A stretch of 64,000 nucleotides of DNA. It comes from Marivirga salinae (GTDB lineage: Bacteria; Bacteroidota; Bacteroidia; Cytophagales; Cyclobacteriaceae). A model generated the notes under the pieces. It had not been told where the DNA came from, ran no database searches, and saw nothing but the letters and a program-made list of their open reading frames with translations. The position numbers and the translations under genes were made by a program. Of the stretch, positions 1-64,000 are shown piece by piece; positions within the stretch are counted from its first letter, which is position 1; the number at the start of each line of letters is the position of its first letter. The stretch lies in the NCBI RefSeq assembly GCF_030503855.1, contig NZ_CP129971.1:3844001-3908000 (forward strand), given 5' to 3'.

Positions 1-320
1 ACTTGGTGCTTGTCTAGATGCTGTTTCCAAAAAGGTAAAGCGTCAGGATGAACAGAGAAGCCAGAAACCTCAATTTGGCCTGAACCTTTTTTACCGTAAA
101 CTCCCGCCTTTTTAAATGGGAATGTCGTCCATACAGAGCCAACTTCAGCATCTGCATTGGCATAGTATAAATGATAAACACTGGCAGAGCCATCAAATAA
201 TACTGTTTGCTTAATCATTCGCATCCCCATTATTTGGGTTACGAAATCAATGTCTTCCTGGGCACTTCCAACACTCACCGTTAAGTGGTGCAATCCCGTA
301 ATATATTCGTTCGGATTCAT
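1..320 (-). CDS. VOC-family ring-cleaving dioxygenase, 5' part only
   Basis: The minus strand reads openly from an ATG at 320 off the left edge, so about 106 N-terminal residues are present and the C-terminus is missing. The start reads MNPNEYITGLHHLTVSVGSA, followed by a stretch on a mismatched-cofactor-type vicinal oxygen chelate fold (GLHHLTV, then DIDFVTQIMGMRMIKQTVLFD). The early His in GLHHLT is the expected first metal ligand of the glyoxalase/extradiol dioxygenase superfamily. By family knowledge these enzymes open aromatic rings or act on quinones (MhqO-like); the substrate here cannot be read. The neighbouring Crp/Fnr gene is on the same strand upstream. Confidence 0.75.
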   Translation of the reverse strand, partial: MNPNEYITGLHHLTVSVGSAQEDIDFVTQIMGMRMIKQTVLFDGSASVYHLYYANADAEVGSVWTTFPFKKAGVYGKKGSGQIEVSGFSVHPDALPFWKQHLDKHQ

Positions 321-425
321 AGTAGTAAAATTTTAATTTATGAGTTTGAATATAACCAAAGAAGATAGAGGTTGTTCTACTATTCAAACAATTGTTTACT
401 ATATAAACTTAAATCTTAACTTAGT

Positions 426-1007
426 TTAAGATTGTGCCAGTTTGCGTTTGAGTTTGCTTAGAAATTCGGGAGTAATACCCATATAAGAGGCAATATATTT
501 TTGAGGAACTATCAATTCCAGACGAGGATGAAGCTTTACGAATTCTAGATATTTTTCCTCTCCTGTAAAGGAAATATTTCTAATAATCCGTTTTTGATGG
601 CTAATTAAAGCATTTTGAAAAAGTTTTCTAAAATAACTTTCAAAGGCAGGATGTTTTTGATTTAGATCTTCAAAATCCTCTTTACTCATTAAATAAACTT
701 CTGAAGGGGTTAAAGCTTTAATAGCATAATTAGATTGATGTTGATTGAAAATAGCGTCTAAATCACCTGTCCACCACATTTCCTGACCAAATTGAATAGC
801 ATGTAAATGCTCATTTTGATCTTTAAAGTAGGTCATCAAACAACCAGATTGAATTAAAACAAAATGAACCGTATTTTCACCAGTTCTGATGAGATGTTCA
901 TTTTTTTGAAGGGATTTATATTTAGCTTTCTCAAAGAAATAGTCTAAATCTGCAGTATTTAAATCTGCTTTATCTTTCAAAGATTGTCCTACCTCTTCTT
1001 TAGTCAT
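426..1007 (-). CDS. Crp/Fnr family transcriptional regulator
   Basis: A 193-residue protein of the size usual for Bacteroidota Crp/Fnr regulators. Residues about 20-120 form a cyclic-nucleotide-binding-like beta roll (KNEHLIRTGENTVHFVLIQS, then GCLMTYFK). The C-terminus carries a short winged-helix recognition segment (YIASYMGITPEFLSKLKRKL). No CxxC or Fe-S cysteine set is visible, so it is not an obvious FNR-type oxygen sensor. It probably regulates nearby genes such as the VOC dioxygenase downstream on the same strand; that link is inference. A weak 8-bp dyad at 412-433 overlaps its stop codon. Confidence 0.85.
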   Translation of the reverse strand: MTKEEVGQSLKDKADLNTADLDYFFEKAKYKSLQKNEHLIRTGENTVHFVLIQSGCLMTYFKDQNEHLHAIQFGQEMWWTGDLDAIFNQHQSNYAIKALTPSEVYLMSKEDFEDLNQKHPAFESYFRKLFQNALISHQKRIIRNISFTGEEKYLEFVKLHPRLELIVPQKYIASYMGITPEFLSKLKRKLAQS

Positions 1008-1091
1008 ATTAGCATAGTTAATTAACCAAACTTCAAGTTAAAGATAATTATGCAAATCAGACCTTGATAAATTGATGAATGGCAGAATGAA

Positions 1092-1430
1092 CTACTTCAA
1101 TTTCTTATTATCCTTATGCCTATCTTTATCCCGCTTTGTCTTCTTCTCAATATTTTTCTGCAAGGCTTCTGTTAGATTAACTCCAGTTTGATTGGCTAAG
1201 CAAATCAATACCCAAAGCACATCTGCCATTTCATCTCCTAAATCTGCATTTTTATCACTTTCTTTGAAAGATTGTTCACCATATTTTCGAGCCATTATGC
1301 GTGCCAACTCGCCCACTTCTTCTGTCAGTATAGTCATGTTGGTCAATTCATTAAAATATCGCACACCTATGGTTTTGATCCACTCATCTACTTGTTCTTG
1401 CGCTTCTGCTATGGTAATATCTTTTTTCAT
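1092..1430 (-). CDS. MazG-like nucleotide pyrophosphohydrolase
   Basis: A 112-residue all-alpha protein with the MazG/dUTPase-like metal motif: TEEVGELAR around residues 36-44 (ExxE) and, after a helix, DEMADVLWVL around 67-76 (ExxD). These acidic residues bind Mg2+ in the family, which hydrolyses nucleoside triphosphates to monophosphate and pyrophosphate (house-cleaning of non-canonical or excess nucleotides). A Lys/Asp-rich tail follows. It is a single-domain form, about half the length of full MazG. Plus-strand reading frames over this gene are antisense shadows. Confidence 0.88.
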   Translation of the reverse strand: MKKDITIAEAQEQVDEWIKTIGVRYFNELTNMTILTEEVGELARIMARKYGEQSFKESDKNADLGDEMADVLWVLICLANQTGVNLTEALQKNIEKKTKRDKDRHKDNKKLK

Positions 1431-1514
1431 AATAGAGCCTATTTGGCATTAATTGAGAACCTAATTAATATTTATACCTAGTGTATCAAATCAAAAGTAT
1501 GGTGCTGTCTAAAA

Positions 1515-3152
1515 TCACTGTAATTCATATACTTTCTCTCCACCAGAATAAGTTTGAATAACCTTCGTGTCTCTCAATTCCTCATGCGGGACTTCCATAA
1601 TATCTCTATCCAAAATCACAAAATCAGCTAATTTTCCTTTTGCTATACTGCCTTTTCCCTTTTCCTCAAATTGTCCAAAAGCTGCCCAAATGGTCATGCC
1701 TTTTAAAGCTTCTTCCCTACTTAGTGAATTTTCTGGCTGAAATCCACCTTCCGGCAAATTATCATCATCTTGACGGGCTACTGCTGAATGAAATCCATAA
1801 ATAGGATTAATGTCCTCTACAGGAAAATCAGAACCTAATACCAATCTTCCATTTTGCTTCAGCAATTCCTGATAAGCATAAGCGTTTTTCACTCTTTCCT
1901 CGCCTAATCTTTCATGAGCCCAATCCATATCTGAAGTGGCATGGGTGGGTTGAACGGAAGGCAAAATATTGTAATCCCCGAATTTGCTAAAATCATTTTC
2001 CGCCAGCACCTGAGCATGCTCAATTCTCCATCTTCTGTCATTCTTTCCTTTCAAATATTTCGCATAAATATTGGTTATAGCTCTATTTGCAGAGTCCCCT
2101 ATACAATGGGTATTCATTTGAAAATCCTTAGCGAAAATTATTTTTGCTAGGCTGTCAAAAACCTGAGGTTCACTTCTCAAGAAACCGAAATTATCTTCAT
2201 CGTCCGAATAAGGTCTAATTAGACAAGCTCCTCTCGAACCTAAAGCACCATCTCCATAAATTTTGAAAGAGCGCACGTTCAAATAGTCTGTTTTGTAATG
2301 ACCATTGCTGAAATAATAATCCATATTTTGAGGAGTAGGATTTATCATGGCGTAAATCCGCATTTTCAAAAGGCTATCCTTTTGCATTTTATCCAATAAA
2401 TCAATTTGAGATTTATCAAGACCAGCTTCTGCTAAGGAGGTAATTCCAGCTGCAAAACAATTAGCTTCTGCTTGTTGAATTAATTCTTTCTTTTGCATTT
2501 GACTCATTTCAGGCATTTTATCACTGAGCAAGTTCATTGCATTATCGATTAACACTCCAGTTGGCTGACCATTTTTTAAAATTACCTCTCCCCCAGAAAC
2601 TCTAGTCCTAGCTGTAACTCCAGCCAAATCTAATCCCTTCTGATTAGTTAAAACAGCATGGGCATCTATCCTTCTCAACATCACTACCTTATCCGGAAAT
2701 AAAATATCTAAGGTGTCTTTAGTGGGGAATTCTCCGCCTTCCCAGTTATTTTGATCCCATCCTTGACCAAGCAATACTGGTTCATCTGGAAATTGCTCAG
2801 CATGTTTTTGTAATCTTTGAATTAATTCTTCAAAAGAAGCAGTGCCAAATAAATTGACATCTCCCAAATCTTTTGCATAGCGGATAAAATGCGCATGTCC
2901 ATCAATAAAGCCTGGGTATACTGGAGCTTTCATCAAATCAATTTCTTCTTCCGTTTGATATTGATTACGAATATCTTTCGAGCTTCCAACACTTACAAAC
3001 TTCCCATCTTTTATGGCAAAAGCTTCTGCCTTTTCAAAATCTGCATTTACCGTGTAAACTGTTCCGTTGAAATAAATGGCATCTACTTTTTCTCTGCTAG
3101 TGCAAGAAAATATTAGTAAGATGAGTGCTAAGCTGAGTAAGAGTCTATTCAT
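1515..3152 (-). CDS. YtcJ-like amidohydrolase, lipoprotein
   Basis: A 545-residue metal-dependent amidohydrolase. I start it at 3152, where MNRLLLSLALILLIFSC gives a clean lipoprotein signal with Cys near residue 17. A longer in-frame extension to 3257 would run through the two palindromes at 3201-3261 and is rejected. Metal-site motifs are GFIDGHAHF (HxH), the RRIDAHAVLTN region, NTHCIGDSANRAI, RIEHAQVL and LGSDFPV (final Asp), in the order typical of YtcJ/exoenzyme-regulatory-type proteins. Family members hydrolyse amides or related bonds at the cell envelope; the substrate is unknown. Confidence 0.87.
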   Translation of the reverse strand: MNRLLLSLALILLIFSCTSREKVDAIYFNGTVYTVNADFEKAEAFAIKDGKFVSVGSSKDIRNQYQTEEEIDLMKAPVYPGFIDGHAHFIRYAKDLGDVNLFGTASFEELIQRLQKHAEQFPDEPVLLGQGWDQNNWEGGEFPTKDTLDILFPDKVVMLRRIDAHAVLTNQKGLDLAGVTARTRVSGGEVILKNGQPTGVLIDNAMNLLSDKMPEMSQMQKKELIQQAEANCFAAGITSLAEAGLDKSQIDLLDKMQKDSLLKMRIYAMINPTPQNMDYYFSNGHYKTDYLNVRSFKIYGDGALGSRGACLIRPYSDDEDNFGFLRSEPQVFDSLAKIIFAKDFQMNTHCIGDSANRAITNIYAKYLKGKNDRRWRIEHAQVLAENDFSKFGDYNILPSVQPTHATSDMDWAHERLGEERVKNAYAYQELLKQNGRLVLGSDFPVEDINPIYGFHSAVARQDDDNLPEGGFQPENSLSREEALKGMTIWAAFGQFEEKGKGSIAKGKLADFVILDRDIMEVPHEELRDTKVIQTYSGGEKVYELQ

Positions 3153-3200
3153 TTTTGATAGTGGAATTTTAAATACTGACAACTTGAACTGACTTATATA

Positions 3201-3261
3201 TACCCTGGTCGGTGTGTGCCACCGACCAGGGTAAGTATATGGTTGGTGTACCACCAACCAT
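3201..3261. repeat. Two adjacent REP-like palindromes
   Basis: Positions 3203-3231 form a perfect 12-bp stem (CCCTGGTCGGTG / CACCGACCAGGG) around a 5-nt loop, extended by TA/TA. Positions 3239-3261 form a second perfect 10-bp stem (ATGGTTGGTG / CACCAACCAT) with a 3-nt loop. The two cores are variants of one another (GGTYGGTG...CACCRACC). They sit in the gap between the amidohydrolase start and the AMP nucleosidase stop, so they could act as a terminator of the latter or be repetitive extragenic palindromes. Confidence 0.75.
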
Positions 3262-3345
3262 TTTCTCTAAAGATTCCTTATATTTTATTCCGTATCACTT
3301 CGTAAAATTCAGGAATTATGATCTGAAATTTGTTTTAAATAATTA

Positions 3346-4140
3346 TCAATCCTGATCAAACAAAGTTTCTGTGAATTTCAAATGCTTCACGGATTCGCCT
3401 GAGTTTTTCAATTCAATCAATGAATCAATCCCAATTTGAAGATGGTAATTAACATAACTACCCGTCACCTTTTGATCGCTTTGAGCTGTCTTCACTCCTT
3501 CTGGGGTCATAGGATTATCAGAAACCAATAACAAAGCTCCTCTAGGAATACTATTAACAAACCCTACAGAAAAAATGGTTGCGGTTTCCATATCTACTGC
3601 CATTGCTCGAATTCTTCTTAAATAATCTTTGAATTCATCGTCATGCTCCCAAACCCTGCGATTGGTAGTGAAAACTGTACCTGTATAATAATCCATTTCA
3701 TGTTTTTTAATCATGGATGAAACAGCTCTTTGCAAACGGAATGATGGTAAAGCTGGAACTTCAGGCGGCATATAATCATTACTGGTACCTTCTCCTCTGA
3801 TTCCTGCCAAAGGTAAAATCAAATCGCCAATTTTAGATTTCTTTTTAATCCCTCCGCATTTTCCCAAAAACAAAACTGCTTTAGGCATAATTGACGATAG
3901 TAAATCCATAACAGTGGCTGCAACGGAGCTTCCCATTCCAAAATTAATAATGGTAATTCCTTCAGCAGTAGCGGTTTGCATTGGTTTATCTCTGCCCTTA
4001 ATTTCTACATCATATTGTTTAGCGAACATCTCAACATAATTAATGAAATTGGTCAGTAAAATATAGTCTCCAAATTCATCTAAAGCTGTTCCAGTATAAC
4101 GAGGCAACCAATTGTCTACGATTTCTTTTTTTGTCTTCAT
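3346..4140 (-). CDS. amn: AMP nucleosidase
   Basis: 264 residues, the short Bacteroidota form that lacks the extra N-terminal domain of the enterobacterial enzyme. The nucleoside phosphorylase fold shows INFGMGSSVAATVMDLL, a phosphate/ribose-binding LFLGKCGGIKKK and the purine-site AVDMETATIFSVGF with the ribose-binding Met-Glu pair. The enzyme hydrolyses AMP to adenine and ribose 5-phosphate in the cytoplasm, controlling adenylate levels. The ATG at 4140 is preceded by an ordinary AT-rich leader. It stands alone, with a divergent gene starting at 4208. Confidence 0.9.
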   Translation of the reverse strand: MKTKKEIVDNWLPRYTGTALDEFGDYILLTNFINYVEMFAKQYDVEIKGRDKPMQTATAEGITIINFGMGSSVAATVMDLLSSIMPKAVLFLGKCGGIKKKSKIGDLILPLAGIRGEGTSNDYMPPEVPALPSFRLQRAVSSMIKKHEMDYYTGTVFTTNRRVWEHDDEFKDYLRRIRAMAVDMETATIFSVGFVNSIPRGALLLVSDNPMTPEGVKTAQSDQKVTGSYVNYHLQIGIDSLIELKNSGESVKHLKFTETLFDQD

Positions 4141-4207
4141 TTATGAGTTTTGATTAAATAATTGTCAGTAATTTGCATTTAAATTGCCACAAAGTTAAGC
4201 GAAACCA

Positions 4208-4651
4208 ATGCAAAAATTAAATCTTCCGCCTTATGATGTGAACTTGCGTAAAATGGACGGCAAGATACATATTTTTGATCCCACAAGGAAGAAGTTTTTG
4301 GTTTTAACACCTGAAGAATGGGTTCGTCAGCATTTTATTCAGTTTTTGATTCACTATAAAAACTATCCAGCCAGTCTTATTAAATCAGAATCTGGATTAA
4401 AATATCATGAAAGAAAAAAACGGACAGATGTGACCGTTTTCAATAGGAAAATGGAACCGCTACTTTTAATAGAATGTAAAGCACCTGAAGTAAAAATATC
4501 AAACAATACCTTTTCGCAAATCGCAAATTATTATAGCCAATTTCAAGCTAAATATATGATTATCACTAATGGAATAGAACATTATTGCTTTAGACCTGAT
4601 GCAAAAGAATTGGTTTTTGAAAAGGATATTCCAGAGTTTTCGAATCTATAG
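4208..4651 (+). CDS. Type I restriction R-subunit N-terminal domain-like protein
   Basis: 147 residues matching the HsdR_N_2-type nuclease-like domain as a stand-alone protein. A PD-(D/E)xK-like core is visible: RTDVTVFNRKMEPLLLIECK, with the Asp and the ExK motif (IECK) spaced as in this fold, followed by NTFSQIANYYSQFQAKYMII. No helicase or specificity subunit is next to it, so I do not call it a restriction enzyme. Such single-domain proteins are widespread and uncharacterised in Bacteroidota. It ends 1 nt before the stop of the convergent aminotransferase gene. Confidence 0.8.
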   Translation: MQKLNLPPYDVNLRKMDGKIHIFDPTRKKFLVLTPEEWVRQHFIQFLIHYKNYPASLIKSESGLKYHERKKRTDVTVFNRKMEPLLLIECKAPEVKISNNTFSQIANYYSQFQAKYMIITNGIEHYCFRPDAKELVFEKDIPEFSNL

Positions 4652-4652
4652 T

Positions 4653-5477
4653 CTACCACCTAAAAATCTCTTCCAATAACTTCAATCCTTCTGTGCAATC
4701 CCTCATTTTTGTGGTATAAATTTTCTGAATACAATTTACACCAGCAACATTAATAGTAAAAATGGATAATTTATCTGAAATTAAATCTTCAGGCAACCAC
4801 AATACCTCTTTAATTTCAAGATCAAACTGTTTTGCATTTTTAAATAAAAACCGTCTAATCACTCCATTTATACATCCGGTATGTAAGGATGGGGTATAGA
4901 TTGTTCGATTGCCTAAATCCAGAAAATAAAGATTGGAAGAAGAAGCCTCTGCCACATAACCATCTTGATCTAACAAGATAATTTCTTCCAGTCCCCTTTC
5001 TTTCTTTTCAATTCCTGCCATCACATATGGTAAAGCAGAAATCGTTTTCAAATGACTAAAAGCTGTTTTTTGTAAGAAAATTGAATCCGCTAACCCTACT
5101 TTTTCAAATTTTAGAACTTTCTTTCTTTGAGCCTGATCAGCAGTTAATAAAAACTCAGCATCAAAATGATCTGGGGCATATAAACCGCCAGCTTTCCTCC
5201 AGATATAGAGCTTCATTCTTGCAGACTGCCCCATTAACCCGTTCACTTCCAATAATTCCAAAAGTGTTTTCTCAAGATCCTTTTTTGTAAAAGGAAAATT
5301 TAATTTCAAGTCATTCACACTTTCAGAAATCCTTTCCCAATGCTCATTTAGAAACATGATTTCTTTTTTTCTAAAAATTATAGTCTCGAAAATCCCATCT
5401 CCATATTGAAAACCTCTGTTTGACACCTCCAAACTTGCTGATCCAGAGGGAATTAAGTTACCATTGTAATTAATCAT
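4653..5477 (-). CDS. Class IV PLP aminotransferase (BCAT/ADC lyase-like)
   Basis: 274 residues with fold-type IV landmarks: FQYGDGIFETI near residue 25, the PLP lysine in HLKTISALPYV near residue 143, and EASSSNLYFLD followed by TPSLHTGCINGVIRR that bind cofactor phosphate. The family includes branched-chain aminotransferase, D-amino-acid aminotransferase and 4-amino-4-deoxychorismate lyase (PabC). The length and the GCINGVIRR motif fit a PabC-like lyase slightly better than IlvE, but I would not assign it. No pabB or ilv genes are adjacent. Confidence 0.85.
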   Translation of the reverse strand: MINYNGNLIPSGSASLEVSNRGFQYGDGIFETIIFRKKEIMFLNEHWERISESVNDLKLNFPFTKKDLEKTLLELLEVNGLMGQSARMKLYIWRKAGGLYAPDHFDAEFLLTADQAQRKKVLKFEKVGLADSIFLQKTAFSHLKTISALPYVMAGIEKKERGLEEIILLDQDGYVAEASSSNLYFLDLGNRTIYTPSLHTGCINGVIRRFLFKNAKQFDLEIKEVLWLPEDLISDKLSIFTINVAGVNCIQKIYTTKMRDCTEGLKLLEEIFRW

Positions 5478-5520
5478 AATTATTTCGCATTTAAAACTTC
5501 AATTATCCATTCATCAATTA

Positions 5521-5528
5521 TACTTTTG
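5521..5528 (+). promoter_or_regulatory. Candidate -7 promoter element for sdaAB
   Basis: TACTTTTG matches the Bacteroidota -7 consensus TAnnTTTG exactly and lies 42 nt before the serine dehydratase ATG. The expected -33 TTTG is not clear (TTCA at that distance), so the call is weak. Confidence 0.35.
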
Positions 5529-5570
5529 CAGCAGCAATTAATTGTCTAATATTGAGTTTTATTTTAAAAA

Positions 5571-6248
5571 ATGGCAGAAAGAAGTAGTATTTTTGATATG
5601 ATTGGTCCCGTTATGATAGGTCCTTCGAGTTCACATACCGCAGGAGTTGTAAGAATTGCACGTGCAGCCGTAAAGGTTTTGGGTGGAATTCCTGATGAGG
5701 CAATCATCACCTTTTACAATTCATTTGCCAGAACCTATGAAGGTCATGGAAGTGATAAAGCTATTATTGCTGGATTGTTGAATTATAAAACAGACGATAT
5801 TCGCATTAAACAAGCTTTTGAGCTAGCCGAAGAAGCAGGACTTGAATATACGTTCAAGTCAATTGGAAGCGCAGGAACTTATCACCCCAATACCATCAAA
5901 TTAAATTTAATCAAAGGGGACAGAAAAGTTGAAGTAATTGGCGAAAGCTTAGGGGGTGGTATAATCAATATATCAAAAGTAAACGGATTTACAGCCAATA
6001 TTTCTGCTGCACTGCATACTTTAATCATTACTGCAGAAGATACTCAAGGGAGCATTGCATTTATTTCCAATATTATTAGTAATGATAAAGCTAATATTGC
6101 CACAATGAGTGTATCTAGAAAAGGAAAAAATGACATCGCTTGCTTGGCAATTGAAATGGACTCGGGACTAAAAACTATATCACAAGAATACCTTAAGAAT
6201 CTGGATTGGGTAATAGATGTTATCTACATTCCAGATATTGACATGTAA
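5571..6248 (+). CDS. sdaAB: L-serine ammonia-lyase, Fe-S type, beta subunit
   Basis: 225 residues. The N-terminal serine dehydratase beta domain shows the signature MIGPVMIGPSSSHTAGVVRI; residues about 150-220 form an ACT domain (ITAEDTQGSIAFISNIISND). The two-subunit Fe-S enzyme deaminates L-serine to pyruvate and ammonia. The beta subunit lacks the Fe-S cluster, and no alpha subunit (sdaAA) lies in this window, so the partner must be elsewhere. The TolC gene follows after 16 nt and may be co-transcribed. Confidence 0.9.
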   Translation: MAERSSIFDMIGPVMIGPSSSHTAGVVRIARAAVKVLGGIPDEAIITFYNSFARTYEGHGSDKAIIAGLLNYKTDDIRIKQAFELAEEAGLEYTFKSIGSAGTYHPNTIKLNLIKGDRKVEVIGESLGGGIINISKVNGFTANISAALHTLIITAEDTQGSIAFISNIISNDKANIATMSVSRKGKNDIACLAIEMDSGLKTISQEYLKNLDWVIDVIYIPDIDM

Positions 6249-6264
6249 ACTATTAATTAAAATT

Positions 6265-7695
6265 ATGCTTAGAATTTTTATTGTATTTATTTTCTTAACC
6301 GTTGGATTAAATGCTAATGGGCAAGATAAATGGTCATTGCAGAAATGCGTAGACTATGCTTTGGAAAATAATCTGCAGGTAAAACAATCAGGATTGGATG
6401 TTGAAAGTGCAGAAATAAATTTGTTTGGCTCGAAGATGAGCACTTTACCTAATTTGAATGGAAATTTGGGATTAAACACATCCACTGGTCGTTCCATCGA
6501 TCCATTTACGAATACTATAATTGATAGAGGAATTAATTCTCAAAATGCAGGACTAAATGCTAGTTTGCCTTTATTTGATGGCCTCCAAAGATATAATAGT
6601 ATTAAAAGAGACCAATATGGCCAATTAGCTGCAGAAAAAGATTTAGAAAGTGTTGAAAATGATGTCACTTTAAATGTGGTTACTTTTTACACTAATATTC
6701 TTTTCAATAAAGAATTACTTGAAACAGCTAAACTCAGACTGTTAACTACCGAAAGTCAAGAAAGTAGAGTAGAGAAACAAGTGGAAATTGGTGCTTTGGC
6801 ACAAGCAGATTTATTACAAATCAAACAACAAAAAGCTAATGATGAGTTGGAAGTAGTTAGAGCTCAAAATAATTTAGATATATCATATTTACAATTAAAG
6901 CAAGCTTTACAGATACCAGCAGATCAACCCTTTGATATTGAAATTCCTGATTTACCTGAACCAAATCCTGAGGACTTGATGGAATCATCTTCTAATGTTT
7001 ATCAATATGCTTTGCAAAATCAGCCTGTTATAAAAGCAGCAGAATATAGAAAAGAAAGTGCAATGAAGGGTATTGGAGTGGCTAGAAGTGGTTATTACCC
7101 TTCTTTAAGTTTAAATGCTGGTATTTCAACCAACTATTCAAATGCAGCACCAGAGCAGTTTCCAGTTTTAGGTTCTGAAAACACGACTATCACACGCCCT
7201 ATCGGAGTTGTAGAAAATACGGGTCAAGTTGTTATCACACAACAAGAAGTTCCTTCTGAATTTACTGATAACACCTATTGGAATCAATTAGATTTTAACC
7301 AAAGGCGATTTTTAGGACTTAGTTTAAACATTCCAATTTTCAACCGATTCCAAGTGAAAAATAATGTGCAACAATCCATTATCAATCATAAAAGAACTGA
7401 ATATCAATTGACTTCTGCTAAAAATCAATTACAACAAACCATTGAACAGGCTTATTTGGATGTAAAAGCTGCTGCAAAATCCTATGAAGCATTGAAAAAC
7501 AGTTTTGAAGCTTCTGAGCTTAGTTTTAGAAATGCAGAACAAAGATTGGAATTAGGAGCAACTGATGCTGTTGAATTCACTCAGATAAAAAATGAATTCG
7601 AAAGAGTAAAATCAGACCTTATTCGAGCAAAATACGATTATATATTTAAACTTAAAGTACTGGACTTTTATCAAGGGAAACCTTTAAACTTTTAA
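6265..7695 (+). CDS. TolC family outer-membrane efflux protein
   Basis: 476 residues from the ATG at 6265, where MLRIFIVFIFLTVGLNANGQ is a clear signal peptide; an in-frame extension starting inside sdaAB is rejected. Two OEP halves are visible, beginning WSLQKCVDYALENNLQVKQS and repeated as VYQYALQNQPVIKAAEYRKE, with long coiled-coil helices (ELEVVRAQNNLDISYLQLKQ). The protein forms the outer-membrane channel of a tripartite efflux system. The adaptor gene starts 2 nt after its stop, so they form an operon, but no inner-membrane pump follows. Confidence 0.92.
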   Translation: MLRIFIVFIFLTVGLNANGQDKWSLQKCVDYALENNLQVKQSGLDVESAEINLFGSKMSTLPNLNGNLGLNTSTGRSIDPFTNTIIDRGINSQNAGLNASLPLFDGLQRYNSIKRDQYGQLAAEKDLESVENDVTLNVVTFYTNILFNKELLETAKLRLLTTESQESRVEKQVEIGALAQADLLQIKQQKANDELEVVRAQNNLDISYLQLKQALQIPADQPFDIEIPDLPEPNPEDLMESSSNVYQYALQNQPVIKAAEYRKESAMKGIGVARSGYYPSLSLNAGISTNYSNAAPEQFPVLGSENTTITRPIGVVENTGQVVITQQEVPSEFTDNTYWNQLDFNQRRFLGLSLNIPIFNRFQVKNNVQQSIINHKRTEYQLTSAKNQLQQTIEQAYLDVKAAAKSYEALKNSFEASELSFRNAEQRLELGATDAVEFTQIKNEFERVKSDLIRAKYDYIFKLKVLDFYQGKPLNF

Positions 7696-7697
7696 CC

Positions 7698-9038
7698 ATG
7701 GCTAAGAAAAAATCATCAAAAAAAACATTATATATCCTGATTGCAATTGTTGTTGTATTAATAGTTGCAGCAATTATAGGTAAAAAATCAGGTGTAATAG
7801 GACAACCGCCTTCTACTTCTGTTGAAGTGGAAGAAGTAAAGAAAAGAACCATAATTGAAAAAGTGAATGCCAGTGGAACAGTACAACCTGTGGTGGAAGT
7901 AAAACTCAGCCCTGATGTGGCTGGTGAAATCACAGAATTGGCTGTTGAAGAAGGTGATCCTGTGAAGAAAGATGACCTTTTAGTGAAAATCAGGCCTGAT
8001 AATTTTCAAAGTGCATTAGAAAGAGCAAGAGCTAATTTGAACCAACAAAAGGCATCTTTAGCACAAGCCGAAGCTTCATTAGAACGTGCAAAAGCGCAAC
8101 TAACTCAAGCAAAGCAAACTTTCGAACGTCAGAAGAAATTATATGAACAAAAGGTTATTTCAACAGCTGATTATGAAACAGCTTTAGCAAATTACCAAGT
8201 AGCTGAAAATGATAAAGTAGCTTCAGAAAAAAATGTATTGGCAGCAAGATATACCGTAAAAAGTAGTCAGGCTACAGTAGATGAAGCTAGCGAGAACTTG
8301 AGAAGAACTACCATTTATTCACCTGTGGACGGTACCGTTTCAAAACTAAGCGTTGAGCTTGGCGAGCGTGTTGTTGGTACGCAGCAAATGGCAGGTACTG
8401 AAATGATGCGTATTGCCAATTTGAATAATATGGAGGTTCGAGTTGATGTAAATGAAAATGACATTATTAGAATTAGCATTGGTGATACTGCTAACATAGA
8501 AGTAGATTCTTATACTTATATGGAAAAAGAATTCAAAGGGGTAGTGACTGCCATTGCAAATACTGCCAACGATAAAGCCTCTCAAGATGCAGTTACAGAA
8601 TTTGAAGTAAAAGTAAAAATCTTGAATTCTTCATATGAGGATTTAATTAAGAAGGATGGTGATTCACCTTTCCGACCAGGTATGACTGCCAGTGTAGAAA
8701 TTATGACAGAAACCAAAGAAGATATTTTAACTGTGCCTCTTTCCTCCGTTACTTTGAGATCTCCTGAAATTAAGCAAGATTCTACTTCTAGTGAGGAGAC
8801 ACAAGAAAGACAGCCTAAAAAAGAAGCAGAAGTAGTATTCATTGTGCAAGATGATAATACCGTGAAAATGATGGAAGTTAAAACTGGTATCAGTGATTTT
8901 GAATATATTCACATTCAAGAAGGTTTGACTGCCGGCCAAAAAGTTGTAAGAGGGCCTTTCTTGGCTATTTCTAAAACATTGGAAGATGGGGATTTAGTTC
9001 AAGAAAAGAATAAAGGAAAAACTAAAGGACAAGAATAA
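7698..9038 (+). CDS. Efflux periplasmic adaptor, MacA/HlyD-like
   Basis: 446 residues. An N-terminal membrane anchor (TLYILIAIVVVLIVAAIIG) is followed by the first lipoyl half (VNASGTVQPVVEVKLSPDVA, GEITELAVEEGDPVKKDDLL), a coiled-coil hairpin rich in Ala/Gln/Lys (about residues 110-200), the second lipoyl half (TIYSPVDGTVSKLSVELGERV) and beta-barrel/MP domains (PFRPGMTASVEI). It bridges an inner-membrane ABC or RND pump to the TolC protein encoded just upstream. MacA-type length and context suggest an ABC (MacB) partner encoded elsewhere. Confidence 0.9.
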   Translation: MAKKKSSKKTLYILIAIVVVLIVAAIIGKKSGVIGQPPSTSVEVEEVKKRTIIEKVNASGTVQPVVEVKLSPDVAGEITELAVEEGDPVKKDDLLVKIRPDNFQSALERARANLNQQKASLAQAEASLERAKAQLTQAKQTFERQKKLYEQKVISTADYETALANYQVAENDKVASEKNVLAARYTVKSSQATVDEASENLRRTTIYSPVDGTVSKLSVELGERVVGTQQMAGTEMMRIANLNNMEVRVDVNENDIIRISIGDTANIEVDSYTYMEKEFKGVVTAIANTANDKASQDAVTEFEVKVKILNSSYEDLIKKDGDSPFRPGMTASVEIMTETKEDILTVPLSSVTLRSPEIKQDSTSSEETQERQPKKEAEVVFIVQDDNTVKMMEVKTGISDFEYIHIQEGLTAGQKVVRGPFLAISKTLEDGDLVQEKNKGKTKGQE

Positions 9039-9061
9039 TAAATAAAGAGATTTAGAAAATT

Positions 9062-9090
9062 AAAATGGCAGTTTTTAACTGCCATTTTTT
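9062..9090. terminator. Bidirectional intrinsic terminator
   Basis: AAAATGGCAGTT / AACTGCCATTTT is a perfect 12-bp stem with a TTT loop, with A-tract and T-tract flanks. It lies between the adaptor gene (plus) and the convergent surface protein gene whose stop codon it touches, so it serves both. Confidence 0.85.
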
Positions 9091-10297
9091 ATTGTATCCC
9101 AATCACAATTCCTGGGAAGAAACTTCCCATTGAGAACAAAGAAGGCTCTTGATTTTCTACTGCAGTTAATTGATAATTTATAGCTGCACCAATTTCTAAA
9201 TCTCTTAACTTAGTAAGTTCAAAGCCATAAATTAATTCTGATCTCAATATCTTAGGCCCTTTTAAAAATTTTATATCTCTTGCTTTTTGTTGCCAAAGGC
9301 TCGCATTGATTTGTAAAAATTTTGTTTTTTCAGGATTGCTCCACTCTTTTTCCAAACCATAAGCCATCCCCCAAATAGGTAAGCCGCTAATAGAAAAATT
9401 ATACCCAAACTGAAGTAAATTACCAAAAAACCTACTTCCTGTACCTAAGGCAACATTCGATAAAAACATATCTGTTGACCTGAAACTCAAATGCCCATGA
9501 CTTGCATCAACATTTAGCAAGCCTAATGGCACTCCCTTATTGTTACCGCTGATATTAATCAATCCAATTTGATTTCCATTATTTACCTTGCTAATATTAA
9601 TTAATCCAATCTGCCAAGTATCATTAAACAAACTGGTAAATTCATGACCAAAACCTGCAGTTCTAGCATAATTAAATAATCCCAATTGTAAGCCATTAGT
9701 CTGTCCATCGGAATAATTGAATAAAGGAGCAATCTGAAAACCCACCATCCCGATCTTAGATGAATTGATTAAACCTGCTATTTGAGCACCCTCTAAATAT
9801 CTAGATTTGTTAGTCAGAAAGCCTAACTGAAAACCTTTAAAACCTGATGCTGCCGTATTAAAAGTAGAAATTTGCACCCCTGTCCCATTCCCAAAAGTTT
9901 TGTTAGTGATAGCAGCAAATTGAATACCCTTAAAAGTATTCTCTAATTTTTCCTTTGGGTTAAGTTTATTATGAACTCCTGATACATTTGCAAAACCAGC
10001 GAACTGAAAACCCTGAAACTTTTCATAATTGTAATTGGAAATAAGTGCTAACTCAATGCCACTTACGCTTCCAGTAACACCCGATGTTAGATTCAGTGAC
10101 AATTTGTAATGATTGGATATCTCATCTACTGTATGATTACTAAAACCTGGAAAAGCTGAAAAATGGATTTTTGATTGTTTGCTATACGATTGGGCGAATA
10201 ATTCTACAGAAGTAAAAAAGAAAAACAGAAAAACTATAAATTTAAAGATTGAAAAGATGCTTTTTGATTTCTTTCTTTTTTTTATAATATCTTGCAT
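9089..10297 (-). CDS. LA_2272-like surface repeat protein
   Basis: 402 residues with a signal peptide (IFSIFKFIVFLFFFFTSVEL then FAQ). Residues about 95-270 hold a chain of degenerate 17-23-residue repeats of the form G-(h)-Q-(h)-(G/A)-h-(h)-N-x-(S/A): GIQFAAITNKT, GVQISTFNTA, GFQLGFLTNKS, GAQIAGLINSS, GFQIAPLFNYS, GLQLGLFNYA, WQIGLINIS, GNQIGLINIS. This matches the LA_2272 surface repeat family first named in Leptospira. Function is unknown; an outer-membrane or surface beta structure is expected. Convergent with the efflux operon. Confidence 0.72.
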   Translation of the reverse strand: MQDIIKKRKKSKSIFSIFKFIVFLFFFFTSVELFAQSYSKQSKIHFSAFPGFSNHTVDEISNHYKLSLNLTSGVTGSVSGIELALISNYNYEKFQGFQFAGFANVSGVHNKLNPKEKLENTFKGIQFAAITNKTFGNGTGVQISTFNTAASGFKGFQLGFLTNKSRYLEGAQIAGLINSSKIGMVGFQIAPLFNYSDGQTNGLQLGLFNYARTAGFGHEFTSLFNDTWQIGLINISKVNNGNQIGLINISGNNKGVPLGLLNVDASHGHLSFRSTDMFLSNVALGTGSRFFGNLLQFGYNFSISGLPIWGMAYGLEKEWSNPEKTKFLQINASLWQQKARDIKFLKGPKILRSELIYGFELTKLRDLEIGAAINYQLTAVENQEPSLFSMGSFFPGIVIGIQ

Positions 10298-10359
10298 GCT
10301 TTATGGTTATAGTTCAAATTTAACTAACTAATAACTAATTAAAACCATTCTTATTGCCA

Positions 10360-11511
10360 ATGTATAGAATTCTACTTGTATCCGTTATTACTTTACTGAT
10401 AAGCTCATGCGAAGGAACTGATGATCAAAAATTAGGTTTCACAATAATTGATAGCATGAAAATAAAGCTAGATAATGAGACTAATGAGATGACCTCAAGT
10501 TCTCAATTTAAGAATATTGATGGTACGGATTATCTTTTTCGTTTTAGAGATTATCAGTCCCCGAAAAATCCTCAACAACTAGAAGTAATTAACTTAACAG
10601 ACGAAAAAGTTGAAAAAATAATTGATTTTCCTTTAGAAGGGCCTAATTCCTTTAATGAATTGGTAAATTTCCATGTACATGATTTCGATTCCATATTTTT
10701 CCATAATGAAGCTTTTCCACTAACTTTTTACCTGACTGACACCAGCAAAAACTTAAAGCAAAAGTGGGAAATTGAAGATATGGAAATTGGTGCGGGTTGG
10801 TCGTCAAATGCCTCTCCCTTTTTGATAGAAGATAAATTTTACTTTTGCAGCATATCAACTCAATCTTTTTACCCTGATGATCAAGATTATATTGACTATA
10901 AATTTTTAAGCTACTTGAATTTAAATAATGGGAAAATCAAAGAAGTCTCCTCTATTGATTACCCGAAAATATTCAAGGAAAATTACAAAAATGGAAAATG
11001 GTATCCTTGGAGTGGAAAACCTTATTTCCACTATTACAATGAAAATATCTTTGTAGGATTTAATATGAGTCCTGAAATTACAAGCATTAAGCAGGGCAAA
11101 ACTGAAAATATTAATCTGGAGATTTCTTTTGCAAAATTAGCAGAAGCAGTTAGTATTGATATTAATGATTTCGCTTCTAATCAGTTGCATTTAATCGGCA
11201 GCCCTCAGTTAGGAAAAATGGTTTACGACCCCTATCGAGATAAGTTAATTCGACTTTACAAGCATCCTATTGAAATTGATGAAAGTGAAGATAGGTCAAA
11301 TGTCTATTATCGATCTAGATTCAGCTTGCTCTTTTTTGAACTAAACGGAAAGCTAGCTGCAGAAATAGAACTCCCTAAAAACACATTTAATCCATCAATT
11401 ATAATCCCGACCGAAAAAGGTTTATTAATCAATACTGACAACCCATTTAACCCAAAAAACAATGAAAACTTTCTTGAGTTTGACCATATTTCTTTTAATG
11501 ATATGCAATAG
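10360..11511 (+). CDS. DUF4221-like lipoprotein
   Basis: 383 residues from the ATG at 10360 (a TTG two codons upstream is less likely). MYRILLVSVITLLISSC is a lipoprotein signal with Cys at residue 17. The rest is beta-rich, with hydrophobic/aromatic repeats and the C-terminal LFFELNGKLAAEIELPKNTF, ending with GLLINTDNPFNPKNNENFLEF, which fits DUF4221, a Bacteroidota propeller-like outer-surface family. The last 50 nt overlap the next gene, suggesting translational coupling. Function unknown. Confidence 0.7.
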   Translation: MYRILLVSVITLLISSCEGTDDQKLGFTIIDSMKIKLDNETNEMTSSSQFKNIDGTDYLFRFRDYQSPKNPQQLEVINLTDEKVEKIIDFPLEGPNSFNELVNFHVHDFDSIFFHNEAFPLTFYLTDTSKNLKQKWEIEDMEIGAGWSSNASPFLIEDKFYFCSISTQSFYPDDQDYIDYKFLSYLNLNNGKIKEVSSIDYPKIFKENYKNGKWYPWSGKPYFHYYNENIFVGFNMSPEITSIKQGKTENINLEISFAKLAEAVSIDINDFASNQLHLIGSPQLGKMVYDPYRDKLIRLYKHPIEIDESEDRSNVYYRSRFSLLFFELNGKLAAEIELPKNTFNPSIIIPTEKGLLINTDNPFNPKNNENFLEFDHISFNDMQ

Positions 11512-12430
11512 TTTTTCAATTAATGCGCAATCTGATCCTACAGGAAACCTATTCTTTTGCAGGGCCAATGCCGATATGGGTAAAATCATTCCTATTGATG
11601 ATAAAGTGATCATAAGACCTGAGAGAGCTAGTTTTTTAGTGCTGGCAAACCCAAATGGTTTAATTGAAGATACTATTAAAATGAAGAAAGAATGGGGTGC
11701 TATTATGGGCGTGGTTCCCACATCTGATTCCACCTTTTCGGTAGCTTTAGGAGCTCATGGTTTTAAAGTTCTTATTAAAAATAATCAGTTTTCAATTCAA
11801 GAAGAAATCCCAGCTGAATTTTTTATTAAAGAGTATCAAACGGGAATGAAAATACCCATTAGAGATTATATAATAGGGATCACCCCAAATACAAATGCAC
11901 CAAGAAAGCACAGCATTTATCAATTTGCCTTAATTCATAAGAAAGACTCTCAACTTATAATCTTGAATGAACCACTTCCTTTAAAATCAAGATATTACCA
12001 GGGAATGAGTCATTTAGTAGATTATTATGTGGCCAATAATAATCTGATTATCAATCATTCAGAAGCGAATTCTCTGATCATACATGATTTGGAAAATGCA
12101 CAAACTACTATCAAAAATTTCCCTGAAATTGAAGATAAAAAGAAAGAGATTTGGTATGCGATTGTGGATAATGCAAATGATGATTTCTATTTAATTAGAA
12201 ATAGAAAAAAAGAGCTCAATGAAGTTTATTCTTATAATCTAGCTTCTAATGAACTTCGATTTATTTTATCCACAACACAGCATATTTCAAGTATCAATGA
12301 ATCAAGAGCATTCTATAGAGAAAAAGATGAAGAAGGAGATATCTGTTTCTATTTTATTGATTTGAAGCAAAAAGAGGAGGCTAAATCAGAAATACTAAAG
12401 CTTGACGAAGTAGTTATTAAGAAAAAATAA
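11462..12430 (+). CDS. Secreted hypothetical protein
   Basis: 322 residues starting with a signal peptide (TFLSLTIFLLMICNSFSINA then Q). I do not recognise a domain; the sequence is beta-rich with a Lys-rich C-terminus and resembles the general propeller style of the preceding DUF4221 protein, with which it overlaps by 50 nt in another frame. The unusual overlap is real because both frames keep strong features (lipoprotein C-terminus and signal peptide). Probably a co-expressed envelope protein. Confidence 0.7.
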   Translation: MKTFLSLTIFLLMICNSFSINAQSDPTGNLFFCRANADMGKIIPIDDKVIIRPERASFLVLANPNGLIEDTIKMKKEWGAIMGVVPTSDSTFSVALGAHGFKVLIKNNQFSIQEEIPAEFFIKEYQTGMKIPIRDYIIGITPNTNAPRKHSIYQFALIHKKDSQLIILNEPLPLKSRYYQGMSHLVDYYVANNNLIINHSEANSLIIHDLENAQTTIKNFPEIEDKKKEIWYAIVDNANDDFYLIRNRKKELNEVYSYNLASNELRFILSTTQHISSINESRAFYREKDEEGDICFYFIDLKQKEEAKSEILKLDEVVIKKK

Positions 12431-12450
12431 CTTTCATAAACACCATTTAT

Positions 12451-12562
12451 TATTGACATTTCCATCAAAATAGATAAATATCGACAAATACATCTATATT
12501 TTATTATATCGATATAATTATCTATATTTGTAATTATCGATAATAATGACGATATTTATATC
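12451..12562 (+). repeat. Four-copy degenerate 28-bp tandem repeat with TATCGATA core
   Basis: Units begin at 12451, 12479, 12507 and 12535, exactly 28 bp apart, with heads TATTGACA, TATCGACA, TATCGATA and TATCGATA. The middle units share ATCTATATTT at a fixed offset (12492 and 12520). The last two cores are centres of 12-bp palindromes (TATATCGATATA, ATTATCGATAAT). The array ends 17 nt before the SatD-like start codon and contains its likely promoter, so an operator array is plausible. Confidence 0.75.
12523..12530 (+). promoter_or_regulatory. Candidate -7 element for the SatD-like gene
   Basis: TATATTTG matches TAnnTTTG; TTTA lies 19 nt upstream (12500-12503) in place of the -33 TTTG. It sits inside the third 28-bp unit, so a protein bound to the TATCGATA cores would cover it. 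Confidence 0.5.
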
Positions 12563-12579
12563 AGACATAAAGCATTCTA

Positions 12580-13179
12580 ATGATCGCAGTCATAACAGGG
12601 GACATTATTAATTCAACTGAAAATGCATCCATTAATTGGTTGAAAGAACTTAAATCAGTTTTAGATCAATATGGAAGTAGTCCAGAAAAATGGGAAATCT
12701 ATAGAGGGGATAGTTTCCAATTGAAACTTCCAGTTGAAAAAGCTATTACGGCAGCTTTCCACATCAAGTCCACCATTAAACAAATTAAAAACAAAGATGT
12801 AAGAATCGGGATTGGAGTAGGAAAGGAAGATTATATATCCGAAAAAATATCCGAATCAAACGGTATTGCCTATCAAAATTCAGGCTTATCCTTCGAATCT
12901 CTTAAAAAGAATACTCTATCCATTAAATCAAATGATGCTAGCTGGGACGAACCCTTAAATATAATGCTGGAATTAGTGCTTTTTATTGCAGATAAATGGA
13001 CAACAAGTCAAGCTGAAGCTATTAAAGCAAGCATTGAGAATCCTAATAAAAACCAAAATCAACTTGCAGAACTATTACAAAAAACTCAAAGTACTATCAG
13101 CGCATCCCTTGATAGAAGTGGATATGACAGCCTGAAAAAAATAGTTGACTATTATAAGAAACAAACCCAATTGTTATGA
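12580..13179 (+). CDS. SatD family protein
   Basis: 199 residues. The N-terminal two thirds (MIAVITGDIINSTENASINW, then EKWEIYRGDSFQLKLP and VRIGIGVGKEDYI) resemble the SatD family and have a nucleotide-cyclase-like flavour (GDxxxS...RGDSFQ). The C-terminal 60 residues form a helix-turn-helix (NQLAELLQKTQSTISASLDR) of MarR/sigma-4 style. A DNA-binding regulator with a ligand domain is likely. It overlaps the DUF3307 gene by 4 nt, a conserved pairing in Bacteroidota. The repeat array in front suggests autoregulation. Confidence 0.78.
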   Translation: MIAVITGDIINSTENASINWLKELKSVLDQYGSSPEKWEIYRGDSFQLKLPVEKAITAAFHIKSTIKQIKNKDVRIGIGVGKEDYISEKISESNGIAYQNSGLSFESLKKNTLSIKSNDASWDEPLNIMLELVLFIADKWTTSQAEAIKASIENPNKNQNQLAELLQKTQSTISASLDRSGYDSLKKIVDYYKKQTQLL

Positions 13180-13649
13180 TTTCATTTCTACTAAAAGCTT
13201 TAATCGCTCATGTTTTGGGTGATTTTGTATTTCAACCAGACCGTTGGGTAAAAGACAAACAATTAAAAAAAGGGAAATCAAAATTCCTATATTTTCATAT
13301 CATCATTCATGCTGGTTTATTATCGGTTTTATTACAATTTAACTTTGAGTTTTGGTTAGCATTCCTTGTCATTCCTATCAGCCACTATTTAATTGACATC
13401 ATAAAAATCTATCTTGAAAAAAGGATCAATTCTCGATATCTGTTTGTATTTGACCAGCTAGCTCATTTAGTAGTCATTTTAGGTTTAGCTTGGTATTATT
13501 ATCCCCAATTAATCAATTTTGACTTTCAAGTTTCCAACACTCTATTGCTTTTATTATTAAGCATTTTACTGCTTACCTATGGTGTAGCAGTCTTCATAAA
13601 AGTTATCATGTCAATATGGGATTTACCGGAAGATTCAGATCAGGATTAA
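13176..13649 (+). CDS. DUF3307 membrane protein, N-terminal part (ends at in-frame stop)
   Basis: 157 residues with the DUF3307 opening HVLGDFVFQPDRWVKDK, conserved HxxxxG/HYLIDIIK and DQLAHL motifs, and about four membrane segments. A TAA at 13647-13649 ends it after DLPEDSDQD. The same frame stays open for another 81 codons that encode the usual C-terminal membrane part of this family, so this is a truncated product unless the stop is read through, edited or a sequence error. It overlaps the SatD-like gene by 4 nt. Confidence 0.8.
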   Translation: MISFLLKALIAHVLGDFVFQPDRWVKDKQLKKGKSKFLYFHIIIHAGLLSVLLQFNFEFWLAFLVIPISHYLIDIIKIYLEKRINSRYLFVFDQLAHLVVILGLAWYYYPQLINFDFQVSNTLLLLLLSILLLTYGVAVFIKVIMSIWDLPEDSDQD

Positions 13650-13892
13650 TTATCTAAAGCAGGGAAATACATTGGGATTTTAGAACGATTGTTTGTTTTT
13701 TCATTTGTCTTAATGGAAGAATGGCAAGCTATTGGGTTTTTAATCGCTGCGAAATCAGTATTTCGATTCGGAGATTTGTCCCGTGCTAAAGATCGAAAGC
13801 TCACAGAATATATTTTAATTGGGACATTACTTAGCTTTGGTTTTGCTATTTTAATTGGTCTGTTATATAAAAATATAACCAATCAAATCTAA
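13650..13892 (+). pseudogene. DUF3307 C-terminal part, separated by a single in-frame stop
   Basis: Directly after the TAA at 13647 the same frame reads LSKAGKYIGILERLFVFSFV, then EEWQAIGFLIAAKSVFRFGD and TEYILIGTLLSFGFAILIGL to a TAA at 13890. These are the amphipathic and transmembrane segments found at the end of full-length (about 240-residue) DUF3307 proteins. With the stop ignored, the joined protein is 238 residues. There is no good start codon at its head; a TTG at 13689 is the first candidate. Most likely one nonsense change in an otherwise intact gene. Confidence 0.75.
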
Positions 13893-13927
13893 GTGAAATA
13901 ATTTGATTTGATGTTAATGAGCACTAA

Positions 13928-13951
13928 AGGGAAATGGGTTTCCATTTCCCT
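13928..13951. terminator. Hairpin between DUF3307 and aroF
   Basis: AGGGAAATGG / CCATTTCCCT is a perfect 10-bp stem with a GTTT loop between convergent genes. A strong T-run is missing, so it may be a structural terminator for the end of the trp operon. Confidence 0.6.
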
Positions 13952-13982
13952 CTAGTACAAAACATTTCTGCATAAAAGTTTA

Positions 13983-14996
13983 TCAATTCAACTCTCCTCT
14001 AAGCTCATAAGCTTTTCGCATTTTGTTTACCATTGCTGTACTCTCTGCAAAGTATAAAGATTGCTGTCCGTCACTCATCGCTTTTTCAGGATCAGGATGT
14101 AATTCATAAATCACTCCATCTGCTCCTGCCATAATTCCTGCCAAGGCAACGGGCTCAACATGCTTCCTTATACCGATTCCATGAGATGGATCGACCACGA
14201 CTGGCAAATGAGTTCTATCCTTTAAAACCGGGATCGCATTAATGTCCAAGGTGTTTCGGGTCATGTTTTCAAAGGTTCTGATTCCTCTTTCACATAAAAT
14301 CAAATCTTCATTACCTCCACTAAAAACATACTCAGCAGAATAAAGCAATTCTTCAATTGTACCGCTCACGCCTCTTTTAATCATCACCGGTTTGTCCACT
14401 TTACCCAGCTCATCCAATAAATTGAAATTCTGTGTGTTTCGGGCGCCTACCTGATAGATATCAATGAAATCATACATTTCCTCCACCTGAGAAACTTGCA
14501 TCACTTCAGTTATGATTTTTATTCCAGCCGCTTTGGCTTTGTCGTGCCACATTTTTAAGCCTTCCATGCCCAAGCCACGAAAGGAATAAGGTGAACTTCT
14601 TGGCTTGTAAACTCCACCACGCATGATTTTCACATCATTCTCCACCAAATGAGCAATTACGGCATCCACTTGGTCTTCATTTTCAATACTACATGGACCC
14701 GCCATGATATTAAAATGGTTCTGTGAAAGGATATCGCCATCACGTAATTTAATTTCAGCTGGATTAACCTTCCATTTCTTTGAAACCAATTGATAATTAT
14801 CAGATACCACATGTACATCCTTAACACCAGATAGATGTCCTATTTCACGGATGTCAATATCTCCTTTCTCCAAGGCTACCAAGTAAAAGCCTTTTTGGGT
14901 TTGTACCTCACTCACAGATTTTGTGAATTTGCCCAAAGAGGATATTAGATCTTCTTTTTGGGTGCTGTTTATGTTTTTTTCTAATTGTAAAATCAT
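13983..14996 (-). CDS. aroF: 3-deoxy-7-phosphoheptulonate synthase
   Basis: 337 residues: an N-terminal ferredoxin-like regulatory domain (about 1-75) and a KDO8P-synthase-like TIM barrel with IMAGPCSIEN, GGVYKPRSSPYSFRG, VGARNTQNF, ILCERGIRTFE and VVDPSHGIGIRKH. It condenses PEP and erythrose 4-phosphate, the first shikimate-pathway step. It is the last gene of the trp operon, which couples precursor supply to tryptophan synthesis. No chorismate mutase domain is present. Confidence 0.93.
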   Translation of the reverse strand: MILQLEKNINSTQKEDLISSLGKFTKSVSEVQTQKGFYLVALEKGDIDIREIGHLSGVKDVHVVSDNYQLVSKKWKVNPAEIKLRDGDILSQNHFNIMAGPCSIENEDQVDAVIAHLVENDVKIMRGGVYKPRSSPYSFRGLGMEGLKMWHDKAKAAGIKIITEVMQVSQVEEMYDFIDIYQVGARNTQNFNLLDELGKVDKPVMIKRGVSGTIEELLYSAEYVFSGGNEDLILCERGIRTFENMTRNTLDINAIPVLKDRTHLPVVVDPSHGIGIRKHVEPVALAGIMAGADGVIYELHPDPEKAMSDGQQSLYFAESTAMVNKMRKAYELRGELN

Positions 14997-15122
14997 ATTT
15001 TAGATTTTTAGGGTCTAGAACCTAGAGTCAAGACTTGATGTCGTTCTTCCAGATTTTAGATGGTTTATTTACTTTTTTTTACACTATATAACAAAATTTC
15101 ATTGGTCATAATCCATCAAACA

Positions 15123-15296
15123 ACACCCCTATAGTCCCCTCAAGGGGACAGTCTCACAGATTCACGTCAGTAGAAACCATAAGTATATCACTATTTTTTT
15201 CTACTTAAGTAAATTTTATAAAGTGAAATTATATTAAATTAAAAAACAAATATAATTCCGTGAGACTCCCCCCTTGAGGGGGGCGAAGGGGGGTGT
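15123..15296. mobile_element. MITE-like element with about 36-bp imperfect terminal inverted repeats
   Basis: Positions 15123-15157 (ACACCCCTATAGTCCCCTCA, then AGGGGACAGTCTCAC) and 15260-15296 (GTGAGACTCCCCCCTTGAGG onward to GGGTGT) are inverted copies sharing ACACCCC, CCCCTCAAGGGG and AGTCTCAC. The AT-rich 100 bp between them has no ORF. The element fills most of the 308-nt gap between trpA and aroF. No clear target-site duplication is visible. Confidence 0.65.
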
Positions 15297-15304
15297 CGAA
15301 ATCA

Positions 15305-16078
15305 CTAATTTCTTACCATATTAACAAAACCCTCAATACTGCCTTCCAAATCATCCCCATCCAAAGCCTTAATAAAAGCACTTCCAATTATTCCTCCATC
15401 TGCATATTCATTCACCATGCTTAAGGCTTCATGATCGCTAATACCGAAACCTACCATTCTTGGTGTTTTCAAATTCATGGCTTGAATTCTTTTTAAATAA
15501 TCCAGTCTTTCTGGACTATCACCCCAACTTCCACCCGTGGTGCTGGAACTGCTCACCATATAAATAAATCCTCCTTCTTGAGCATCCACTTCCCGAATTC
15601 TTTCTTCTGAGGTTTTGGGCGTTATCAGAAATACATTTTTCAAATTATACTTTTCAAAAATAGGCTTAAACTGCAATTTAAATTCGTGCATTGGCATATC
15701 GGGCAGAATCAATCCATCCACTCCTACTTCAGCACATTTTTGGCAAAACTTTTCAGTACCGTATTTCAAAACATTATTGCAGTAGCCCATTATAAAAACG
15801 GGCTTATCTGTAATTTTTCTTAAGTCAGCCAGTTGATCAAAAAGGGTGTTCAAATTCATTCCATTATCCAAAGCTTTCATACTGCTCTGCTGTATGGTGG
15901 GTCCATCAGCCAAAGGATCGGAATAGGGCATTCCAATTTCAATCACATCCACATCCGCTTTATCCAATGCTTTTAAAATAGTTTTAGTATCATTCAGATT
16001 AGGATAACCGGCAGTAAAATAAATCGTCAGCTTTTCTTTATCCTTTTGCTGAAATATATGTTCAATTCTGTTTTTCAT
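15305..16078 (-). CDS. trpA: Tryptophan synthase alpha subunit
   Basis: 257-residue TIM barrel with the TrpA signature IEIGMPYSDPLADGPTIQQS carrying the catalytic Glu and Asp, plus FITAGYPN-like LTIYFTAGYPNLNDT and the phosphate loop GFGISDHEAL / GGIIGSAFIKAL. It cleaves indole-3-glycerol phosphate to indole and glyceraldehyde 3-phosphate and passes indole to TrpB. Gene order trpB-trpA is conserved; a 103-nt AT-rich spacer with tandem CTAGAAT units separates them. Confidence 0.96.
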   Translation of the reverse strand: MKNRIEHIFQQKDKEKLTIYFTAGYPNLNDTKTILKALDKADVDVIEIGMPYSDPLADGPTIQQSSMKALDNGMNLNTLFDQLADLRKITDKPVFIMGYCNNVLKYGTEKFCQKCAEVGVDGLILPDMPMHEFKLQFKPIFEKYNLKNVFLITPKTSEERIREVDAQEGGFIYMVSSSSTTGGSWGDSPERLDYLKRIQAMNLKTPRMVGFGISDHEALSMVNEYADGGIIGSAFIKALDGDDLEGSIEGFVNMVRN

Positions 16079-16181
16079 TTTGTGAGAGTCAAGAGTAAAG
16101 AATCTAGAATCTAGAATCTAGAAAAAATGGTCAATTCTAAATCACTAATTCCTAATTAAAAAATTCGTAATTCGTAATTAA

Positions 16182-17363
16182 TCAGTAGTTTCCAAAGTTT
16201 ATGTAAGTCTGCAAGTCTTTATCCCCTCTTCCTGATAAATTTACCACTACTATATCATCCTTTTTAAATTCAAACTGATCTAAAGCAGCTAAAGCATGGG
16301 CAGTTTCTACTGCTGGAATAATGCCTTCCAATTTACTCAATTCAACTCCGGCATCCATGGCTTCTTTATCGGTTACATATTTAAAGATTCCTCTTTTGCT
16401 TGCATATAAATGGGCATGCAAAGGTCCAATTCCAGGATAATCTAATCCAGCTGAAATAGAATAAGGTTCTGTCACTTGTCCATCTTCAGATTGCATCAAT
16501 AAGGTTTTAAATCCATGCAAAACACCCGCGCTTCCTCTGGCAGTAGTGGCGGCTGTTTCACCACTATCTAAACCATGACCGGCTGCTTCCACCGCTACTA
16601 ATTTCACTTTTTCATTATTCAGATAATGATAAAATGCACCAGCTGCATTGCTTCCTCCACCTACACAAGCCACTACATAATCGGGTGCATTGGTGCCTTC
16701 TTGTTCTTGCAATTGCGCCATCATTTCTTCACTTATTACCGACTGGAAACGAGTTACCATATCTGGAAAAGGATGTGGCCCTACAACCGAACCAATGATA
16801 TAATGCGTGTCATCCGGATTATTAATCCAGTAGCGCATGGCCTCATTGGTGGCATCTTTCAAAGTTCTGGAACCAGAAGTAGCTGGAATTACCTCAGCTC
16901 CTAAAATTTTCATGCGCTCCACATTCGGCTTTTGCCTTTCCATATCTACCTCTCCCATGAAAACTTTGCAAGGCAAATCCAATAAAGCACAAGCTGTAGC
17001 AGTAGCCACACCGTGTTGACCAGCTCCCGTTTCGGCAATAATCTTCTTTTTGCCCAATCGCTTGGCTAATAAAGCTTGTCCAATGGCATTATTGATTTTA
17101 TGCGCCCCTGTGTGGTTCAAATCTTCTCTTTTAAGATAGATCTTAGCACCGTGTTTCTCAGAGAGTCTTTTCGCTAAATATAAAGGTGTGGGTCTTCCAA
17201 CATAATCCTTCAATAAAGCCTTGAATTCTTCTATAAATTCTGGCTCTTGTGAAATCTTTAAATAATTATTTTTCAGCTCCTCGATATTCGGATGCAAAAG
17301 CTCTGGAATATAAGCTCCACCAAACTCTCCATAATATCCGTTTTCATCTATTTTTATTTCCAT
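16182..17363 (-). CDS. trpB: Tryptophan synthase beta subunit
   Basis: 393 residues from the ATG at 17363 ([20 protein letters not shown]); a 20-residue extension to 17423 is rejected because it runs through spacer repeats. The PLP lysine is in [14 protein letters not shown], with [10 protein letters not shown], the phosphate-binding GGGSNAAG and the C-terminal NLSGRGDKD. It condenses indole and serine to tryptophan. Length is normal for TrpB1. Confidence 0.97.
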
Positions 17364-17483
17364 GTTTTTTTTAGTTATAAGTTTTAGGTTATAAGTCTTA
17401 AGTATGGAATACCTCACTTCCATCTCCCCACTTCAAACTCCCAAAATTATTTCAAAATTCGATCTGAACTAATTCATAATTTC

Positions 17484-18116
17484 TCATTCATAATTCGCAA
17501 TTACCTTTCGAACTTTCCCCACGTCCTTTAATCCAGGTTCAACTTCCAGCTTACTATTAAAATCCAGTGCATAAAGATTTTTAGACTTCAAATTTTTCAC
17601 CATTTCCATATCTTCTACACCCAAACCACCACTGAGGAAAAATGGCTTTTTTATTTTACTATTTTCTAGCACATCCCAATTAAATTTGACTCCATTTCCC
17701 CCTGGTAACTTCCCTTTAGTATCAAATAAGAAGTAATCTGCATCAGCATATTTGTTTATAATCTTGGTACCAAAATCATCATCCACTGAAAACACTTTAA
17801 TAACTTCCAAACCTTCTGATTTTAAGTATTTTACCATTTCTGGAGCTTCATTTCCATGCAATTGAACAATATCAAAAAAGCCTTTATCAGCATAATTTAA
17901 AATCACTTCCACGTTCTCATTTACAAAAACACCTACTCTTTCTGTTTCACCAAAATTCAGCTTTATAATTTCCTTCATTTGAGCCTCAGATACATATCGA
18001 GCAGATTTTTCATAGAAAATAAAGCCTAAATAATCGGGTTCAAATTCTAATATCTTATGGATGTTTTCCTTATCCCGCATCCCGCAAATCTTTATTTTAA
18101 AGTCTTGTCCTTGCAT
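17484..18116 (-). CDS. trpF: Phosphoribosylanthranilate isomerase
   Basis: 210-residue TIM barrel starting near FKIKICGMRDKENI (catalytic Cys in KICG) with GVFVNENVE, VQLHGNE, YFLFDTKGKLPGGNGVKFNW (catalytic Asp) and FFLSGGL at the phosphate site. It isomerises N-(5-phosphoribosyl)anthranilate to CdRP. It follows trpC by 24 nt; TrpC and TrpF are separate proteins here. Confidence 0.95.
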   Translation of the reverse strand: MQGQDFKIKICGMRDKENIHKILEFEPDYLGFIFYEKSARYVSEAQMKEIIKLNFGETERVGVFVNENVEVILNYADKGFFDIVQLHGNEAPEMVKYLKSEGLEVIKVFSVDDDFGTKIINKYADADYFLFDTKGKLPGGNGVKFNWDVLENSKIKKPFFLSGGLGVEDMEMVKNLKSKNLYALDFNSKLEVEPGLKDVGKVRKVIANYE

Positions 18117-18140
18117 ATTTATAAGGTTTTGATTTAAAAT

Positions 18141-18962
18141 TTATACTTTTTGTTTTCCTTCTTCAATAGCCAACAAATTCTTCACTTGCTGGGAAAAACG
18201 CTGACAAGCTTTGCCTGGCTCACTGCTTTTCATAAATGAAGTTCCAATTAAAAAGCCATCAAATCCTGCATTTTTCATTGCCACTACATCCTCAGGTGTT
18301 TTCAAACCACTTTCCGCAATTTTTGGCACTCCGGCTGGTAATTGATTGGCTAGCTTCTTTGCTACTTCTAAATCTGTATTAAAGCTTTTCAAATCACGAC
18401 TATTGATTCCCACTAAGTCAACATAATTACCATAATGTGAATCTAATTCTTCCTGGTTGTGAACTTCCAATAAAACCTCCATTCCCAATTCATGCGCTAA
18501 TGAAGCCAGATCCTGACATAATGATTTATCGATCATAGCTGCAATCAATAAAATTGCATCGGCTCCATGTGCTTTGGCTTCATAAACTTGATAAGGATCT
18601 AACATAAAATCCTTGCGAAGAATTGGGCAATAGTTGAATTTTCTGGCTACTTCTAAGTCTTTTAAGCTTCCGCCAAATGAAGGTTCATCTGTCAAAACAG
18701 ACAATGCACTAGCCCCACTTTGCATATAGCCAATAGAAACTTCCTCTACTGAAATATGCGAATTAATCTTTCCTTCTGAAGGCGATTTCCTCTTTATCTC
18801 CGCTATAATCCCTGTTTTCGTTTCGTCCATCACATAGGATTTCAAACTGACTGGCTTTGATTTATAATAAAGCTTCTGCTTCAAAAATTCAACTGGGAAT
18901 AACTTTTGACGCTCTGCTACTTCTGCTTTTTTATATTCTGCTATTTCTTGTAGTATATTCAT
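18141..18962 (-). CDS. trpC: Indole-3-glycerol phosphate synthase
   Basis: 273-residue TIM barrel with GIIAEIKRKSPSEGKI (catalytic Lys), LSVLTDEPSFGGS, PILRKDFMLDPYQV (Lys), ADAILLIAAM, LVGINSRDLKSF and KIAESGLKTPEDV. It closes the indole ring from CdRP. Normal length. The 183-nt gap to trpD holds low-complexity pyrimidine-rich repeats. Confidence 0.96.
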   Translation of the reverse strand: MNILQEIAEYKKAEVAERQKLFPVEFLKQKLYYKSKPVSLKSYVMDETKTGIIAEIKRKSPSEGKINSHISVEEVSIGYMQSGASALSVLTDEPSFGGSLKDLEVARKFNYCPILRKDFMLDPYQVYEAKAHGADAILLIAAMIDKSLCQDLASLAHELGMEVLLEVHNQEELDSHYGNYVDLVGINSRDLKSFNTDLEVAKKLANQLPAGVPKIAESGLKTPEDVVAMKNAGFDGFLIGTSFMKSSEPGKACQRFSQQVKNLLAIEEGKQKV

Positions 18963-19086
18963 TTCTTTTATTTAAGTATTAAGTTTTAGGTTTTAAGTAA
19001 TATGTAGAGGTATCAAACTTCTAACTTCATACTTCCCACTTTTATATTTCAACCTTATTTCTAATTATTTCATTTTAAACCTATAT

Positions 19087-19113
19087 CCGGTCTGACCTTC
19101 GGTACTGACCTAA
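19087..19113. repeat. 27-bp dispersed repeat, copy 1
   Basis: Begins CCGGTCTGACC and ends TACTGACCTAA; identical to 20244-20270 and 49703-49729. It can fold as GGTC/GACC plus ACC-TTC-GGT. Flanked by CTTCTAAC/CTTCCCAC-type pyrimidine-rich repeats. Confidence 0.8.
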
Positions 19114-19145
19114 ACTTCCATCTTCCCACTTCTAACTCCTAACTT

Positions 19146-20132
19146 TTACCCCAACAACTTTTTAAAAACCCCATAGGCTTTTCCCGACTCAATGGCTTCT
19201 TTTGCTGCTTCAGTTGCATCTTGCAGGCTATTATATTTTCCTGCTGCTTGTAATGCTAACGCGCTATTGGCATAAACCACAGAATTTTGAGCTTTTGTTC
19301 CTTCTCCTTTTAAAATATCAGTGAAGATTTTAGCTGCTTCTTCTATGGTTTCACCCCCATGAATCTCTTCTGCCTTGATTTGTTCCAAACCAAAATCGGT
19401 TGGTTTTAAGATTTGCTCTCCTCTAGAAGAAAACACTTTGGTTTCTCCTGTTAGAGAACATTCGTCATATCCTTCTAAATCATAAACCACACTGTATTGT
19501 GTATCTGATTCCTGAAATAAGTAAGAATAAATTCGTGCTAATTCATGACTAAAAACTCCTGCCATTTGTTTTTTGGGTAAAGCTGGATTTACTAAAGGAC
19601 CCAACATGTTAAAGAAGGTTTTAACTCCAAGCTCTTTACGAATAGGCCCCACAAATCGCATAGCAGGATGAAATTTTGGTGCATGCAAAAAGCAAATTCC
19701 ACTTTCCTCTAATTGCTTTTCTAATTCAGATTGCTCATTAGTAAATTCATAGCCAAAGTGCTCTAGCAAATTCGAACTTCCGCATTTGGAGGAAACTCCA
19801 TAATTACCGTGCTTCACCACATTTTGTCCGCAAGCTGCTACTACAAATGCAGACATGGTACTTATATTAAAGGTGTTTTTCCCATCTCCGCCAGTACCGC
19901 ATAGATCCATACCATCATAAGTAGATAAATCAATTGGCACTCGTAATTCCATTAATCCATCGCGAAAACCCGCTAATTCCTCCACCGTCACTGGACGAAT
20001 CATGAAGAGGGTCATAAAAGCCGCCAATTCTGAATTATTAAACTCGCCCTGACCAATACGTAAGAAAATAGCCTTAGCTTCTTCCTTAGTCAAAGTATTG
20101 TATTGTGATAATCTATTTATTAGTTCTTTCAT
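19146..20132 (-). CDS. trpD: Anthranilate phosphoribosyltransferase
   Basis: 328 residues with the glycine-rich PRPP loop DLCGTGGDGKNTFNIST, VKHGNYGVSSKCGSSNLLEH and FNMLGPLVNP, the standard TrpD motifs. It transfers phosphoribose from PRPP to anthranilate. TrpD is not fused to TrpG here. The gene is separated from trpG by 177 nt of repeat-rich spacer. Confidence 0.96.
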   Translation of the reverse strand: MKELINRLSQYNTLTKEEAKAIFLRIGQGEFNNSELAAFMTLFMIRPVTVEELAGFRDGLMELRVPIDLSTYDGMDLCGTGGDGKNTFNISTMSAFVVAACGQNVVKHGNYGVSSKCGSSNLLEHFGYEFTNEQSELEKQLEESGICFLHAPKFHPAMRFVGPIRKELGVKTFFNMLGPLVNPALPKKQMAGVFSHELARIYSYLFQESDTQYSVVYDLEGYDECSLTGETKVFSSRGEQILKPTDFGLEQIKAEEIHGGETIEEAAKIFTDILKGEGTKAQNSVVYANSALALQAAGKYNSLQDATEAAKEAIESGKAYGVFKKLLG

Positions 20133-20243
20133 TCTTTTTTAGTCTTAAGTTCTAAGTATTAGGTTATATGTTTTTAGAATCGAGAAAAACTTCATACTTC
20201 GATCTTCCTACTTCTAACTACCTATTCCAATTTAAAGCTAACT

Positions 20244-20270
20244 CCGGTCTGACCTTCGGTACTGACCTAA
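20244..20270. repeat. 27-bp dispersed repeat, copy 2
   Basis: Identical 27 bp to the copies at 19087 and 49703, in the trpG-trpD spacer, again inside CTTCTAAC-type low-complexity sequence. Confidence 0.8.
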
Positions 20271-20309
20271 TCATTCTTCATCCAACATCCTTCTCCCTAC
20301 TTCCCACTT

Positions 20310-20885
20310 CTAACTTCCAACTCCCACTATCCAATTCCTCAACATCCTTCCACCTTCTGGCGTCATCACCGATTCTGGATGAAACTGCAAGCCACAGACA
20401 TCATATTCTTTATGCTGCACTGCCATGATTTGGCCATCATCTGAGCGAGCTAAAATCTCCAAATCTTTAGGGAAATCCACCTCATCTATCACCCAAGAAT
20501 GATATCTTCCTATGCTGATTTCTTTATTTACTCCTTTAAATAAATAATGATCATTTAGAATTGCCTTACTTTGAATACCATGCATAACAGGCTGTATGTT
20601 CAAAAGTTTACCACCAAAAGCTTGCCCTATCGCTTGATGTCCTAGGCAAATACCCAAGATTGGCTTTTCAGAAGCATATCTTTTAATTAAATCCAACATG
20701 ATCCCTGCATTTTCGGGAACACTCGGGCCTGGGGAAAGCAAAATTTTGTCATATTGAGCCACTTCCTCTACTGTAATCTTATCATTTCTGATGACATCAA
20801 TTTCCACATCAAGATTTTGCTGTCTGATGACCTCCACCAAATTGTAAGTGAAGGAATCGTAATTATCGAGTAATAATATCTTCAT
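20310..20885 (-). CDS. trpG: Anthranilate synthase glutamine amidotransferase subunit
   Basis: 191-residue class I glutamine amidotransferase: LLLDNYDSFTYNL, the oxyanion SPGPSVPENAG, the nucleophile in PILGICLGHQAIGQAFGG and the His/Glu of LQFHPESVMTPEG. It supplies ammonia to TrpE; PabA-like dual use with aminodeoxychorismate synthase is possible. It starts 9 nt after the trpE stop, so the two are tightly coupled. Confidence 0.95.
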   Translation of the reverse strand: MKILLLDNYDSFTYNLVEVIRQQNLDVEIDVIRNDKITVEEVAQYDKILLSPGPSVPENAGIMLDLIKRYASEKPILGICLGHQAIGQAFGGKLLNIQPVMHGIQSKAILNDHYLFKGVNKEISIGRYHSWVIDEVDFPKDLEILARSDDGQIMAVQHKEYDVCGLQFHPESVMTPEGGRMLRNWIVGVGS

Positions 20886-20894
20886 TTCCCTTGC

Positions 20895-22307
20895 TTAGTT
20901 TTGGTGTTGATCAAATAAATGTTCTGCTTTTTCCATGGCTTTTCGCAAGGCAAAAAGTTTGTTATGCACTTCTTGTAATTCACTATCAGGGTTAGATAAA
21001 GCCACAATCCCAGCACCGGCTCGGTAGTTTAACTTATTGCCTTTGCTGACAAATGAGCGGATCACAATGGCATGATTTAAGTTTCCGTTCAAGCCAATTA
21101 AGCCAACTGCCCCACCGTATAAGCCTCTCCCAGTAGGTTCATATTTATTGATTAATTCCAAGGCTTTGTATTTTGGTGCTCCGCTCAACGTTCCTGCAGG
21201 AAAAGTGTCTGCCAATAATTTTACGGCTGATTTTTCCGGCACATCTGCTGTAACCTTACTCACTAAGTGAATCACATGAGAATAGAATTGAATTTCTTTG
21301 TAAACCTCCACTTTTACATTCTTTCCATGTTTTGATAAATCATTTCGACCTAAATCTACCAACATGGTATGCTCAGCATTTTCTTTTTCGTCATTCAGTA
21401 ATTCTTCTGCCAATTTAGCATCTGCCTGATCATCTCCACTTCTTCTGTAAGTTCCTGCTATTGGGTTCACATAGGCTTTATTACCTTTCACTCCAACCTG
21501 AGCTTCGGGTGAGGAACCGAATAACTTATAATCGCCATAATCGAAATAAAATAAATAAGGAGATGGATTTAATGATCGTAAAGCACGATATACTGTAAAT
21601 TCATCTCCTTTAAATTGCTGTGAAAAAGCTCGAGAGAGCACCATTTGAAAAACATCTCCTATTTGGGCATGCTCTATTCCTTTATTGATGATTTCTAAGA
21701 ATTCTTCATCCGTCATATTGGTTTCTTCCTCTCCAACTTTCTTGAACTGAAATTGAGGAACCGAACGATTTAAAATCACTTGAACCAAATCATCACGATC
21801 AAAATCATATGTTTTCCCTAGCTGGTGTTCAAAAACATGCAACTCATCTTTAAAATGATCAAAAACTAAAACGAATCTGTAGAAATGATAGCGGAGGAAT
21901 GGAATATCTTCCTGCACTTTTTCAAAATGGATGTCTTCAAAATACTGAACGCCATCGAAACCTGTTGCTCCGAAAAAACCACTTTCTTCAAAATCCTCTT
22001 GAGGAAATAAATCATCTGCCTCAAATTGATTAATGAAGGATTGCAGTTTTGAGGGCAAATCTAATTTACTATCCAGTTTTTCAGTATTGCTAACTCCTTC
22101 AATCTCGGTATAAAAAGAATCCTCTGTAGCTTTTACTTCAGCTATGGACTGCACTCCTATGTATGAAAAACTATTTCTTCTAGTATGATAGTCAGAGCTT
22201 TCCATTAAGAATGTATGAGGAAATTGATCCCTCAATCTGAGGTAAAGCGCTACCGGAGTGAATGAATCTGCCGGAAGTGTAATGTGTTGCTTTTTGATTT
22301 TGGTCAT
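20895..22307 (-). CDS. trpE: Anthranilate synthase component I
   Basis: 470 residues. The N-terminal regulatory part carries FLMESSDYH, equivalent to the Trp-feedback LLES site, and NSFSYIGV. The chorismate-binding core has FQMVLSRAFSQQF, PYLFYFDYG, GSSPEA, PIAGTYRRS, LVDLGRNDLSKHG, TFPAGTLSGAPKYKALELI and the IRSFV/YRAGAGIV end. It makes anthranilate from chorismate and TrpG-derived ammonia. It is the first structural gene of the operon, behind the tandem attenuator at 22438-22687. Confidence 0.96.
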   Translation of the reverse strand: MTKIKKQHITLPADSFTPVALYLRLRDQFPHTFLMESSDYHTRRNSFSYIGVQSIAEVKATEDSFYTEIEGVSNTEKLDSKLDLPSKLQSFINQFEADDLFPQEDFEESGFFGATGFDGVQYFEDIHFEKVQEDIPFLRYHFYRFVLVFDHFKDELHVFEHQLGKTYDFDRDDLVQVILNRSVPQFQFKKVGEEETNMTDEEFLEIINKGIEHAQIGDVFQMVLSRAFSQQFKGDEFTVYRALRSLNPSPYLFYFDYGDYKLFGSSPEAQVGVKGNKAYVNPIAGTYRRSGDDQADAKLAEELLNDEKENAEHTMLVDLGRNDLSKHGKNVKVEVYKEIQFYSHVIHLVSKVTADVPEKSAVKLLADTFPAGTLSGAPKYKALELINKYEPTGRGLYGGAVGLIGLNGNLNHAIVIRSFVSKGNKLNYRAGAGIVALSNPDSELQEVHNKLFALRKAMEKAEHLFDQHQN

Positions 22308-22334
22308 CTTTTAATTCAATTAATTTTATTTCAG

Positions 22335-22420
22335 AACCTGTCAGGTTTCTCCTAAACAGATTTAATGCTAATTTTTCACTTTTTGATTCCTAATGTTCCC
22401 CATTAAACCTGACAGGTTTA
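22335..22420. repeat. Pair of AACCTGWCAGGTT palindromes
   Basis: 22335-22347 (AACCTGTCAGGTT) and 22404-22420 (TAAACCTGACAGGTTTA) are near-identical palindromes 69 nt apart between the second attenuator hairpin and the trpE ATG. They may be the ends of an 86-bp element or protein-binding sites. Confidence 0.7.
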
Positions 22421-22437
22421 GTCAGAAAACAACTCAT

Positions 22438-22473
22438 AAAAAAAGGCTTACCGAATGATCGGTAAGCCTTTTT
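22438..22473 (-). terminator. trp attenuator terminator 2
   Basis: On the minus strand AAAAGGCTTACCGA / TCGGTAAGCCTTTT is a perfect 14-bp stem with a TCAT loop, followed by a run of seven U. It lies after leader peptide 2 and before trpE. Its loop and 3' arm (22450-22458) can instead pair with 22501-22509 at the leader peptide stop codon. Confidence 0.85.
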
Positions 22474-22500
22474 GTTCGCAATTAAGCATGGCATATCCCT

Positions 22501-22566
22501 TCATCCGGTTTTAGATGTTTTCTTGTGCCACCACCATGCGTTATTTAATTTATTGATCATTTTCAT
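22501..22566 (-). CDS. trp leader peptide 2 (three consecutive Trp codons)
   Basis: A 21-residue ORF starting MKMINKLNNAWWWHKK, with TGG TGG TGG at codons 11-13, ending at TGA (22501). Three adjacent Trp codons in a short ORF directly before a U-tailed hairpin and trpE is the classic attenuator design. The last three codons (ACC GGA TGA) are the left arm of a 9-bp antiterminator with 22450-22458; it starts 18 nt after the last Trp codon, so a stalled ribosome leaves it free while one at the stop codon covers it. Too short for routine gene calling. Confidence 0.85.
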   Translation of the reverse strand: MKMINKLNNAWWWHKKTSKTG

Positions 22567-22578
22567 TAATTCTAAGTC

Positions 22579-22609
22579 AAAAAAAAACCTCACTTGACAG
22601 CGAGGTTTT
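22579..22609 (-). terminator. trp attenuator terminator 1
   Basis: On the minus strand AAAACCTCGC / GTGAGGTTTT forms a 10-bp stem (one G-U) with a 6-nt loop and a run of nine U. It lies between leader peptide 1 and leader peptide 2. GCTGTC in its 5' arm and loop (22596-22601) is complementary to GACAGC at 22629-22634 just after the leader 1 stop. Confidence 0.82.
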
Positions 22610-22636
22610 GAATATTTTATATACCAATGCTGTCTT

Positions 22637-22687
22637 CTAACTATTAGAAGTCCACCACCAGTTGATATTTGTATTTCTGTTTTGCAT
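22637..22687 (-). CDS. trp leader peptide 1 (three consecutive Trp codons)
   Basis: A 16-residue ORF, MQNRNTNINWWWTSNS, with TGG TGG TGG at codons 10-12 and stop TAG at 22637. It is followed at once by GACAGC, the antiterminator arm, 17 nt after the last Trp codon, the same geometry as in leader 2. CTTCTAA-TAG-TTAGAAG can also form a 7-bp hairpin over the last codons. A promoter element ends 5 nt before its ATG, so the mRNA may be nearly leaderless. Confidence 0.85.
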   Translation of the reverse strand: MQNRNTNINWWWTSNS

Positions 22688-22692
22688 TTGCA

Positions 22693-22723
22693 CAAATGTA
22701 AACGGCAAATTCAAATAAGCAAA
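22693..22723 (-). promoter_or_regulatory. trp operon promoter
   Basis: On the minus strand TTTG (22723-22720), a 19-nt spacer and TACATTTG (22700-22693) match the Bacteroidota TTTG-N19-TAnnTTTG consensus exactly. It starts right after the THX stop codon and ends 5 nt before leader peptide 1. Confidence 0.75.
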
Positions 22724-22724
22724 A

Positions 22725-22949
22725 TTATTTATCAGCTTTTTCTGTTTTTTTCTTTGCAGTTGTTTTTTTAGCTGTAGAAGTCTTCTTAGCAGTACTTGCC
22801 TTTTTATCAGGTTCAGCCTTTTTTTCTGCTTTTGGTTTTGCAGTTGTAGTTGCTGAATTATCAGAAGAGGCATTTGGTCTTGGCCTTGTATTTCCATAAC
22901 TCCCTTTCCAGATTTTACCCTTTTTCGATTTTTTATCTCCTTTTCCCAT
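22725..22949 (-). CDS. 30S ribosomal protein THX-like
   Basis: 74 residues. The first 25 (MGKGDKKSKKGKIWKGSYGN, then TRPRPN) match ribosomal protein THX, a small basic protein of the 30S head. The remaining 45 residues are a low-complexity Lys/Ala/Thr tail (AKKTSTAKKTTAKKK), like histone-H1-type tails that often extend Bacteroidota proteins of this family. Trp operon promoter follows without a separate terminator. Confidence 0.82.
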   Translation of the reverse strand: MGKGDKKSKKGKIWKGSYGNTRPRPNASSDNSATTTAKPKAEKKAEPDKKASTAKKTSTAKKTTAKKKTEKADK

Positions 22950-23088
22950 AATGTTATACTTTTTGTTTCAATTAATCTCAATATAATTAAATAAGAATAA
23001 TTAAACTATTTTAATAAAATTTTATAATTCTTGTTCCCAATATAAATACTTATGCTAACTTGATGAGCAAACATATATTTTATTCAAT

Positions 23089-24060
23089 TTGGAACTATTA
23101 CTGGATACGGCATTAATAATATTAGGATTTATATTATTAATTAAAGGGGCTGATTTCATGGTAAGCGGGGCTTCTTCTTTTGCCAAAAGATTTAATGTAT
23201 CAGAAATTGCAATCGGCTTAACAATAGTAGCCATGGGGACTTCTGCACCAGAATTGGTGGTTAATTTAGTTTCTGGTGCCCAGGGTTTAGATGATGCAGT
23301 TTTTGGGAATTTGATAGGCAGTAATATTTTCAATTTATTTTTAATATTAGGTATTGCAGGCACTATTCGTCCATTAGTTGTTCAATCAGAAACCGTCTGG
23401 AAAGAAATTCCATTCAGCATGGGAATAGTCATAGTATTATTCATATTAGTGAATGATTCTTTTTTCTTTGGAAGTGAAGAAAACACATCCGGACTTGTGG
23501 ATGGCTTTATTCTATTATTACTATTTGTATCTTTCATTTATTACGTTTTCTACAACGTTAAAAATAATAATCACATAATTGATGTGCCAGATGAAATTCC
23601 TGTTCACAACAATTGGATTACTTTATTAATGATTTTAGGAGGTATAACAGGATTGGTTTTAGGCGGGAAATTAGTAGTTGACAATGCCGTAGATATCGCT
23701 AGAAGCTTTAATTTGAGTGAGAAACTAATTGGGTTAACTATTTTGGCTGCCGGAACTTCTTTACCAGAATTAGCTACTAGTGCTGTAGCGGCTTACCGTA
23801 ACAGAGCGGATATAGCAATTGGAAATGTAATAGGTTCTAACATTTTTAATTTAACCTTTATTTTAGGCATAAATTCAGTTGTTAATCCTTTGGTTTTTAA
23901 TACTGAAATGAATTTTGATTTCTATGTATTGATAGGTGGTTCTATTCTCCTTTTCATATTCATGTTCACCTTAAAAAGCAAAAAGCTTGATAGATGGGAA
24001 GCCATACTATTTCTAGCTACTTTCCTAGCTTATATGACCTACATTTTCATCAGAAAATAA
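23089..24060 (+). CDS. Calcium/sodium antiporter, CaCA family (YrbG-like)
   Basis: 323 residues, about ten membrane helices in two inverted halves. The alpha repeats are clear: IGLTIVAMGTSAPELVVNLV (about 42-61) and IGLTILAAGTSLPELATSAV, each with the GT(S)xPE ion-binding motif and NLIGSNIFNLFLILG / NVIGSNIFNLTFILG partners. The start is a TTG at 23089; no in-frame ATG gives a full first helix. It exports Ca2+ in exchange for Na+ or H+. Confidence 0.92.
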   Translation: MELLLDTALIILGFILLIKGADFMVSGASSFAKRFNVSEIAIGLTIVAMGTSAPELVVNLVSGAQGLDDAVFGNLIGSNIFNLFLILGIAGTIRPLVVQSETVWKEIPFSMGIVIVLFILVNDSFFFGSEENTSGLVDGFILLLLFVSFIYYVFYNVKNNNHIIDVPDEIPVHNNWITLLMILGGITGLVLGGKLVVDNAVDIARSFNLSEKLIGLTILAAGTSLPELATSAVAAYRNRADIAIGNVIGSNIFNLTFILGINSVVNPLVFNTEMNFDFYVLIGGSILLFIFMFTLKSKKLDRWEAILFLATFLAYMTYIFIRK

Positions 24061-24181
24061 TGGTTAATACCCCCTGACTATCAACAACTTAATATTTATT
24101 TTATTTTATCTTAAAAATAAATTACTTAAAAGAAACTAATCTGAATAACCAGCGTTATCGAATCAGTTTTGAACTACTAAT

Positions 24182-24883
24182 TTGAAAAATAAAGCACTCC
24201 AACTGGACATTTCCAGACAACCCAATGACAGCACTTGTGGACCTACAAGTTTACATGCTGTCTATAACTTTTTTAATGAGGAAATAAGCCTTGAAGAAGT
24301 CATAAAATCCATTGAATATTTGGATGGTGGCGGAACACTAGCGGTAATGTTAGGAATTGATGCCTTAAAAAAGGGCTTTCAAGCAGAGATTATAACATTC
24401 AATTTGAAAGTATTTGATCCTAGTTGGTTTCAAGATGACAATATTAACTTAATAGAAAAGTTAAAAGAACAGCTAAGGTTTAAAAAGACTCCCAAATTTA
24501 AGCAAGCCTCCTTAGCTTATATTCAATTTTTGGAAAAGGGTGGGAAAATTACTTATAAGACCTTAAACAAAAATTTATTACAGTCTTATTTGATTCAAGA
24601 CATCCCAATATTAACTGGATTGAGTGCAACCTATCTCTACAATGAGAAAAGGGAATTTGGAGAAGGACCGGTACTTTATGATGACATTAAAGGTCAGCCA
24701 TCCGGTCATTTTGTAGTGTTGAGTGGCATTAATTATGAAAATAGCAGTGTTCAAGTAGCTGATCCATTACACGGAAATCCTTTTGATTCACAATTATACT
24801 CAGTAGATATTGATCACCTTATTTGCGCCATACTTTTAGGAGTAATCACCTATGATGCAAATTTATTAATTATAAATAAATGA
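24182..24883 (+). CDS. C39-like / papain-fold peptidase of amidoligase cluster
   Basis: 233 residues from a TTG start at 24182; the catalytic region follows too closely for a later start. The nucleophile is in NDSTCGPTSLHAVYNFF (about residue 19), the His in PSGHFVVLSGINY (about 179) and an Asp in VQVADPLHGNP. No signal peptide, so it acts in the cytoplasm, perhaps on the product of the next two genes, as hydrolase or transpeptidase. It overlaps the RimK-like gene by 4 nt (ATGA). Family assignment to peptidase C39-like is from motifs. Confidence 0.75.
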   Translation: MKNKALQLDISRQPNDSTCGPTSLHAVYNFFNEEISLEEVIKSIEYLDGGGTLAVMLGIDALKKGFQAEIITFNLKVFDPSWFQDDNINLIEKLKEQLRFKKTPKFKQASLAYIQFLEKGGKITYKTLNKNLLQSYLIQDIPILTGLSATYLYNEKREFGEGPVLYDDIKGQPSGHFVVLSGINYENSSVQVADPLHGNPFDSQLYSVDIDHLICAILLGVITYDANLLIINK

Positions 24884-26343
24884 AGATTATTATAACCGTC
24901 ACTAGCCTAAAAGATTGGGATTTTGACATCCAAGATGTAGAAGTTGTCACGGGTAAGCAGTACCTGACCAATCCTGTTTATTCTAACTTAAAAAATGCTA
25001 GGGTTTTTAACCTTTGCAGAGATTACAAATATCAAAACACAGGTTATTATGTATCCTTATTGGCTGCTGCCAGAAAGCATAAAGCCGTTCCGAGTATTAA
25101 TACCATTCAGGAAATGAAGACCCTCTCTGTTGTGAAAATATTGTCAACAGAATTAGATTCTTTAATCCAAAAGTCACTTAAAGATATAAAATCAGAAAAA
25201 TTTATTTTAAGTATCTATTTTGGGAAAAATCTTTCCAAGAAATATGATGCATTAAGCGTACAATTATTTAACCTATTTCAGTCACCCTTTATTCGCGCCC
25301 ATTTCACATTAAGAGATGGTAAATGGGCCATTCAGAATATTTCACCCATTGCATCTGGTGATATACCTGAAGACCATCAAGATTTTGTGCAAGACGCAAC
25401 CAAGAAATACTTTGAAGCCAAAAAATTCAGCGTACCTGAACGAACAACTGCTGCTTATTCAATGGGCATTTTATGGGATCCCTTGGAGAAAACAGCACCC
25501 AGTTCAGAAAAGACTTTGCAAAAATTCATCAAAGCAGCTAATCAAAAAGGGATTCAGGCTAACTTAATTACCAAAGATGATTACAGTACCCTTTCTTCCT
25601 ATGATGCTTTGTTCATTAGAGAAACAACAGCCGTAAACCATCATACTTTCCGCTTTGCCCAACGTGCAAAAGCGGAAGGATTAGTGGTGGTTGATGATCC
25701 TGAAAGCATTATAAAATGTAGCAATAAAGTCTATTTGGCTGAGCTGTTGAAAATGCACCAAATTGATGCACCTGAAACTATGATTATCCATAAAGAAAAC
25801 ATCAATATTGCACCTGATGTTTTAGGCTTCCCTATCATTTTGAAACAACCCGATAGCGCTTTCAGCCAAGGCGTGAGCAAAGCTGAAAATATGGTCGAAT
25901 ACAAAAAGAAGGTAGCTGATTTGTTGGAGAAATCTGATCTAATTGTTGGGCAACAGTTTTTGCAAACGGATTTTGACTGGAGAGTAGGCGTCTTCAATGG
26001 TGAGGCAATATATGCTTGCAAATACTATATGAGTAAGCAACATTGGCAAATTGTTAACTGGAATAAAAACGGGCAATACGGAAAGGTAGAGACTATGCCT
26101 GTGGAATTAGCGCCACCTGCTTTAATTAAGACAGCCGAAAAACTTTCCAAACTAATTGGAGAAAGTCTTTACGGAGTGGATATCAAACAGAAAGGCAATA
26201 AGTTTTTTGTAATTGAAATCAATGACAATCCTAATATAGATACAGGCGTGGAAGATGCTGTGCTGAAGGATAAATTATATAGTAAAATGATGGATGTGTT
26301 TTTAAGCCGCATCCAAAAATCTAAACAAGTGGTACTAATTTAA
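24880..26343 (+). CDS. RimK-like ATP-grasp ligase with RLAN N-terminal domain
   Basis: 487 residues. Residues 1-200 look like the RimK-like ATP-grasp N-terminal (RLAN) domain. The ATP-grasp part shows VYLAELLKMHQIDAPETMII, ILKQPDSAFSQGVSKAEN (Lys and Gly-rich loop), ESLYGVDIKQKGNKFFVIEI and INDNPNID (Mg2+-binding Glu/Asn). It should link an amino acid, typically glutamate, to a carboxylate using ATP. It shares an operon with a GCS2 ligase and a peptidase, a set known from comparative genomics of amidoligases. Confidence 0.85.
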   Translation: MKIIITVTSLKDWDFDIQDVEVVTGKQYLTNPVYSNLKNARVFNLCRDYKYQNTGYYVSLLAAARKHKAVPSINTIQEMKTLSVVKILSTELDSLIQKSLKDIKSEKFILSIYFGKNLSKKYDALSVQLFNLFQSPFIRAHFTLRDGKWAIQNISPIASGDIPEDHQDFVQDATKKYFEAKKFSVPERTTAAYSMGILWDPLEKTAPSSEKTLQKFIKAANQKGIQANLITKDDYSTLSSYDALFIRETTAVNHHTFRFAQRAKAEGLVVVDDPESIIKCSNKVYLAELLKMHQIDAPETMIIHKENINIAPDVLGFPIILKQPDSAFSQGVSKAENMVEYKKKVADLLEKSDLIVGQQFLQTDFDWRVGVFNGEAIYACKYYMSKQHWQIVNWNKNGQYGKVETMPVELAPPALIKTAEKLSKLIGESLYGVDIKQKGNKFFVIEINDNPNIDTGVEDAVLKDKLYSKMMDVFLSRIQKSKQVVLI

Positions 26344-26344
26344 T

Positions 26345-27580
26345 ATGGAAGCAATAAACCCAACCAAAATCTATTCGCTATTTGAATGCATCGGAATAGA
26401 GTTGGAATATATGATTGTGAATCGGAAAACATTAATGCCTGCTCCTATTTCTGATCAATTGATTTTAAAAAAAATTGGGCAAATCACAGATGAACTTGAA
26501 AATGGAAGTATCAGCTGGTCCAATGAACTAGTTTTACACGTTTTGGAATTGAAAACCACTAATCCTATGCCTGGAGTAGAAGGATTAGCGCATGATTTTC
26601 ATCAAAATATATTGGAAATCAATGAGATTTTGGAGCCTTTGGATGCTCAGTTAATGCCAACTGCCATGCATCCATTATTTAATCCAATTACGGATGTAAA
26701 ATTGTGGCCACACGAGCGAAATGAAATTTACAGTAGATACAATCAAATATTTGATTGCAAAGGACATGGCTGGGGAAATTTGCAGAGTATGCACATCAAC
26801 TTGCCTTTTGCCAATGATGAAGAATTTTATTTGCTGCATGAAGCGATAAGGCACATCATGCCTTTAATTCCAGCCTTAACGGCCTCCTCTCCTATTTTTG
26901 AGGGACAGAAATCAGAGATTTTGGATAACAGATTGGCTTTCTATGAAAAAAACCAACAGAAAATACCTTCTATTACAGGAAAGGTAATTCCCGAATCAGT
27001 GGCGAATAAGGCGGAATATGAAAAAGTAATTTTCAAAAGAATATTTCAGGATATAGCTCCTTATGATAAGGATAAAAGTTTACAGCATGAATGGCTGAAT
27101 TCAAGAGGTGCGATTGCCCGATTTGACAGAAATGCCATAGAAATCAGAATAATTGATTTGCAGGAATGCCCAGCGGCAGATCTTGCTATAGCTGAATTTG
27201 TAGTGCAGGCTTTAAAATTTATCATTCCACGCATTAAAGAACATAACCCAATTGATGAATATGAGCTCTATGATATTTATAGATTGGCTTTAGAAAAAGG
27301 TGGAAAAAGCATGATCTCCAATGAAGACTATCTACAAATTTTCGATTTGGATAAAACGGGAAAAGTGAACATAGAAGATGTATGGAGACATATTTTCAAG
27401 CATGTTTATCTATCGGAAGATAAAAAAGACATCATTCAATATATTCTTGATAATGGCAACCTTTCACAACGGATCTTAGCAAACCTAAAGAATAAGGTGT
27501 GGTCGGATGAAAACATCAAAAAAGAATATGCGGTATTGGTGGATTGTTTGAAAGATAATAAGCTTTATGAGCTAAGGTAA
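26345..27580 (+). CDS. Glutamate-cysteine ligase (GCS2) family amidoligase
   Basis: 411 residues of glutamine-synthetase-like fold. GIELEYMIVNRKTLMP (Glu pair for metal), LVLHVLELKT, GWGNLQSMHINLPF and FDRNAIEIRIIDLQECPAADLA follow the GCS2 order. It should form a gamma-glutamyl-type or other amide bond with ATP. It starts 1 nt after the RimK-like stop. A DLDKTGKVNIED stretch near residue 340 resembles an EF-hand loop but lacks context and is probably chance. Confidence 0.83.
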   Translation: MEAINPTKIYSLFECIGIELEYMIVNRKTLMPAPISDQLILKKIGQITDELENGSISWSNELVLHVLELKTTNPMPGVEGLAHDFHQNILEINEILEPLDAQLMPTAMHPLFNPITDVKLWPHERNEIYSRYNQIFDCKGHGWGNLQSMHINLPFANDEEFYLLHEAIRHIMPLIPALTASSPIFEGQKSEILDNRLAFYEKNQQKIPSITGKVIPESVANKAEYEKVIFKRIFQDIAPYDKDKSLQHEWLNSRGAIARFDRNAIEIRIIDLQECPAADLAIAEFVVQALKFIIPRIKEHNPIDEYELYDIYRLALEKGGKSMISNEDYLQIFDLDKTGKVNIEDVWRHIFKHVYLSEDKKDIIQYILDNGNLSQRILANLKNKVWSDENIKKEYAVLVDCLKDNKLYELR

Positions 27581-27919
27581 GAATAGCTTTATACCGGAAA
27601 ATTGATCCAGATAAATCGGGACAGAGATGACGCCCTCAATGTTCTTAAGTTAAGGAAATTTCCTTAACGACTTTTTCGCTAAAGCGAAAAAACTTTTGTT
27701 TTCTTTTGTCTCTCTCCCCGATAAATGCGGGACAGGTCGTGGTTGGAATTTGCTAAAGTTGATAAAGATTACCACCATTATTTGTTAACCACAAAAGATA
27801 CAATAGAACACAAAGGAAAATAACCTTGGTTATTTTTTAGGATTACAGTGAACAATATGGCTTCAAGGCTTAATTTATTAGCATTGATGACAACATGATA
27901 ATATTCTCAAATAAAAGTA
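27581..27919. other. Intergenic region with small palindromes
   Basis: 339 nt without a credible ORF. It holds TTAAGGAAATTTCCTTAA (27651-27668) and the hairpin TTTTTCGCTAAAGCGAAAAA, plausible terminator parts, and one TTAACCACAAAAG...ACACAAAGG unit of the repeat family seen at 28690. Confidence 0.55.
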
Positions 27920-28627
27920 ATGACAAAGTTCATCTTCAGTTGTGAGCATGGGGGCTATGAAATCCCCGAGCTTTATCAATCCTATTTCGCTGGACAAAAA
28001 GCTGTATTACAAAGCCATAGAGGCTGGGATAAAGGTGCTTTGGAAATAGCAAAATACATTAGCCGAAGAGCAGATAGTAAATTGATTTCCAATTCTGTAA
28101 GCCGATTATTGATTGAATGTAATCGAACTTTGCAGCATGAAGATTTATTCTCCGAATTTTCTAAAATCATGCCTCATGATATGCTTAAAAATCTGGTGGA
28201 AGAATACTATTTACCCTATCGAAATTCAATAGAAAGAAAGATAGAGCAACATCTACATCATAATCATCAAGTGATTCACCTCTCTTTTCATAGTTTTACG
28301 CCTGTTTTAAATGGCGAAACCAGAAAAACGGAAATCGGAATTCTTTTTGATCCTGCCAATAAGCTAGAGCAAGAATTTGCTGAAGCCTGGAAAGCAAGTA
28401 TAGAAGAAAAAATGGATAGCTGGAGGGTAAAATTCAATTACCCCTACAAAGGCACTGATGATGGATTAACGACTTATTTCAGAGGTAAATACAAAGAAAA
28501 TTATGCGGGCTTAGAGCTGGAAGTCAACACGAAATTGATGGATTGTTATCCTATGCACCAAATAAGCAACTGGGTCTTCCCTCCTATTTCTTACCACAAA
28601 GGGAAAAAGGATAAAAAGAAAGCCTAA
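27920..28627 (+). CDS. N-formylglutamate amidohydrolase family protein
   Basis: 235 residues with the family start FIFSCEHGGYEIPELYQSYF (metal ligand His in EHGG), ISRRADSKLISNSVSRLLIE(C)NR, HLSFHSFTP (metal His) and LELEVNTKLMD. The family releases formate from N-formylglutamate, but this subfamily accompanies ATP-grasp/GCS2 ligase clusters and may act on their product. It is 339 nt from the GCS2 gene on the same strand and probably part of the same functional set. Confidence 0.85.
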   Translation: MTKFIFSCEHGGYEIPELYQSYFAGQKAVLQSHRGWDKGALEIAKYISRRADSKLISNSVSRLLIECNRTLQHEDLFSEFSKIMPHDMLKNLVEEYYLPYRNSIERKIEQHLHHNHQVIHLSFHSFTPVLNGETRKTEIGILFDPANKLEQEFAEAWKASIEEKMDSWRVKFNYPYKGTDDGLTTYFRGKYKENYAGLELEVNTKLMDCYPMHQISNWVFPPISYHKGKKDKKKA

Positions 28628-28636
28628 GGCTTAAAT

Positions 28637-28906
28637 AACCGCAAAGGCGCCAAGACGCAAAGAGAATTGGAAAGCCTAAGGCTTTTGATTTAACCACAAA
28701 GGTCCAGAAGAATTCACAAAGTTTCACGGAGAAAATATTTACAATTCTTAATTTTTCTTTGCGAAAACTTTGCGCCTTGGCGTCTTTGCGGTTAAAAATC
28801 AGCCTTTGGCTGACCTATTGTTTTCTTTTGCCTCTTTTGCGGTAAATAAAAAGCTTTAGCTTTCCTCTGCGTTCTCTGTGAAAGTCTCCGTGTAACTTTG
28901 TGGTTA
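28637..28906. repeat. Nested inverted repeats (intergenic mosaic element)
   Basis: 28637-28662 (AACCGCAAAGGCGCCAAGAC, then GCAAAG) and 28768-28793 are inverted with 2 mismatches in 26. An outer-type pair TTAACCACAAAG...CACGGAGA at 28690-28731 recurs inverted at 28881-28906. Short AAGCCTAAGGCTT-like palindromes lie between. No ORF. Confidence 0.7.
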
Positions 28907-28928
28907 AAAAAAATGTGATTTATTATGC

Positions 28929-29841
28929 ATGCCTACTAGTTTTTATATAATTTCAGGCATGCAATCAGAAAGTCTATTTATTGAAAAGGAAAACTACAAA
29001 CTTCACCTCAAACGATTTTACACAACGGAGAATGCTCCTTCCGTATTTCTAGTTCATGGCAGCATAGAAGACGGCAAGATATTCTATTCCAAATCAGGTA
29101 AAGGCTTTGCGCCTTTCTTAGCTGAAAATGGTTTTGATGTTTTTGTAGCCGACTTAAGAGGAAGAGGAAAAAGCACCCCACATCCAAGTCGAGATAATAA
29201 TTTCGGAATGGAATCTGCATTTGAAGAAGACATTCCTGATTTCATTGAAAAAATAAAGAATATTACTGGAAAAGAACCCGATCATTGGATCTCCCACAGT
29301 TGGGGTGGTGTGCATTTGATGGCTTATTTGGCTAAAAATGAAGCGCCCACTTTAAAATCTATGGTCTTTTTTGGAAGCAAAAGAGATATACGTGTGCAGA
29401 ATTTTAAAAAGTGGTTGATTGTAGATTTATTATGGTTTGGCTACTGCACATTCCTTGCTAAAACGAAAGGTTATTTACCCGCCAGACAGTACAAAATAGG
29501 CAGTGCTGATGAAGCCAAAGACTATTTTTCTGGAAGTGAACAAATGGGTGCGCTCGAGAGACTGGAAAGACCTTAGAGACGGCTTTGATTATGCCGCTGC
29601 ACTGCAAAGCAAAACGCTACCGCCTATTCTTTCCATCACAGGTGCCAACGATAAGCAAATCGGTCATCCTGTGGACTGCAGGCGTTTACTAAAAGAAATT
29701 GGTGATCAAGATAACTTCACTTTCAAAGTAATAGGCAAAAAGCAAGGCTATAAACACGATTATGATCATATCAATTTGCTTACGCATAGAGATGCTAAAG
29801 ATGATCATTTTCAGGAGGTTTTAGAGTGGCTGAAGGGTTAA
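28929..29841 (+). pseudogene. Alpha/beta hydrolase, frameshifted
   Basis: The first frame (28929-29576) encodes the N-terminal hydrolase: VFLVHGSIEDGKIF, FVADLRGRGKSTPHPS and the nucleophile HSWGGVHLMAYLA. The second frame (29503-29841) encodes the rest: VNKWVRSRDWKDLRDGFDYA, ILSITGANDKQIGHP (Asp) and YKHDYDHINLL (His). The switch between frames falls near 29530 (TCTGGAAGTG) and fits one extra base. A start at 28959 is also possible. Its last 121 nt are duplicated at 30558. Either a pseudogene or a sequence error; the duplication makes decay likely. Confidence 0.75.
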
Positions 29842-29879
29842 ACTTAGCACGCGTTTAGCTTTGCAACACGCGCTATGGT
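29722..29879 (+). repeat. 158-bp direct repeat, left copy
   Basis: The 3' end of the hydrolase gene plus 38 nt of downstream DNA, including a REP-like hairpin (29846-29874), repeats at 30558-30715 with about 5 mismatches. The repeats bracket 678 bp that carry the DUF5615/DUF433 pair. Confidence 0.9.
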
Positions 29880-29888
29880 AGTCTTTTC

Positions 29889-30242
29889 TTATTTATGCTC
29901 GGTGATACCATCATTACTTAACTCAATAAAGCTACTTCTCTCCAACGCATTCTTTATAATTAAGGAGTTATTTCTAAACAAGTCAAATAATTGTTTATTC
30001 TTCAGATTTCCAGTTGTGATTAAGAATAGCTTCTTTGGTTTCCCTAAAGTCATATTTGAGTGGTAAAAGTCAAAATCTTTGGTTACCACAATAAGGTTTT
30101 CACGATCAGCAAACTCAGTAATTTCTAAATCAGGTGTTTCATCTCCTTTAGGAAGTTCATCAACATGGATAGACTCCAAACCAATTTGGTTAAGAATTTC
30201 GCATAGCTTTACTGGAAGTTGTGCATCCACAATTAACTTCAT
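29889..30242 (-). CDS. DUF5615 PIN-like toxin candidate
   Basis: 117 residues with the short PIN-like layout: MKLIVDAQLPVKLCEILNQI (first acidic residue), then LEITEFADRENLIVVTKDFD with the second acidic cluster (KDFD) and LFLITTGNLKN. DUF5615 proteins are predicted RNases of toxin-antitoxin pairs. Its ATG overlaps the stop of the DUF433 gene by 4 nt, so the pair is translationally coupled. Confidence 0.85.
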   Translation of the reverse strand: MKLIVDAQLPVKLCEILNQIGLESIHVDELPKGDETPDLEITEFADRENLIVVTKDFDFYHSNMTLGKPKKLFLITTGNLKNKQLFDLFRNNSLIIKNALERSSFIELSNDGITEHK

Positions 30243-30475
30243 ACAGAAATTTTAGTGTAGCTCGAATACTTCGTTATTTTCCTTGCATACTCCAAACATG
30301 CCAAAATATCTTCTTCTTCCAAATTAGGATAATCTTCTAATATTTCAGCATGCGTTGATCCTGCAGATAAGAGATCAAGGATTAGATCTACTGTATATCG
30401 CTTCCCTCTAATAGTTGGTTTACCATGACATATCTCAGGGTTGATTGTGATTCTATTGATATGTGAGTTTTCCAT
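30239..30475 (-). CDS. DUF433 antitoxin candidate
   Basis: 78 residues; the DUF433 motif INPEICHGKPTIRGKRYTVD, followed by ILEDYPNLEEEDILACLEYA, is textbook. DUF433 proteins carry a helix-turn-helix and act as antitoxins of DUF5615/PIN partners. First gene of the two-gene module; promoter should lie in 30476-30540. Confidence 0.88.
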   Translation of the reverse strand: MENSHINRITINPEICHGKPTIRGKRYTVDLILDLLSAGSTHAEILEDYPNLEEEDILACLEYARKITKYSSYTKISV

Positions 30476-30557
30476 ATGATAAAGTTACGAAATATTAATT
30501 TAATTCGTTTTTATAGAGACATTTATTAAGAAATAAGGTGCTTAAGAAAAATCTAAA

Positions 30558-30678
30558 TTCAAAGTAATAGGCAAAAAGCAAGGCTATAAACACGATTATG
30601 ATCATATCAATTTGCTTACGCATAGAGATGCTAAAGATGATCATTTTCAGGAGGTTTTAGAGTGGTTGAAGGGTTAAA
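30558..30678 (+). pseudogene. Orphan 3' fragment of the alpha/beta hydrolase
   Basis: The frame reads FKVIGKKQGYKHDYDHINLL and continues through THRDAKDDHFQEVLEWLKG to a stop, identical to the end of the hydrolase at 29841. No start codon or 5' part. It is the leftover target copy created when the toxin-antitoxin segment came in, or the end of a tandem duplication. Confidence 0.8.
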
Positions 30679-30715
30679 CTTAGCGCGCGTTTAGCTTCGC
30701 AACGCACGCTATGGT
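30558..30715 (+). repeat. 158-bp direct repeat, right copy
   Basis: Right-hand copy of 29722-29879, offset exactly 836 nt. Differences cluster in the noncoding REP-like tail (30682-30710), and one silent-type change (GGC/GGT) lies in the coding part. Confidence 0.9.
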
Positions 30716-30742
30716 CGAACGGAGCTGATTTTCAGGTAAATA

Positions 30743-31822
30743 TCATTTGGTTCTTTCACCTATCCATTCGGTAATAATGTTTAGTGCTATTGGCGAAAAA
30801 GTTTGTTCTATTGACGCATACTCATTTGGCAAACCTGTTTCGCTTTCCTGAAATAAGTGATTGAGACTTTCTAACTCCTTCACTTGAACATCTCTATTTC
30901 CACCTTCAGAAAGTGCTTTCTCAATTGCTTCCAGATTTTCTTTAGCCGGCACTTGCAGATCATTCTCACCATTTATCGCTAACACAGGACAGTCTACTTT
31001 TTGAAGCACTGGAGCGGGATCAAATTTGATAAAATCTACAAACCATGGTCTCGACATTTGTTCTGCTATGGTTTTTACTTGTTGTTCAGGAATCATCCCA
31101 CCAAATTGGGTGGTAAAGTATTCAGTTAACTTTTGCTGCAATTGCTCCTTATTCCTGTCAGAATTTAATATGATGGTATAGACTCCTTCCATATTTAATT
31201 GGGCTTGTGCCACTACTTCTTCCGGCACTCCCATTTTTCGTTCAATGGAGGCTTTCTGCAGGAGCATCAATTCATCTCCCCTGATACCAGAACCCGCTAG
31301 CAATACTATAAAAGCGACTTCTTTTTCTCTTTCAGTAGCCACAATTGGTGCTATATTTCCTCCTAAACTATGACCCAACAATCCAATTTGTTTCCTATTG
31401 ATCTTTTTATGGGCTTTAAGATAGTCTAAAGCACTTTTAGTATCCTCTACAAAATTACTAATTCCGCTTTCATTATAGTTGCCCTCAGATTTAGCAGTAC
31501 CTCTGTCATCAACTCGAAGAACAGCTATACCATTTCTAGTGAGGTGATCCGCAATGACCAAAAAAGGCTTGTGGTTCATCAGTTCAGAATTTCTGTCTTG
31601 TGGGCCGCTCCCACTGATCAGAATTACAGCTGGAAAATCAGCTCCCTTTTTAGGATAAGTCAAAGTACCCGCCAGTGAGATTCCGTCAATCGTATTTTGA
31701 AACACTACTTCTTCTACTTCATAGCTATAGGGTGCTTTTGGTTCTTGTTCCCTAATGGCCTGAGCATTCACTTGAAAGCTTAGAACAAAAATTACTAGTA
31801 TATATAACCCTCTCGTTTTCAT
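30743..31822 (-). CDS. Secreted alpha/beta hydrolase (dienelactone hydrolase-like)
   Basis: 359 residues with signal peptide (GLYILVIFVLSFQVNA). ILISGSGPQDRNSELMNHKP (oxyanion), IGLLGHSLGGNIAPIVA (nucleophile Ser), CPVLAINGENDLQVPA (Asp) and LESLNHLFQE (His) make a full triad. The SGSGPQDRNSE motif marks the common Bacteroidota periplasmic hydrolase group. It overlaps the SdpI-like gene by 4 nt, placing it third in the sdpR-sdpI operon. Confidence 0.88.
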   Translation of the reverse strand: MKTRGLYILVIFVLSFQVNAQAIREQEPKAPYSYEVEEVVFQNTIDGISLAGTLTYPKKGADFPAVILISGSGPQDRNSELMNHKPFLVIADHLTRNGIAVLRVDDRGTAKSEGNYNESGISNFVEDTKSALDYLKAHKKINRKQIGLLGHSLGGNIAPIVATEREKEVAFIVLLAGSGIRGDELMLLQKASIERKMGVPEEVVAQAQLNMEGVYTIILNSDRNKEQLQQKLTEYFTTQFGGMIPEQQVKTIAEQMSRPWFVDFIKFDPAPVLQKVDCPVLAINGENDLQVPAKENLEAIEKALSEGGNRDVQVKELESLNHLFQESETGLPNEYASIEQTFSPIALNIITEWIGERTK

Positions 31823-32469
31823 GATAGTTGATTTTTAAGCTTCCGGAATTTTAAAAAAGAATAGATTACCGGTACAAGACTTATGATAAGCGTGATGGAC
31901 ATAAAAACAATAAAGTTAATTTGCTTCTCGAAGATAAGGCACGACAAAACCACCATTATACCTCCAATGAACCACATCTTGCCCGCCAGTTTATGAGTAG
32001 CTTTCCATACCTCTTCGTTCTCCAGAGTCCATGGAGTTCTAATTCCTATAAAGTAATTGGCTTTTATTGTTTTAAAGTAATTCCCTAGTATGAAGTAAAG
32101 CAAGCCAACCCCTAGCAGGAGGTAGTTCGGGTTCGTGACAGATCCACTATTTGCGGAATAAATAATAAATAGTGCAAGGATGGATACAAAGGTGGTCAGC
32201 AAAAATCGAATACTATCATACTTTCCTCCCATTTTCTGGAGCTTATTTTTAGGATCGATTTTAGGGACAAGTAATAGTAAAAAATACGTCAGAACAGGCA
32301 ATAATAATATAACGAGAACCAGTTCTGTTTTATCACCATATCGGTTCACTTCCCCTTGCAAATTCCAGTGCACTGGCACTTTATTAGGTAAATCATTCCA
32401 GACATACGCTAGATATACAATCGGCAATAGCACAATCGCAATGAGTGGTAGTTCTTTTTTAAGCTTCAT
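31819..32469 (-). CDS. SdpI family membrane protein (DUF1648)
   Basis: 216 residues, about six membrane helices. DUF1648 opening LPIVYLAYVWNDLPNKVPVHWN (partial) with the PxHWNxxGE motif, and the SdpI half with ANYFIGIRTPWTLENEEVWK. In Bacillus SdpI gives immunity to the SdpC toxin and transduces a signal to SdpR. No toxin genes are near, so here it may serve as a general envelope sensor. It follows sdpR by 3 nt. Confidence 0.88.
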   Translation of the reverse strand: MKLKKELPLIAIVLLPIVYLAYVWNDLPNKVPVHWNLQGEVNRYGDKTELVLVILLLPVLTYFLLLLVPKIDPKNKLQKMGGKYDSIRFLLTTFVSILALFIIYSANSGSVTNPNYLLLGVGLLYFILGNYFKTIKANYFIGIRTPWTLENEEVWKATHKLAGKMWFIGGIMVVLSCLIFEKQINFIVFMSITLIISLVPVIYSFLKFRKLKNQLS

Positions 32470-32472
32470 AGT

Positions 32473-32727
32473 TTATTTTTTTAAAGTCATAATCCAGTTC
32501 ATTAAATCTTCCAGTATTGTGGTATTGAGTGAGTATTCAATAAACTGTCCTTTTTTCTCACTCGTGATTAAGTCTGCCCTTTTGAGAATATCAAGATGAT
32601 GCGAAATACTTGGCTTGCTCATATTAAATCGTTCAGCAATTTGTCCGGCATTCAAATTCTGATCTTTCAGCAGCTCTATTATTTCGCGTCTGGTTTCGTC
32701 ATTAAGGGCTTTAAATATTGAATTCAT
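32473..32727 (-). CDS. SdpR-like ArsR family repressor
   Basis: 84 residues; winged HTH IFKALNDETRREIIELLKDQ, NAGQIAERFNMSKPSISHHL, DILKRADLITSEKKGQFIEY. No metal-binding Cys pair, matching the autorepressor SdpR type. It heads the sdpR-sdpI-hydrolase operon and has a perfect dyad 10 nt before its start (32737-32758), the probable operator. Confidence 0.9.
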   Translation of the reverse strand: MNSIFKALNDETRREIIELLKDQNLNAGQIAERFNMSKPSISHHLDILKRADLITSEKKGQFIEYSLNTTILEDLMNWIMTLKK

Positions 32728-32736
32728 TCATTTAGG

Positions 32737-32758
32737 TATTTAGACAAATATCTAAATA
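32737..32758. promoter_or_regulatory. Operator dyad for SdpR-like repressor
   Basis: TATTTAGA-N6-TCTAAATA is a perfect 8-bp inverted repeat just upstream of the sdpR-like start codon, with the size and spacing of an ArsR-type site. Confidence 0.65.
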
Positions 32759-32834
32759 ACTTGACGCAATTCAAAAATAAACACCTAATTAATTGAAAAT
32801 TAAAGATTTATCGACTTTTCAAATATATCAAGCT

Positions 32835-32874
32835 AAATTCTGATTGCCAGCCATGTGGCTGGCAATCAGAATTT
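32835..32874 (-). terminator. 19-bp perfect hairpin after the 32893-34377 gene
   Basis: AAATTCTGATTGCCAGCCA and its exact complement are separated by TG only, giving a very stable stem 19 nt past the stop of the next gene. Likely an intrinsic terminator or a REP-type palindrome. Confidence 0.7.
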
Positions 32875-32892
32875 CATTCAAAGTTTGTCAGT

Positions 32893-34377
32893 TCAGAAAG
32901 AACCTTCGCGTACATGGGTAGAATCTCCGTTATGAACCTTCATTTCCAAGGCCTCATACTGCTTTGCTATATTTTGTGTATTTACTTTTTCTTCATTTAG
33001 TAAATGCTGCTCGAAGAAACTATCCACGAGTTTCGTTACGATTTCTATACCCAAATAAGGATCAATATCGCCAGTACCTGCCAAAGCCTTAACTGGAATC
33101 ATGAAAGGAATATCCATGAAATTAGGGTGACCGGAATTTAACAACTTTGTTTCGTAGAAATAGTCAGTGCTTTTATTGATGTAAACATGTGAATTCATAT
33201 CCTCGTGATCTGCCGGCCAATCCGCTGAAATGTATAGATAAGGGATTTGATAAGTCGTATCGATCATCTCACCCCATTGAATACCGTCTAAGTTCGCTGC
33301 AGCTTTTATTCTTTCATCTTGTATGGCCAATCGTCCTACTGACCCTCCTCCTACTGAATGCCCGAGTGCACCTATTTTATTCAAATCTAGTTTGTTGGCA
33401 AAAGGTCCTTTGCTATTCCATTCCTCTAATAAATTCAATACAGATTCCATATCTTTCGCCCATCGGCCCTGAATATCTTTCTCAAAATAATTTCGAATAG
33501 CCGGAGCCGCTATTTGATGTCTTTTTTCATAGCTAATTCCATCTTTAAATGCTTTCCTCATAGGATCCAAAAGTTCAGCATTCCATTCTGAAATTTTTTG
33601 CTGATACCCATAATCAAAGAATTTCTGCCTACCATCAGGGAAGCTGGCACCTAAGCTTTCGTAGGTATGATTCATATTAATGATGATATAACCTTGACTT
33701 GTCAGCTCAGTAAGCAGTGCATAATAGCCTGTCGCTTTGGAACCATAACCATGTGAAAAAAGTAGTACAGGGAAAGTGCCTTCCGCAACGGGCAGATCAG
33801 GATAAACAAAAGTTTTGACATGATCCAAAAAATTCAGCGCGTTAGCTGGCAAACCATATTTTGTGGCAAAACCTGCTCTACTACTTGGATCTATATAGCT
33901 TTCTCCTTCTAAATCATCGGTCTCAGCATTACTCGGGTACCAAATTTTACACAGAAATTCCCGTTTATCGCTTTCGTCCTCGGTAATCTTCTCAGGCCTA
34001 TCTGTTTTTACATGGATTAGTTCTGTACCTACTTCGTATTTACCTCGTGGTTCCGGTAGATCAAAAACAGGTAAAACCATAGGCAGAACCCAAGCTAAAA
34101 TGGCGAAAATCGAGAATAGTATATAGCCACTTACTCGTAAAAAGTTTAAACGAGCCGGTTGTGAAATATCAACAGCTTTTATTCGCCACCCTACTAGCAG
34201 CAGCAGAAAATAAACAGGAAACATTTGCCAACGCGCCCCATCAATCAGCAGATGCAAAGCCAACAAAAGCAATAGAAAAACTAAAATATAATTGGATCGA
34301 AACTGTAGTAGGATTTTCCTTTTGACAAAAGGAAGTACAGTGACCACCACTAGCAAAATGATTTCAAGAGTTCTCAT
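32893..34377 (-). CDS. Membrane-anchored PAF-acetylhydrolase-like esterase
   Basis: 494 residues. The first about 110 residues hold several membrane helices (LEIILLVVVTVLPFVKRKIL, YILVFLLLLLALHLLIDGAR). The rest is an alpha/beta hydrolase of the platelet-activating-factor acetylhydrolase type: FPVLLFSHGYGSKATGYYAL, IGALGHSVGGGSVGRLA (nucleophile) and a late SGHPNFMDIPFM (His). It probably cleaves short acyl esters or lipids at the membrane. Single transcription unit. Confidence 0.8.
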   Translation of the reverse strand: MRTLEIILLVVVTVLPFVKRKILLQFRSNYILVFLLLLLALHLLIDGARWQMFPVYFLLLLVGWRIKAVDISQPARLNFLRVSGYILFSIFAILAWVLPMVLPVFDLPEPRGKYEVGTELIHVKTDRPEKITEDESDKREFLCKIWYPSNAETDDLEGESYIDPSSRAGFATKYGLPANALNFLDHVKTFVYPDLPVAEGTFPVLLFSHGYGSKATGYYALLTELTSQGYIIINMNHTYESLGASFPDGRQKFFDYGYQQKISEWNAELLDPMRKAFKDGISYEKRHQIAAPAIRNYFEKDIQGRWAKDMESVLNLLEEWNSKGPFANKLDLNKIGALGHSVGGGSVGRLAIQDERIKAAANLDGIQWGEMIDTTYQIPYLYISADWPADHEDMNSHVYINKSTDYFYETKLLNSGHPNFMDIPFMIPVKALAGTGDIDPYLGIEIVTKLVDSFFEQHLLNEEKVNTQNIAKQYEALEMKVHNGDSTHVREGSF

Positions 34378-34623
34378 AAGATTCTGAATTTGATTGTATT
34401 ATTGTTTTTACAAATATAGAGACATGCCCTCTTTAACACAATATAGAGTACCTTCTGAAAATGGTTATCTATCGACTGAAAAGGTCTCTTTAAAAAAATC
34501 ACTTTATTAGAAAGGCATATTTTTTAAAATACAGTAAGAGAGAACTCTTTTTCCCATAGCATATGATTACACGATCATCTTAACCTTCACAACGCGCTTG
34601 AGCAGACATACTTTCTAAACAGT

Positions 34624-36042
34624 CTATTTAACAATAAGCTTTCCTACGTACTCTTGATTGCCAAACTCAAGGCAGTAAAAATACATGCCTTTTTTCAAGG
34701 TATTAATTATTATTTTCTCATTATTTTTGATAGGTTCAGAGAGCATTTTAGTTCCGTTTATATTATATAGGGTAACATTTGCATCTTGAAAAGTTGCTTT
34801 AAAATTAACGCTAATAAATTCCGAAGCAGGATTAGGATATACTCTTAAGGGGTCACCATACTGACTACCTTCTATTTTTGTAACCACTTCTCTTTCATGA
34901 GTGGAATAATAAAATTTTGCTACACCAAATTTTTCAGTTTGATTACTATTCAACTTCAATCGACCTGACTCTATACTTAAGATTTTATGGTGAAAAATAG
35001 ACTGCGGATAAGAATTTAAAGTTGAGCTAGGTAGCAACATTTCATCATTACTTACTGAATAATCGAAATTCAACAATTCCACTACGGTACTAGGATTAGT
35101 ATCCCAGATCTGCCTTCGGTACTCAACTAATTCGTCTTCATCGCTATAAGAATACTGAACGGCATTGATTGAGTCCCATACATTTTGATTCTTATTCCAT
35201 TCAAAATTAATACGAGCACTTATGTCTCCCGCCTCATTATGGTATTGGATAAATTCTCTTGACGATGGAATAAAACTACCAGGCAAAATCTCCCAAGTTA
35301 AAAAAGTTATTTCCTCAGAATTTTGGCTCTCATTGTATTGATGACTAGTACTGGAAAATGGCCTCCAATCCCCTATATTATTACCTTGAAGCCAAGGCTT
35401 AATATAAGTGCTATCATGCAATAATTGGCCTGCATCATCATAATAAAAAGTTGTGATTCCAATATTTAACCATTCCCTATTTTCTAAAAAATTATATCTA
35501 TATACAGAATCTGATACTAAAAGATTCTCGCTACTATAAGTGTAAACATTCCTTTGTTTATAATGCCATTCACCTGATTTAAAGAAGCTTTCTGTTTTTT
35601 CAATTAACTTATTATTGACATTATAAGCGTATTGGATTCGATTTCCAGTTCTTCCTATTACGTGGAATTCTCTTATTTTAATATGATTTGTCTCATTGTA
35701 CTCTTTTATTTCTTTCGTTAAATCAAGCCATTCATTGCTACTTTTATCCCAGACAGACTGAAGGATAAGAGTATCGTTATAATTGCTATCATAAGAAATG
35801 CTGAGCTTATGTAAGGGCTTATTCCATTTCTCAACTTCTTCATCATATCCATATCGAACGATACTATCGAGCTGCTGATATTCAGCTTGCCTTGGATCTA
35901 TGGGGAATGAATGCTGCATCTGCTGATTTACTTCGAAAAAAGGTGACTTGAAATCTGGATTTGCTGGCAGATCCAAGACCTGACTGATTGCTGATATATG
36001 AGTAAATATACCAATTGCCAAAAAAACGACTTGTCTAATCAT
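34624..36042 (-). CDS. T9SS type A sorting-domain secreted protein
   Basis: 472 residues with signal peptide (QVVFLAIGIFTHISAISQ). The middle consists of repeated beta units of the type Y(S/N)xxxxL...(W/Y), such as YAYNVNNKLIEKTESFFKSG and YYDDAGQLLHDSTYIK, similar to RHS/YD-like degenerate repeats. The last 75 residues are a type A sorting domain: LRVYPNPASEFISVNF, VTLYNINGTKM, LKKGMYFYCLEF, YVGKLIVK. It is exported by the type IX system and surface-attached or released. Function unknown. Confidence 0.85.
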   Translation of the reverse strand: MIRQVVFLAIGIFTHISAISQVLDLPANPDFKSPFFEVNQQMQHSFPIDPRQAEYQQLDSIVRYGYDEEVEKWNKPLHKLSISYDSNYNDTLILQSVWDKSSNEWLDLTKEIKEYNETNHIKIREFHVIGRTGNRIQYAYNVNNKLIEKTESFFKSGEWHYKQRNVYTYSSENLLVSDSVYRYNFLENREWLNIGITTFYYDDAGQLLHDSTYIKPWLQGNNIGDWRPFSSTSHQYNESQNSEEITFLTWEILPGSFIPSSREFIQYHNEAGDISARINFEWNKNQNVWDSINAVQYSYSDEDELVEYRRQIWDTNPSTVVELLNFDYSVSNDEMLLPSSTLNSYPQSIFHHKILSIESGRLKLNSNQTEKFGVAKFYYSTHEREVVTKIEGSQYGDPLRVYPNPASEFISVNFKATFQDANVTLYNINGTKMLSEPIKNNEKIIINTLKKGMYFYCLEFGNQEYVGKLIVK

Positions 36043-36136
36043 TACTATCTAATCTTTACTAATTTACGAGTGCAAACATGCTCATAAATTCTATATGTAA
36101 AGTTGTCTCCAGATAACTTCGTGCAAAATGCTTTAT

Positions 36137-36748
36137 CTACAATCCTTCTTTCATCAATTTTCTCTTTTCATTGCTATACTGCTGAGGGGTCATATTTAAA
36201 TAACTGGCTATATATTTATCAGGGGTATCTTTTATCATCATATGGGCACGACTCACTGTTTCATGGAAAAGCCTTAGTCGCTTAGTAGGATTTTTATATT
36301 GGAGTAAAAACATTCGGTTTTCACGATCTAACAAAATATTTTCATATACTTTAAACATAAGATAAGCGAACTTACTATTAGTCTTTGCTAGCCAATCTAT
36401 ATCCTCTTTCATCATATATACAACCTCAACATCTGTAATAGCTTCTTGGATTTCCAGTGAAGGTTCCTTGCTTAGATAGCTTTTTAAACTGTTGAATGAC
36501 AAGCCTTTGGGTGTGATATTAACGGTTTTGGGTTGATCATCTTCATATATATACTGATGAACAACACCTTCTACCACTACATTTGCCTTTGTTTCTATCT
36601 CTCCCTCTTTTAGAATAGAATCGCCTTTTTTGTAAGATTTTTTCTTGATATATGGACCCAATAGATCATAAATTTCATCGTCCAATGGTATCACTAAACT
36701 AAAAAAATCAAATAGAACCTGACCTTCAACTGTGTTATTGTCTTTCAT
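36137..36748 (-). CDS. Crp/Fnr family transcriptional regulator
   Basis: 203 residues: cyclic-nucleotide-binding roll (KKGDSILKEGEIETKANVVV, EGVVHQYIY) and a C-terminal HTH (YIASYLNMTPQQYSNEKRKL). It shares the short architecture of the regulator at 426-1007. No Cys cluster. Target genes unknown; the T9SS protein gene follows on the same strand after 94 nt. Confidence 0.85.
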   Translation of the reverse strand: MKDNNTVEGQVLFDFFSLVIPLDDEIYDLLGPYIKKKSYKKGDSILKEGEIETKANVVVEGVVHQYIYEDDQPKTVNITPKGLSFNSLKSYLSKEPSLEIQEAITDVEVVYMMKEDIDWLAKTNSKFAYLMFKVYENILLDRENRMFLLQYKNPTKRLRLFHETVSRAHMMIKDTPDKYIASYLNMTPQQYSNEKRKLMKEGL

Positions 36749-37118
36749 TGAACTTCATGTTTTGACTGTAGATCTAATAGTTTCGACTGTATTCATCCTG
36801 CTTTTAATAGTCTCTCATAAAACGTAAAGAAGGATTTGCAACGCTTAAAAAACGAGTTTGTTTACATGCAAAAGTATATAAAAACATCTTTAATTCAATT
36901 AAGCAAATTCAATAACTTGCTAAAAAAAATCCATCATTCTTCCCCCAGATTCTAAATAGTTTGCTTTTCAGCTAAAGCTCGTTTTTTCAAATCTCTTAGA
37001 TATTCTGTGCTTGACAGTGAAATCAAATTATAATAAACTCCTGCATACTATTACCGCAGAAAAACAATTAATTCTGATTCACTATTTATGGACATTTTGT
37101 TCTTCATAATTAGCTACA
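36749..37118. other. Gene-free region
   Basis: About 370 AT-rich nt upstream of the Crp/Fnr gene. I see no conserved ORF or strong hairpin. Confidence 0.5.
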
Positions 37119-37220
37119 TTATTTGACTGAAATTGCCACATTGCCAACCTTATGTCCAAGTTCCACATATTGGTGTGCCTCCACAATCCTTTCTAGCGGA
37201 AATATCTTGTCAATAACAGG
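37119..37220 (-). pseudogene. C-terminal remnant of a zinc-binding dehydrogenase/quinone oxidoreductase
   Basis: The minus frame ending at TAA 37119 reads [20 protein letters not shown], then [13 protein letters not shown], the typical end of medium-chain dehydrogenases of the quinone oxidoreductase type. Upstream the homology stops exactly where a REP-like unit (37221-37241) begins. Only 34 codons remain. Confidence 0.7.
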
Positions 37221-37241
37221 TGCTTCGCAACGCGCGCTATG
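37221..37241. repeat. REP-like unit, third copy
   Basis: TGCTTCGCAACGCGCGCTAT matches the 3' half of the hairpins at 29846-29874 and 30682-30710 (GCTTYGCAACRCRCGCTATG). It abuts the dehydrogenase remnant. Confidence 0.6.
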
Positions 37242-37293
37242 ATAGAAGATGATTTAATAGGAATCAGGCTAAACCAATCTACATTAAGCAGTT

Positions 37294-38724
37294 TTATTGA
37301 TTTTGAAGCAGCTGCTTCATGTGTTCGATTGCATATCGTAATACATCCGTATCATCCTCTACATAAACATCCGGAGCAATTCCGTAAGGATCAATCGGAT
37401 TTTCTTCTACATCTCTAGCTCGGAAAGATGACGGATAAGTCAACTTAAAGCATCCGATTTCAGTAGTTAGTCCATTAAAGCCATCTACTACTCCTTTTGT
37501 ATTCTGACCGTATACCACTACTTTACCGCTTTGATTAGCCTTATACACAAAAGTCTCTCCCGAACTACCTGCATTAGTAGCCAGTAAGATTACTTTCTGA
37601 GGGCCGGAATATAGCGTGTCCGCTTCGAGGGTGGAGGAATAGCCTTCTGTCTGATAAAAAGCAGTGCCTTTTAAAGACATCACAAAATCGTATAACTGCC
37701 GTTCTTCTTCCGTAAAATCTTCCACAGCTTTACCCTTTAAATCACTTTGCTCCAGGAATCTCTTAATATTATCATCACTCATCCATAATCCTGAATTTGG
37801 CACTTCAACGGGGCCATCCAAAATATAAGGCAAGATAGGATAATAGACTCCATCATTGCCACCACGATTATCGCGAACGTCTACAATAATAAAATCAGCT
37901 GCTACTAATTTCTCGTGATTGGCTTTCATAATGCTATCAACATGGGCTGCATCTACCGTATAAAAATCGGGGAATCTTAGGTAAGGGATATTGTCCACTT
38001 CTGTAAAGTGGAATTGATCATACTTGCGCTTTATTTCAGAATCAGCAGTCATATTTTTACTTTCTGGCCAGATTTTAGTCCAGCTTCTATAGCTCCCAAA
38101 GTCTAATTTCTCTATGCTCGTTTGCTCCGCTTTCAGCTGTTCTGGCGAATGATCGCTCATGAAATACGTTGCCTGAAAATTCGACCCGAAATCAGTGCTA
38201 AGTTTGAATTTTATCTCATTCTTCTCCCAATTTTCGCTTTGGCTTTCCAATACAACTCCAACAAAATCATCTTCATTTTTTGAAGGATTTGGGATAATGG
38301 CTACTCGATACCCACTGTTTTGCCATATTCCAAGTACCGGATTTTGTCCATAGGCTTTTTTCTTGTATTCTGATTTAAACTTAACTTCCGTAATGGCTAT
38401 TTTTTCATGATTATCCTCCCCTGTAGCATTTAGCTGGATATAATTGTGTTTGTCTCTAAAAAAATCTAACCAACGCTCCAGCACTAATTTACACTCCTGA
38501 AGTGACTCCGCTTGCTGCGCCTCAGTTCTCATGATATCGGTATGCGCTTTGTATAAAGCTCTATTGTCATCTGTAACTTTAAACTGAAAGAGTGAGTAAT
38601 TTTTCTCGTAGATATTGACCGTTTTTTCAAATGATTCTTCACAATCACAGTTTTGCGCTTGTAAGGAAAAAAGCATAGAAAGTGACAAAAAGAAGGTTAA
38701 GGTCGGTTTTAAGATAGTTTTCAT
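37294..38724 (-). CDS. S41 family (C-terminal processing-like) peptidase
   Basis: 476 residues from the ATG at 38724, giving the signal peptide TILKPTLTFFLSLSMLFSLQ then AQ; a 41-residue extension is rejected. The tail-specific protease core reads FIIVDVRDNRGGNDGVYYPI and VILLATNAGSSGETFVYKAN (nucleophile Ser), followed by GQNTKGVVDGFNG. No PDZ domain is evident. It is a secreted serine peptidase of unknown target. Confidence 0.83.
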   Translation of the reverse strand: MKTILKPTLTFFLSLSMLFSLQAQNCDCEESFEKTVNIYEKNYSLFQFKVTDDNRALYKAHTDIMRTEAQQAESLQECKLVLERWLDFFRDKHNYIQLNATGEDNHEKIAITEVKFKSEYKKKAYGQNPVLGIWQNSGYRVAIIPNPSKNEDDFVGVVLESQSENWEKNEIKFKLSTDFGSNFQATYFMSDHSPEQLKAEQTSIEKLDFGSYRSWTKIWPESKNMTADSEIKRKYDQFHFTEVDNIPYLRFPDFYTVDAAHVDSIMKANHEKLVAADFIIVDVRDNRGGNDGVYYPILPYILDGPVEVPNSGLWMSDDNIKRFLEQSDLKGKAVEDFTEEERQLYDFVMSLKGTAFYQTEGYSSTLEADTLYSGPQKVILLATNAGSSGETFVYKANQSGKVVVYGQNTKGVVDGFNGLTTEIGCFKLTYPSSFRARDVEENPIDPYGIAPDVYVEDDTDVLRYAIEHMKQLLQNQ

Positions 38725-38921
38725 AGGGTCTTGCTTACTATATGTTTGGTTCTTTGCGTTTAGAAACGCTAAACATAACATTTTATAAAGTTCTCCGCAA
38801 TATGAACTGTTAAATAAATTGATTTTATTTTTTCGAGTGCTGTGCACTCAACTTCTCTCAGCCTATTCAATCAAAATAAGAGAATGCTTATTGGAATTAT
38901 AAAGGAGGTAATTTTGATTGG

Positions 38922-38942
38922 CTAGCATGTGGAACATGCTAG
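38922..38942 (-). terminator. Hairpin after lipoprotein gene
   Basis: CTAGCATGT / ACATGCTAG is a perfect 9-bp stem with a GGA loop, 19 nt past the stop of the 38962-39708 gene. No U-run. Confidence 0.5.
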
Positions 38943-38961
38943 GACTAGGGCGATGCTTGTA

Positions 38962-39708
38962 TCAAAAAGAATGAATCAAATTCTCTTCTCCAATTATGGT
39001 GTCTAATTTGTACATTTCTCCAAGGGATATAGCAAAGTCTCTCGAGATAAGTTCTTGATAGATTGTGTCATTTTCTGATAAATACTTTTCGCCTTTTTGA
39101 TCCTCTAATATTCTTACTTTAGTATGATTAATTTTCAGTTGTTGCGAGTCAAAATCAATTTGATAGTTCCATTTATCAGCGTTCCTACCAAAATTGGAAT
39201 TTAACTTTGTATTTATGAAAATATGAATTTGTTGTAAATAGAAATCATCCTCAATGTATTTGAAAGTTTCGGTATTCTTCTGTTGTGAAAGACCTGAAGG
39301 ATTAAAGTTTTGTTGAACAATTAGACTTGAAAGTGAATCTATCCCCACAACAGTATTTTTAAAATCAGCAATCTTATATCCCTTTATTAATTCCCAGTGA
39401 TCATTGCTCTTTCTGTAAATTTCGAGCTCCATAAAATTACAAGCAGTATCAAACATTGAAAGACAGTCCGATTTTTCGTTGCTCTTGTTCACAATAACTA
39501 CTTCCATTATTGAGTCATTGTCTATGTTGATTTTAAAGTGCTGATCATACGGCTCCTTACTTTTAAGAAATTCCTCAACTGTTATATCTGTAGAATCTGA
39601 ATCTTCAACTTTTCTATTCTGCATGTTATTGTTTGTGCAGTATGAGAACATCGTAAAAATTAATATTATTCCAATTCTATTGATTAACAATTGTTTTAAT
39701 TTATACAT
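38962..39708 (-). CDS. Hypothetical lipoprotein
   Basis: 248 residues with a lipoprotein-type signal (IGIILIFTMFSYC, Cys near residue 24). The mature part has short beta strands and a KINIDNDSIMEVVIVNKS stretch typical of VCBS/FG-GAP-like small proteins where Asp-rich loops recur. I do not recognise the family. Confidence 0.65.
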   Translation of the reverse strand: MYKLKQLLINRIGIILIFTMFSYCTNNNMQNRKVEDSDSTDITVEEFLKSKEPYDQHFKINIDNDSIMEVVIVNKSNEKSDCLSMFDTACNFMELEIYRKSNDHWELIKGYKIADFKNTVVGIDSLSSLIVQQNFNPSGLSQQKNTETFKYIEDDFYLQQIHIFINTKLNSNFGRNADKWNYQIDFDSQQLKINHTKVRILEDQKGEKYLSENDTIYQELISRDFAISLGEMYKLDTIIGEENLIHSF

Positions 39709-40063
39709 AATTCCTTCTTCCTAGTGATAGTGTTGCATTATCTATACTTTAATCCAGCAACATGGACATTATAACTAAAATCACCAAAAAATCATTATTA
39801 AATGCTAAAACCTCCACCATGCAGACATGGGAACGAGGATGACAGAAAAGATGGCGACCAAAAGATTGTTATCCATTTGATTTGATTTTGAGTTACTGAA
39901 AAGACTCAACTTTTTTACTGTGCAATTTAATGTTTTTTGGAAAAGGTTTATTGGTATTGGAAGGGAAGTAATCGTGCTTAACCACCCTTCATGGAGTGTA
40001 CATGGGCCAGCGAAATAACTATTTTGATTGTTTCATTAAAGCTCCACAGTGAAAGTTAAAAAT
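39709..40063. other. Gene-free region
   Basis: 355 nt with no convincing ORF, repeat or hairpin. Confidence 0.5.
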
Positions 40064-40705
40064 TTAATCACAGTAATTAGACATATATTGCTTTGCAGTA
40101 GTAAATCCATTTTCAGAAGCTTTGATCCAATCATTACAAGCCTCAGCCTTTCGTTTCAAGTAATAGTAGGCTATTCCTCGGTTTGCATAAGCACCATAAA
40201 ATTCAGGGAATTCCTTTAAGGCTTTAGTATAATTTTGCGCGGCTTCTTTATACTTTTTTAATTTCAAATAGCTATTCCCTCTGTTAAAAAAGAGTAAATA
40301 TTTTTGAGGGTTATCATCTTTCACAAAATGGATCGCTTTATTATATTCTGAAATCGCTTCTTTTAGTTTATTTTGATTTTGATATACATCACCAGTAAAC
40401 ATATAAAGGTCAGCTTCCTCAGGGTGGTACTGCTTTGCGTTTGTATAGGCTTCAAGAGCACAATTATTATCCTCTAATTTTAGACAGGCGTCAGCAAGAT
40501 TATAAAAATAAATAATTTGTGAGTTATCGAGTTCTATGGCCTCTTGAAATTGTAAAATCGCTTTACTATACTGACCGTTCTCCAATAAGGTATATCCTTT
40601 GTTATTAAGCGTGCCAGCCTCTTTTTGTGTTTGGTATAATTCTTCAACATCTTGAGAGTATGTTGTTCGGGCTAGTATAAAAAAGATCAAGATAAAAACT
40701 TTCAT
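40064..40705 (-). CDS. Secreted TPR protein
   Basis: 213 residues, signal peptide VFILIFFILARTTYSQ, then four to five tetratricopeptide repeats (GYTLLENGQYSKAILQFQEA, YNLADACLKLEDNNCALEAY, TGDVYQNQNKLKEAISEYNK, FNRGNSYLKLKKYKEAAQNY, YANRGIAYYYLKRKAEACND). The ACNDWIKASENG end is common in Bacteroidota TPR proteins. Likely a periplasmic scaffold. Confidence 0.85.
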   Translation of the reverse strand: MKVFILIFFILARTTYSQDVEELYQTQKEAGTLNNKGYTLLENGQYSKAILQFQEAIELDNSQIIYFYNLADACLKLEDNNCALEAYTNAKQYHPEEADLYMFTGDVYQNQNKLKEAISEYNKAIHFVKDDNPQKYLLFFNRGNSYLKLKKYKEAAQNYTKALKEFPEFYGAYANRGIAYYYLKRKAEACNDWIKASENGFTTAKQYMSNYCD

Positions 40706-40753
40706 AAATAATAAATCTTAGACATGATTATGACAGAATGTTATGCTCAGTAT

Positions 40754-41512
40754 TTACCACCACTTAGCGTTTTCTACTTCTCTTGCTTTTTGTGTTTCAG
40801 GTTTATCAGGATCACCGAATTGATCTAAGTAGGTTTGCCAACCTTTGTTCATGTACTGATCATTTGGGAAGAATTCACCCGCGCCCATATCGAGATCCCC
40901 ACTTTCTGGGATTCTATAGTCACCCCAATTACATTGGTATTCTTTTCCAGTTTTATAACTTATCCAATAGCCGTTAAACATATTGTTAGAGTAACCATCT
41001 GCTCCAATCATCATTGCATCATATTCAACTTCGTTTTCTTCGTCTATTAGCCAGTATGAATGGAATATACCTTCAAATTTGCCAGAGCCGTTTTTCTTGG
41101 TGTCTTCATAAAAACTATATGTGCCATTAATTTTGCCGTGAGTAAATTCTGGATATTCATGTCTTATTAATTCCTCAATCTCTTTAATTTGAATTATCCC
41201 TTGAAAAGTAGAAATATTGTCTTTGAGTTTAGTTTTACCAAAAACAAAATATTCAAGGGGATTATTGGTATTTTGAACTACAGAAATAAAATGAATGTAA
41301 AACCTTTGATATGAATCACCAAAAAAACCTATTGGTTCTGTTCTTTGAGATTCCTGTGTTCTATCATCGGTTTTAAATTTTTCACCAATAAACACCTTAC
41401 TAAAGTCCAGTGTTTTATTTTCAGTTGTTTTGTCAATTAAGTTGTTGCTATCTTGACTAAACATAGGAAGAGAAAAGAAGTGTAAAGTAAGTAAGACTAT
41501 TATTTTATTCAT
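40754..41512 (-). CDS. Secreted hypothetical protein
   Basis: 252 residues with signal peptide (IIVLLTLHFFSLPMFSQ). Aromatic-rich beta sequence with GKINGTYSFYEDTKKNGSGK, FEGIFHSYWLI and FNGYWISYKTGKEYQCNWGD; no family recognised. The ATG lies 16 nt after an ACCGTTGT motif shared with other genes in 41.5-49.6 kb. Confidence 0.65.
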   Translation of the reverse strand: MNKIIVLLTLHFFSLPMFSQDSNNLIDKTTENKTLDFSKVFIGEKFKTDDRTQESQRTEPIGFFGDSYQRFYIHFISVVQNTNNPLEYFVFGKTKLKDNISTFQGIIQIKEIEELIRHEYPEFTHGKINGTYSFYEDTKKNGSGKFEGIFHSYWLIDEENEVEYDAMMIGADGYSNNMFNGYWISYKTGKEYQCNWGDYRIPESGDLDMGAGEFFPNDQYMNKGWQTYLDQFGDPDKPETQKAREVENAKWW

Positions 41513-41527
41513 AGGTTAGATATATTT

Positions 41528-41580
41528 AGTACAACGGTGATAACATGGGGCTCATGGCATTTCAATGCTCCAAACTATCA
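41528..41580 (-). other. attC-like half site before 41512 gene
   Basis: Plus-strand ACAACGGTGATAACATGGGG with TCATGGCATTTCAATGCTCC resembles the left arms at 42598 and 44360 (ACAACGGTCT). The matching right arm is weak. Confidence 0.4.
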
Positions 41581-41666
41581 AACCGCTATATATTTTATTA
41601 AATGTGAACATACTCAATTTTAGAACTATCTGCCAAATCACCTATATTTATTGTTTTGGGAAGTAT

Positions 41667-42584
41667 TTATTCAAATTCCTTATCTATTTCATCAATCATT
41701 TCTTGCAACTCTTTAAAGTTACTCTCCAAAGCATCAATAAAAATAGAAAGTTCAAATTCATCACTAATCTTGTTGTCAATTAGGTCTCTTTTGAGTCGAT
41801 TAAATATATAGTCTAATTTCTGAGTTGTATATTGAACTCCTTGTAAAGCTTCAATAGTGAAGTAACGATCTTTAATTCCTTCTTTTACTTTATTATACCC
41901 TTCACAAATTATATCAAAGTTCATACCTGCTAAAGGATAATCACGACCAACATTTTCATAAAGTTTAGAGAATTCATAATGAAAATCATTATGGATAAAA
42001 TCAGCTAGCTTTTTACCTTTAAACTTATTCTTATGTTTTTGAAAGTCAGATTCCAATTTTCCCATTGTCTCGGTTAAAATATTTTTAATAAGGTCATCTT
42101 GTGTCTCTATGCACTGTATGATATTTATGTCCTCAAATTTTGATGTTTCTCCAGTTTTTGGATAATAAGAAGCTAGAGTAAATCCACTTTTTTTAATTGA
42201 TGCCCTTCCAATGAAATGAAAAGATTTATCATTTCCTCTTTTTGTGGGATGACCAATTGAATTATTTCTATGCTCTCTTATTTGGTATAAATCCGGATAT
42301 TCTGTTTTGAAATTAATTGTTTTATCATATAGTGCCGAAAGCAGATTATTTGCTGCGTCCTGTTGAATATTTAAGGCTTGCATTACTCCATAGATAAATA
42401 GATATCCACCGTTATTTGAAGAAAAGTCTTCAAGGTTTAAATATGAATCTATTGCCAATTGGGTATCTTCAATTGCGTCAAGAGAAGTCCATAACTTATT
42501 CCATTTAATTCTATCTTGGAAGACCAATTCTCTTTTCCATGGATGATTACATAAATCTCTAATATTTCTCGAAAGTTCTTTCAT
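41667..42584 (-). CDS. HEPN-motif hypothetical protein
   Basis: 305 residues, mostly helical and without signal peptide. REHRNNSIGHPTKRG near residue 105 contains the RxxxxxH-type motif (RNNSIGH) of HEPN ribonucleases, in a helix-turn context. The C-terminal half is coiled-coil-like (ELSIFIDALESNFKELQEMI). HEPN proteins are common toxins and abortive-infection effectors; that role here is inference. It is flanked by attC-like palindromes. Confidence 0.6.
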   Translation of the reverse strand: MKELSRNIRDLCNHPWKRELVFQDRIKWNKLWTSLDAIEDTQLAIDSYLNLEDFSSNNGGYLFIYGVMQALNIQQDAANNLLSALYDKTINFKTEYPDLYQIREHRNNSIGHPTKRGNDKSFHFIGRASIKKSGFTLASYYPKTGETSKFEDINIIQCIETQDDLIKNILTETMGKLESDFQKHKNKFKGKKLADFIHNDFHYEFSKLYENVGRDYPLAGMNFDIICEGYNKVKEGIKDRYFTIEALQGVQYTTQKLDYIFNRLKRDLIDNKISDEFELSIFIDALESNFKELQEMIDEIDKEFE

Positions 42585-42595
42585 CGTATTTTACC

Positions 42596-42664
42596 CACAA
42601 CGGTCTGCATATGGTTTCATGGCATCCCGCAGGGTGCTATGCACTATATACCTTGTTTAAGCCG
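42596..42664. repeat. attC-like imperfect palindrome
   Basis: ACAACGGTCTGCATATGG...CATGGCATCCC on the left and GGGTGCTATG...TATACCTTGTTTAAGCC on the right are imperfect inverted copies around GCA, about 69 nt. It separates the HEPN-like gene from the DndC-like gene and overlaps the latter's stop codon. Confidence 0.5.
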
Positions 42665-43724
42665 TTTTTTCAATATACTTTGGGTTGTCCATATCTTTTT
42701 GCCATAGTTCCTTAATCTTTTTAATTTCTTCATTGCTTATTAAAACCATTTCAGATTTTGATTCGGCTTCTAATAATCTGTCCAAAATAATTCTCCTTCC
42801 TTCAAGTGTAAATGGACCTAATCCCTTTTGACCATTTCTTCTTTGATTGCACCTGTATTCTGGATTGTCTCTAAAAACTGAAATCCAATTTCTGAATTCG
42901 TGTAAGTGAGTAAGTTCAGAATACCCATTTTCAATCATTTTTGAAATTGATTTATCCTTCCGCACTACTGTACATGTCCAACATCCGAACCTACTACTCC
43001 CGCATGATTTACCTGGTAATTCTCTGTAAACAGGGCATTCAGAGCCTGCGTCTTTGTAAAGTTCCCCCTGTTTTTGTGAGTCTATACTATTAGGAAAATC
43101 ATTGAATTTTAATGTTGCCCAAACGTCTTTTAATGAATGATGAATTATTGGACTAAAAATTTGGTTTCTTGTTGACCCATTTTGAGTTAGATAATATTCT
43201 GATTTTGAGTGTTTAGAAATGGTTCGATCTCGTTGTTCACTTTCACCGTTTCTAATTCCTAGCAATATTGTTGCTTTTGGGTGTTGATCAATGATTTGCT
43301 TGACTGGATTTATTCTAAGTTTATCAGTGCACCACCTAAATATATTCGTAGGTGTTGGATAACCTCTGCCAATAACTTTTACAAAAAACCTATCCACTAG
43401 TTTAGGAATAGCAATCTCATATTTTAAAGGGAGCCCTAAATCAGAGCATTCTACTTTTAAGCTTTCGAAAGTGTCATAAACATATTCTGTAATAATTGGA
43501 TTTTCCACACCTGTGTCGCAATAGATAACTGTTATATCCTTGTGGAAAGTATCTAACTGGGATAATGCACCAATTACTAATTTCAGTAATGCTGAGGAGT
43601 CTTTTCCACCACTATAACCCAAATACCACGGACAATCGTCTTTAAGATATTCCTGCTTAATGATGTCAATGGCATTTTGATCCTTAGCAAGAACCGGAGT
43701 TAAACAGTTATTGCAAAATCTCAT
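42657..43724 (-). CDS. Orphan DndC-like PAPS-reductase family protein
   Basis: 355 residues. PP-loop YLGYSGGKDSSALLKLVIGA binds ATP; VIYCDTGVENP and FRWCTDKLRINPV follow. The cysteine set SECPVYRELPGKSCGSSRFG followed by CWTCTVV is the hallmark Fe-S/substrate region of DndC, which activates sulfur for DNA phosphorothioation. No dndA, B, D, E or ssp genes are near. The start overlaps the stop of the membrane gene upstream by 17 nt, so these two form a pair. Confidence 0.82.
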   Translation of the reverse strand: MRFCNNCLTPVLAKDQNAIDIIKQEYLKDDCPWYLGYSGGKDSSALLKLVIGALSQLDTFHKDITVIYCDTGVENPIITEYVYDTFESLKVECSDLGLPLKYEIAIPKLVDRFFVKVIGRGYPTPTNIFRWCTDKLRINPVKQIIDQHPKATILLGIRNGESEQRDRTISKHSKSEYYLTQNGSTRNQIFSPIIHHSLKDVWATLKFNDFPNSIDSQKQGELYKDAGSECPVYRELPGKSCGSSRFGCWTCTVVRKDKSISKMIENGYSELTHLHEFRNWISVFRDNPEYRCNQRRNGQKGLGPFTLEGRRIILDRLLEAESKSEMVLISNEEIKKIKELWQKDMDNPKYIEKTA

Positions 43725-44346
43725 CTAGTTTTTCTTTTAAAGTTTTCACATAGTGTGTCTCGATATACTCGAGTTGGTCGTTTGATAGGTTAAAATGTCG
43801 AAATATGGTTAGTATATGAAATAGGATTGATAAAAGCCCAATGCCGGCTAACAATATACCAGTCATCCAAATACTTGAATTTTCTGTGGGTACCCCAATT
43901 CCAATATAGATAATTGAAGCAAAAATGGAAATCAAGAATACATCAGCAGTTGAAGTCCATAATATTCCGTTTGAGTATACCAACTGACTTTTTGCAGTAA
44001 GCGAGGCATCATTGTCTACTATATTGTAAAAAATGTGCTTTAGTCTTTTTTGTTTCAAGAAATTAATTTGCTCTTGTGAGAGTTCCCTATTGTATATTTT
44101 CAATAATGAGCTTGTGATATTTAAATCTATTTTTCGATGTGAATAATTTGTTATGAAAAATCTAGTGTCGAGCATATTATAAACGGCTCCAAGAACAAAT
44201 GCAGGAATTATTAAAAGGCTATAAGCCAACCACCCTTCGCCAATTTTGTATTCTATTCCCATTTGATAAAATAAGGGAAGAAAAGCAAGAATTAATGCAA
44301 GTCCAGGAATTAATAGTCTCAGAGATTTTAGTGTTTTTCTTTCCAT
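43708..44346 (-). CDS. Membrane protein paired with DndC-like protein
   Basis: 212 residues with two N-terminal membrane helices (LLIPGLALILAFLPLFYQMG, AYSLLIIPAFVLGAVYNML) and two in the C-terminal half (DVFLISIFASIIYIGIGV, MTGILLAGIGLLSILFHIL). A cytoplasmic helical loop lies between them. I know no named family. First gene of the pair with the DndC-like gene. GTTGTAAGCC lies 10 nt before the ATG. Confidence 0.7.
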   Translation of the reverse strand: MERKTLKSLRLLIPGLALILAFLPLFYQMGIEYKIGEGWLAYSLLIIPAFVLGAVYNMLDTRFFITNYSHRKIDLNITSSLLKIYNRELSQEQINFLKQKRLKHIFYNIVDNDASLTAKSQLVYSNGILWTSTADVFLISIFASIIYIGIGVPTENSSIWMTGILLAGIGLLSILFHILTIFRHFNLSNDQLEYIETHYVKTLKEKLDEILQ

Positions 44347-44354
44347 AGTTTAAT

Positions 44355-44490
44355 GGCTTACAACGGTCTCGGGTATGAAACGTAGGGCATTTCGAAGCAC
44401 TTTCCTGTCCGCCCGAAACGAACTTTACTAAGAACCCAAAACTTGCGGAAACCACATCCCGCCCTATGTTTTATACCCATTGTTAGCGCC
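44355..44490. repeat. attC-like palindrome (best copy)
   Basis: Left arm GGCTTACAACGG (44355) with GGGTATGAAACGTAGGGC (44371-44388) pairs with right arm GCCCTATGTTTTATACCC (44461-44478) and ATTGTTAGCGCC (ends 44490); 16 of 18 positions match (or G-T) in the inner stem. Outer boxes resemble integron core sites (GTTAGCGCC; GTTGTAAGCC on the other strand) but deviate from GTTRRRY. The loop of about 70 nt has no ORF. Confidence 0.6.
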
Positions 44491-44502
44491 TGTTTTTTTA
44501 AT

Positions 44503-45210
44503 TCAATAGTCATTTAGGAAGTCGTCAACTTGAAATAGGGTCAACACAGGCATTTCAAAAACCCTGTCTTCCTTCTCGCGCCAAGGCCAAACTCTGCATC
44601 TTGGGTCTCTCGGCACTGTTACAAGTGAAATCGTTTTCATTTCAATATCTTCTGCAATTCCACGGCAAATAATACCATTGTACCATCGGCCTTTAATATG
44701 TGAGCATGCTCTAATGTCTTTATTGCAAATTGAGCATAGCTCTTTCTTAATTAAAATTTCAGGACTAGCATATAGTCCATTCCCAAAATTCTGTCTGTAT
44801 TGATCCAAGAGATCTTCAAGGTTCGAGTAAATTAATTCAACAATTTTAGACTGGATTCTACCCCTTACTGAATCCAACCTATCCTTGGAGTCCCATAATT
44901 TTAACCAAACATTTTCAAGATTTAAATTGTCTTGATCCCATTTATTTTTAAGGGTGATCTTTCCCAATTGAGAGTAGTCTTCAAATGCTTTAAATATTAT
45001 CGCTAAAACGAGAAAGTTGTTGTAGTCATTCTCAGATTCAGCGTGCCAATTTCGTTTGTTTAAAACCTCTTTGTAAGGCAATATAATAGCTTGACATAAA
45101 GCAACAGCTTCTTCTAATTTTCTTTGTTGAATTAAATCATACCACTGCTGAATATAGTTTTCAGCCTGTGAGAGATAGTCCTTTTTGTCTATTTCAATTC
45201 TCTCAATCAT
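44503..45210 (-). CDS. Zinc-knuckle hypothetical protein
   Basis: 235 residues. Helical N-terminal two thirds; C-terminal zinc site LCSICNKDIRACSHIKGRWY, then NGIICRGIAEDIEM (CxxC...CxH...C). This Cx2Cx6CxHx2GxxYxGxxC pattern occurs in several phage- and defence-associated proteins; I cannot name the family. The start overlaps the preceding gene by 8 nt, so the two are a co-translated pair. Confidence 0.65.
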   Translation of the reverse strand: MIERIEIDKKDYLSQAENYIQQWYDLIQQRKLEEAVALCQAIILPYKEVLNKRNWHAESENDYNNFLVLAIIFKAFEDYSQLGKITLKNKWDQDNLNLENVWLKLWDSKDRLDSVRGRIQSKIVELIYSNLEDLLDQYRQNFGNGLYASPEILIKKELCSICNKDIRACSHIKGRWYNGIICRGIAEDIEMKTISLVTVPRDPRCRVWPWREKEDRVFEMPVLTLFQVDDFLNDY

Positions 45211-45691
45211 TATTCTTTAAGTTGTCGAGCACTTTGATTAGTGTCTCAGAGTCTCCTTTATAGCTCAGCTTATTAACGTTTCCATTTTTGTGCATTTTCA
45301 ATTCCAAATGCACTTTTCCTTCTGGTTCTGAAATGGTCTTTTTCTTGGATTTCCTGGAAATTTTGCTTTGAATAAAAGTGGTTAAGACATTAAGAATAAT
45401 GGGAAGAGCAACATTATCTAAAATGAAAATTTGTCCTAGCCAAATATCTGAACCCCTACGTTCTAGAGCTGGAACATCAAGTCCTAAATCATATGAGTTA
45501 GCACATTTAAGTCCTTCTTCCTTGAAAATTTTACTCATGTTCAAAGAGTCGGAAGCTTCAATTAAATTCTCTTTATCAGATACACTATTAAAATTTTCGG
45601 GTAGTACTAAAACTTGAAAGTCTTTTATATCGTCTGCTGATATTCCATGTTGAAGCTCAGTTGTAAGATTTAAGTTTGAATCGTTACTCAT
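45203..45691 (-). CDS. Hypothetical partner protein
   Basis: 162 residues: an acidic N-terminal part (DDIKDFQVLVLPENFNSVSD), one hydrophobic helix (IFILDNVALPIILNVLTTFI) and a C-terminal beta unit (KVHLELKMHKNGNVNKLSYK). No recognised domain. First gene of the zinc-knuckle pair. GTTAGCGCC lies 18 nt before the ATG, the same box as in the attC-like site at 44482-44490. Confidence 0.62.
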   Translation of the reverse strand: MSNDSNLNLTTELQHGISADDIKDFQVLVLPENFNSVSDKENLIEASDSLNMSKIFKEEGLKCANSYDLGLDVPALERRGSDIWLGQIFILDNVALPIILNVLTTFIQSKISRKSKKKTISEPEGKVHLELKMHKNGNVNKLSYKGDSETLIKVLDNLKNND

Positions 45692-45948
45692 AGGTTTCTT
45701 TTTTAATTGGCGCTAACAATTCTATAAAGCAACAAAAGTTACTTTATTCACTAATTCACCGCGAAAAAACAATAAAAGTCATTTTATCCGCAATACACCA
45801 TTTACCTAACCCCAGAAAATTATTTGAATTTGACTTGTAGGTTTTGGTAGTTGATGTACCGTAAATGTATGGGATTTAATTTAAAATACATCCTAAAAAA
45901 GTAGGTGTTGGTCGAAATGTATGATAATACCCTGAATTAACTATACTA

Positions 45949-46495
45949 TTACAATTTCTTATTTGGCTGCTCCATCTCATACAAATCAAAACCCTTCGCC
46001 CAATAGTCTTTCTCTACTTTTAAGAGCTTAAAGCCCATTTTTTCATAGAATTTGTAAGTATGTTGGGAGGTTCTAACTACTATCGTTTCAATATCAGGCC
46101 TTGTATGGATATGCTGAATTCTGTGTTGGGTCAGCTTTCTTCCTATTCCTTTTCCGTGTTCGCTTGGCTTAATAATATCCCATGAAATGAGCATAAATTT
46201 TAGAATCCTCAACATACCAACCGAGGATGAATAAAATTTATCGAATTCCATGTGACCATTGAAAATAAACATATACACATGAAATGACAGCGGTTTTGGC
46301 TTGTGGTTCGTAATTAATGCCGCCTGCTCCTACTATCTCGCCTTGCTCCTCCACTACAAAGTAATCTTCGGTTTCATTCTCAAGGTAATGGACTAATCCT
46401 GCTCTTTCCGTTGTATCAAAATATTGGGGTGTGTTCCCATCAAACAATTGAAGAACGGCTGCTTTGTCGGAGGCTATGTAGGGTCTTATTTTCAA
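45949..46495 (-). pseudogene. GNAT acetyltransferase disrupted by a 97-bp insertion
   Basis: The frame from ATG 46495 gives MKIRPYIASDKAAVLQLFDG and EDYFVVEEQGEIVGAGGINY, then AVIS, and fails at 46238. A second frame resumes with ISWDIIKPSEHGKGIGRKLT (acetyl-CoA loop) and FYEKMGFKLLKVEKDYWAKG. CATGAAATGA occurs at 46181 and 46278; deleting the 97 nt between repeats restores one 150-residue protein with an ideal GNAT junction (AVISWDIIKP). So the gene was intact before a short insertion or duplication. Confidence 0.8.
46181..46287. repeat. 97-bp insert flanked by 10-bp direct repeats
   Basis: CATGAAATGA at 46181-46190 and 46278-46287 bracket the inserted DNA in the GNAT gene. The insert has an internal hairpin (ATCCTC/GAGGAT), no ORF and no clear terminal inverted repeats. 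Confidence 0.7.
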
Positions 46496-46726
46496 GTTTT
46501 ATGGTTACTGAATATGATAATGATATGCTAAAAATATAAACCCCCTTCTTGAAAACCGAATTTCGTTAAGTTTTTAACCGATACTTCATTATGAAAATTA
46601 AAAAAGAAAAAGAATTTTCCAGTATACAGTATTTGAAAAATTTACATGAATTGATTTCTAACTATTTTTTTGATAGTTTTGGCAGAACTATATAGACAAG
46701 TAAAATGATCGCAATCCTCTGTTAAA

Positions 46727-47722
46727 ATGAAGCTAAAATCAATTATCCTTTTAAGCATTTCTATATATCTCCTGATTTTTATGAATCAGTTGCAGGCTCA
46801 AAATGACCTTTTTACAGGGCGCTTGATTGATTCTGAAACAAGAAAGCCAATTGCAAATGCAAAAATTAATTTGGTAGGTGAGGAAGATAGTACTTATTCA
46901 AATATTTTAGGGTATTTTCAAATTAGCGGAGCTGGTAAATCGATTAAAGTTAGTCATATAGGTTATAAAACCGCAACAACTGAATTAAAGGAAAATACAC
47001 CTAAATTCTTAATGCAACTGCCTCCAAAAAAATATATATTAAAAGCTCTGCATTTGGAAGAACTAGTTGAAGTTTCTCAAGAGTCCCTTTCCTATACTGA
47101 GGAGAAAACTGAAAACAGCTATGAAAATAAACCCCAACCTGACCAAATAGCAACTTTTCCAGGGGGATTAAAGGCATTTCATATTTATATTAATAATAGC
47201 TTATATAAAAACAGAGACACACTGGTCGTGCCTTTTGATTTCAAAGTACTATTTACAATTAATGAATCAGGGGAATTAAAGGTAGATAGTATTTTAGGTG
47301 AAATTCAAAAATCTAATGTAATACGATCAATTTTTGAAAACTCTCCGAAATGGAATCCTGCGTTACAAAGTGGATTAGGTGTCCATACATCTTTCGAACA
47401 AGAATTATCACTTCATACAGTTGAACAAGCCGAACCTATCGATGGAATACAAGCTTTTTATAACTATATAATGGAAAAACAAGCCACAAGGTATCCAGTT
47501 GAAGCTCAAAGAATGGGTGTAGAAGGGGTTGTTTACGTACAGATGGATATTGAAAAAGACGGTTCAGTTACGAATGTTTTTGCTGCTAAAGGCATTGGTG
47601 CTGGATGCGATGAAGTAGCTGTTGAACTAGTGAAAAATGGTCCAAAATGGAAAGCGGCTACACAAGACGGTGAAGCTGTTCGCTCCCAAAGAGTAATCCC
47701 ACTTCGTTTCGTATTGAATTAG
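46727..47722 (+). CDS. TonB C-terminal-domain protein with carboxypeptidase-like domain
   Basis: 331 residues, signal peptide (IILLSISIYLLIFMNQLQAQ). Residues about 28-95 form a carboxypeptidase D regulatory-like domain (GRLIDSETRKPIANAKINLV, GYFQISGAGKSIKVSHIGYK). The rest has two TonB-type domains, one degenerate (VLFTINESGELKVDSILGE) and one clear (YPVEAQRMGVEGVVYVQMDI, DEVAVELVKNGPKWKAATQD, RVIPLRFVLN). It lacks an N-terminal anchor helix, so it is not a classical energy transducer. Confidence 0.83.
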   Translation: MKLKSIILLSISIYLLIFMNQLQAQNDLFTGRLIDSETRKPIANAKINLVGEEDSTYSNILGYFQISGAGKSIKVSHIGYKTATTELKENTPKFLMQLPPKKYILKALHLEELVEVSQESLSYTEEKTENSYENKPQPDQIATFPGGLKAFHIYINNSLYKNRDTLVVPFDFKVLFTINESGELKVDSILGEIQKSNVIRSIFENSPKWNPALQSGLGVHTSFEQELSLHTVEQAEPIDGIQAFYNYIMEKQATRYPVEAQRMGVEGVVYVQMDIEKDGSVTNVFAAKGIGAGCDEVAVELVKNGPKWKAATQDGEAVRSQRVIPLRFVLN

Positions 47723-47751
47723 TAACTAATAAAAATTAGGTCTCAAAAGCT

Positions 47752-47768
47752 AACCCAATTTGGGTTTT
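47752..47768 (+). terminator. Short terminator hairpin
   Basis: AACCC / GGGTT with an AATTT loop and a following TTTT, 30 nt after the TonB-like stop. Confidence 0.5.
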
Positions 47769-47798
47769 GTCAATTACTAATTGAAAACTTCAGTTCCA

Positions 47799-47911
47799 AA
47801 ACTACATATATGTCCAGATTATCCAAAATATTGGACATAAGACTTAAACATGTCCAGAAACTGAACAACATTCGTCACTATGTCCAGTTTTTATCAAATA
47901 TTGAACATAGT
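47799..47911. repeat. Cluster of TATGTCCA hairpin repeats
   Basis: 47799-47841 contains TATGTCCA...TGGACATA; 47878-47911 contains TATGTCCAG...TTGAACATAG; ATGTCCAG also occurs at 47850. A 42-bp copy of the first unit lies at 49571-49612. Confidence 0.7.
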
Positions 47912-47991
47912 TCTATTCCAAAGAACGGTAACTTGATTGATTTCTAGTCTTCTTTTAAAATTATCTTTAATCCTCACCTCTTCATCCTGTT

Positions 47992-48870
47992 TCAAATAAT
48001 CTTCCTTTTCCTAAACCATATAAAAATACCGACCGCAATCAATAGCATTAACAGAAGTGTTAGGAAGTAACCGTAATCCGTACGGAGCTCCGGCATATTT
48101 TGGAAATTCATCCCGTATAAACCAGCAATAAAAGTCAAGGGCAGAAAAAATGCAGAAAATATCGTCAGTAATTTCATAACATTATTGCTTTTTTGTGCCT
48201 GAACGGTCATGTATGAATTAAGCAAGGCACTGGCATCTTCTACAACCTCTTCTGTCCGTAACGTCAAATCTAATATGGTATCTTTAACATCCTGTAAATG
48301 ACTGTTTAGCGAACTTTCAACCTTAAATTGATTGAACACAGATTGCATTATTACTAGTAGCTTTTTGGATAACCTTGCTTTGGACTTTTCATAATAGAGC
48401 TTTTCTATAGAAAGATTATCTCCGCCCTTAAGAAAAATACTTTGCTCCAGAGCGTCCATTCGTTCAAACTGTGATTTAATAGGGTTTTCAAATGTGTGGA
48501 GTAAGTCATTGATAATATATAGGACCAATTCATCGGAAGAATCGAAACTTTCAGGCAAATTGTTCAAAAAAGAAAAAGAGGCCCGGTGTACAGTGATTAC
48601 GGCTTGCTTAGTCACAAAAAAGGCAATCTTATTACTAATTTGGCCTACTTCTATGGCTTTTTCATCTTCCGCAGCCGTATAGGCTCGAAGAATCATAAAT
48701 ACATATTCTGAGGTTCTCTCCATTTTTGGTAAATGCCCCGATTCAAGAGAATCTTCAAGGAATCTATTATCTAATGGAAAAGGGAATTCATAGTCTGTTA
48801 GGCTTTCTACTGATGGATTTTCTATATCTATCAATTGGAACTGACCATAGTCTTTTATTCTTTTATTCAT
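47992..48870 (-). CDS. CorA family divalent-cation transporter
   Basis: 292 residues. Long helical cytoplasmic domain, then two membrane helices at the C-terminus with the filter motif in AGLYGMNFQNMPEL (GMN). The last helix YFLTLLLMLLIAVGIFIWF ends in a basic tail RKRKII. It takes up Mg2+ (or Co2+/Zn2+). Convergent with the TonB-like gene. Confidence 0.92.
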   Translation of the reverse strand: MNKRIKDYGQFQLIDIENPSVESLTDYEFPFPLDNRFLEDSLESGHLPKMERTSEYVFMILRAYTAAEDEKAIEVGQISNKIAFFVTKQAVITVHRASFSFLNNLPESFDSSDELVLYIINDLLHTFENPIKSQFERMDALEQSIFLKGGDNLSIEKLYYEKSKARLSKKLLVIMQSVFNQFKVESSLNSHLQDVKDTILDLTLRTEEVVEDASALLNSYMTVQAQKSNNVMKLLTIFSAFFLPLTFIAGLYGMNFQNMPELRTDYGYFLTLLLMLLIAVGIFIWFRKRKII

Positions 48871-49007
48871 ATTTCAAAAAATTCATTTATTCTCTGATTA
48901 AGCCTTTTTTCTTTTCTAGCAGGCTGCGCTAAGTTTTTCAACTATTATTCATTGCCACTGGCAGAATGAGCTAAGAAATGCTGTAAAATCGAAACGTTAT
49001 TATTCGT

Positions 49008-49547
49008 TCAATGGATTAAAGTAGCAATTTCTTTTATATGGATTCCTTCGAAAAACTTCCTTATAGTTTTATCCACCTTCCTTGCTTTTTTTCCAAGCAA
49101 TTTATCCATTTCTTTAGTGGTTAAAACAAAAGAGGTGAAAATAATTGGCTCCTTAGATTTAAAATTCAATTGAGAATAAGATAAATGAGCAGTGGTTATT
49201 CTATAAAAACTGCTCTCAGATAATATTAGTGATTCAAGTTCATTAAGGTAGAATTCTTCGGTTACACCATTTTTATAAATAATTAATCTTTCATTATCAC
49301 CATCATAAATTATTTTTCTGCCCATTTCAATTTTTAAAAATTGAATTAAAAGCCAAAGTCCAAAAATCTCAAACCCAAATAGAATGAAAGCTAAAAAAGC
49401 TATAGAATAGCCTAAGAAATCGTAATGATATCTTTTTTCTAAGGTTAAAGCATCATAACCTAACCATAGCCAAAATATCGCCACAACGATGACGATCAGA
49501 AATAAAAGTACCCATCCAAAATAATCAGGAGTTAGTTTTCTTGTCAT
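49008..49547 (-). CDS. Membrane protein of unknown function
   Basis: 179 residues from the ATG at 49547 (MTRKLTPDYFGWVLLFLIVI); a 21-residue extension is rejected because it runs into a repeat. Two N-terminal helices (VLLFLIVIVVAIFWLWLGY, IAFLAFILFGFEIFGLWLLI) precede a PH-like beta domain. ACAACGG (CCGTTGT on minus) lies just upstream, as for the cassette-like genes at 41.5-45.7 kb. Confidence 0.65.
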   Translation of the reverse strand: MTRKLTPDYFGWVLLFLIVIVVAIFWLWLGYDALTLEKRYHYDFLGYSIAFLAFILFGFEIFGLWLLIQFLKIEMGRKIIYDGDNERLIIYKNGVTEEFYLNELESLILSESSFYRITTAHLSYSQLNFKSKEPIIFTSFVLTTKEMDKLLGKKARKVDKTIRKFFEGIHIKEIATLIH

Positions 49548-49570
49548 TTTACAACGGAAATCAATTATCA

Positions 49571-49612
49571 AAACTAAATATATGTCCAGATTATCCAAAA
49601 TACTGAACATAG
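49571..49612. repeat. Distant copy of TATGTCCA repeat
   Basis: 42 nt matching 47799-47841 with few changes (AAACTAAATATATGTCCAGA start). The two copies bracket corA and the gene at 49008. Confidence 0.7.
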
Positions 49613-49702
49613 TGATCTCTCAAAACACCAATTCTTGAGTAATTTCTAGCTCTTCATCCCACATCCATCACCCTACTTCTAATTCCTATCTCTTATCTAT
49701 TA

Positions 49703-49729
49703 CCGGTCTGACCTTCGGTACTGACCTAA
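49703..49729. repeat. 27-bp dispersed repeat, copy 3
   Basis: Identical to 19087-19113 and 20244-20270, again inside CTTCTAACTCCCA-type low-complexity sequence (49670-49830). Confidence 0.8.
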
Positions 49730-49875
49730 GTGGCATCTTGCATCCATCACCCCTCACCCATCATCCATCATCCAACTTCTAACTCCCATCTTCAAACTCC
49801 CAACTTCTAACTCCCAACTTCTAACTTTTTCCCCCATTCTCTTGCATTTATAAAATCAATCTTTTACTATTGCAC

Positions 49876-49895
49876 TGTATTAGTTAAGTAGTACA
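49876..49895. promoter_or_regulatory. GntR (YtrA-type) operator candidate
   Basis: TGTATTA-N6-TAGTACA is a 7-bp dyad (one mismatch) 14 nt before the first ATG of the ABC operon, which encodes a GntR regulator as its third gene. Confidence 0.6.
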
Positions 49896-49909
49896 CTAAA
49901 TCAGTAATA

Positions 49910-50740
49910 ATGATTGCAATAAAAAATCTAACTTTTAATTACGCCAAAAAGCAACAGCCACTCTTTAATGAACTGGATTGCGAACTGCAAGCAGGCAGCA
50001 TAGTGGGTCTTTTGGGAAAAAACGGAGCAGGTAAAACTACCTTGCTTAAGCTCATGATTGGCTTATTATTTCCTGACAAAGGCGATATCTCTATTTTGGG
50101 GCACGAACCTTCCAAACGACAGCCTTCCCTTTTGCAGGATGTCTTTTTTGTTTCGGAGGAATTTCATCTCCCTTCTATTTCCGTTAAAAACTACGTCAAA
50201 GCGAATGCGGGTTTTTATCCTCGCTTTGATAGCGAGCTACTCCACAGATTGATTAAGGATTTTGAACTACCGGAAACCAAAAGTTTGCAAAAGCTTTCTT
50301 ATGGTCAGAAGAAAAAGTTCTTAATTTCTTTCGCATTGGCTACCAAATGCCGCCTACTGGTGCTCGATGAACCTACAAACGGATTGGATATTCCATCAAA
50401 ATCCATCTTCCGAAAAGTATTGGCAGGCTCTTTGGATGAAGATCAGTTGGTCATCATTTCTACCCATCAGGTGAAAGATGTAGAAAATTTGATCGATAAA
50501 GTATTGATGCTGGATAATGGCAAGTTCATCATGCAAAAAGACTTGTATGAGATCTCCTCTCAGCTCAACTTTTCTACGGTTTCCTCTGCAGAAGGCGAGC
50601 ATGTATTATACAGTGAAATGGTGCCGGGCGGCTTCCGCATCATTACTCCACAGGAAAATGGAAATTCCAATGTTGATATAGAACTATTGTTTAACGCCAT
50701 AGCAAATGGCAATGAAAAACTAAAAAAATATGTCCAGTAA
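49910..50740 (+). CDS. ABC transporter ATPase (YtrB-like)
   Basis: 276 residues: Walker A GLLGKNGAGKTTLLKL, signature KLSYGQKKKFLISF, Walker B CRLLVLDEPTNGLD, H-loop STHQVKDV. Family known from the GntR-controlled ytr export operon of Bacillus. Its stop overlaps the permease start by 11 nt. It likely powers the export of a cell-wall-active compound or lipid. Confidence 0.92.
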   Translation: MIAIKNLTFNYAKKQQPLFNELDCELQAGSIVGLLGKNGAGKTTLLKLMIGLLFPDKGDISILGHEPSKRQPSLLQDVFFVSEEFHLPSISVKNYVKANAGFYPRFDSELLHRLIKDFELPETKSLQKLSYGQKKKFLISFALATKCRLLVLDEPTNGLDIPSKSIFRKVLAGSLDEDQLVIISTHQVKDVENLIDKVLMLDNGKFIMQKDLYEISSQLNFSTVSSAEGEHVLYSEMVPGGFRIITPQENGNSNVDIELLFNAIANGNEKLKKYVQ

Positions 50741-51524
50741 TATATTCAATCTAAAAAGGTTTATAATGTTGGCTAAACAGCATTACATCCAAAACAAAAA
50801 GCTGTTGTTATATGCATCAATAGCTTATATAGGGGTCATTTTTCTGCTGCTTACTATTGTGCAAATGGGCAATGACCGCCAACCGCATGACCTTGAAATA
50901 TTCAGAGGATTTATTTTGGGTTTTGTAGCCGTATTTGGCATTCTCTATACCGGCTATTCTTTCCCTGCCTTCAGAAGCAAGGAAAGCACCATTAATTATT
51001 TGATGCTGCCCAGCTCGGTTCTGGAAAAGTTTTTATTTGAATTGTTTACTAGGTTGAGCATCGTAGTGATTCTGCTTCCGCTCTTATTCTGGGCTACTTT
51101 TCACTTTCAAGGCTACTTCTTCAGTTTATTTACTCCTGAAAAATTTGAAAGCATCGGTTTTGGACAGGTCACTGATTTCGAATTGCCGCAGGATATTCAA
51201 GCGTATCAGTCCTGGTTTATGACGATGATTATGGCCTTGGTAATGTTAGGCTTTGTTTTGCCATTTACGGGCGGGGCCATGTTCAGCAAGCAGCCATTGG
51301 TTAAAACACTATTTGCAGTAGCCTTAATTGTGATTTTTTATGCTGCAGTTACTTTTATTTTATTGGAGACTATGGGATTCGGGAAATACCAGCCAAATGA
51401 GAGTTTGTGGCTGATGCCCCATAGTGAAAAAGGAGCAATGCAATTTTTCGGCACTTTAGCCATCATCGGTAATCTGGTGCTGCTATTTGTAGCCTACAGA
51501 AAATTAAAAGAAAGGGAGGTATAA
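50730..51524 (+). CDS. ABC permease, six-helix type
   Basis: 264 residues with about six membrane helices (LLLYASIAYIGVIFLLLTIV, GFILGFVAVFGILYTGYSFP, LSIVVILLPLLFWATFHF, MIMALVMLGFVLPFTGGA, LFAVALIVIFYAAVTFILL, AIIGNLVLLFVAY). It is the membrane partner of the upstream ATPase; no conserved catalytic motif is expected. Confidence 0.82.
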   Translation: MSSNIFNLKRFIMLAKQHYIQNKKLLLYASIAYIGVIFLLLTIVQMGNDRQPHDLEIFRGFILGFVAVFGILYTGYSFPAFRSKESTINYLMLPSSVLEKFLFELFTRLSIVVILLPLLFWATFHFQGYFFSLFTPEKFESIGFGQVTDFELPQDIQAYQSWFMTMIMALVMLGFVLPFTGGAMFSKQPLVKTLFAVALIVIFYAAVTFILLETMGFGKYQPNESLWLMPHSEKGAMQFFGTLAIIGNLVLLFVAYRKLKEREV

Positions 51525-51525
51525 A

Positions 51526-51885
51526 ATGGAATTTCAAAACGGCAAAAGCATATTTCTGCAGATAGCGGACAGCATTACCGACAAGGTAGTGAGTGGCGAA
51601 TTTCCCGCAGGCAAGAAAATACCCTCAGTGCGGGAGTTAGCGGCTGAAATGGGGGTGAATCCGAATACTATTATGAGAACTTACAGTGAACTACAAGCTA
51701 TGGATATTATTGAAAACCAAAGAGGCATTGGCTATTTCGTCAATGAAAATGCCCCTAAAATTATTTTGGAGGGCAAAAGAGAAGAATTCTTTAATCAGGT
51801 TTTACCTGAATTTCTGAAACAAGCACAGCTATTGGGCATTAGCGCCACGGAATTGAAAAAACATATTGAAAAAATTAATTCATAG
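51526..51885 (+). CDS. GntR family regulator (YtrA-like)
   Basis: 119 residues with the short YtrA layout: wHTH VSGEFPAGKKIPSVRELAAE, MGVNPNTIMRTYSELQAMDI, RGIGYFV, then a 40-residue helical tail, no large effector domain. It starts 1 nt after the permease stop. It probably represses its own operon through the dyad at 49876-49895. Confidence 0.9.
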   Translation: MEFQNGKSIFLQIADSITDKVVSGEFPAGKKIPSVRELAAEMGVNPNTIMRTYSELQAMDIIENQRGIGYFVNENAPKIILEGKREEFFNQVLPEFLKQAQLLGISATELKKHIEKINS

Positions 51886-51887
51886 AT

Positions 51888-52586
51888 ATGCAACTAAGTA
51901 ATAAAATATTAATCGGCCTTTTCAGTTTCTTGTTCCTTTATATGATAGTTGCATTTACTGAAATGCGATTTAAAGGAGATTTAAACCGCTTAGATGACAG
52001 CAACAGTATTTCAGAAACTGTGGATATTACTTCAATGCAGTACCTTAAACTTGTGGATATTGGCCATCGAATTACAATTTACGGCTCCGATAAACCGAGA
52101 ATAGAAGTAAAAAGTATTTCGGGAGAAGTACTTCAATATTTGAAATATAATCAGGAGGGTGATACACTAAGTATAAAATCCATGGATTTGGAGAAAAAAC
52201 AAGCCTTAGATATAGTGATTTATGTGCCAAAATCGAGTTTTAAAGGTTTAAGAGTTGATAAAGCTTTCCTGTATATTCATGATTTACAACAGGAAACCTT
52301 AGATATTCATCAAAATGACGGATGGATTAGGATGACTGAAAGCAATGAAATAGCTACGCTTAACCTAAATATCAAGAATTCTGCTCATTTCAATTTACAA
52401 GATGTAGAAGTTGACACACTAAATGCTATAATGGACGAAGCAGAAGTAGTGACAAATGAGCCTATCAAAATTGTGAAAGGATCTATGACCAATGACTCCT
52501 ATTTACACTTAATAGGCACAAGTGAAATTCAAATCAAAAAAGATGAAAGTAGCCGGTTGTCATGCGGTAGACTAATTGTGAATTAA
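51888..52586 (+). CDS. GIN/DUF2807-like beta-helical protein
   Basis: 232 residues: N-terminal membrane anchor (LIGLFSFLFLYMIVAFTEMR) then repeated beta rungs (IVIYVPKSSFKGLRVDKAFL, LNLNIKNSAHFNLQDVEVDT) as in the putative auto-transporter adhesin head GIN domain. It follows gntR by 2 nt, so it belongs to the operon; function unknown. Confidence 0.7.
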   Translation: MQLSNKILIGLFSFLFLYMIVAFTEMRFKGDLNRLDDSNSISETVDITSMQYLKLVDIGHRITIYGSDKPRIEVKSISGEVLQYLKYNQEGDTLSIKSMDLEKKQALDIVIYVPKSSFKGLRVDKAFLYIHDLQQETLDIHQNDGWIRMTESNEIATLNLNIKNSAHFNLQDVEVDTLNAIMDEAEVVTNEPIKIVKGSMTNDSYLHLIGTSEIQIKKDESSRLSCGRLIVN

Positions 52587-52695
52587 ATGAACAAATGATT
52601 AAGAGCTGCAACAAAAATGCACTTGCAGCTTCTTACTTGTATCCACTAAGAACGAAATACCGGCAAAAAGCTAAAGCTATCAACTTTAAAGCCCT

Positions 52696-53586
52696 ATGAA
52701 TATACAAATTACAGGACTCACCAAGACTTATCCTAATGGTCATACCGCTATAAAAGATGTGAATCTTGAAATCGGGAGCGGCATGTTTGGTTTGTTAGGC
52801 CCTAATGGCGCGGGTAAATCCAGCTTTATGCGCGTATTGGTAACGGCACAGCAGGCCACATCGGGCACAATCCTAATGGATGGATTGGATATCAATGAGC
52901 ACAGACAAAAGATCCGCACTCTTATAGGATATCTCCCTCAAGACTTCACCTTTTTCTCAAAGCTTAAGACCTGGGAGTTCCTGGATTATGCTGCTCAATT
53001 ATCCACCTCGCTCAAAAAGAAAGAGCGAATCATCAAAGTAGATCAATTACTGGACCAGGTTGGCCTATTGGATGTACGCGAAAGATTGGCCAACAAACTT
53101 TCGGGTGGGATGAAACGCAGGCTGGGAATTGCCCAGGCACTAATTGGAGAACCAAAATTATTAGTGATAGATGAACCCACCACAGGACTTGATCCTGAAG
53201 AGCGGATCCGTTTCCGTAATATCCTGTCTGACATGAGTCAAAAAGATGTTACCATTATTCTTTCCACCCATATTGTGGGCGATATCAGTAGCACCTGCCA
53301 CAATATGGCCATGCTCAATAAGGGTGCAGTAGCTTTTAAAGGATCTCCTGAAGGCATGATAGAGCAGGTTCGCGGTCATGTATGGCAAGTAAGCCTTGAT
53401 GATGAAGAATTCAATAAAATTAAAACAGAATATTCCGTGGTTTCTACTATTCCTGTTGAAGGCAAATGGGAAGTGCAATTGATTTCGGAAAATTCACCGC
53501 ACCCTAAGGCAACGCATGCAAACCCCAATCTGGAGCATGCCTATGTGTATTTTATGGAAAATGAACTAGGAATCTCACTGGTATGA
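52696..53586 (+). CDS. ABC-2 transporter ATPase
   Basis: 296 residues: Walker A GLLGPNGAGKSSFMRVLV, signature LSGGMKRRLGIAQ, Walker B LLVIDEPTTGLDPEERI, H-loop STHIVGDI. The stop overlaps the start of the giant permease gene by 4 nt (ATGA), so they form the second ABC transporter of the locus. Confidence 0.93.
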   Translation: MNIQITGLTKTYPNGHTAIKDVNLEIGSGMFGLLGPNGAGKSSFMRVLVTAQQATSGTILMDGLDINEHRQKIRTLIGYLPQDFTFFSKLKTWEFLDYAAQLSTSLKKKERIIKVDQLLDQVGLLDVRERLANKLSGGMKRRLGIAQALIGEPKLLVIDEPTTGLDPEERIRFRNILSDMSQKDVTIILSTHIVGDISSTCHNMAMLNKGAVAFKGSPEGMIEQVRGHVWQVSLDDEEFNKIKTEYSVVSTIPVEGKWEVQLISENSPHPKATHANPNLEHAYVYFMENELGISLV

Positions 53587-56500
53587 TTTCAATCAAAAAC
53601 ATATTGACCATCTCCCGATTTGAGACAAAAGTGCTTTGGAGAAATTGGTTTTTCAGAATATTAGCCATAGCCGGCATAGGTTTTTTGACTATTTTTAATA
53701 TTGCGGTCTTTTCTGAGGCGGATGTTCCAAGATGGGCGTTCCTTTCCAATAGCTGGATGATGCCTTACGCCAGTTTGGTGCTAATTAGCATTCCACAAGC
53801 AGCTGCTGTGGTATTTTTGGCAACAGGACTTATTAAAAAAGATAAAAAGGTCGATACCAATGAGGTGTTTTTTGTTCGCCCTATCTCCAACTTAGATTAT
53901 GTTTTAGGTAAAGCATTAGCACTTTTTAAGCTTTTCTTCTTATTGAATCTGGTTTTTGTATTGATTTCCCTGATCTTCAATATTACCAGTCCCTACACCA
54001 CATTCGAGCCTTTGGCTTATATCATTTACCCTTTGCTTACCAGTATGCCCACCATTATGTTTACTACTGGGCTATCTTTTTTATTGGTAACCATTCTAAA
54101 AAATCAGCCCATAAGCATAGTATTGCTATTAGGACTTGCCGGGGTTCAGTTGATCTATTATTTCGATCAGTTTTCCAATATTTTGGATTTTGTAGCATTC
54201 CGATTGCCCATGTTCACTTCTGATATTGCCGGTTTTCAAGACATGGAATTTGCGCTATTGCAAAGGTCATTTTATTTCATCTTAGGCATAGCTTTTTTAT
54301 TTATAACTGCCTTTCTTCTGGATCGTCTTTCAAGCCACAAAACCACCAAAATTCTAACAGGAGCAATTGGACTTGTAGTATTGGCATTTTCCGCTGTGGT
54401 GATGTTGAAATTATGGGATATGCGTCAAAATCCTATAGAATTAAGAGAGCAAATGGTCAGCCTCAACGAAAAATGGGCAGAGATTCCCAATATCACTATT
54501 GTTTCTAATTCCATCGAAATTGAGCTAATAGAAAATGAAATCAAGGGACAATCAGCAATGTTGGTAAAAAACAACACCCCTGAAACCCTCAATCAAATAT
54601 ATTTCAGTTTAAATCCGGCTTTAAAATTAGATGAGGTACTAGTCAATGGCCAAGCTGTTTTAGCTGAGAAAAATCTGCACATTGTATCCATACCAAAGGG
54701 ATTTAGTCTGGCACCTGCTCAGGAATTGAAAGTAGTATTAAATTATAGTGGTAGCATTCAGCAATCAGCAGCTCACTTAGAAGTAGATGAAGAAAGGTAT
54801 GAATCGGCTTTAGATTTCTTTATGTTCTCCCTTCAAAAGAAATATGCCTTTTTACAAGCTGACTATGTTTTGCTTACCAAAGACGTCATGTGGTATCCTG
54901 ACACAGAAATTGGATATAGTCCGAAAAATCATAGCACAGAAAAATTATCCTTTATTGACTTTCAATTGAAAGTGAAAACAAATGATGGACAAGTGGCCAT
55001 TTCTCAAGGGCAGCCAATCGTAAAAGGCAATATTTATGAATTCCGCCCGGAATATCCACTTCCTCAAATATCGCTGGTAATAGGCGATTATGTGAAAAAA
55101 GAAATAGTGGTAGATTCTATTCAATATGCGGTATATCATTACCGAGAGCATGATTTTCTTGAGAATCACCTAGATCAACTTCCGGATACCTTGAGCTCAC
55201 TCATTACGGATCTCTCTAACGAATATGAGGATGCACAAAAAATCTCCTATCCTTTCAAAAGACTACAGTTTGTAGAGACCCCTTTGCAGTTTACAGCCTA
55301 CACAAAAGTGTATGAAACACATCAAGCCTATTTACAACCGGAAACCGTCTTTTGGCCTGAAAAAGGTGGTGATATCCGACAATTTGATCTCAGAATGCAA
55401 TTACGGGATATGAATAATCAGGCCAAAGCACAAAATCAGACCTTAACAGATAAACAGAAGCAGGCTAATGTATTCAAAGACTTAGTTAAAAGAGTATTTA
55501 CCAAGCAGATTGGAGCAACCTATACTTTTGACGGATTTAACCTAGATGATGCTAACTACTCCATTTTCCCCAATTACTACACCTACAATACTGGTTTTGT
55601 TAGCAAAGAATGGCCATTATTGAATCGTAGCATAGCCAACTATCTAATCAATGAGAAACAAGCTCAAAGAGATTTCTCCAGGAATAGAAATGGAATATCC
55701 TTTACAGAAGAATGCAACGATCTGATGAGAGAATCCTCGCTAGAAGAGATTGTATCAGAGGCAGAATTCAATAAAATACAGAAGTCTATTGCATTGAAAA
55801 GCGAATATCTCTTCTCTTACCTTGGACTATTAGTGGGCGAAAGCAATTTCAAAAGTTTTCTGTATGCATGGGTCAATGAGCATAACCATCAGCTTACACA
55901 TTACGAAAATCTTAGAACAGCACTTATGAGTGAATTCAATTTGGATATAAATCCGATTATTCAAAAAGTCTATTCTGAAACTTCACAGCCTGCTTTTGAA
56001 ATACTGGAACTTCAAAAATATGAAGTTTTGGATGGTGACAGAAAGCGTTATCAAATACTGACCAAAATAAGAAACAGTGGTGATAATGATGGGGTCATTG
56101 AAATCAGATTCGATAATATAGACAACAGTGATGAGGATTTCTATAGAAGTAAAGTCAATGAGGAAATAGAATCTGAAATTGCAGGGCAACATTCTTTAAT
56201 TAAGAAGGGTGAAACCAAAGAGCTAGGATTCGTTTTGGACGAAAAACCCAACAATATTACTTTCAACACCTTAATATCCAGAAACATACCTTCAGAAATC
56301 ACCATGCCAATCGGTACTTTAAGCAAGCGAGATGGCGCAATATTATTTGAGGGCGAACGCTTGGCTCCTAGCAGCAAAGATTTGGAATATCCTGAAATAA
56401 TTGTGGACAATGAAGGTGAGAATTTTAGCAGCTTCAGTCCAATAAAGCCTACTTATTTAAAAGCTTATCTCGATAGTCGGAAGACAACAGAACAAAAATA

Positions 56501-56915
56501 TTACGGTGCATGGGATCGCCCCTATTCTAAATGGTTGCCGACCACTGGTTCGGAGTATTATGGAACCGACATACGTTCGGCACACTTCACTCGCTCTGGA
56601 GGTGGAGAAAAAATAGCTAACTGGACTCCTGAAATAAAGGAAGCAGGATTCTATGATATCTACACTTATATGAAAGGAAAAAATCAAAATGAATATCGTG
56701 GAAATGACAGCAATGGAAAGCAGTATTTCTATCACTATATCATCAAGCATGCAGATGGAGAGGACAATATCAATTACAATATTTCAAATGCGGAACCGGG
56801 CTGGAATTTTCTCGGATCCTATTATTTCAATGAAAATGGAGGGAGTGTTTCATTAACGGATGAATGTGACCTTCGGACAGTTTATGCAGATGCGATAAAA
56901 TGGGTTAAGCAATAA
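53583..56915 (+). CDS. ABC-2 permease / M1-peptidase-like / golvesin C-terminal fusion
   Basis: 1110 residues. Part 1 (about 1-285): ABC-2 type membrane helices (FFRILAIAGIGFLTIFNIAV, KALALFKLFFLLNLVFVLIS, IVLLLGLAGVQLIYYF). Part 2 (about 300-880): fold resembling M1 aminopeptidases (NNTPETLNQIYFSLNPALKL, WYPDTEIGYSPKNH, YPFKRLQFVETPLQFTAYTK), but I find no HExxH zinc motif, so catalysis is doubtful. Part 3 (about 965-1110): golvesin-C-like beta domain (FTRSGGGEKIANWTPEIKEA, GFYDIYTYMKGKNQ, WNFLGSYYFNENGGSVSLTD). It is the membrane partner of the 52696 ATPase. Confidence 0.8.
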   Translation: MISIKNILTISRFETKVLWRNWFFRILAIAGIGFLTIFNIAVFSEADVPRWAFLSNSWMMPYASLVLISIPQAAAVVFLATGLIKKDKKVDTNEVFFVRPISNLDYVLGKALALFKLFFLLNLVFVLISLIFNITSPYTTFEPLAYIIYPLLTSMPTIMFTTGLSFLLVTILKNQPISIVLLLGLAGVQLIYYFDQFSNILDFVAFRLPMFTSDIAGFQDMEFALLQRSFYFILGIAFLFITAFLLDRLSSHKTTKILTGAIGLVVLAFSAVVMLKLWDMRQNPIELREQMVSLNEKWAEIPNITIVSNSIEIELIENEIKGQSAMLVKNNTPETLNQIYFSLNPALKLDEVLVNGQAVLAEKNLHIVSIPKGFSLAPAQELKVVLNYSGSIQQSAAHLEVDEERYESALDFFMFSLQKKYAFLQADYVLLTKDVMWYPDTEIGYSPKNHSTEKLSFIDFQLKVKTNDGQVAISQGQPIVKGNIYEFRPEYPLPQISLVIGDYVKKEIVVDSIQYAVYHYREHDFLENHLDQLPDTLSSLITDLSNEYEDAQKISYPFKRLQFVETPLQFTAYTKVYETHQAYLQPETVFWPEKGGDIRQFDLRMQLRDMNNQAKAQNQTLTDKQKQANVFKDLVKRVFTKQIGATYTFDGFNLDDANYSIFPNYYTYNTGFVSKEWPLLNRSIANYLINEKQAQRDFSRNRNGISFTEECNDLMRESSLEEIVSEAEFNKIQKSIALKSEYLFSYLGLLVGESNFKSFLYAWVNEHNHQLTHYENLRTALMSEFNLDINPIIQKVYSETSQPAFEILELQKYEVLDGDRKRYQILTKIRNSGDNDGVIEIRFDNIDNSDEDFYRSKVNEEIESEIAGQHSLIKKGETKELGFVLDEKPNNITFNTLISRNIPSEITMPIGTLSKRDGAILFEGERLAPSSKDLEYPEIIVDNEGENFSSFSPIKPTYLKAYLDSRKTTEQKYYGAWDRPYSKWLPTTGSEYYGTDIRSAHFTRSGGGEKIANWTPEIKEAGFYDIYTYMKGKNQNEYRGNDSNGKQYFYHYIIKHADGEDNINYNISNAEPGWNFLGSYYFNENGGSVSLTDECDLRTVYADAIKWVKQ

Positions 56916-56919
56916 AACT

Positions 56920-58422
56920 ATGAACAGTACTAAAGAAAATTCAGAAAGCAAATCAAGGAGACTCAGCAAATTAATGCTGATGCTCATCATTGTGGGATGT
57001 AGCCTTATTTCTCAAAATTTAATGGGGCAACAAACGCTTACACTTCAAGAGGCAATTAAAATTGCTCAGCAGAAGAGTCCAAACATCAAAAAATCTAAAT
57101 TAAACCTTTATGGGAACCAGAGAAGTCTGGACGCTCAGCGTGCTTCCTTAAAATCAAGATTTTCATTGGATGTCACGCCCTTCGATTATAATCGAAATCG
57201 TAATTTTAATGACTTGTTTTCTCAATGGAATACCAATGAAGATTATAATTCCTTTGCCAATTTTTCGGTAACACAACCTATAGTAGCAACTGATGGTAGT
57301 GTCTCCCTGATCAACCAATTCGGATATAGAGACAACTATTCTGAATTTCAAGATGTAAGAACAAAAACCTTCAGCAATAACCTATACTTACAGCTAGAGC
57401 AACCGATTTTCACCTACAACAGAACTAAACTTCAATTGAAGGAATTGGAGCTCAACCTTGAAAATGCACAGATCAGTAATAGCATCCAACTGCTTAGTTT
57501 GGAACAGGATGTAACGCGGTCATTTTATAATTTCTATCAGCGACAAAATAATTTGGAGATTGCTTCTGATGAATATGAGAATCAAAAAGTAAGCTATGAA
57601 ATTACATTGAATAAAGTAGAAGCAGACCTCCTAGCTAAAGAGGAATTGTATCAAGCTGAATTGAACCTTGCCTCCTCTAAATCTACGCTGGAAAATAACG
57701 AAGTATTGCTCAACAATGCTGCGGATGATTTCAAACTTCTGTTAGGTATTGATTTAGATGAAGACATTGAAGTGTTAGTAGATATAGATTTTATAACTCG
57801 CAAAGTGGATCTAGCAAAAGCAATTGAACACGGACTAGAGCACAGGATGGAATTGAGACAGCGTGGAATGGCAATCGAAAGATCTCAATTTGAATTAACC
57901 CGAACCAAGGCATTGAATGAGTTTAAAGGGTCTGTCGCCTTATCATTAGGTGTATTTGGTGATAACGAACAAGCTCCTGAAGTTTATGAACAGCCCAATT
58001 TAAACCCTCGAGTAGCCATCACTTTCAATATTCCGATTTGGGATTGGGGCGAAAACAGAGCCAGAATGGATGCCGCTAATGCCAATCTGGAAATCAATAA
58101 GGTGGACCTACAGGTGGAAGAAAATAATATCATTATCGGCATTAGAAAAATTTATAGAAATCTGCAGAATCTGGAAAACCAAATCTCCATAGCCGAGCAA
58201 AATGTAAAAAATGCCAAGCTTACTTATGACATTAATCTGGAGCGATACAGAAATGGTGATCTGACCAGTATCGACCTCAATAGGTTTCAAAGCCAGCTAT
58301 CAGAGAAAAAAGGGGCATTGGCTGATGCCTTGATCAATTATAAAATGGAATTATTAAATCTTAAGGTGCAATCACTTTACGATTTCGAGAAAAACCAACC
58401 AGTAATGATTAACAGATATTAG
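56920..58422 (+). CDS. TolC family outer-membrane protein
   Basis: 500 residues; a basic N-terminus then a signal helix (LMLMLIIVGCSLISQNLMGQ). OEP repeats start LTLQEAIKIAQQKSPNIKKS and VDLAKAIEHGLEHRMELRQR, with coiled-coil helices (LENQISIAEQNVKNAKLTYD). It is the outer channel for the adaptor and RND pumps that follow. It starts 4 nt after the fusion permease stop. Confidence 0.9.
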   Translation: MNSTKENSESKSRRLSKLMLMLIIVGCSLISQNLMGQQTLTLQEAIKIAQQKSPNIKKSKLNLYGNQRSLDAQRASLKSRFSLDVTPFDYNRNRNFNDLFSQWNTNEDYNSFANFSVTQPIVATDGSVSLINQFGYRDNYSEFQDVRTKTFSNNLYLQLEQPIFTYNRTKLQLKELELNLENAQISNSIQLLSLEQDVTRSFYNFYQRQNNLEIASDEYENQKVSYEITLNKVEADLLAKEELYQAELNLASSKSTLENNEVLLNNAADDFKLLLGIDLDEDIEVLVDIDFITRKVDLAKAIEHGLEHRMELRQRGMAIERSQFELTRTKALNEFKGSVALSLGVFGDNEQAPEVYEQPNLNPRVAITFNIPIWDWGENRARMDAANANLEINKVDLQVEENNIIIGIRKIYRNLQNLENQISIAEQNVKNAKLTYDINLERYRNGDLTSIDLNRFQSQLSEKKGALADALINYKMELLNLKVQSLYDFEKNQPVMINRY

Positions 58423-58531
58423 AGCAGTTATAGGTCATAGGTTTTAAGTTATTCTACATAACGAATAGACACTCTACCTACCACCTAATACTTACTACTT
58501 AAAACTTACAACACTACTTAAAAAAAACATT

Positions 58532-59590
58532 ATGAAAAAGCTATTAAAAGGATTCACTCCCCTACTGTTAATGACTGTTTTGTGGTCATGCAATAATCAG
58601 GAGAACAATATCCAAACAGAAATAAAGATTCCCGTATCGGTGGAAACCATCAAACCAAAAAGTATTTCTAGCTTTATTGAAACTACCGGCACAGTGTATT
58701 CTTCAAAAGAAGGAGAAATGAAGTCTGAAATGAGTGGTCTTTACCAGCTTCAAAGGAATCCAGCAACAGGAAGACCTTTCGCCCTTGGAGATGTTGTGAA
58801 AAGTGGCCAAGTTTTGATCAGAATTGAAAATGAAGAGTTTGTTAATGGTCTGCAAGTAGATGGAAAAAAGCTCAATCTGGAATTGGCCCAAAATAACCTT
58901 GAAAAACAAAAATCCCTTTATGACAAAGGAGGGGTTACCCAAACCGAACTAAAAAATGCCTCAATTCAATATGTAAATGCGAAGTACTCTTACGAAAATG
59001 CGGAAATTCAATTAGCTAAAATGGCGGTAAGAGTTCCATTTGATGGTGTAATTGTAGAATTACCTTATCATACAAATGGTGTGAAAATTGATCAAGGTAG
59101 CTCGCTTTTTAAGGTGATGGAATACAACAAACTATTGATGGATGTAAAGCTACCAGAAAAGCATATGAGTGAAGTGACTTTAGATCAACTCGTGCAAATC
59201 ACCAATTATACTATGGGCAATGACACCATCAGCGGAAAGATTAGTCAAATATCTCCCATCATTGATCCGGAAACCAGAACGTTTCAAAGCGTTTTGCAAA
59301 TTAATAATGACAAGCATTCCCTTCGCCCGGGTATGTTTATTAAAGCGGCCATACTTTCAGAAAAGCGTGATAGCACCATAGTAATCCCAAAAGAAACCGT
59401 GATTTCACGACAAGATGCAAAAGTGGTCTTTATAGTGGAAAATGGTATAGCCACAGAGAAGCAAATCTCCACCGGATTAGAGACCATGGATGACATAGAG
59501 GTATTAAGTGGCCTTAAAGTCAATGATAGATTAGTCATCAGTGGCTTTGAGACCTTGAGAAATAAATCAAAGGTAAGTGTATTACAATAA
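58532..59590 (+). CDS. RND periplasmic adaptor lipoprotein
   Basis: 352 residues; lipoprotein signal LLKGFTPLLLMTVLWSC. Lipoyl halves (ETTGTVYSSKEGEMKSEMSG; VRVPFDGVIVELPYHTNGVK) flank a short coiled coil, then beta-barrel (IIDPETRTFQSVLQINNDKH, LRPGMFIKAAI). It links the RND pump(s) to TolC. The 109-nt gap to tolC has a TTAAG/CTTAA-type repeat as in the trp operon spacers. Confidence 0.9.
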   Translation: MKKLLKGFTPLLLMTVLWSCNNQENNIQTEIKIPVSVETIKPKSISSFIETTGTVYSSKEGEMKSEMSGLYQLQRNPATGRPFALGDVVKSGQVLIRIENEEFVNGLQVDGKKLNLELAQNNLEKQKSLYDKGGVTQTELKNASIQYVNAKYSYENAEIQLAKMAVRVPFDGVIVELPYHTNGVKIDQGSSLFKVMEYNKLLMDVKLPEKHMSEVTLDQLVQITNYTMGNDTISGKISQISPIIDPETRTFQSVLQINNDKHSLRPGMFIKAAILSEKRDSTIVIPKETVISRQDAKVVFIVENGIATEKQISTGLETMDDIEVLSGLKVNDRLVISGFETLRNKSKVSVLQ

Positions 59591-59642
59591 GCACTGATGA
59601 GAAATCAGTTTGTAATGTTTTCAAAATTTAACCCCAAGTGAT

Positions 59643-62600
59643 TTGAAAAAGATAGTTTCATTGGCCGTTTCCTACCCTATTTCCATCCTGATGTTGGTAC
59701 TGGCCGTCATTTTATTAGGTACCATTTCATTTGGTAAATTACCAATTGAATTATTTCCCGATTTAAAGAATCCCACCTTATTTGTGGAGCTAAAAGCGGG
59801 AATAAAGCCTCCTTCAGAAATAGAAAAGCAATTTATAGAATCCATTGAGTCTGTTGCTATCAGGCAAAATGGTGCAGTAGAAGTAAGTTCCATTAGCCAA
59901 ACAGGTTATGGTCGAGTTACAGTGCAATACGACTGGGGCAAAGACATGGATGAAGCCTTTCTCGACCTACAGAAATCACTCTCCAGCTTTTCTTTAGATG
60001 AGGAAATTGAAGAATTTGTTATCTCTCAATTTGATCCTAATGCCACTCCTATTATGATTTTGGGAATCTATAATCCCAATTCTAATGATACTGAGGCCCT
60101 CAGGAAAGTGGCAGAAAATAACTTCAGAAATGAGATTATCCGACTACCCGGCATTGCAGAAGTTCGCCTTTCCGGAGAACAGGAAAAAGAAGTGGTGTTA
60201 GAAACAGATCCTAACCTACTCGCTTCATACGGTCTGACGGTCAATGATTTAGTAGCCAAAATTGAAAACTACAATCGCAATGTATCCGGTGGTTTCATTG
60301 AAGAATTAGGACGGAAATATGTGATTAAAGGCCTTGGCATTATTAAAGACACTGAAGATTTGGAGGAGTTGGTAGTAGGATATACCAATCGTCAAAGCAC
60401 GAGCAACAATCCTAGTTCAACTAATGTAGGTGCTGAAATGGCACAATCAGCTTCAAATCCTCAGACCTCAACCTCAGGTCAGGTTCCTGTTTTGTTGCGT
60501 GAAGTAGCCACTTTAAAAATCATGGATAAGGAAGCCAATAGCATTGTTAGGGTAAACCAACAAAGAAGTCTGGGGCTTTCCATCTTTAAAGAAACAAAAT
60601 ACAATACTGTTAATGCAGTAAATGAATTAACTGAAGTACTCGATGGACTGAAAAAATCTGTTCCGGGCTATGAGTTTGTCATCATTCAGAATCAAGGCAG
60701 GTTTATTCAAGGCGCCATTGATGAAGTAAAAGAATCCGGACTTTATGGAGCTCTTTTCGCAGTGATCATCTTATTTGTTTTCTTAAGAAGAATAGGATCT
60801 ACCCTCATCATCAGCATTGCCATTCCGGTTTCTATTATCGCTACTTTCAACCTTATGTACTTCAATGGTTTGACGCTCAATGTCATGACGCTTGGAGGTC
60901 TGGCTTTAGGAGCCGGGATGTTGGTAGATAATGCTATAGTGGTGGTAGAAGCCATTTTCAGAAGACGAGAAGAGGGAATGACTGTAATTGAGGCAGCAGT
61001 GAAAGGAACCAGTGATGTAAGTGGAGCCATTACCGCCTCCACACTGACTACCATCGTGGTGTTTTTGCCTATTGTTTATTTGCAAGGTCCGTCAGGAGAA
61101 TTATTTAAAGACCAGGCCTGGACTGTTGCTTTCTCCTTGATTTCTTCTTTGGCCGTTGCCATTCTCGTTATCCCAATGCTCTTTTCACAAATTTTCCGCA
61201 AGGATAATACAAAGCAAATGGAAAAGCCGCTGAAGTATAAAGCCTACCGAAATTTCTTAAATAAGGTATTGCATTATAGAATTGCTTTCATTGTCTTATC
61301 CTTTTTGTTGGTATTAGGCTCTTATCAATTAATCGGAATTATTGGCAGCGAATATATGCCACAAGCCGGTACCAAAGCGATTGCAGTTGACCTAAAATTA
61401 GCCAATGGAACTCCACTTTCAAGAACCTCTTCAACTGTGGACCAAATTGAAGGGCAATTATCAATTTTGTTTGAAGAGCAGCTAGAGCATGTGTATTCTC
61501 ATATAGGGCCTGAAAAAAGTCAGTCGGGCATTGATAATGAAAATGTATATGATGAGAATAAAGCCAGTTTAAAATTAATTTTCAAAGAGGATGTGGAATT
61601 AGATATTAATGATATTACTTCTTCCCTATCCACTTATTTTGACGGCATTCCCGGTCTTACGGCTAGTTTCAGCAATGATGAAAGCGCCCTCAATGCAATC
61701 CTTGGTGAAGAACAAATGCCTTTGGTAGTAGAAGTAAGCGGTGCTGAATTCGAATCACTTAGTGCGCTTTCCGATTCGGTGATGTTGGTGATGAGCAACA
61801 GTGAAAATATTTATGAACCTGTTTCCAATCTGGAAGAAGGTGTGCCACAGATCAAAGTGGATGTAGATAAATATAGAGCTGGATTATTGAGCTTATCCAT
61901 TGAGGATGTCATCATCCAAATCAAAGATCAATTGGAAGGCAAGAAGGCCGGAAGCTTAGAGCGAGGCGGAGAAATGCAGGATATTGTGGTCAAAGTTCCC
62001 AAAATCTCCCTTAGTGGATTGGAGAACATGCGGATTAAAAGCAGCGAAAGAGAATTTCCGCTAAGTGAAATTGCCAATATAAGTGTGCAGTATGCCGCCA
62101 ATTCTATTTACAGGAAAAATCAAAGTCGAATGGTAACCTTAGGCGCCAGAGTTAATCAGGATAAACCTTTTGATCAAATCGTAAAATCTATTGACGATTC
62201 TTTTTCCGCGATATCTGTGCCTCCTCAATACAAAATAAGTGTGGCTGGTCAGGAAATAAAAAGACAAGAATCGATGAATAACTTGCTATTTTCGCTGCTT
62301 TTATCGGTTTTGCTGGTGTATATGGTATTGGCTTCTCAGTTTGAGTCTCTTTTACATCCGTTTACCATATTACTCACCATTCCATTGGCTTGCGTTGGGG
62401 CGCTTGTTTCCTTTTGGATACTGGGGATGACTTTAAATATGATGGCTTTTATTGGCATCATCATGCTTGCCGGGATAGCGGTTAATAATTCTATTATTCT
62501 GGTAGATAGCATTAATCGCAACAAAAGGAGTGGTATGGATTTAAGAGACTCCATACTGGATGCTGCGCAAAGGAGATTCAGACCTATCATCATGACAAGT

Positions 62601-62813
62601 CTTACCACTATCCTTGCCCTCTTGCCTTTAACCTTTGGTTTTGGAGAAAGTGCAGCTTTGCGTGCTCCAATGGCTGTAGCGGTAATCGGTGGATTGGTTT
62701 CTTCTACTTTACTAACGCTCATTGTGATTCCATGCTTCTATGAAAGTATAGAAAATCTAATCAGCAGGATTAAAGGAACATCTAGCACCAGAAAAGAAGC
62801 TTCACATGAGTAA
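59643..62813 (+). CDS. RND efflux permease, first of two
   Basis: 1056 residues from a TTG start (59643). HAE1/MFS-like RND architecture with 12 helices: KIVSLAVSYPISILMLVLAV, TM4 with GGLALGAGMLVDNAIVVVEA (proton-relay Asp), TM10-11 region MVLASQFESLLHPFTILLTI and IIMLAGIAVNNSIILVDSIN. It has the two large periplasmic loops. The next RND gene starts 8 nt before its stop, so they may form an MdtBC-like mixed trimer. Confidence 0.92.
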   Translation: MKKIVSLAVSYPISILMLVLAVILLGTISFGKLPIELFPDLKNPTLFVELKAGIKPPSEIEKQFIESIESVAIRQNGAVEVSSISQTGYGRVTVQYDWGKDMDEAFLDLQKSLSSFSLDEEIEEFVISQFDPNATPIMILGIYNPNSNDTEALRKVAENNFRNEIIRLPGIAEVRLSGEQEKEVVLETDPNLLASYGLTVNDLVAKIENYNRNVSGGFIEELGRKYVIKGLGIIKDTEDLEELVVGYTNRQSTSNNPSSTNVGAEMAQSASNPQTSTSGQVPVLLREVATLKIMDKEANSIVRVNQQRSLGLSIFKETKYNTVNAVNELTEVLDGLKKSVPGYEFVIIQNQGRFIQGAIDEVKESGLYGALFAVIILFVFLRRIGSTLIISIAIPVSIIATFNLMYFNGLTLNVMTLGGLALGAGMLVDNAIVVVEAIFRRREEGMTVIEAAVKGTSDVSGAITASTLTTIVVFLPIVYLQGPSGELFKDQAWTVAFSLISSLAVAILVIPMLFSQIFRKDNTKQMEKPLKYKAYRNFLNKVLHYRIAFIVLSFLLVLGSYQLIGIIGSEYMPQAGTKAIAVDLKLANGTPLSRTSSTVDQIEGQLSILFEEQLEHVYSHIGPEKSQSGIDNENVYDENKASLKLIFKEDVELDINDITSSLSTYFDGIPGLTASFSNDESALNAILGEEQMPLVVEVSGAEFESLSALSDSVMLVMSNSENIYEPVSNLEEGVPQIKVDVDKYRAGLLSLSIEDVIIQIKDQLEGKKAGSLERGGEMQDIVVKVPKISLSGLENMRIKSSEREFPLSEIANISVQYAANSIYRKNQSRMVTLGARVNQDKPFDQIVKSIDDSFSAISVPPQYKISVAGQEIKRQESMNNLLFSLLLSVLLVYMVLASQFESLLHPFTILLTIPLACVGALVSFWILGMTLNMMAFIGIIMLAGIAVNNSIILVDSINRNKRSGMDLRDSILDAAQRRFRPIIMTSLTTILALLPLTFGFGESAALRAPMAVAVIGGLVSSTLLTLIVIPCFYESIENLISRIKGTSSTRKEASHE

Positions 62814-64000
62814 AAACGGACTTTTACATACGATCATAAAAAGGAAAGTACTGGTTTCCATGCTCTTCATCGGCTTTACCGTGATGGGCTATATTTCCTA
62901 TAACAAATTGCCGGTTGAGCTCTTTCCCAATGTGGAACTGCCCGTATTGATTGTGCAAGTGGGCGCTACTTCAGAAGTGGATCCAAAATACATGGAAAGA
63001 GAAGCTATTATTCCGCTTGAAAGTGCCATTAGCACCATGGAAGGAATAGAAGAAATCACTGCTAATGCTGATAGTCACCAAGGCATGATCTTTATCTCTT
63101 TCCGGCAAGGAGTGAATATAAAATATGCTTACCTAAAGCTGGAACAAAAGGTAAGTGCTATCAAATCAGAGCTTGGTTCAGAGTTTATGGTCAATATTGT
63201 AAAAATTGATACTGAACAGTTCACCAATGCTTTTATGGATTTGCAGGTATTGGGTAGTGGCGGAGTCGACCGTGTCAGAAATGTTACAGACCAATATATT
63301 ACAGATCGCCTTAATGATATTGATGGTATAGGAGGAGTGGAAGTATTTGGTGGTCGTCAAAAAACGATAGAAATCATCATGAATGATGAAATTTGTGAGG
63401 CTAATGGCATTACTCCTAACACTATTAGTAATATACTTTCACAAAATTCAAATAAAAGTGCATTTGCTGGTCAGATAGAACGAAACGGACAACAAATTTT
63501 TGTAAATGTAACAGCCGAACTAAAGGATATCAAAAACATTCAAAATCTGGTAGTTTCTGAAAAAGGCCCTCTCCTACTAAGCGATGTAGCGGAAGTATTC
63601 TTTGGGGTGAAAGAACAGACTTCCCTAAGCCGTATCAATGGAAAAGATGCAGTTTCTATTCGGTTATCTAAAGGCACACAAGCTAATCTTATTGCCTTGT
63701 CAGATGCTACACTTGAAACTATTGATGCCATCAATAAAGATCTTGAATCTATGGATGTAGAGATTGTGGTGCAAAATAATCAGGCCGAGATGATGACCAA
63801 AAACATTGACCAAATCAAAAATTTGGCCGTTACGGGTGGTCTCCTCGCTATATTTGTTTTGTGGGTATTTCTCAGAAGATTAAAATTTATACTGAGCATT
63901 GCCTTAGCCATTCCTATTTCAGTCTATACTGCCTTCAATTTCTTTTATGCCGCTGGTATTTCAGTTAACAGTTTAACACTGATCGGTATGGCACTTGCAA
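62806..64000 (+). CDS. RND efflux permease, second of two (3' end outside window)
   Basis: The frame from ATG 62806 is open to the end of the window (398 codons): MSKNGLLHTIIKRKVLVSML, NKLPVELFPNVELPVLIVQV, GRQKTIEIIMNDEICEANGI, then LAVTGGLLAIFVLWVFLRRL at TM2-3 and IALAIPISVYTAFNFFY. It is a paralogue of the gene before it. The C-terminal two thirds lie beyond the edge. Confidence 0.9.
   Translation, partial: MSKNGLLHTIIKRKVLVSMLFIGFTVMGYISYNKLPVELFPNVELPVLIVQVGATSEVDPKYMEREAIIPLESAISTMEGIEEITANADSHQGMIFISFRQGVNIKYAYLKLEQKVSAIKSELGSEFMVNIVKIDTEQFTNAFMDLQVLGSGGVDRVRNVTDQYITDRLNDIDGIGGVEVFGGRQKTIEIIMNDEICEANGITPNTISNILSQNSNKSAFAGQIERNGQQIFVNVTAELKDIKNIQNLVVSEKGPLLLSDVAEVFFGVKEQTSLSRINGKDAVSIRLSKGTQANLIALSDATLETIDAINKDLESMDVEIVVQNNQAEMMTKNIDQIKNLAVTGGLLAIFVLWVFLRRLKFILSIALAIPISVYTAFNFFYAAGISVNSLTLIGMALA

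Follow-up and report, generated by a model that had tools for sequence, protein, structure and literature searches.

The trp leader of Marivirga very probably contains two ribosome-mediated tryptophan attenuators in series behind one promoter

Two complete ribosome-mediated Trp attenuators, placed one after the other downstream of a single promoter, very probably make up the 5′ leader of the trp operon in Marivirga. This reading draws on the anatomy of the leader, its conservation, the complementarity of candidate antiterminator strands to their own hairpins over a large set of leaders, the switching seen in computed folds, and the lack of a promoter box before leader 2. The serial pair is present in every Marivirga genome with trpE that we examined and recurs elsewhere in the phylum.

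We analyzed a 64,000-nt stretch (the window) of the 4.49-Mb, single-contig genome of Marivirga salinae; all leader features lie on its minus strand and are described 5′ to 3′. As read from the sequence, their order is promoter, leader ORF 1, terminator 1, leader ORF 2, terminator 2, and trpE. The promoter (22693..22723), which we take to follow the Bacteroidota-type consensus, has a −33 box TTTG (22723-22720), a 19-nt spacer, and a −7 box TACATTTG (22700-22693). Leader peptide 1, MQNRNTNINWWWTSNS (16 aa, 22637..22687), runs from an ATG at 22687 to a TAG stop codon ending at 22637 and includes three TGG codons (22652..22660). Candidate antiterminator strand 1 (GACAGC plus GGT, 22623..22634) would pair within 22606-22596, in the loop and 5′ arm of terminator 1; its GACAGC (22634-22629) is complementary to GCTGTC (22601-22596). 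Intrinsic terminator 1, with its U tract, spans 22579..22609 and has a predicted fold of −14.7 kcal/mol. Leader peptide 2, MKMINKLNNAWWWHKKTSKTG (21 aa, 22501..22566), starts at an ATG at 22566 or 22560, ends with a TGA stop codon ending at 22501, and likewise carries three TGG codons (22528..22536). Candidate antiterminator strand 2 (22490..22509) has a core, ACCGGATGA (22509-22501), that includes the stop codon and is complementary to TCATTCGGT (22458-22450) in the loop and 3′ arm of terminator 2, and its bases beyond the core, to 22490, pair with the 5′ arm of the same hairpin. Intrinsic terminator 2, also with a U tract, spans 22438..22473 and has a predicted fold of about −23 kcal/mol. 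The complementary stretches begin 17 nt (module 1) and 18 nt (module 2) past the last Trp codon. As in ribosome-mediated amino-acid attenuators, a leader ORF with consecutive regulatory codons thus precedes the matching biosynthetic operon, here twice, and in both modules an intrinsic terminator separates the leader ORF from the structural gene. An earlier note on this DNA had described a single TTTG-N19-TACATTTG promoter ahead of both ORFs, two WWW ORFs of 16 and 21 residues before trpE, a U-tailed hairpin after each ORF (the terminators at 22609-22579 and 22473-22438), and complementarity starting 17-18 nt after the last Trp codon in both modules; the sequence confirms these elements and their positions.

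Both modules, each with its WWW ORF and terminator, were found in all nine Marivirga genomes that have a trpE match, across which TrpE identity to the window is 75-96%; a tenth Marivirga genome, 86% complete, had no trpE match at E≤1e-100. The earlier note had suggested checking both WWW ORFs across related genomes and had named the loss of an ORF or hairpin in close relatives as evidence against its reading, and no such loss occurred in the nine genomes. In the nine-sequence alignment, the TGG columns of both leaders were invariant and adjacent leader residues varied. For the two terminators combined, both-side changes occurred at 6/24 base pairs, a number reached by 0/500 shuffles, and the covariation score of 0.213 was also reached by 0/500 shuffles; a measure of further pair types showed no excess, as 186/500 shuffles reached its value. 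Terminator 1 had both-side changes at 2/11 pairs, with 91.6% of cells paired, and terminator 2 formed 13/13 pairs in 9/9 genomes, with both-side changes at four of them. The invariance of both sets of Trp codons amid varying residues, the retention of pairing in both terminators through both-side changes, and the presence of both modules in all nine genomes make it improbable that regulation rests with one module and that the other is a remnant or a terminator that happens to follow a WWW ORF, a possibility to which the survey of relatives and the pairing test described below lend some support.

The survey of relatives comprised 217 trpE upstream regions (9 from Marivirga, 41 from other members of the family or order, 80 named-genome loci, 84 further regions from the family, and 3 found by pattern), of which 214 remained after three exact duplicates were dropped. 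The trpE-like stretches in named genomes numbered at least 587, of which the best 80 were used, and these included two duplicate Marivirga regions; two trpE-level matches were left out (G049, and G117, whose contig lacks upstream DNA). A module was scored as a short ORF with adjacent Trp codons, followed within 100 nt by a terminator. The scan found two modules in 19 regions, one in 169, and none in 26. In the chance-control search, with ATG starts only, at least one module occurred in 187/214 real regions and two in 19/214, and 1,070 dinucleotide shuffles made from the 214 regions contained zero modules with a WW ORF and terminator. When 17 other residue pairs were put through the same scan, one module was found in at most 55/214 regions (NN) and two in at most 5/214 (KK). 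Collapsing regions that share 100 bases left 202 groups (18 tandem, 159 single, 25 none), with a WW(W) leader and terminator ahead of trpE in 177/202. Outside Marivirga, 192 non-redundant regions included 159 with a single module, 8 with a tandem, and 25 with none detected; this set excludes the L081 and L082 groups, known through the pattern search alone, and retains L083, whose genome (G110) was sampled with the family as well. A single attenuator is the rule among the relatives sampled, and the fact that one module suffices for most of them (159/192) is a point in favor of only one module regulating in the tandem leaders.

Some regions in the survey fell outside the module definition. One region counted as having no module through a wrong slice (L028) carries a WWW leader, with no terminator by the filter, and six more regions in the same class have a WW(W) ORF and no terminator by the filter (L035, L097, L102, L126, L154, and L202). 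Regions L209 and L218 have two terminator-like hairpins before trpE, ~490 and 156 nt from the region end, with no WW ORF found, and may use a different sensor. A Cobalamin riboswitch (L141:1396-1592, 101.8 bits) lies in the flanking DNA of a trpE locus from Tenacibaculum. A WWW-gap-WWW pattern search of 390 family genomes gave matches in 67, and a reversed control pattern matched some genomes too. Inspection led us to accept the matches in the nine Marivirga genomes and in G020, G255, G185, and G110 as trp leaders and to reject the match in G108; the remaining family matches, judged from their first 80 bases, are coding or repeat DNA. A stricter pattern matched in four of 395 phylum genomes, and the window's own match was the sole attenuator, again judged from 80 bases.

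For 207 modules in 188 leaders, we scored antiterminator pairing between each hairpin and the RNA ahead of it, beginning 9 nt past the last Trp codon and ending at the terminator. Dinucleotide-shuffled spacers served as the null, and the controls were stretches of the same length taken before the Trp codons or after the terminator. Among single modules (n=169), 51.5% reached p≤0.05, compared to 4.1% and 3.0% for the two control stretches. The corresponding counts in Marivirga were 7/9 for module 1 and 6/9 for module 2, with 0/9 in each of four control tests, and those in the 10 other tandems were 3/10 for distal and 4/10 for proximal modules, with 0 or 1/10 in the controls. When 80 foreign hairpins were swapped in, 35.7% of the 207 modules ranked in the best 5%. 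The pairing stretch began at a median of ~15 nt past the last Trp codon and included the terminator loop in 202/207 modules. Within tandem leaders, strand 1 preferred its own hairpin in 16/19 cases (it paired better with hairpin 2 in L008, L173, and L244) and strand 2 did so in 19/19, a score that is flattered because hairpin 2 is often the longer. The GGATG/CATCC core of strand 2 was paired in 9/9 Marivirga genomes, with one pair being G-U in two of them. Antiterminator columns in Marivirga showed no covariation, with a single both-side pair (reached by 49/500 shuffles) and a covariation score reached by 285/500 shuffles.

Eighteen of the 38 modules in tandem leaders failed to reach p≤0.05 in the shuffle test, and this failure rate also favors the alternative in which one module of each pair regulates. 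The clearest misses were module 1 of L008 (p=0.30), modules 1 and 2 of L009 (0.39 and 0.59), the distal module of L173 (0.80), and the proximal module of L082 (0.61); with swapped hairpins, L008 module 1 (0.925) and the L173 distal module (0.90) ranked below most. By eye, module 1 of L008 and of L009 seems to keep a shifted-register complement (GCAGT/ACTGC and GGCGG/CCGCC, respectively), which we do not count as evidence because of the shuffle-test values for these modules.

We computed folds with the RNA masked by a ribosome footprint that ended 12 nt beyond the last Trp codon (stalled) or 10 nt beyond the stop codon. When the transcript ended 4 nt before completion of the terminator (4 nt short), terminator probability averaged 0.51 over 207 modules in the stalled state, 0.93 with the ribosome at the stop codon, and 0.87 in the stalled state with a shuffled spacer; the probability dropped by >0.5 in 94/207 modules. 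At 6 nt short (203 modules), these means were 0.30, 0.86, and 0.70, respectively. In the window, both antiterminators formed with a probability of 0.96-0.98 when the ribosome was at WWW and the terminator was incomplete, and the terminator formed early when the ribosome was at the stop codon, with about half of the antiterminator pairing in module 1 lasting until the terminator formed. Once the terminator was complete, equilibrium favored it even with a stalled ribosome, and the predicted switch must therefore be kinetic, as it is in classical attenuation. Across Marivirga, terminator probability for module 2 at 4 nt short hardly fell (0.92 vs. 0.97), with a drop of >0.5 in 0/9 genomes and in 4/9 for module 1. 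Such drops occurred in 8/9 (module 1) and 4/9 (module 2) at 6 nt short and in 4/5 (module 1) and 7/9 (module 2) at 8 nt short; L003 module 1 and L007 module 2 showed no switching at 4, 6, or 8 nt short. The proposal in the earlier note that the antiterminator strand is exposed by a stalled ribosome and hidden by one at the stop codon thus agrees statistically with pairing and masked folding: the computed folds contain such a competing strand in the window and in the set overall, not in every module.

In 102/188 first modules and in 0/19 second modules, a −7 box of the form TAnnTTTG preceded an in-frame leader ATG by 3-15 nt, and by this type of box there is no promoter between the modules. The gates are therefore probably in series, with the second relying on the first promoter. 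This difference within 15 nt of the ATG, together with the start of leader 2 in Marivirga ~12-22 nt past the U tract (by eye), argues strongly against a pair of alternative promoters that each serve a separate attenuator, such that a transcript meets the proximal gate only or mainly one gate. We regard that arrangement as very improbable, even with the support that it receives from two genomes of one genus (g101), in which TGAATTTG (L082) and TTAATTTG (L083), before leader 2, match the −7 box at 7/8 positions by eye. These near-boxes may be what is left of a promoter, as would be expected if promoter and attenuator had been duplicated in that genus as one unit; the similarity test described below does not support duplication.

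If the second gate relies on the first promoter, then leader 2 is presumably initiated internally. The ATG of leader 1 lies 5 nt after the −7 box and is therefore near the presumed 5′ end of the transcript, and, judged by this spacing, leader 1 is probably close to leaderless. Serial gates that differ in this way need not respond identically: each might have its own threshold, or the states that they sense might differ in part, and the response would then have two stages rather than being simply squared. Consistent with such inequality, the distal terminator was weaker than the proximal one in 15/19 tandems (means of −16.2 vs. −21.0, with −19.2 for single modules), and in 4/10 tandems outside Marivirga, a distal leader with WW is combined with a proximal leader with WWW. 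Both Marivirga leaders have three Trp codons, however, and the distances from the last Trp codon to the antiterminator are nearly equal in the window (17 and 18 nt), and we consider a two-stage response possible but unlikely.

The tandems found ahead of trpE outside Marivirga are those of L026, L041, L089, L165, L173, L233, L244, L081, L082, and L083. On a TrpE tree of 62 chosen sequences that includes all 19 tandems, the tandem label requires 8 changes, at least 5 of which are forced by well-supported branches; the places of L026 and L244 are unsure because of long branches. The 8 changes indicate that tandems were gained or lost repeatedly. Recent tandem duplication was rejected as the origin of the modules, as modules from the same genome were no more alike than foreign ones in 19 pairs, and the best of these pairs was equaled or beaten by 30/100 foreign modules. 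The sole other operon that we checked in Marivirga was at hisG, where we saw no tandem. In 9/9 Marivirga genomes with this gene, hisG is preceded by a conserved leader ORF rich in His (L273-L281; for example, MNNTRLHISSMLNASQAFHAVHVFHHSSF in L281), the scan found no terminator after it in these nine genomes, and L280 has an extra short HH ORF far upstream of hisG.

The leader is followed on the minus strand by a run of trp genes identified by ORFs and Pfam matches. The first structural gene, trpE (20895..22307; Chorismate_bind and Anth_synt_I_N), encodes anthranilate synthase component I, and the rest of the run (15305..20885) consists of trpG (20885-20310), trpD (20132-19146), trpC (18962-18141), trpF (18116-17484), trpB (17423-16182), and trpA (16078-15305). 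A DAHP synthase gene (13983-14996) on the same strand, ~300 nt beyond trpA, may be part of the operon. Upstream, a minus-strand gene for a relative of ribosomal protein Thx with a Lys/Ala-rich tail (PF17070, 22725-22949) ends 1 nt ahead of the −33 box of the trp promoter, and we noticed no terminator between them. Between terminator 2 and trpE, there are two palindromes, AACCTG(T/A)CAGGTT, at 22335-22347 and 22406-22418, 58 nt apart. The exact motif has only 5 sites in the genome, two of them in the trp leader, and intact or partial copies occur in 4/9 Marivirga leaders (L001, L003, L004, and L007) and are absent from L002, L005, L006, L008, and L009. A search for the Trp repressor domain found no match in the window genome; the same search was positive in 2/14 control genomes (E. 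coli and B. subtilis). The second gate could supply regulatory range that is given elsewhere by a repressor.

We propose the following mechanism for two serial gates. When charged tRNA-Trp is ample, a ribosome would reach the stop codon of leader 1 and hide the antiterminator strand, terminator 1 would fold, and RNA polymerase would halt. When Trp is scarce, a ribosome would stall at WWW and leave the strand ~17 nt downstream free to pair with the emerging loop region of the terminator, and polymerase would read through. Leader 2 would repeat this test, and another ribosome would need to stall at the second WWW. If the gates are independent, expression of trpE would be the product of two read-through probabilities, and therefore leakage would be multiplied down and the logarithmic gain would be the sum of the two gains. 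Multiplied repression and a sharpened response would thus be an arithmetic consequence of independence; for the cell, stalling, termination, independence of the gates, and multiplication are what we infer. A broader model, which we offer tentatively and consider slightly less probable than an even chance, is that Bacteroidota repeatedly evolved a same-signal, two-gate cascade in place of a Trp repressor plus attenuator, in which a near-leaderless first gate with a weaker terminator is combined with a stronger, internally initiated second gate, so that leakage is low and the Trp response steeper than any one three-Trp leader alone can achieve.

Ribosome-mediated attenuation is a textbook one-gate switch. 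Stacking gates for the same signal would be a simple way around the limit of one gate, because the logarithmic gains of independent serial gates add; logarithmic gain is used here as defined in part of a modeling study (PMC1183508). The natural pair is conserved in Marivirga and absent from most relatives sampled, and it thus provides matched leaders with one gate and with two, on which direct measurement could show what stacking costs and what it gains. Retention of the tandem in every checkable Marivirga relative and in some other genera suggests that cells stack simple RNA switches for tighter control.

The nearest named family is the Bacteroid-trp leader RNA (Rfam RF01692), which also lies before Bacteroidota trp genes; the motif appears in Table 1 of PMC2864571, and an excerpt of PMC6414381 places it ahead of the Flavobacterium psychrophilum trp operon. 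The excerpts of these two papers that describe RF01692 do not mention two copies per leader. Each window module gave a weak match over the full length of the model (29.8 and 29.0 bits; E-values of 0.25 and 0.34), at scores under the curated 49 bits and with 14 matches to other families having similar E-values, and there was no gathering match to RF01692 within the window. The threshold was reached in 6/16 tested loci with such leaders (L125, L129, L152, L155, L159, and L161) and by none of the three Marivirga loci tested.

Single trp attenuators are well known, as the earlier note rightly held. The E. coli trp operon has a ribosome-mediated attenuator with one gate plus the Trp repressor, whereas M. 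salinae has two gates and no match to the TrpR domain; shared features are a leader ORF with adjacent Trp codons, a terminator, and a competing antiterminator. The E. coli attenuator is described in part of PMC3641672, which also presents the tandem attenuators of Salmonella mgtCBR, with two short ORFs that respond to different signals, ATP and proline, and contrasts them with the metE leader, which has two terminators. According to that account, mgtCBR resembles the Marivirga leader in having two short ORFs that both act through coupled translation and differs in having two signals, whereas the Marivirga leader appears to combine one signal with two terminators, as both of its ORFs carry WWW by sequence. 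In the rimP leader, an excerpt of PMC2965389 describes a second terminator in tandem, with one of the two having a clear potential antiterminator; two terminators thus lie serially in one leader, as in Marivirga, but this excerpt gives no amino-acid leader peptide system for rimP.

A search with the Rfam T-box models gave no gathering match in the window and, in 22250-22800, no match at E≤1. T-boxes make direct contact with tRNA and have no leader peptide, whereas each Marivirga module has one. Tandem T-boxes nevertheless occur before trp genes, with three in Streptococcus macedonicus, as reported in part of PMC12452182, and these stacked sensors presumably follow the same logic. In the open-access literature, we found no description of two leader-peptide attenuators that lie in series and respond to the same signal, and the excerpts of PMC12421871 and PMC11225308 contain nothing on this point. 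The serial, same-signal pair of ribosome-mediated Trp attenuators is thus a variant of a known switch, with precedents for stacking in other mechanisms, namely tandem trp T-boxes and mgtCBR.
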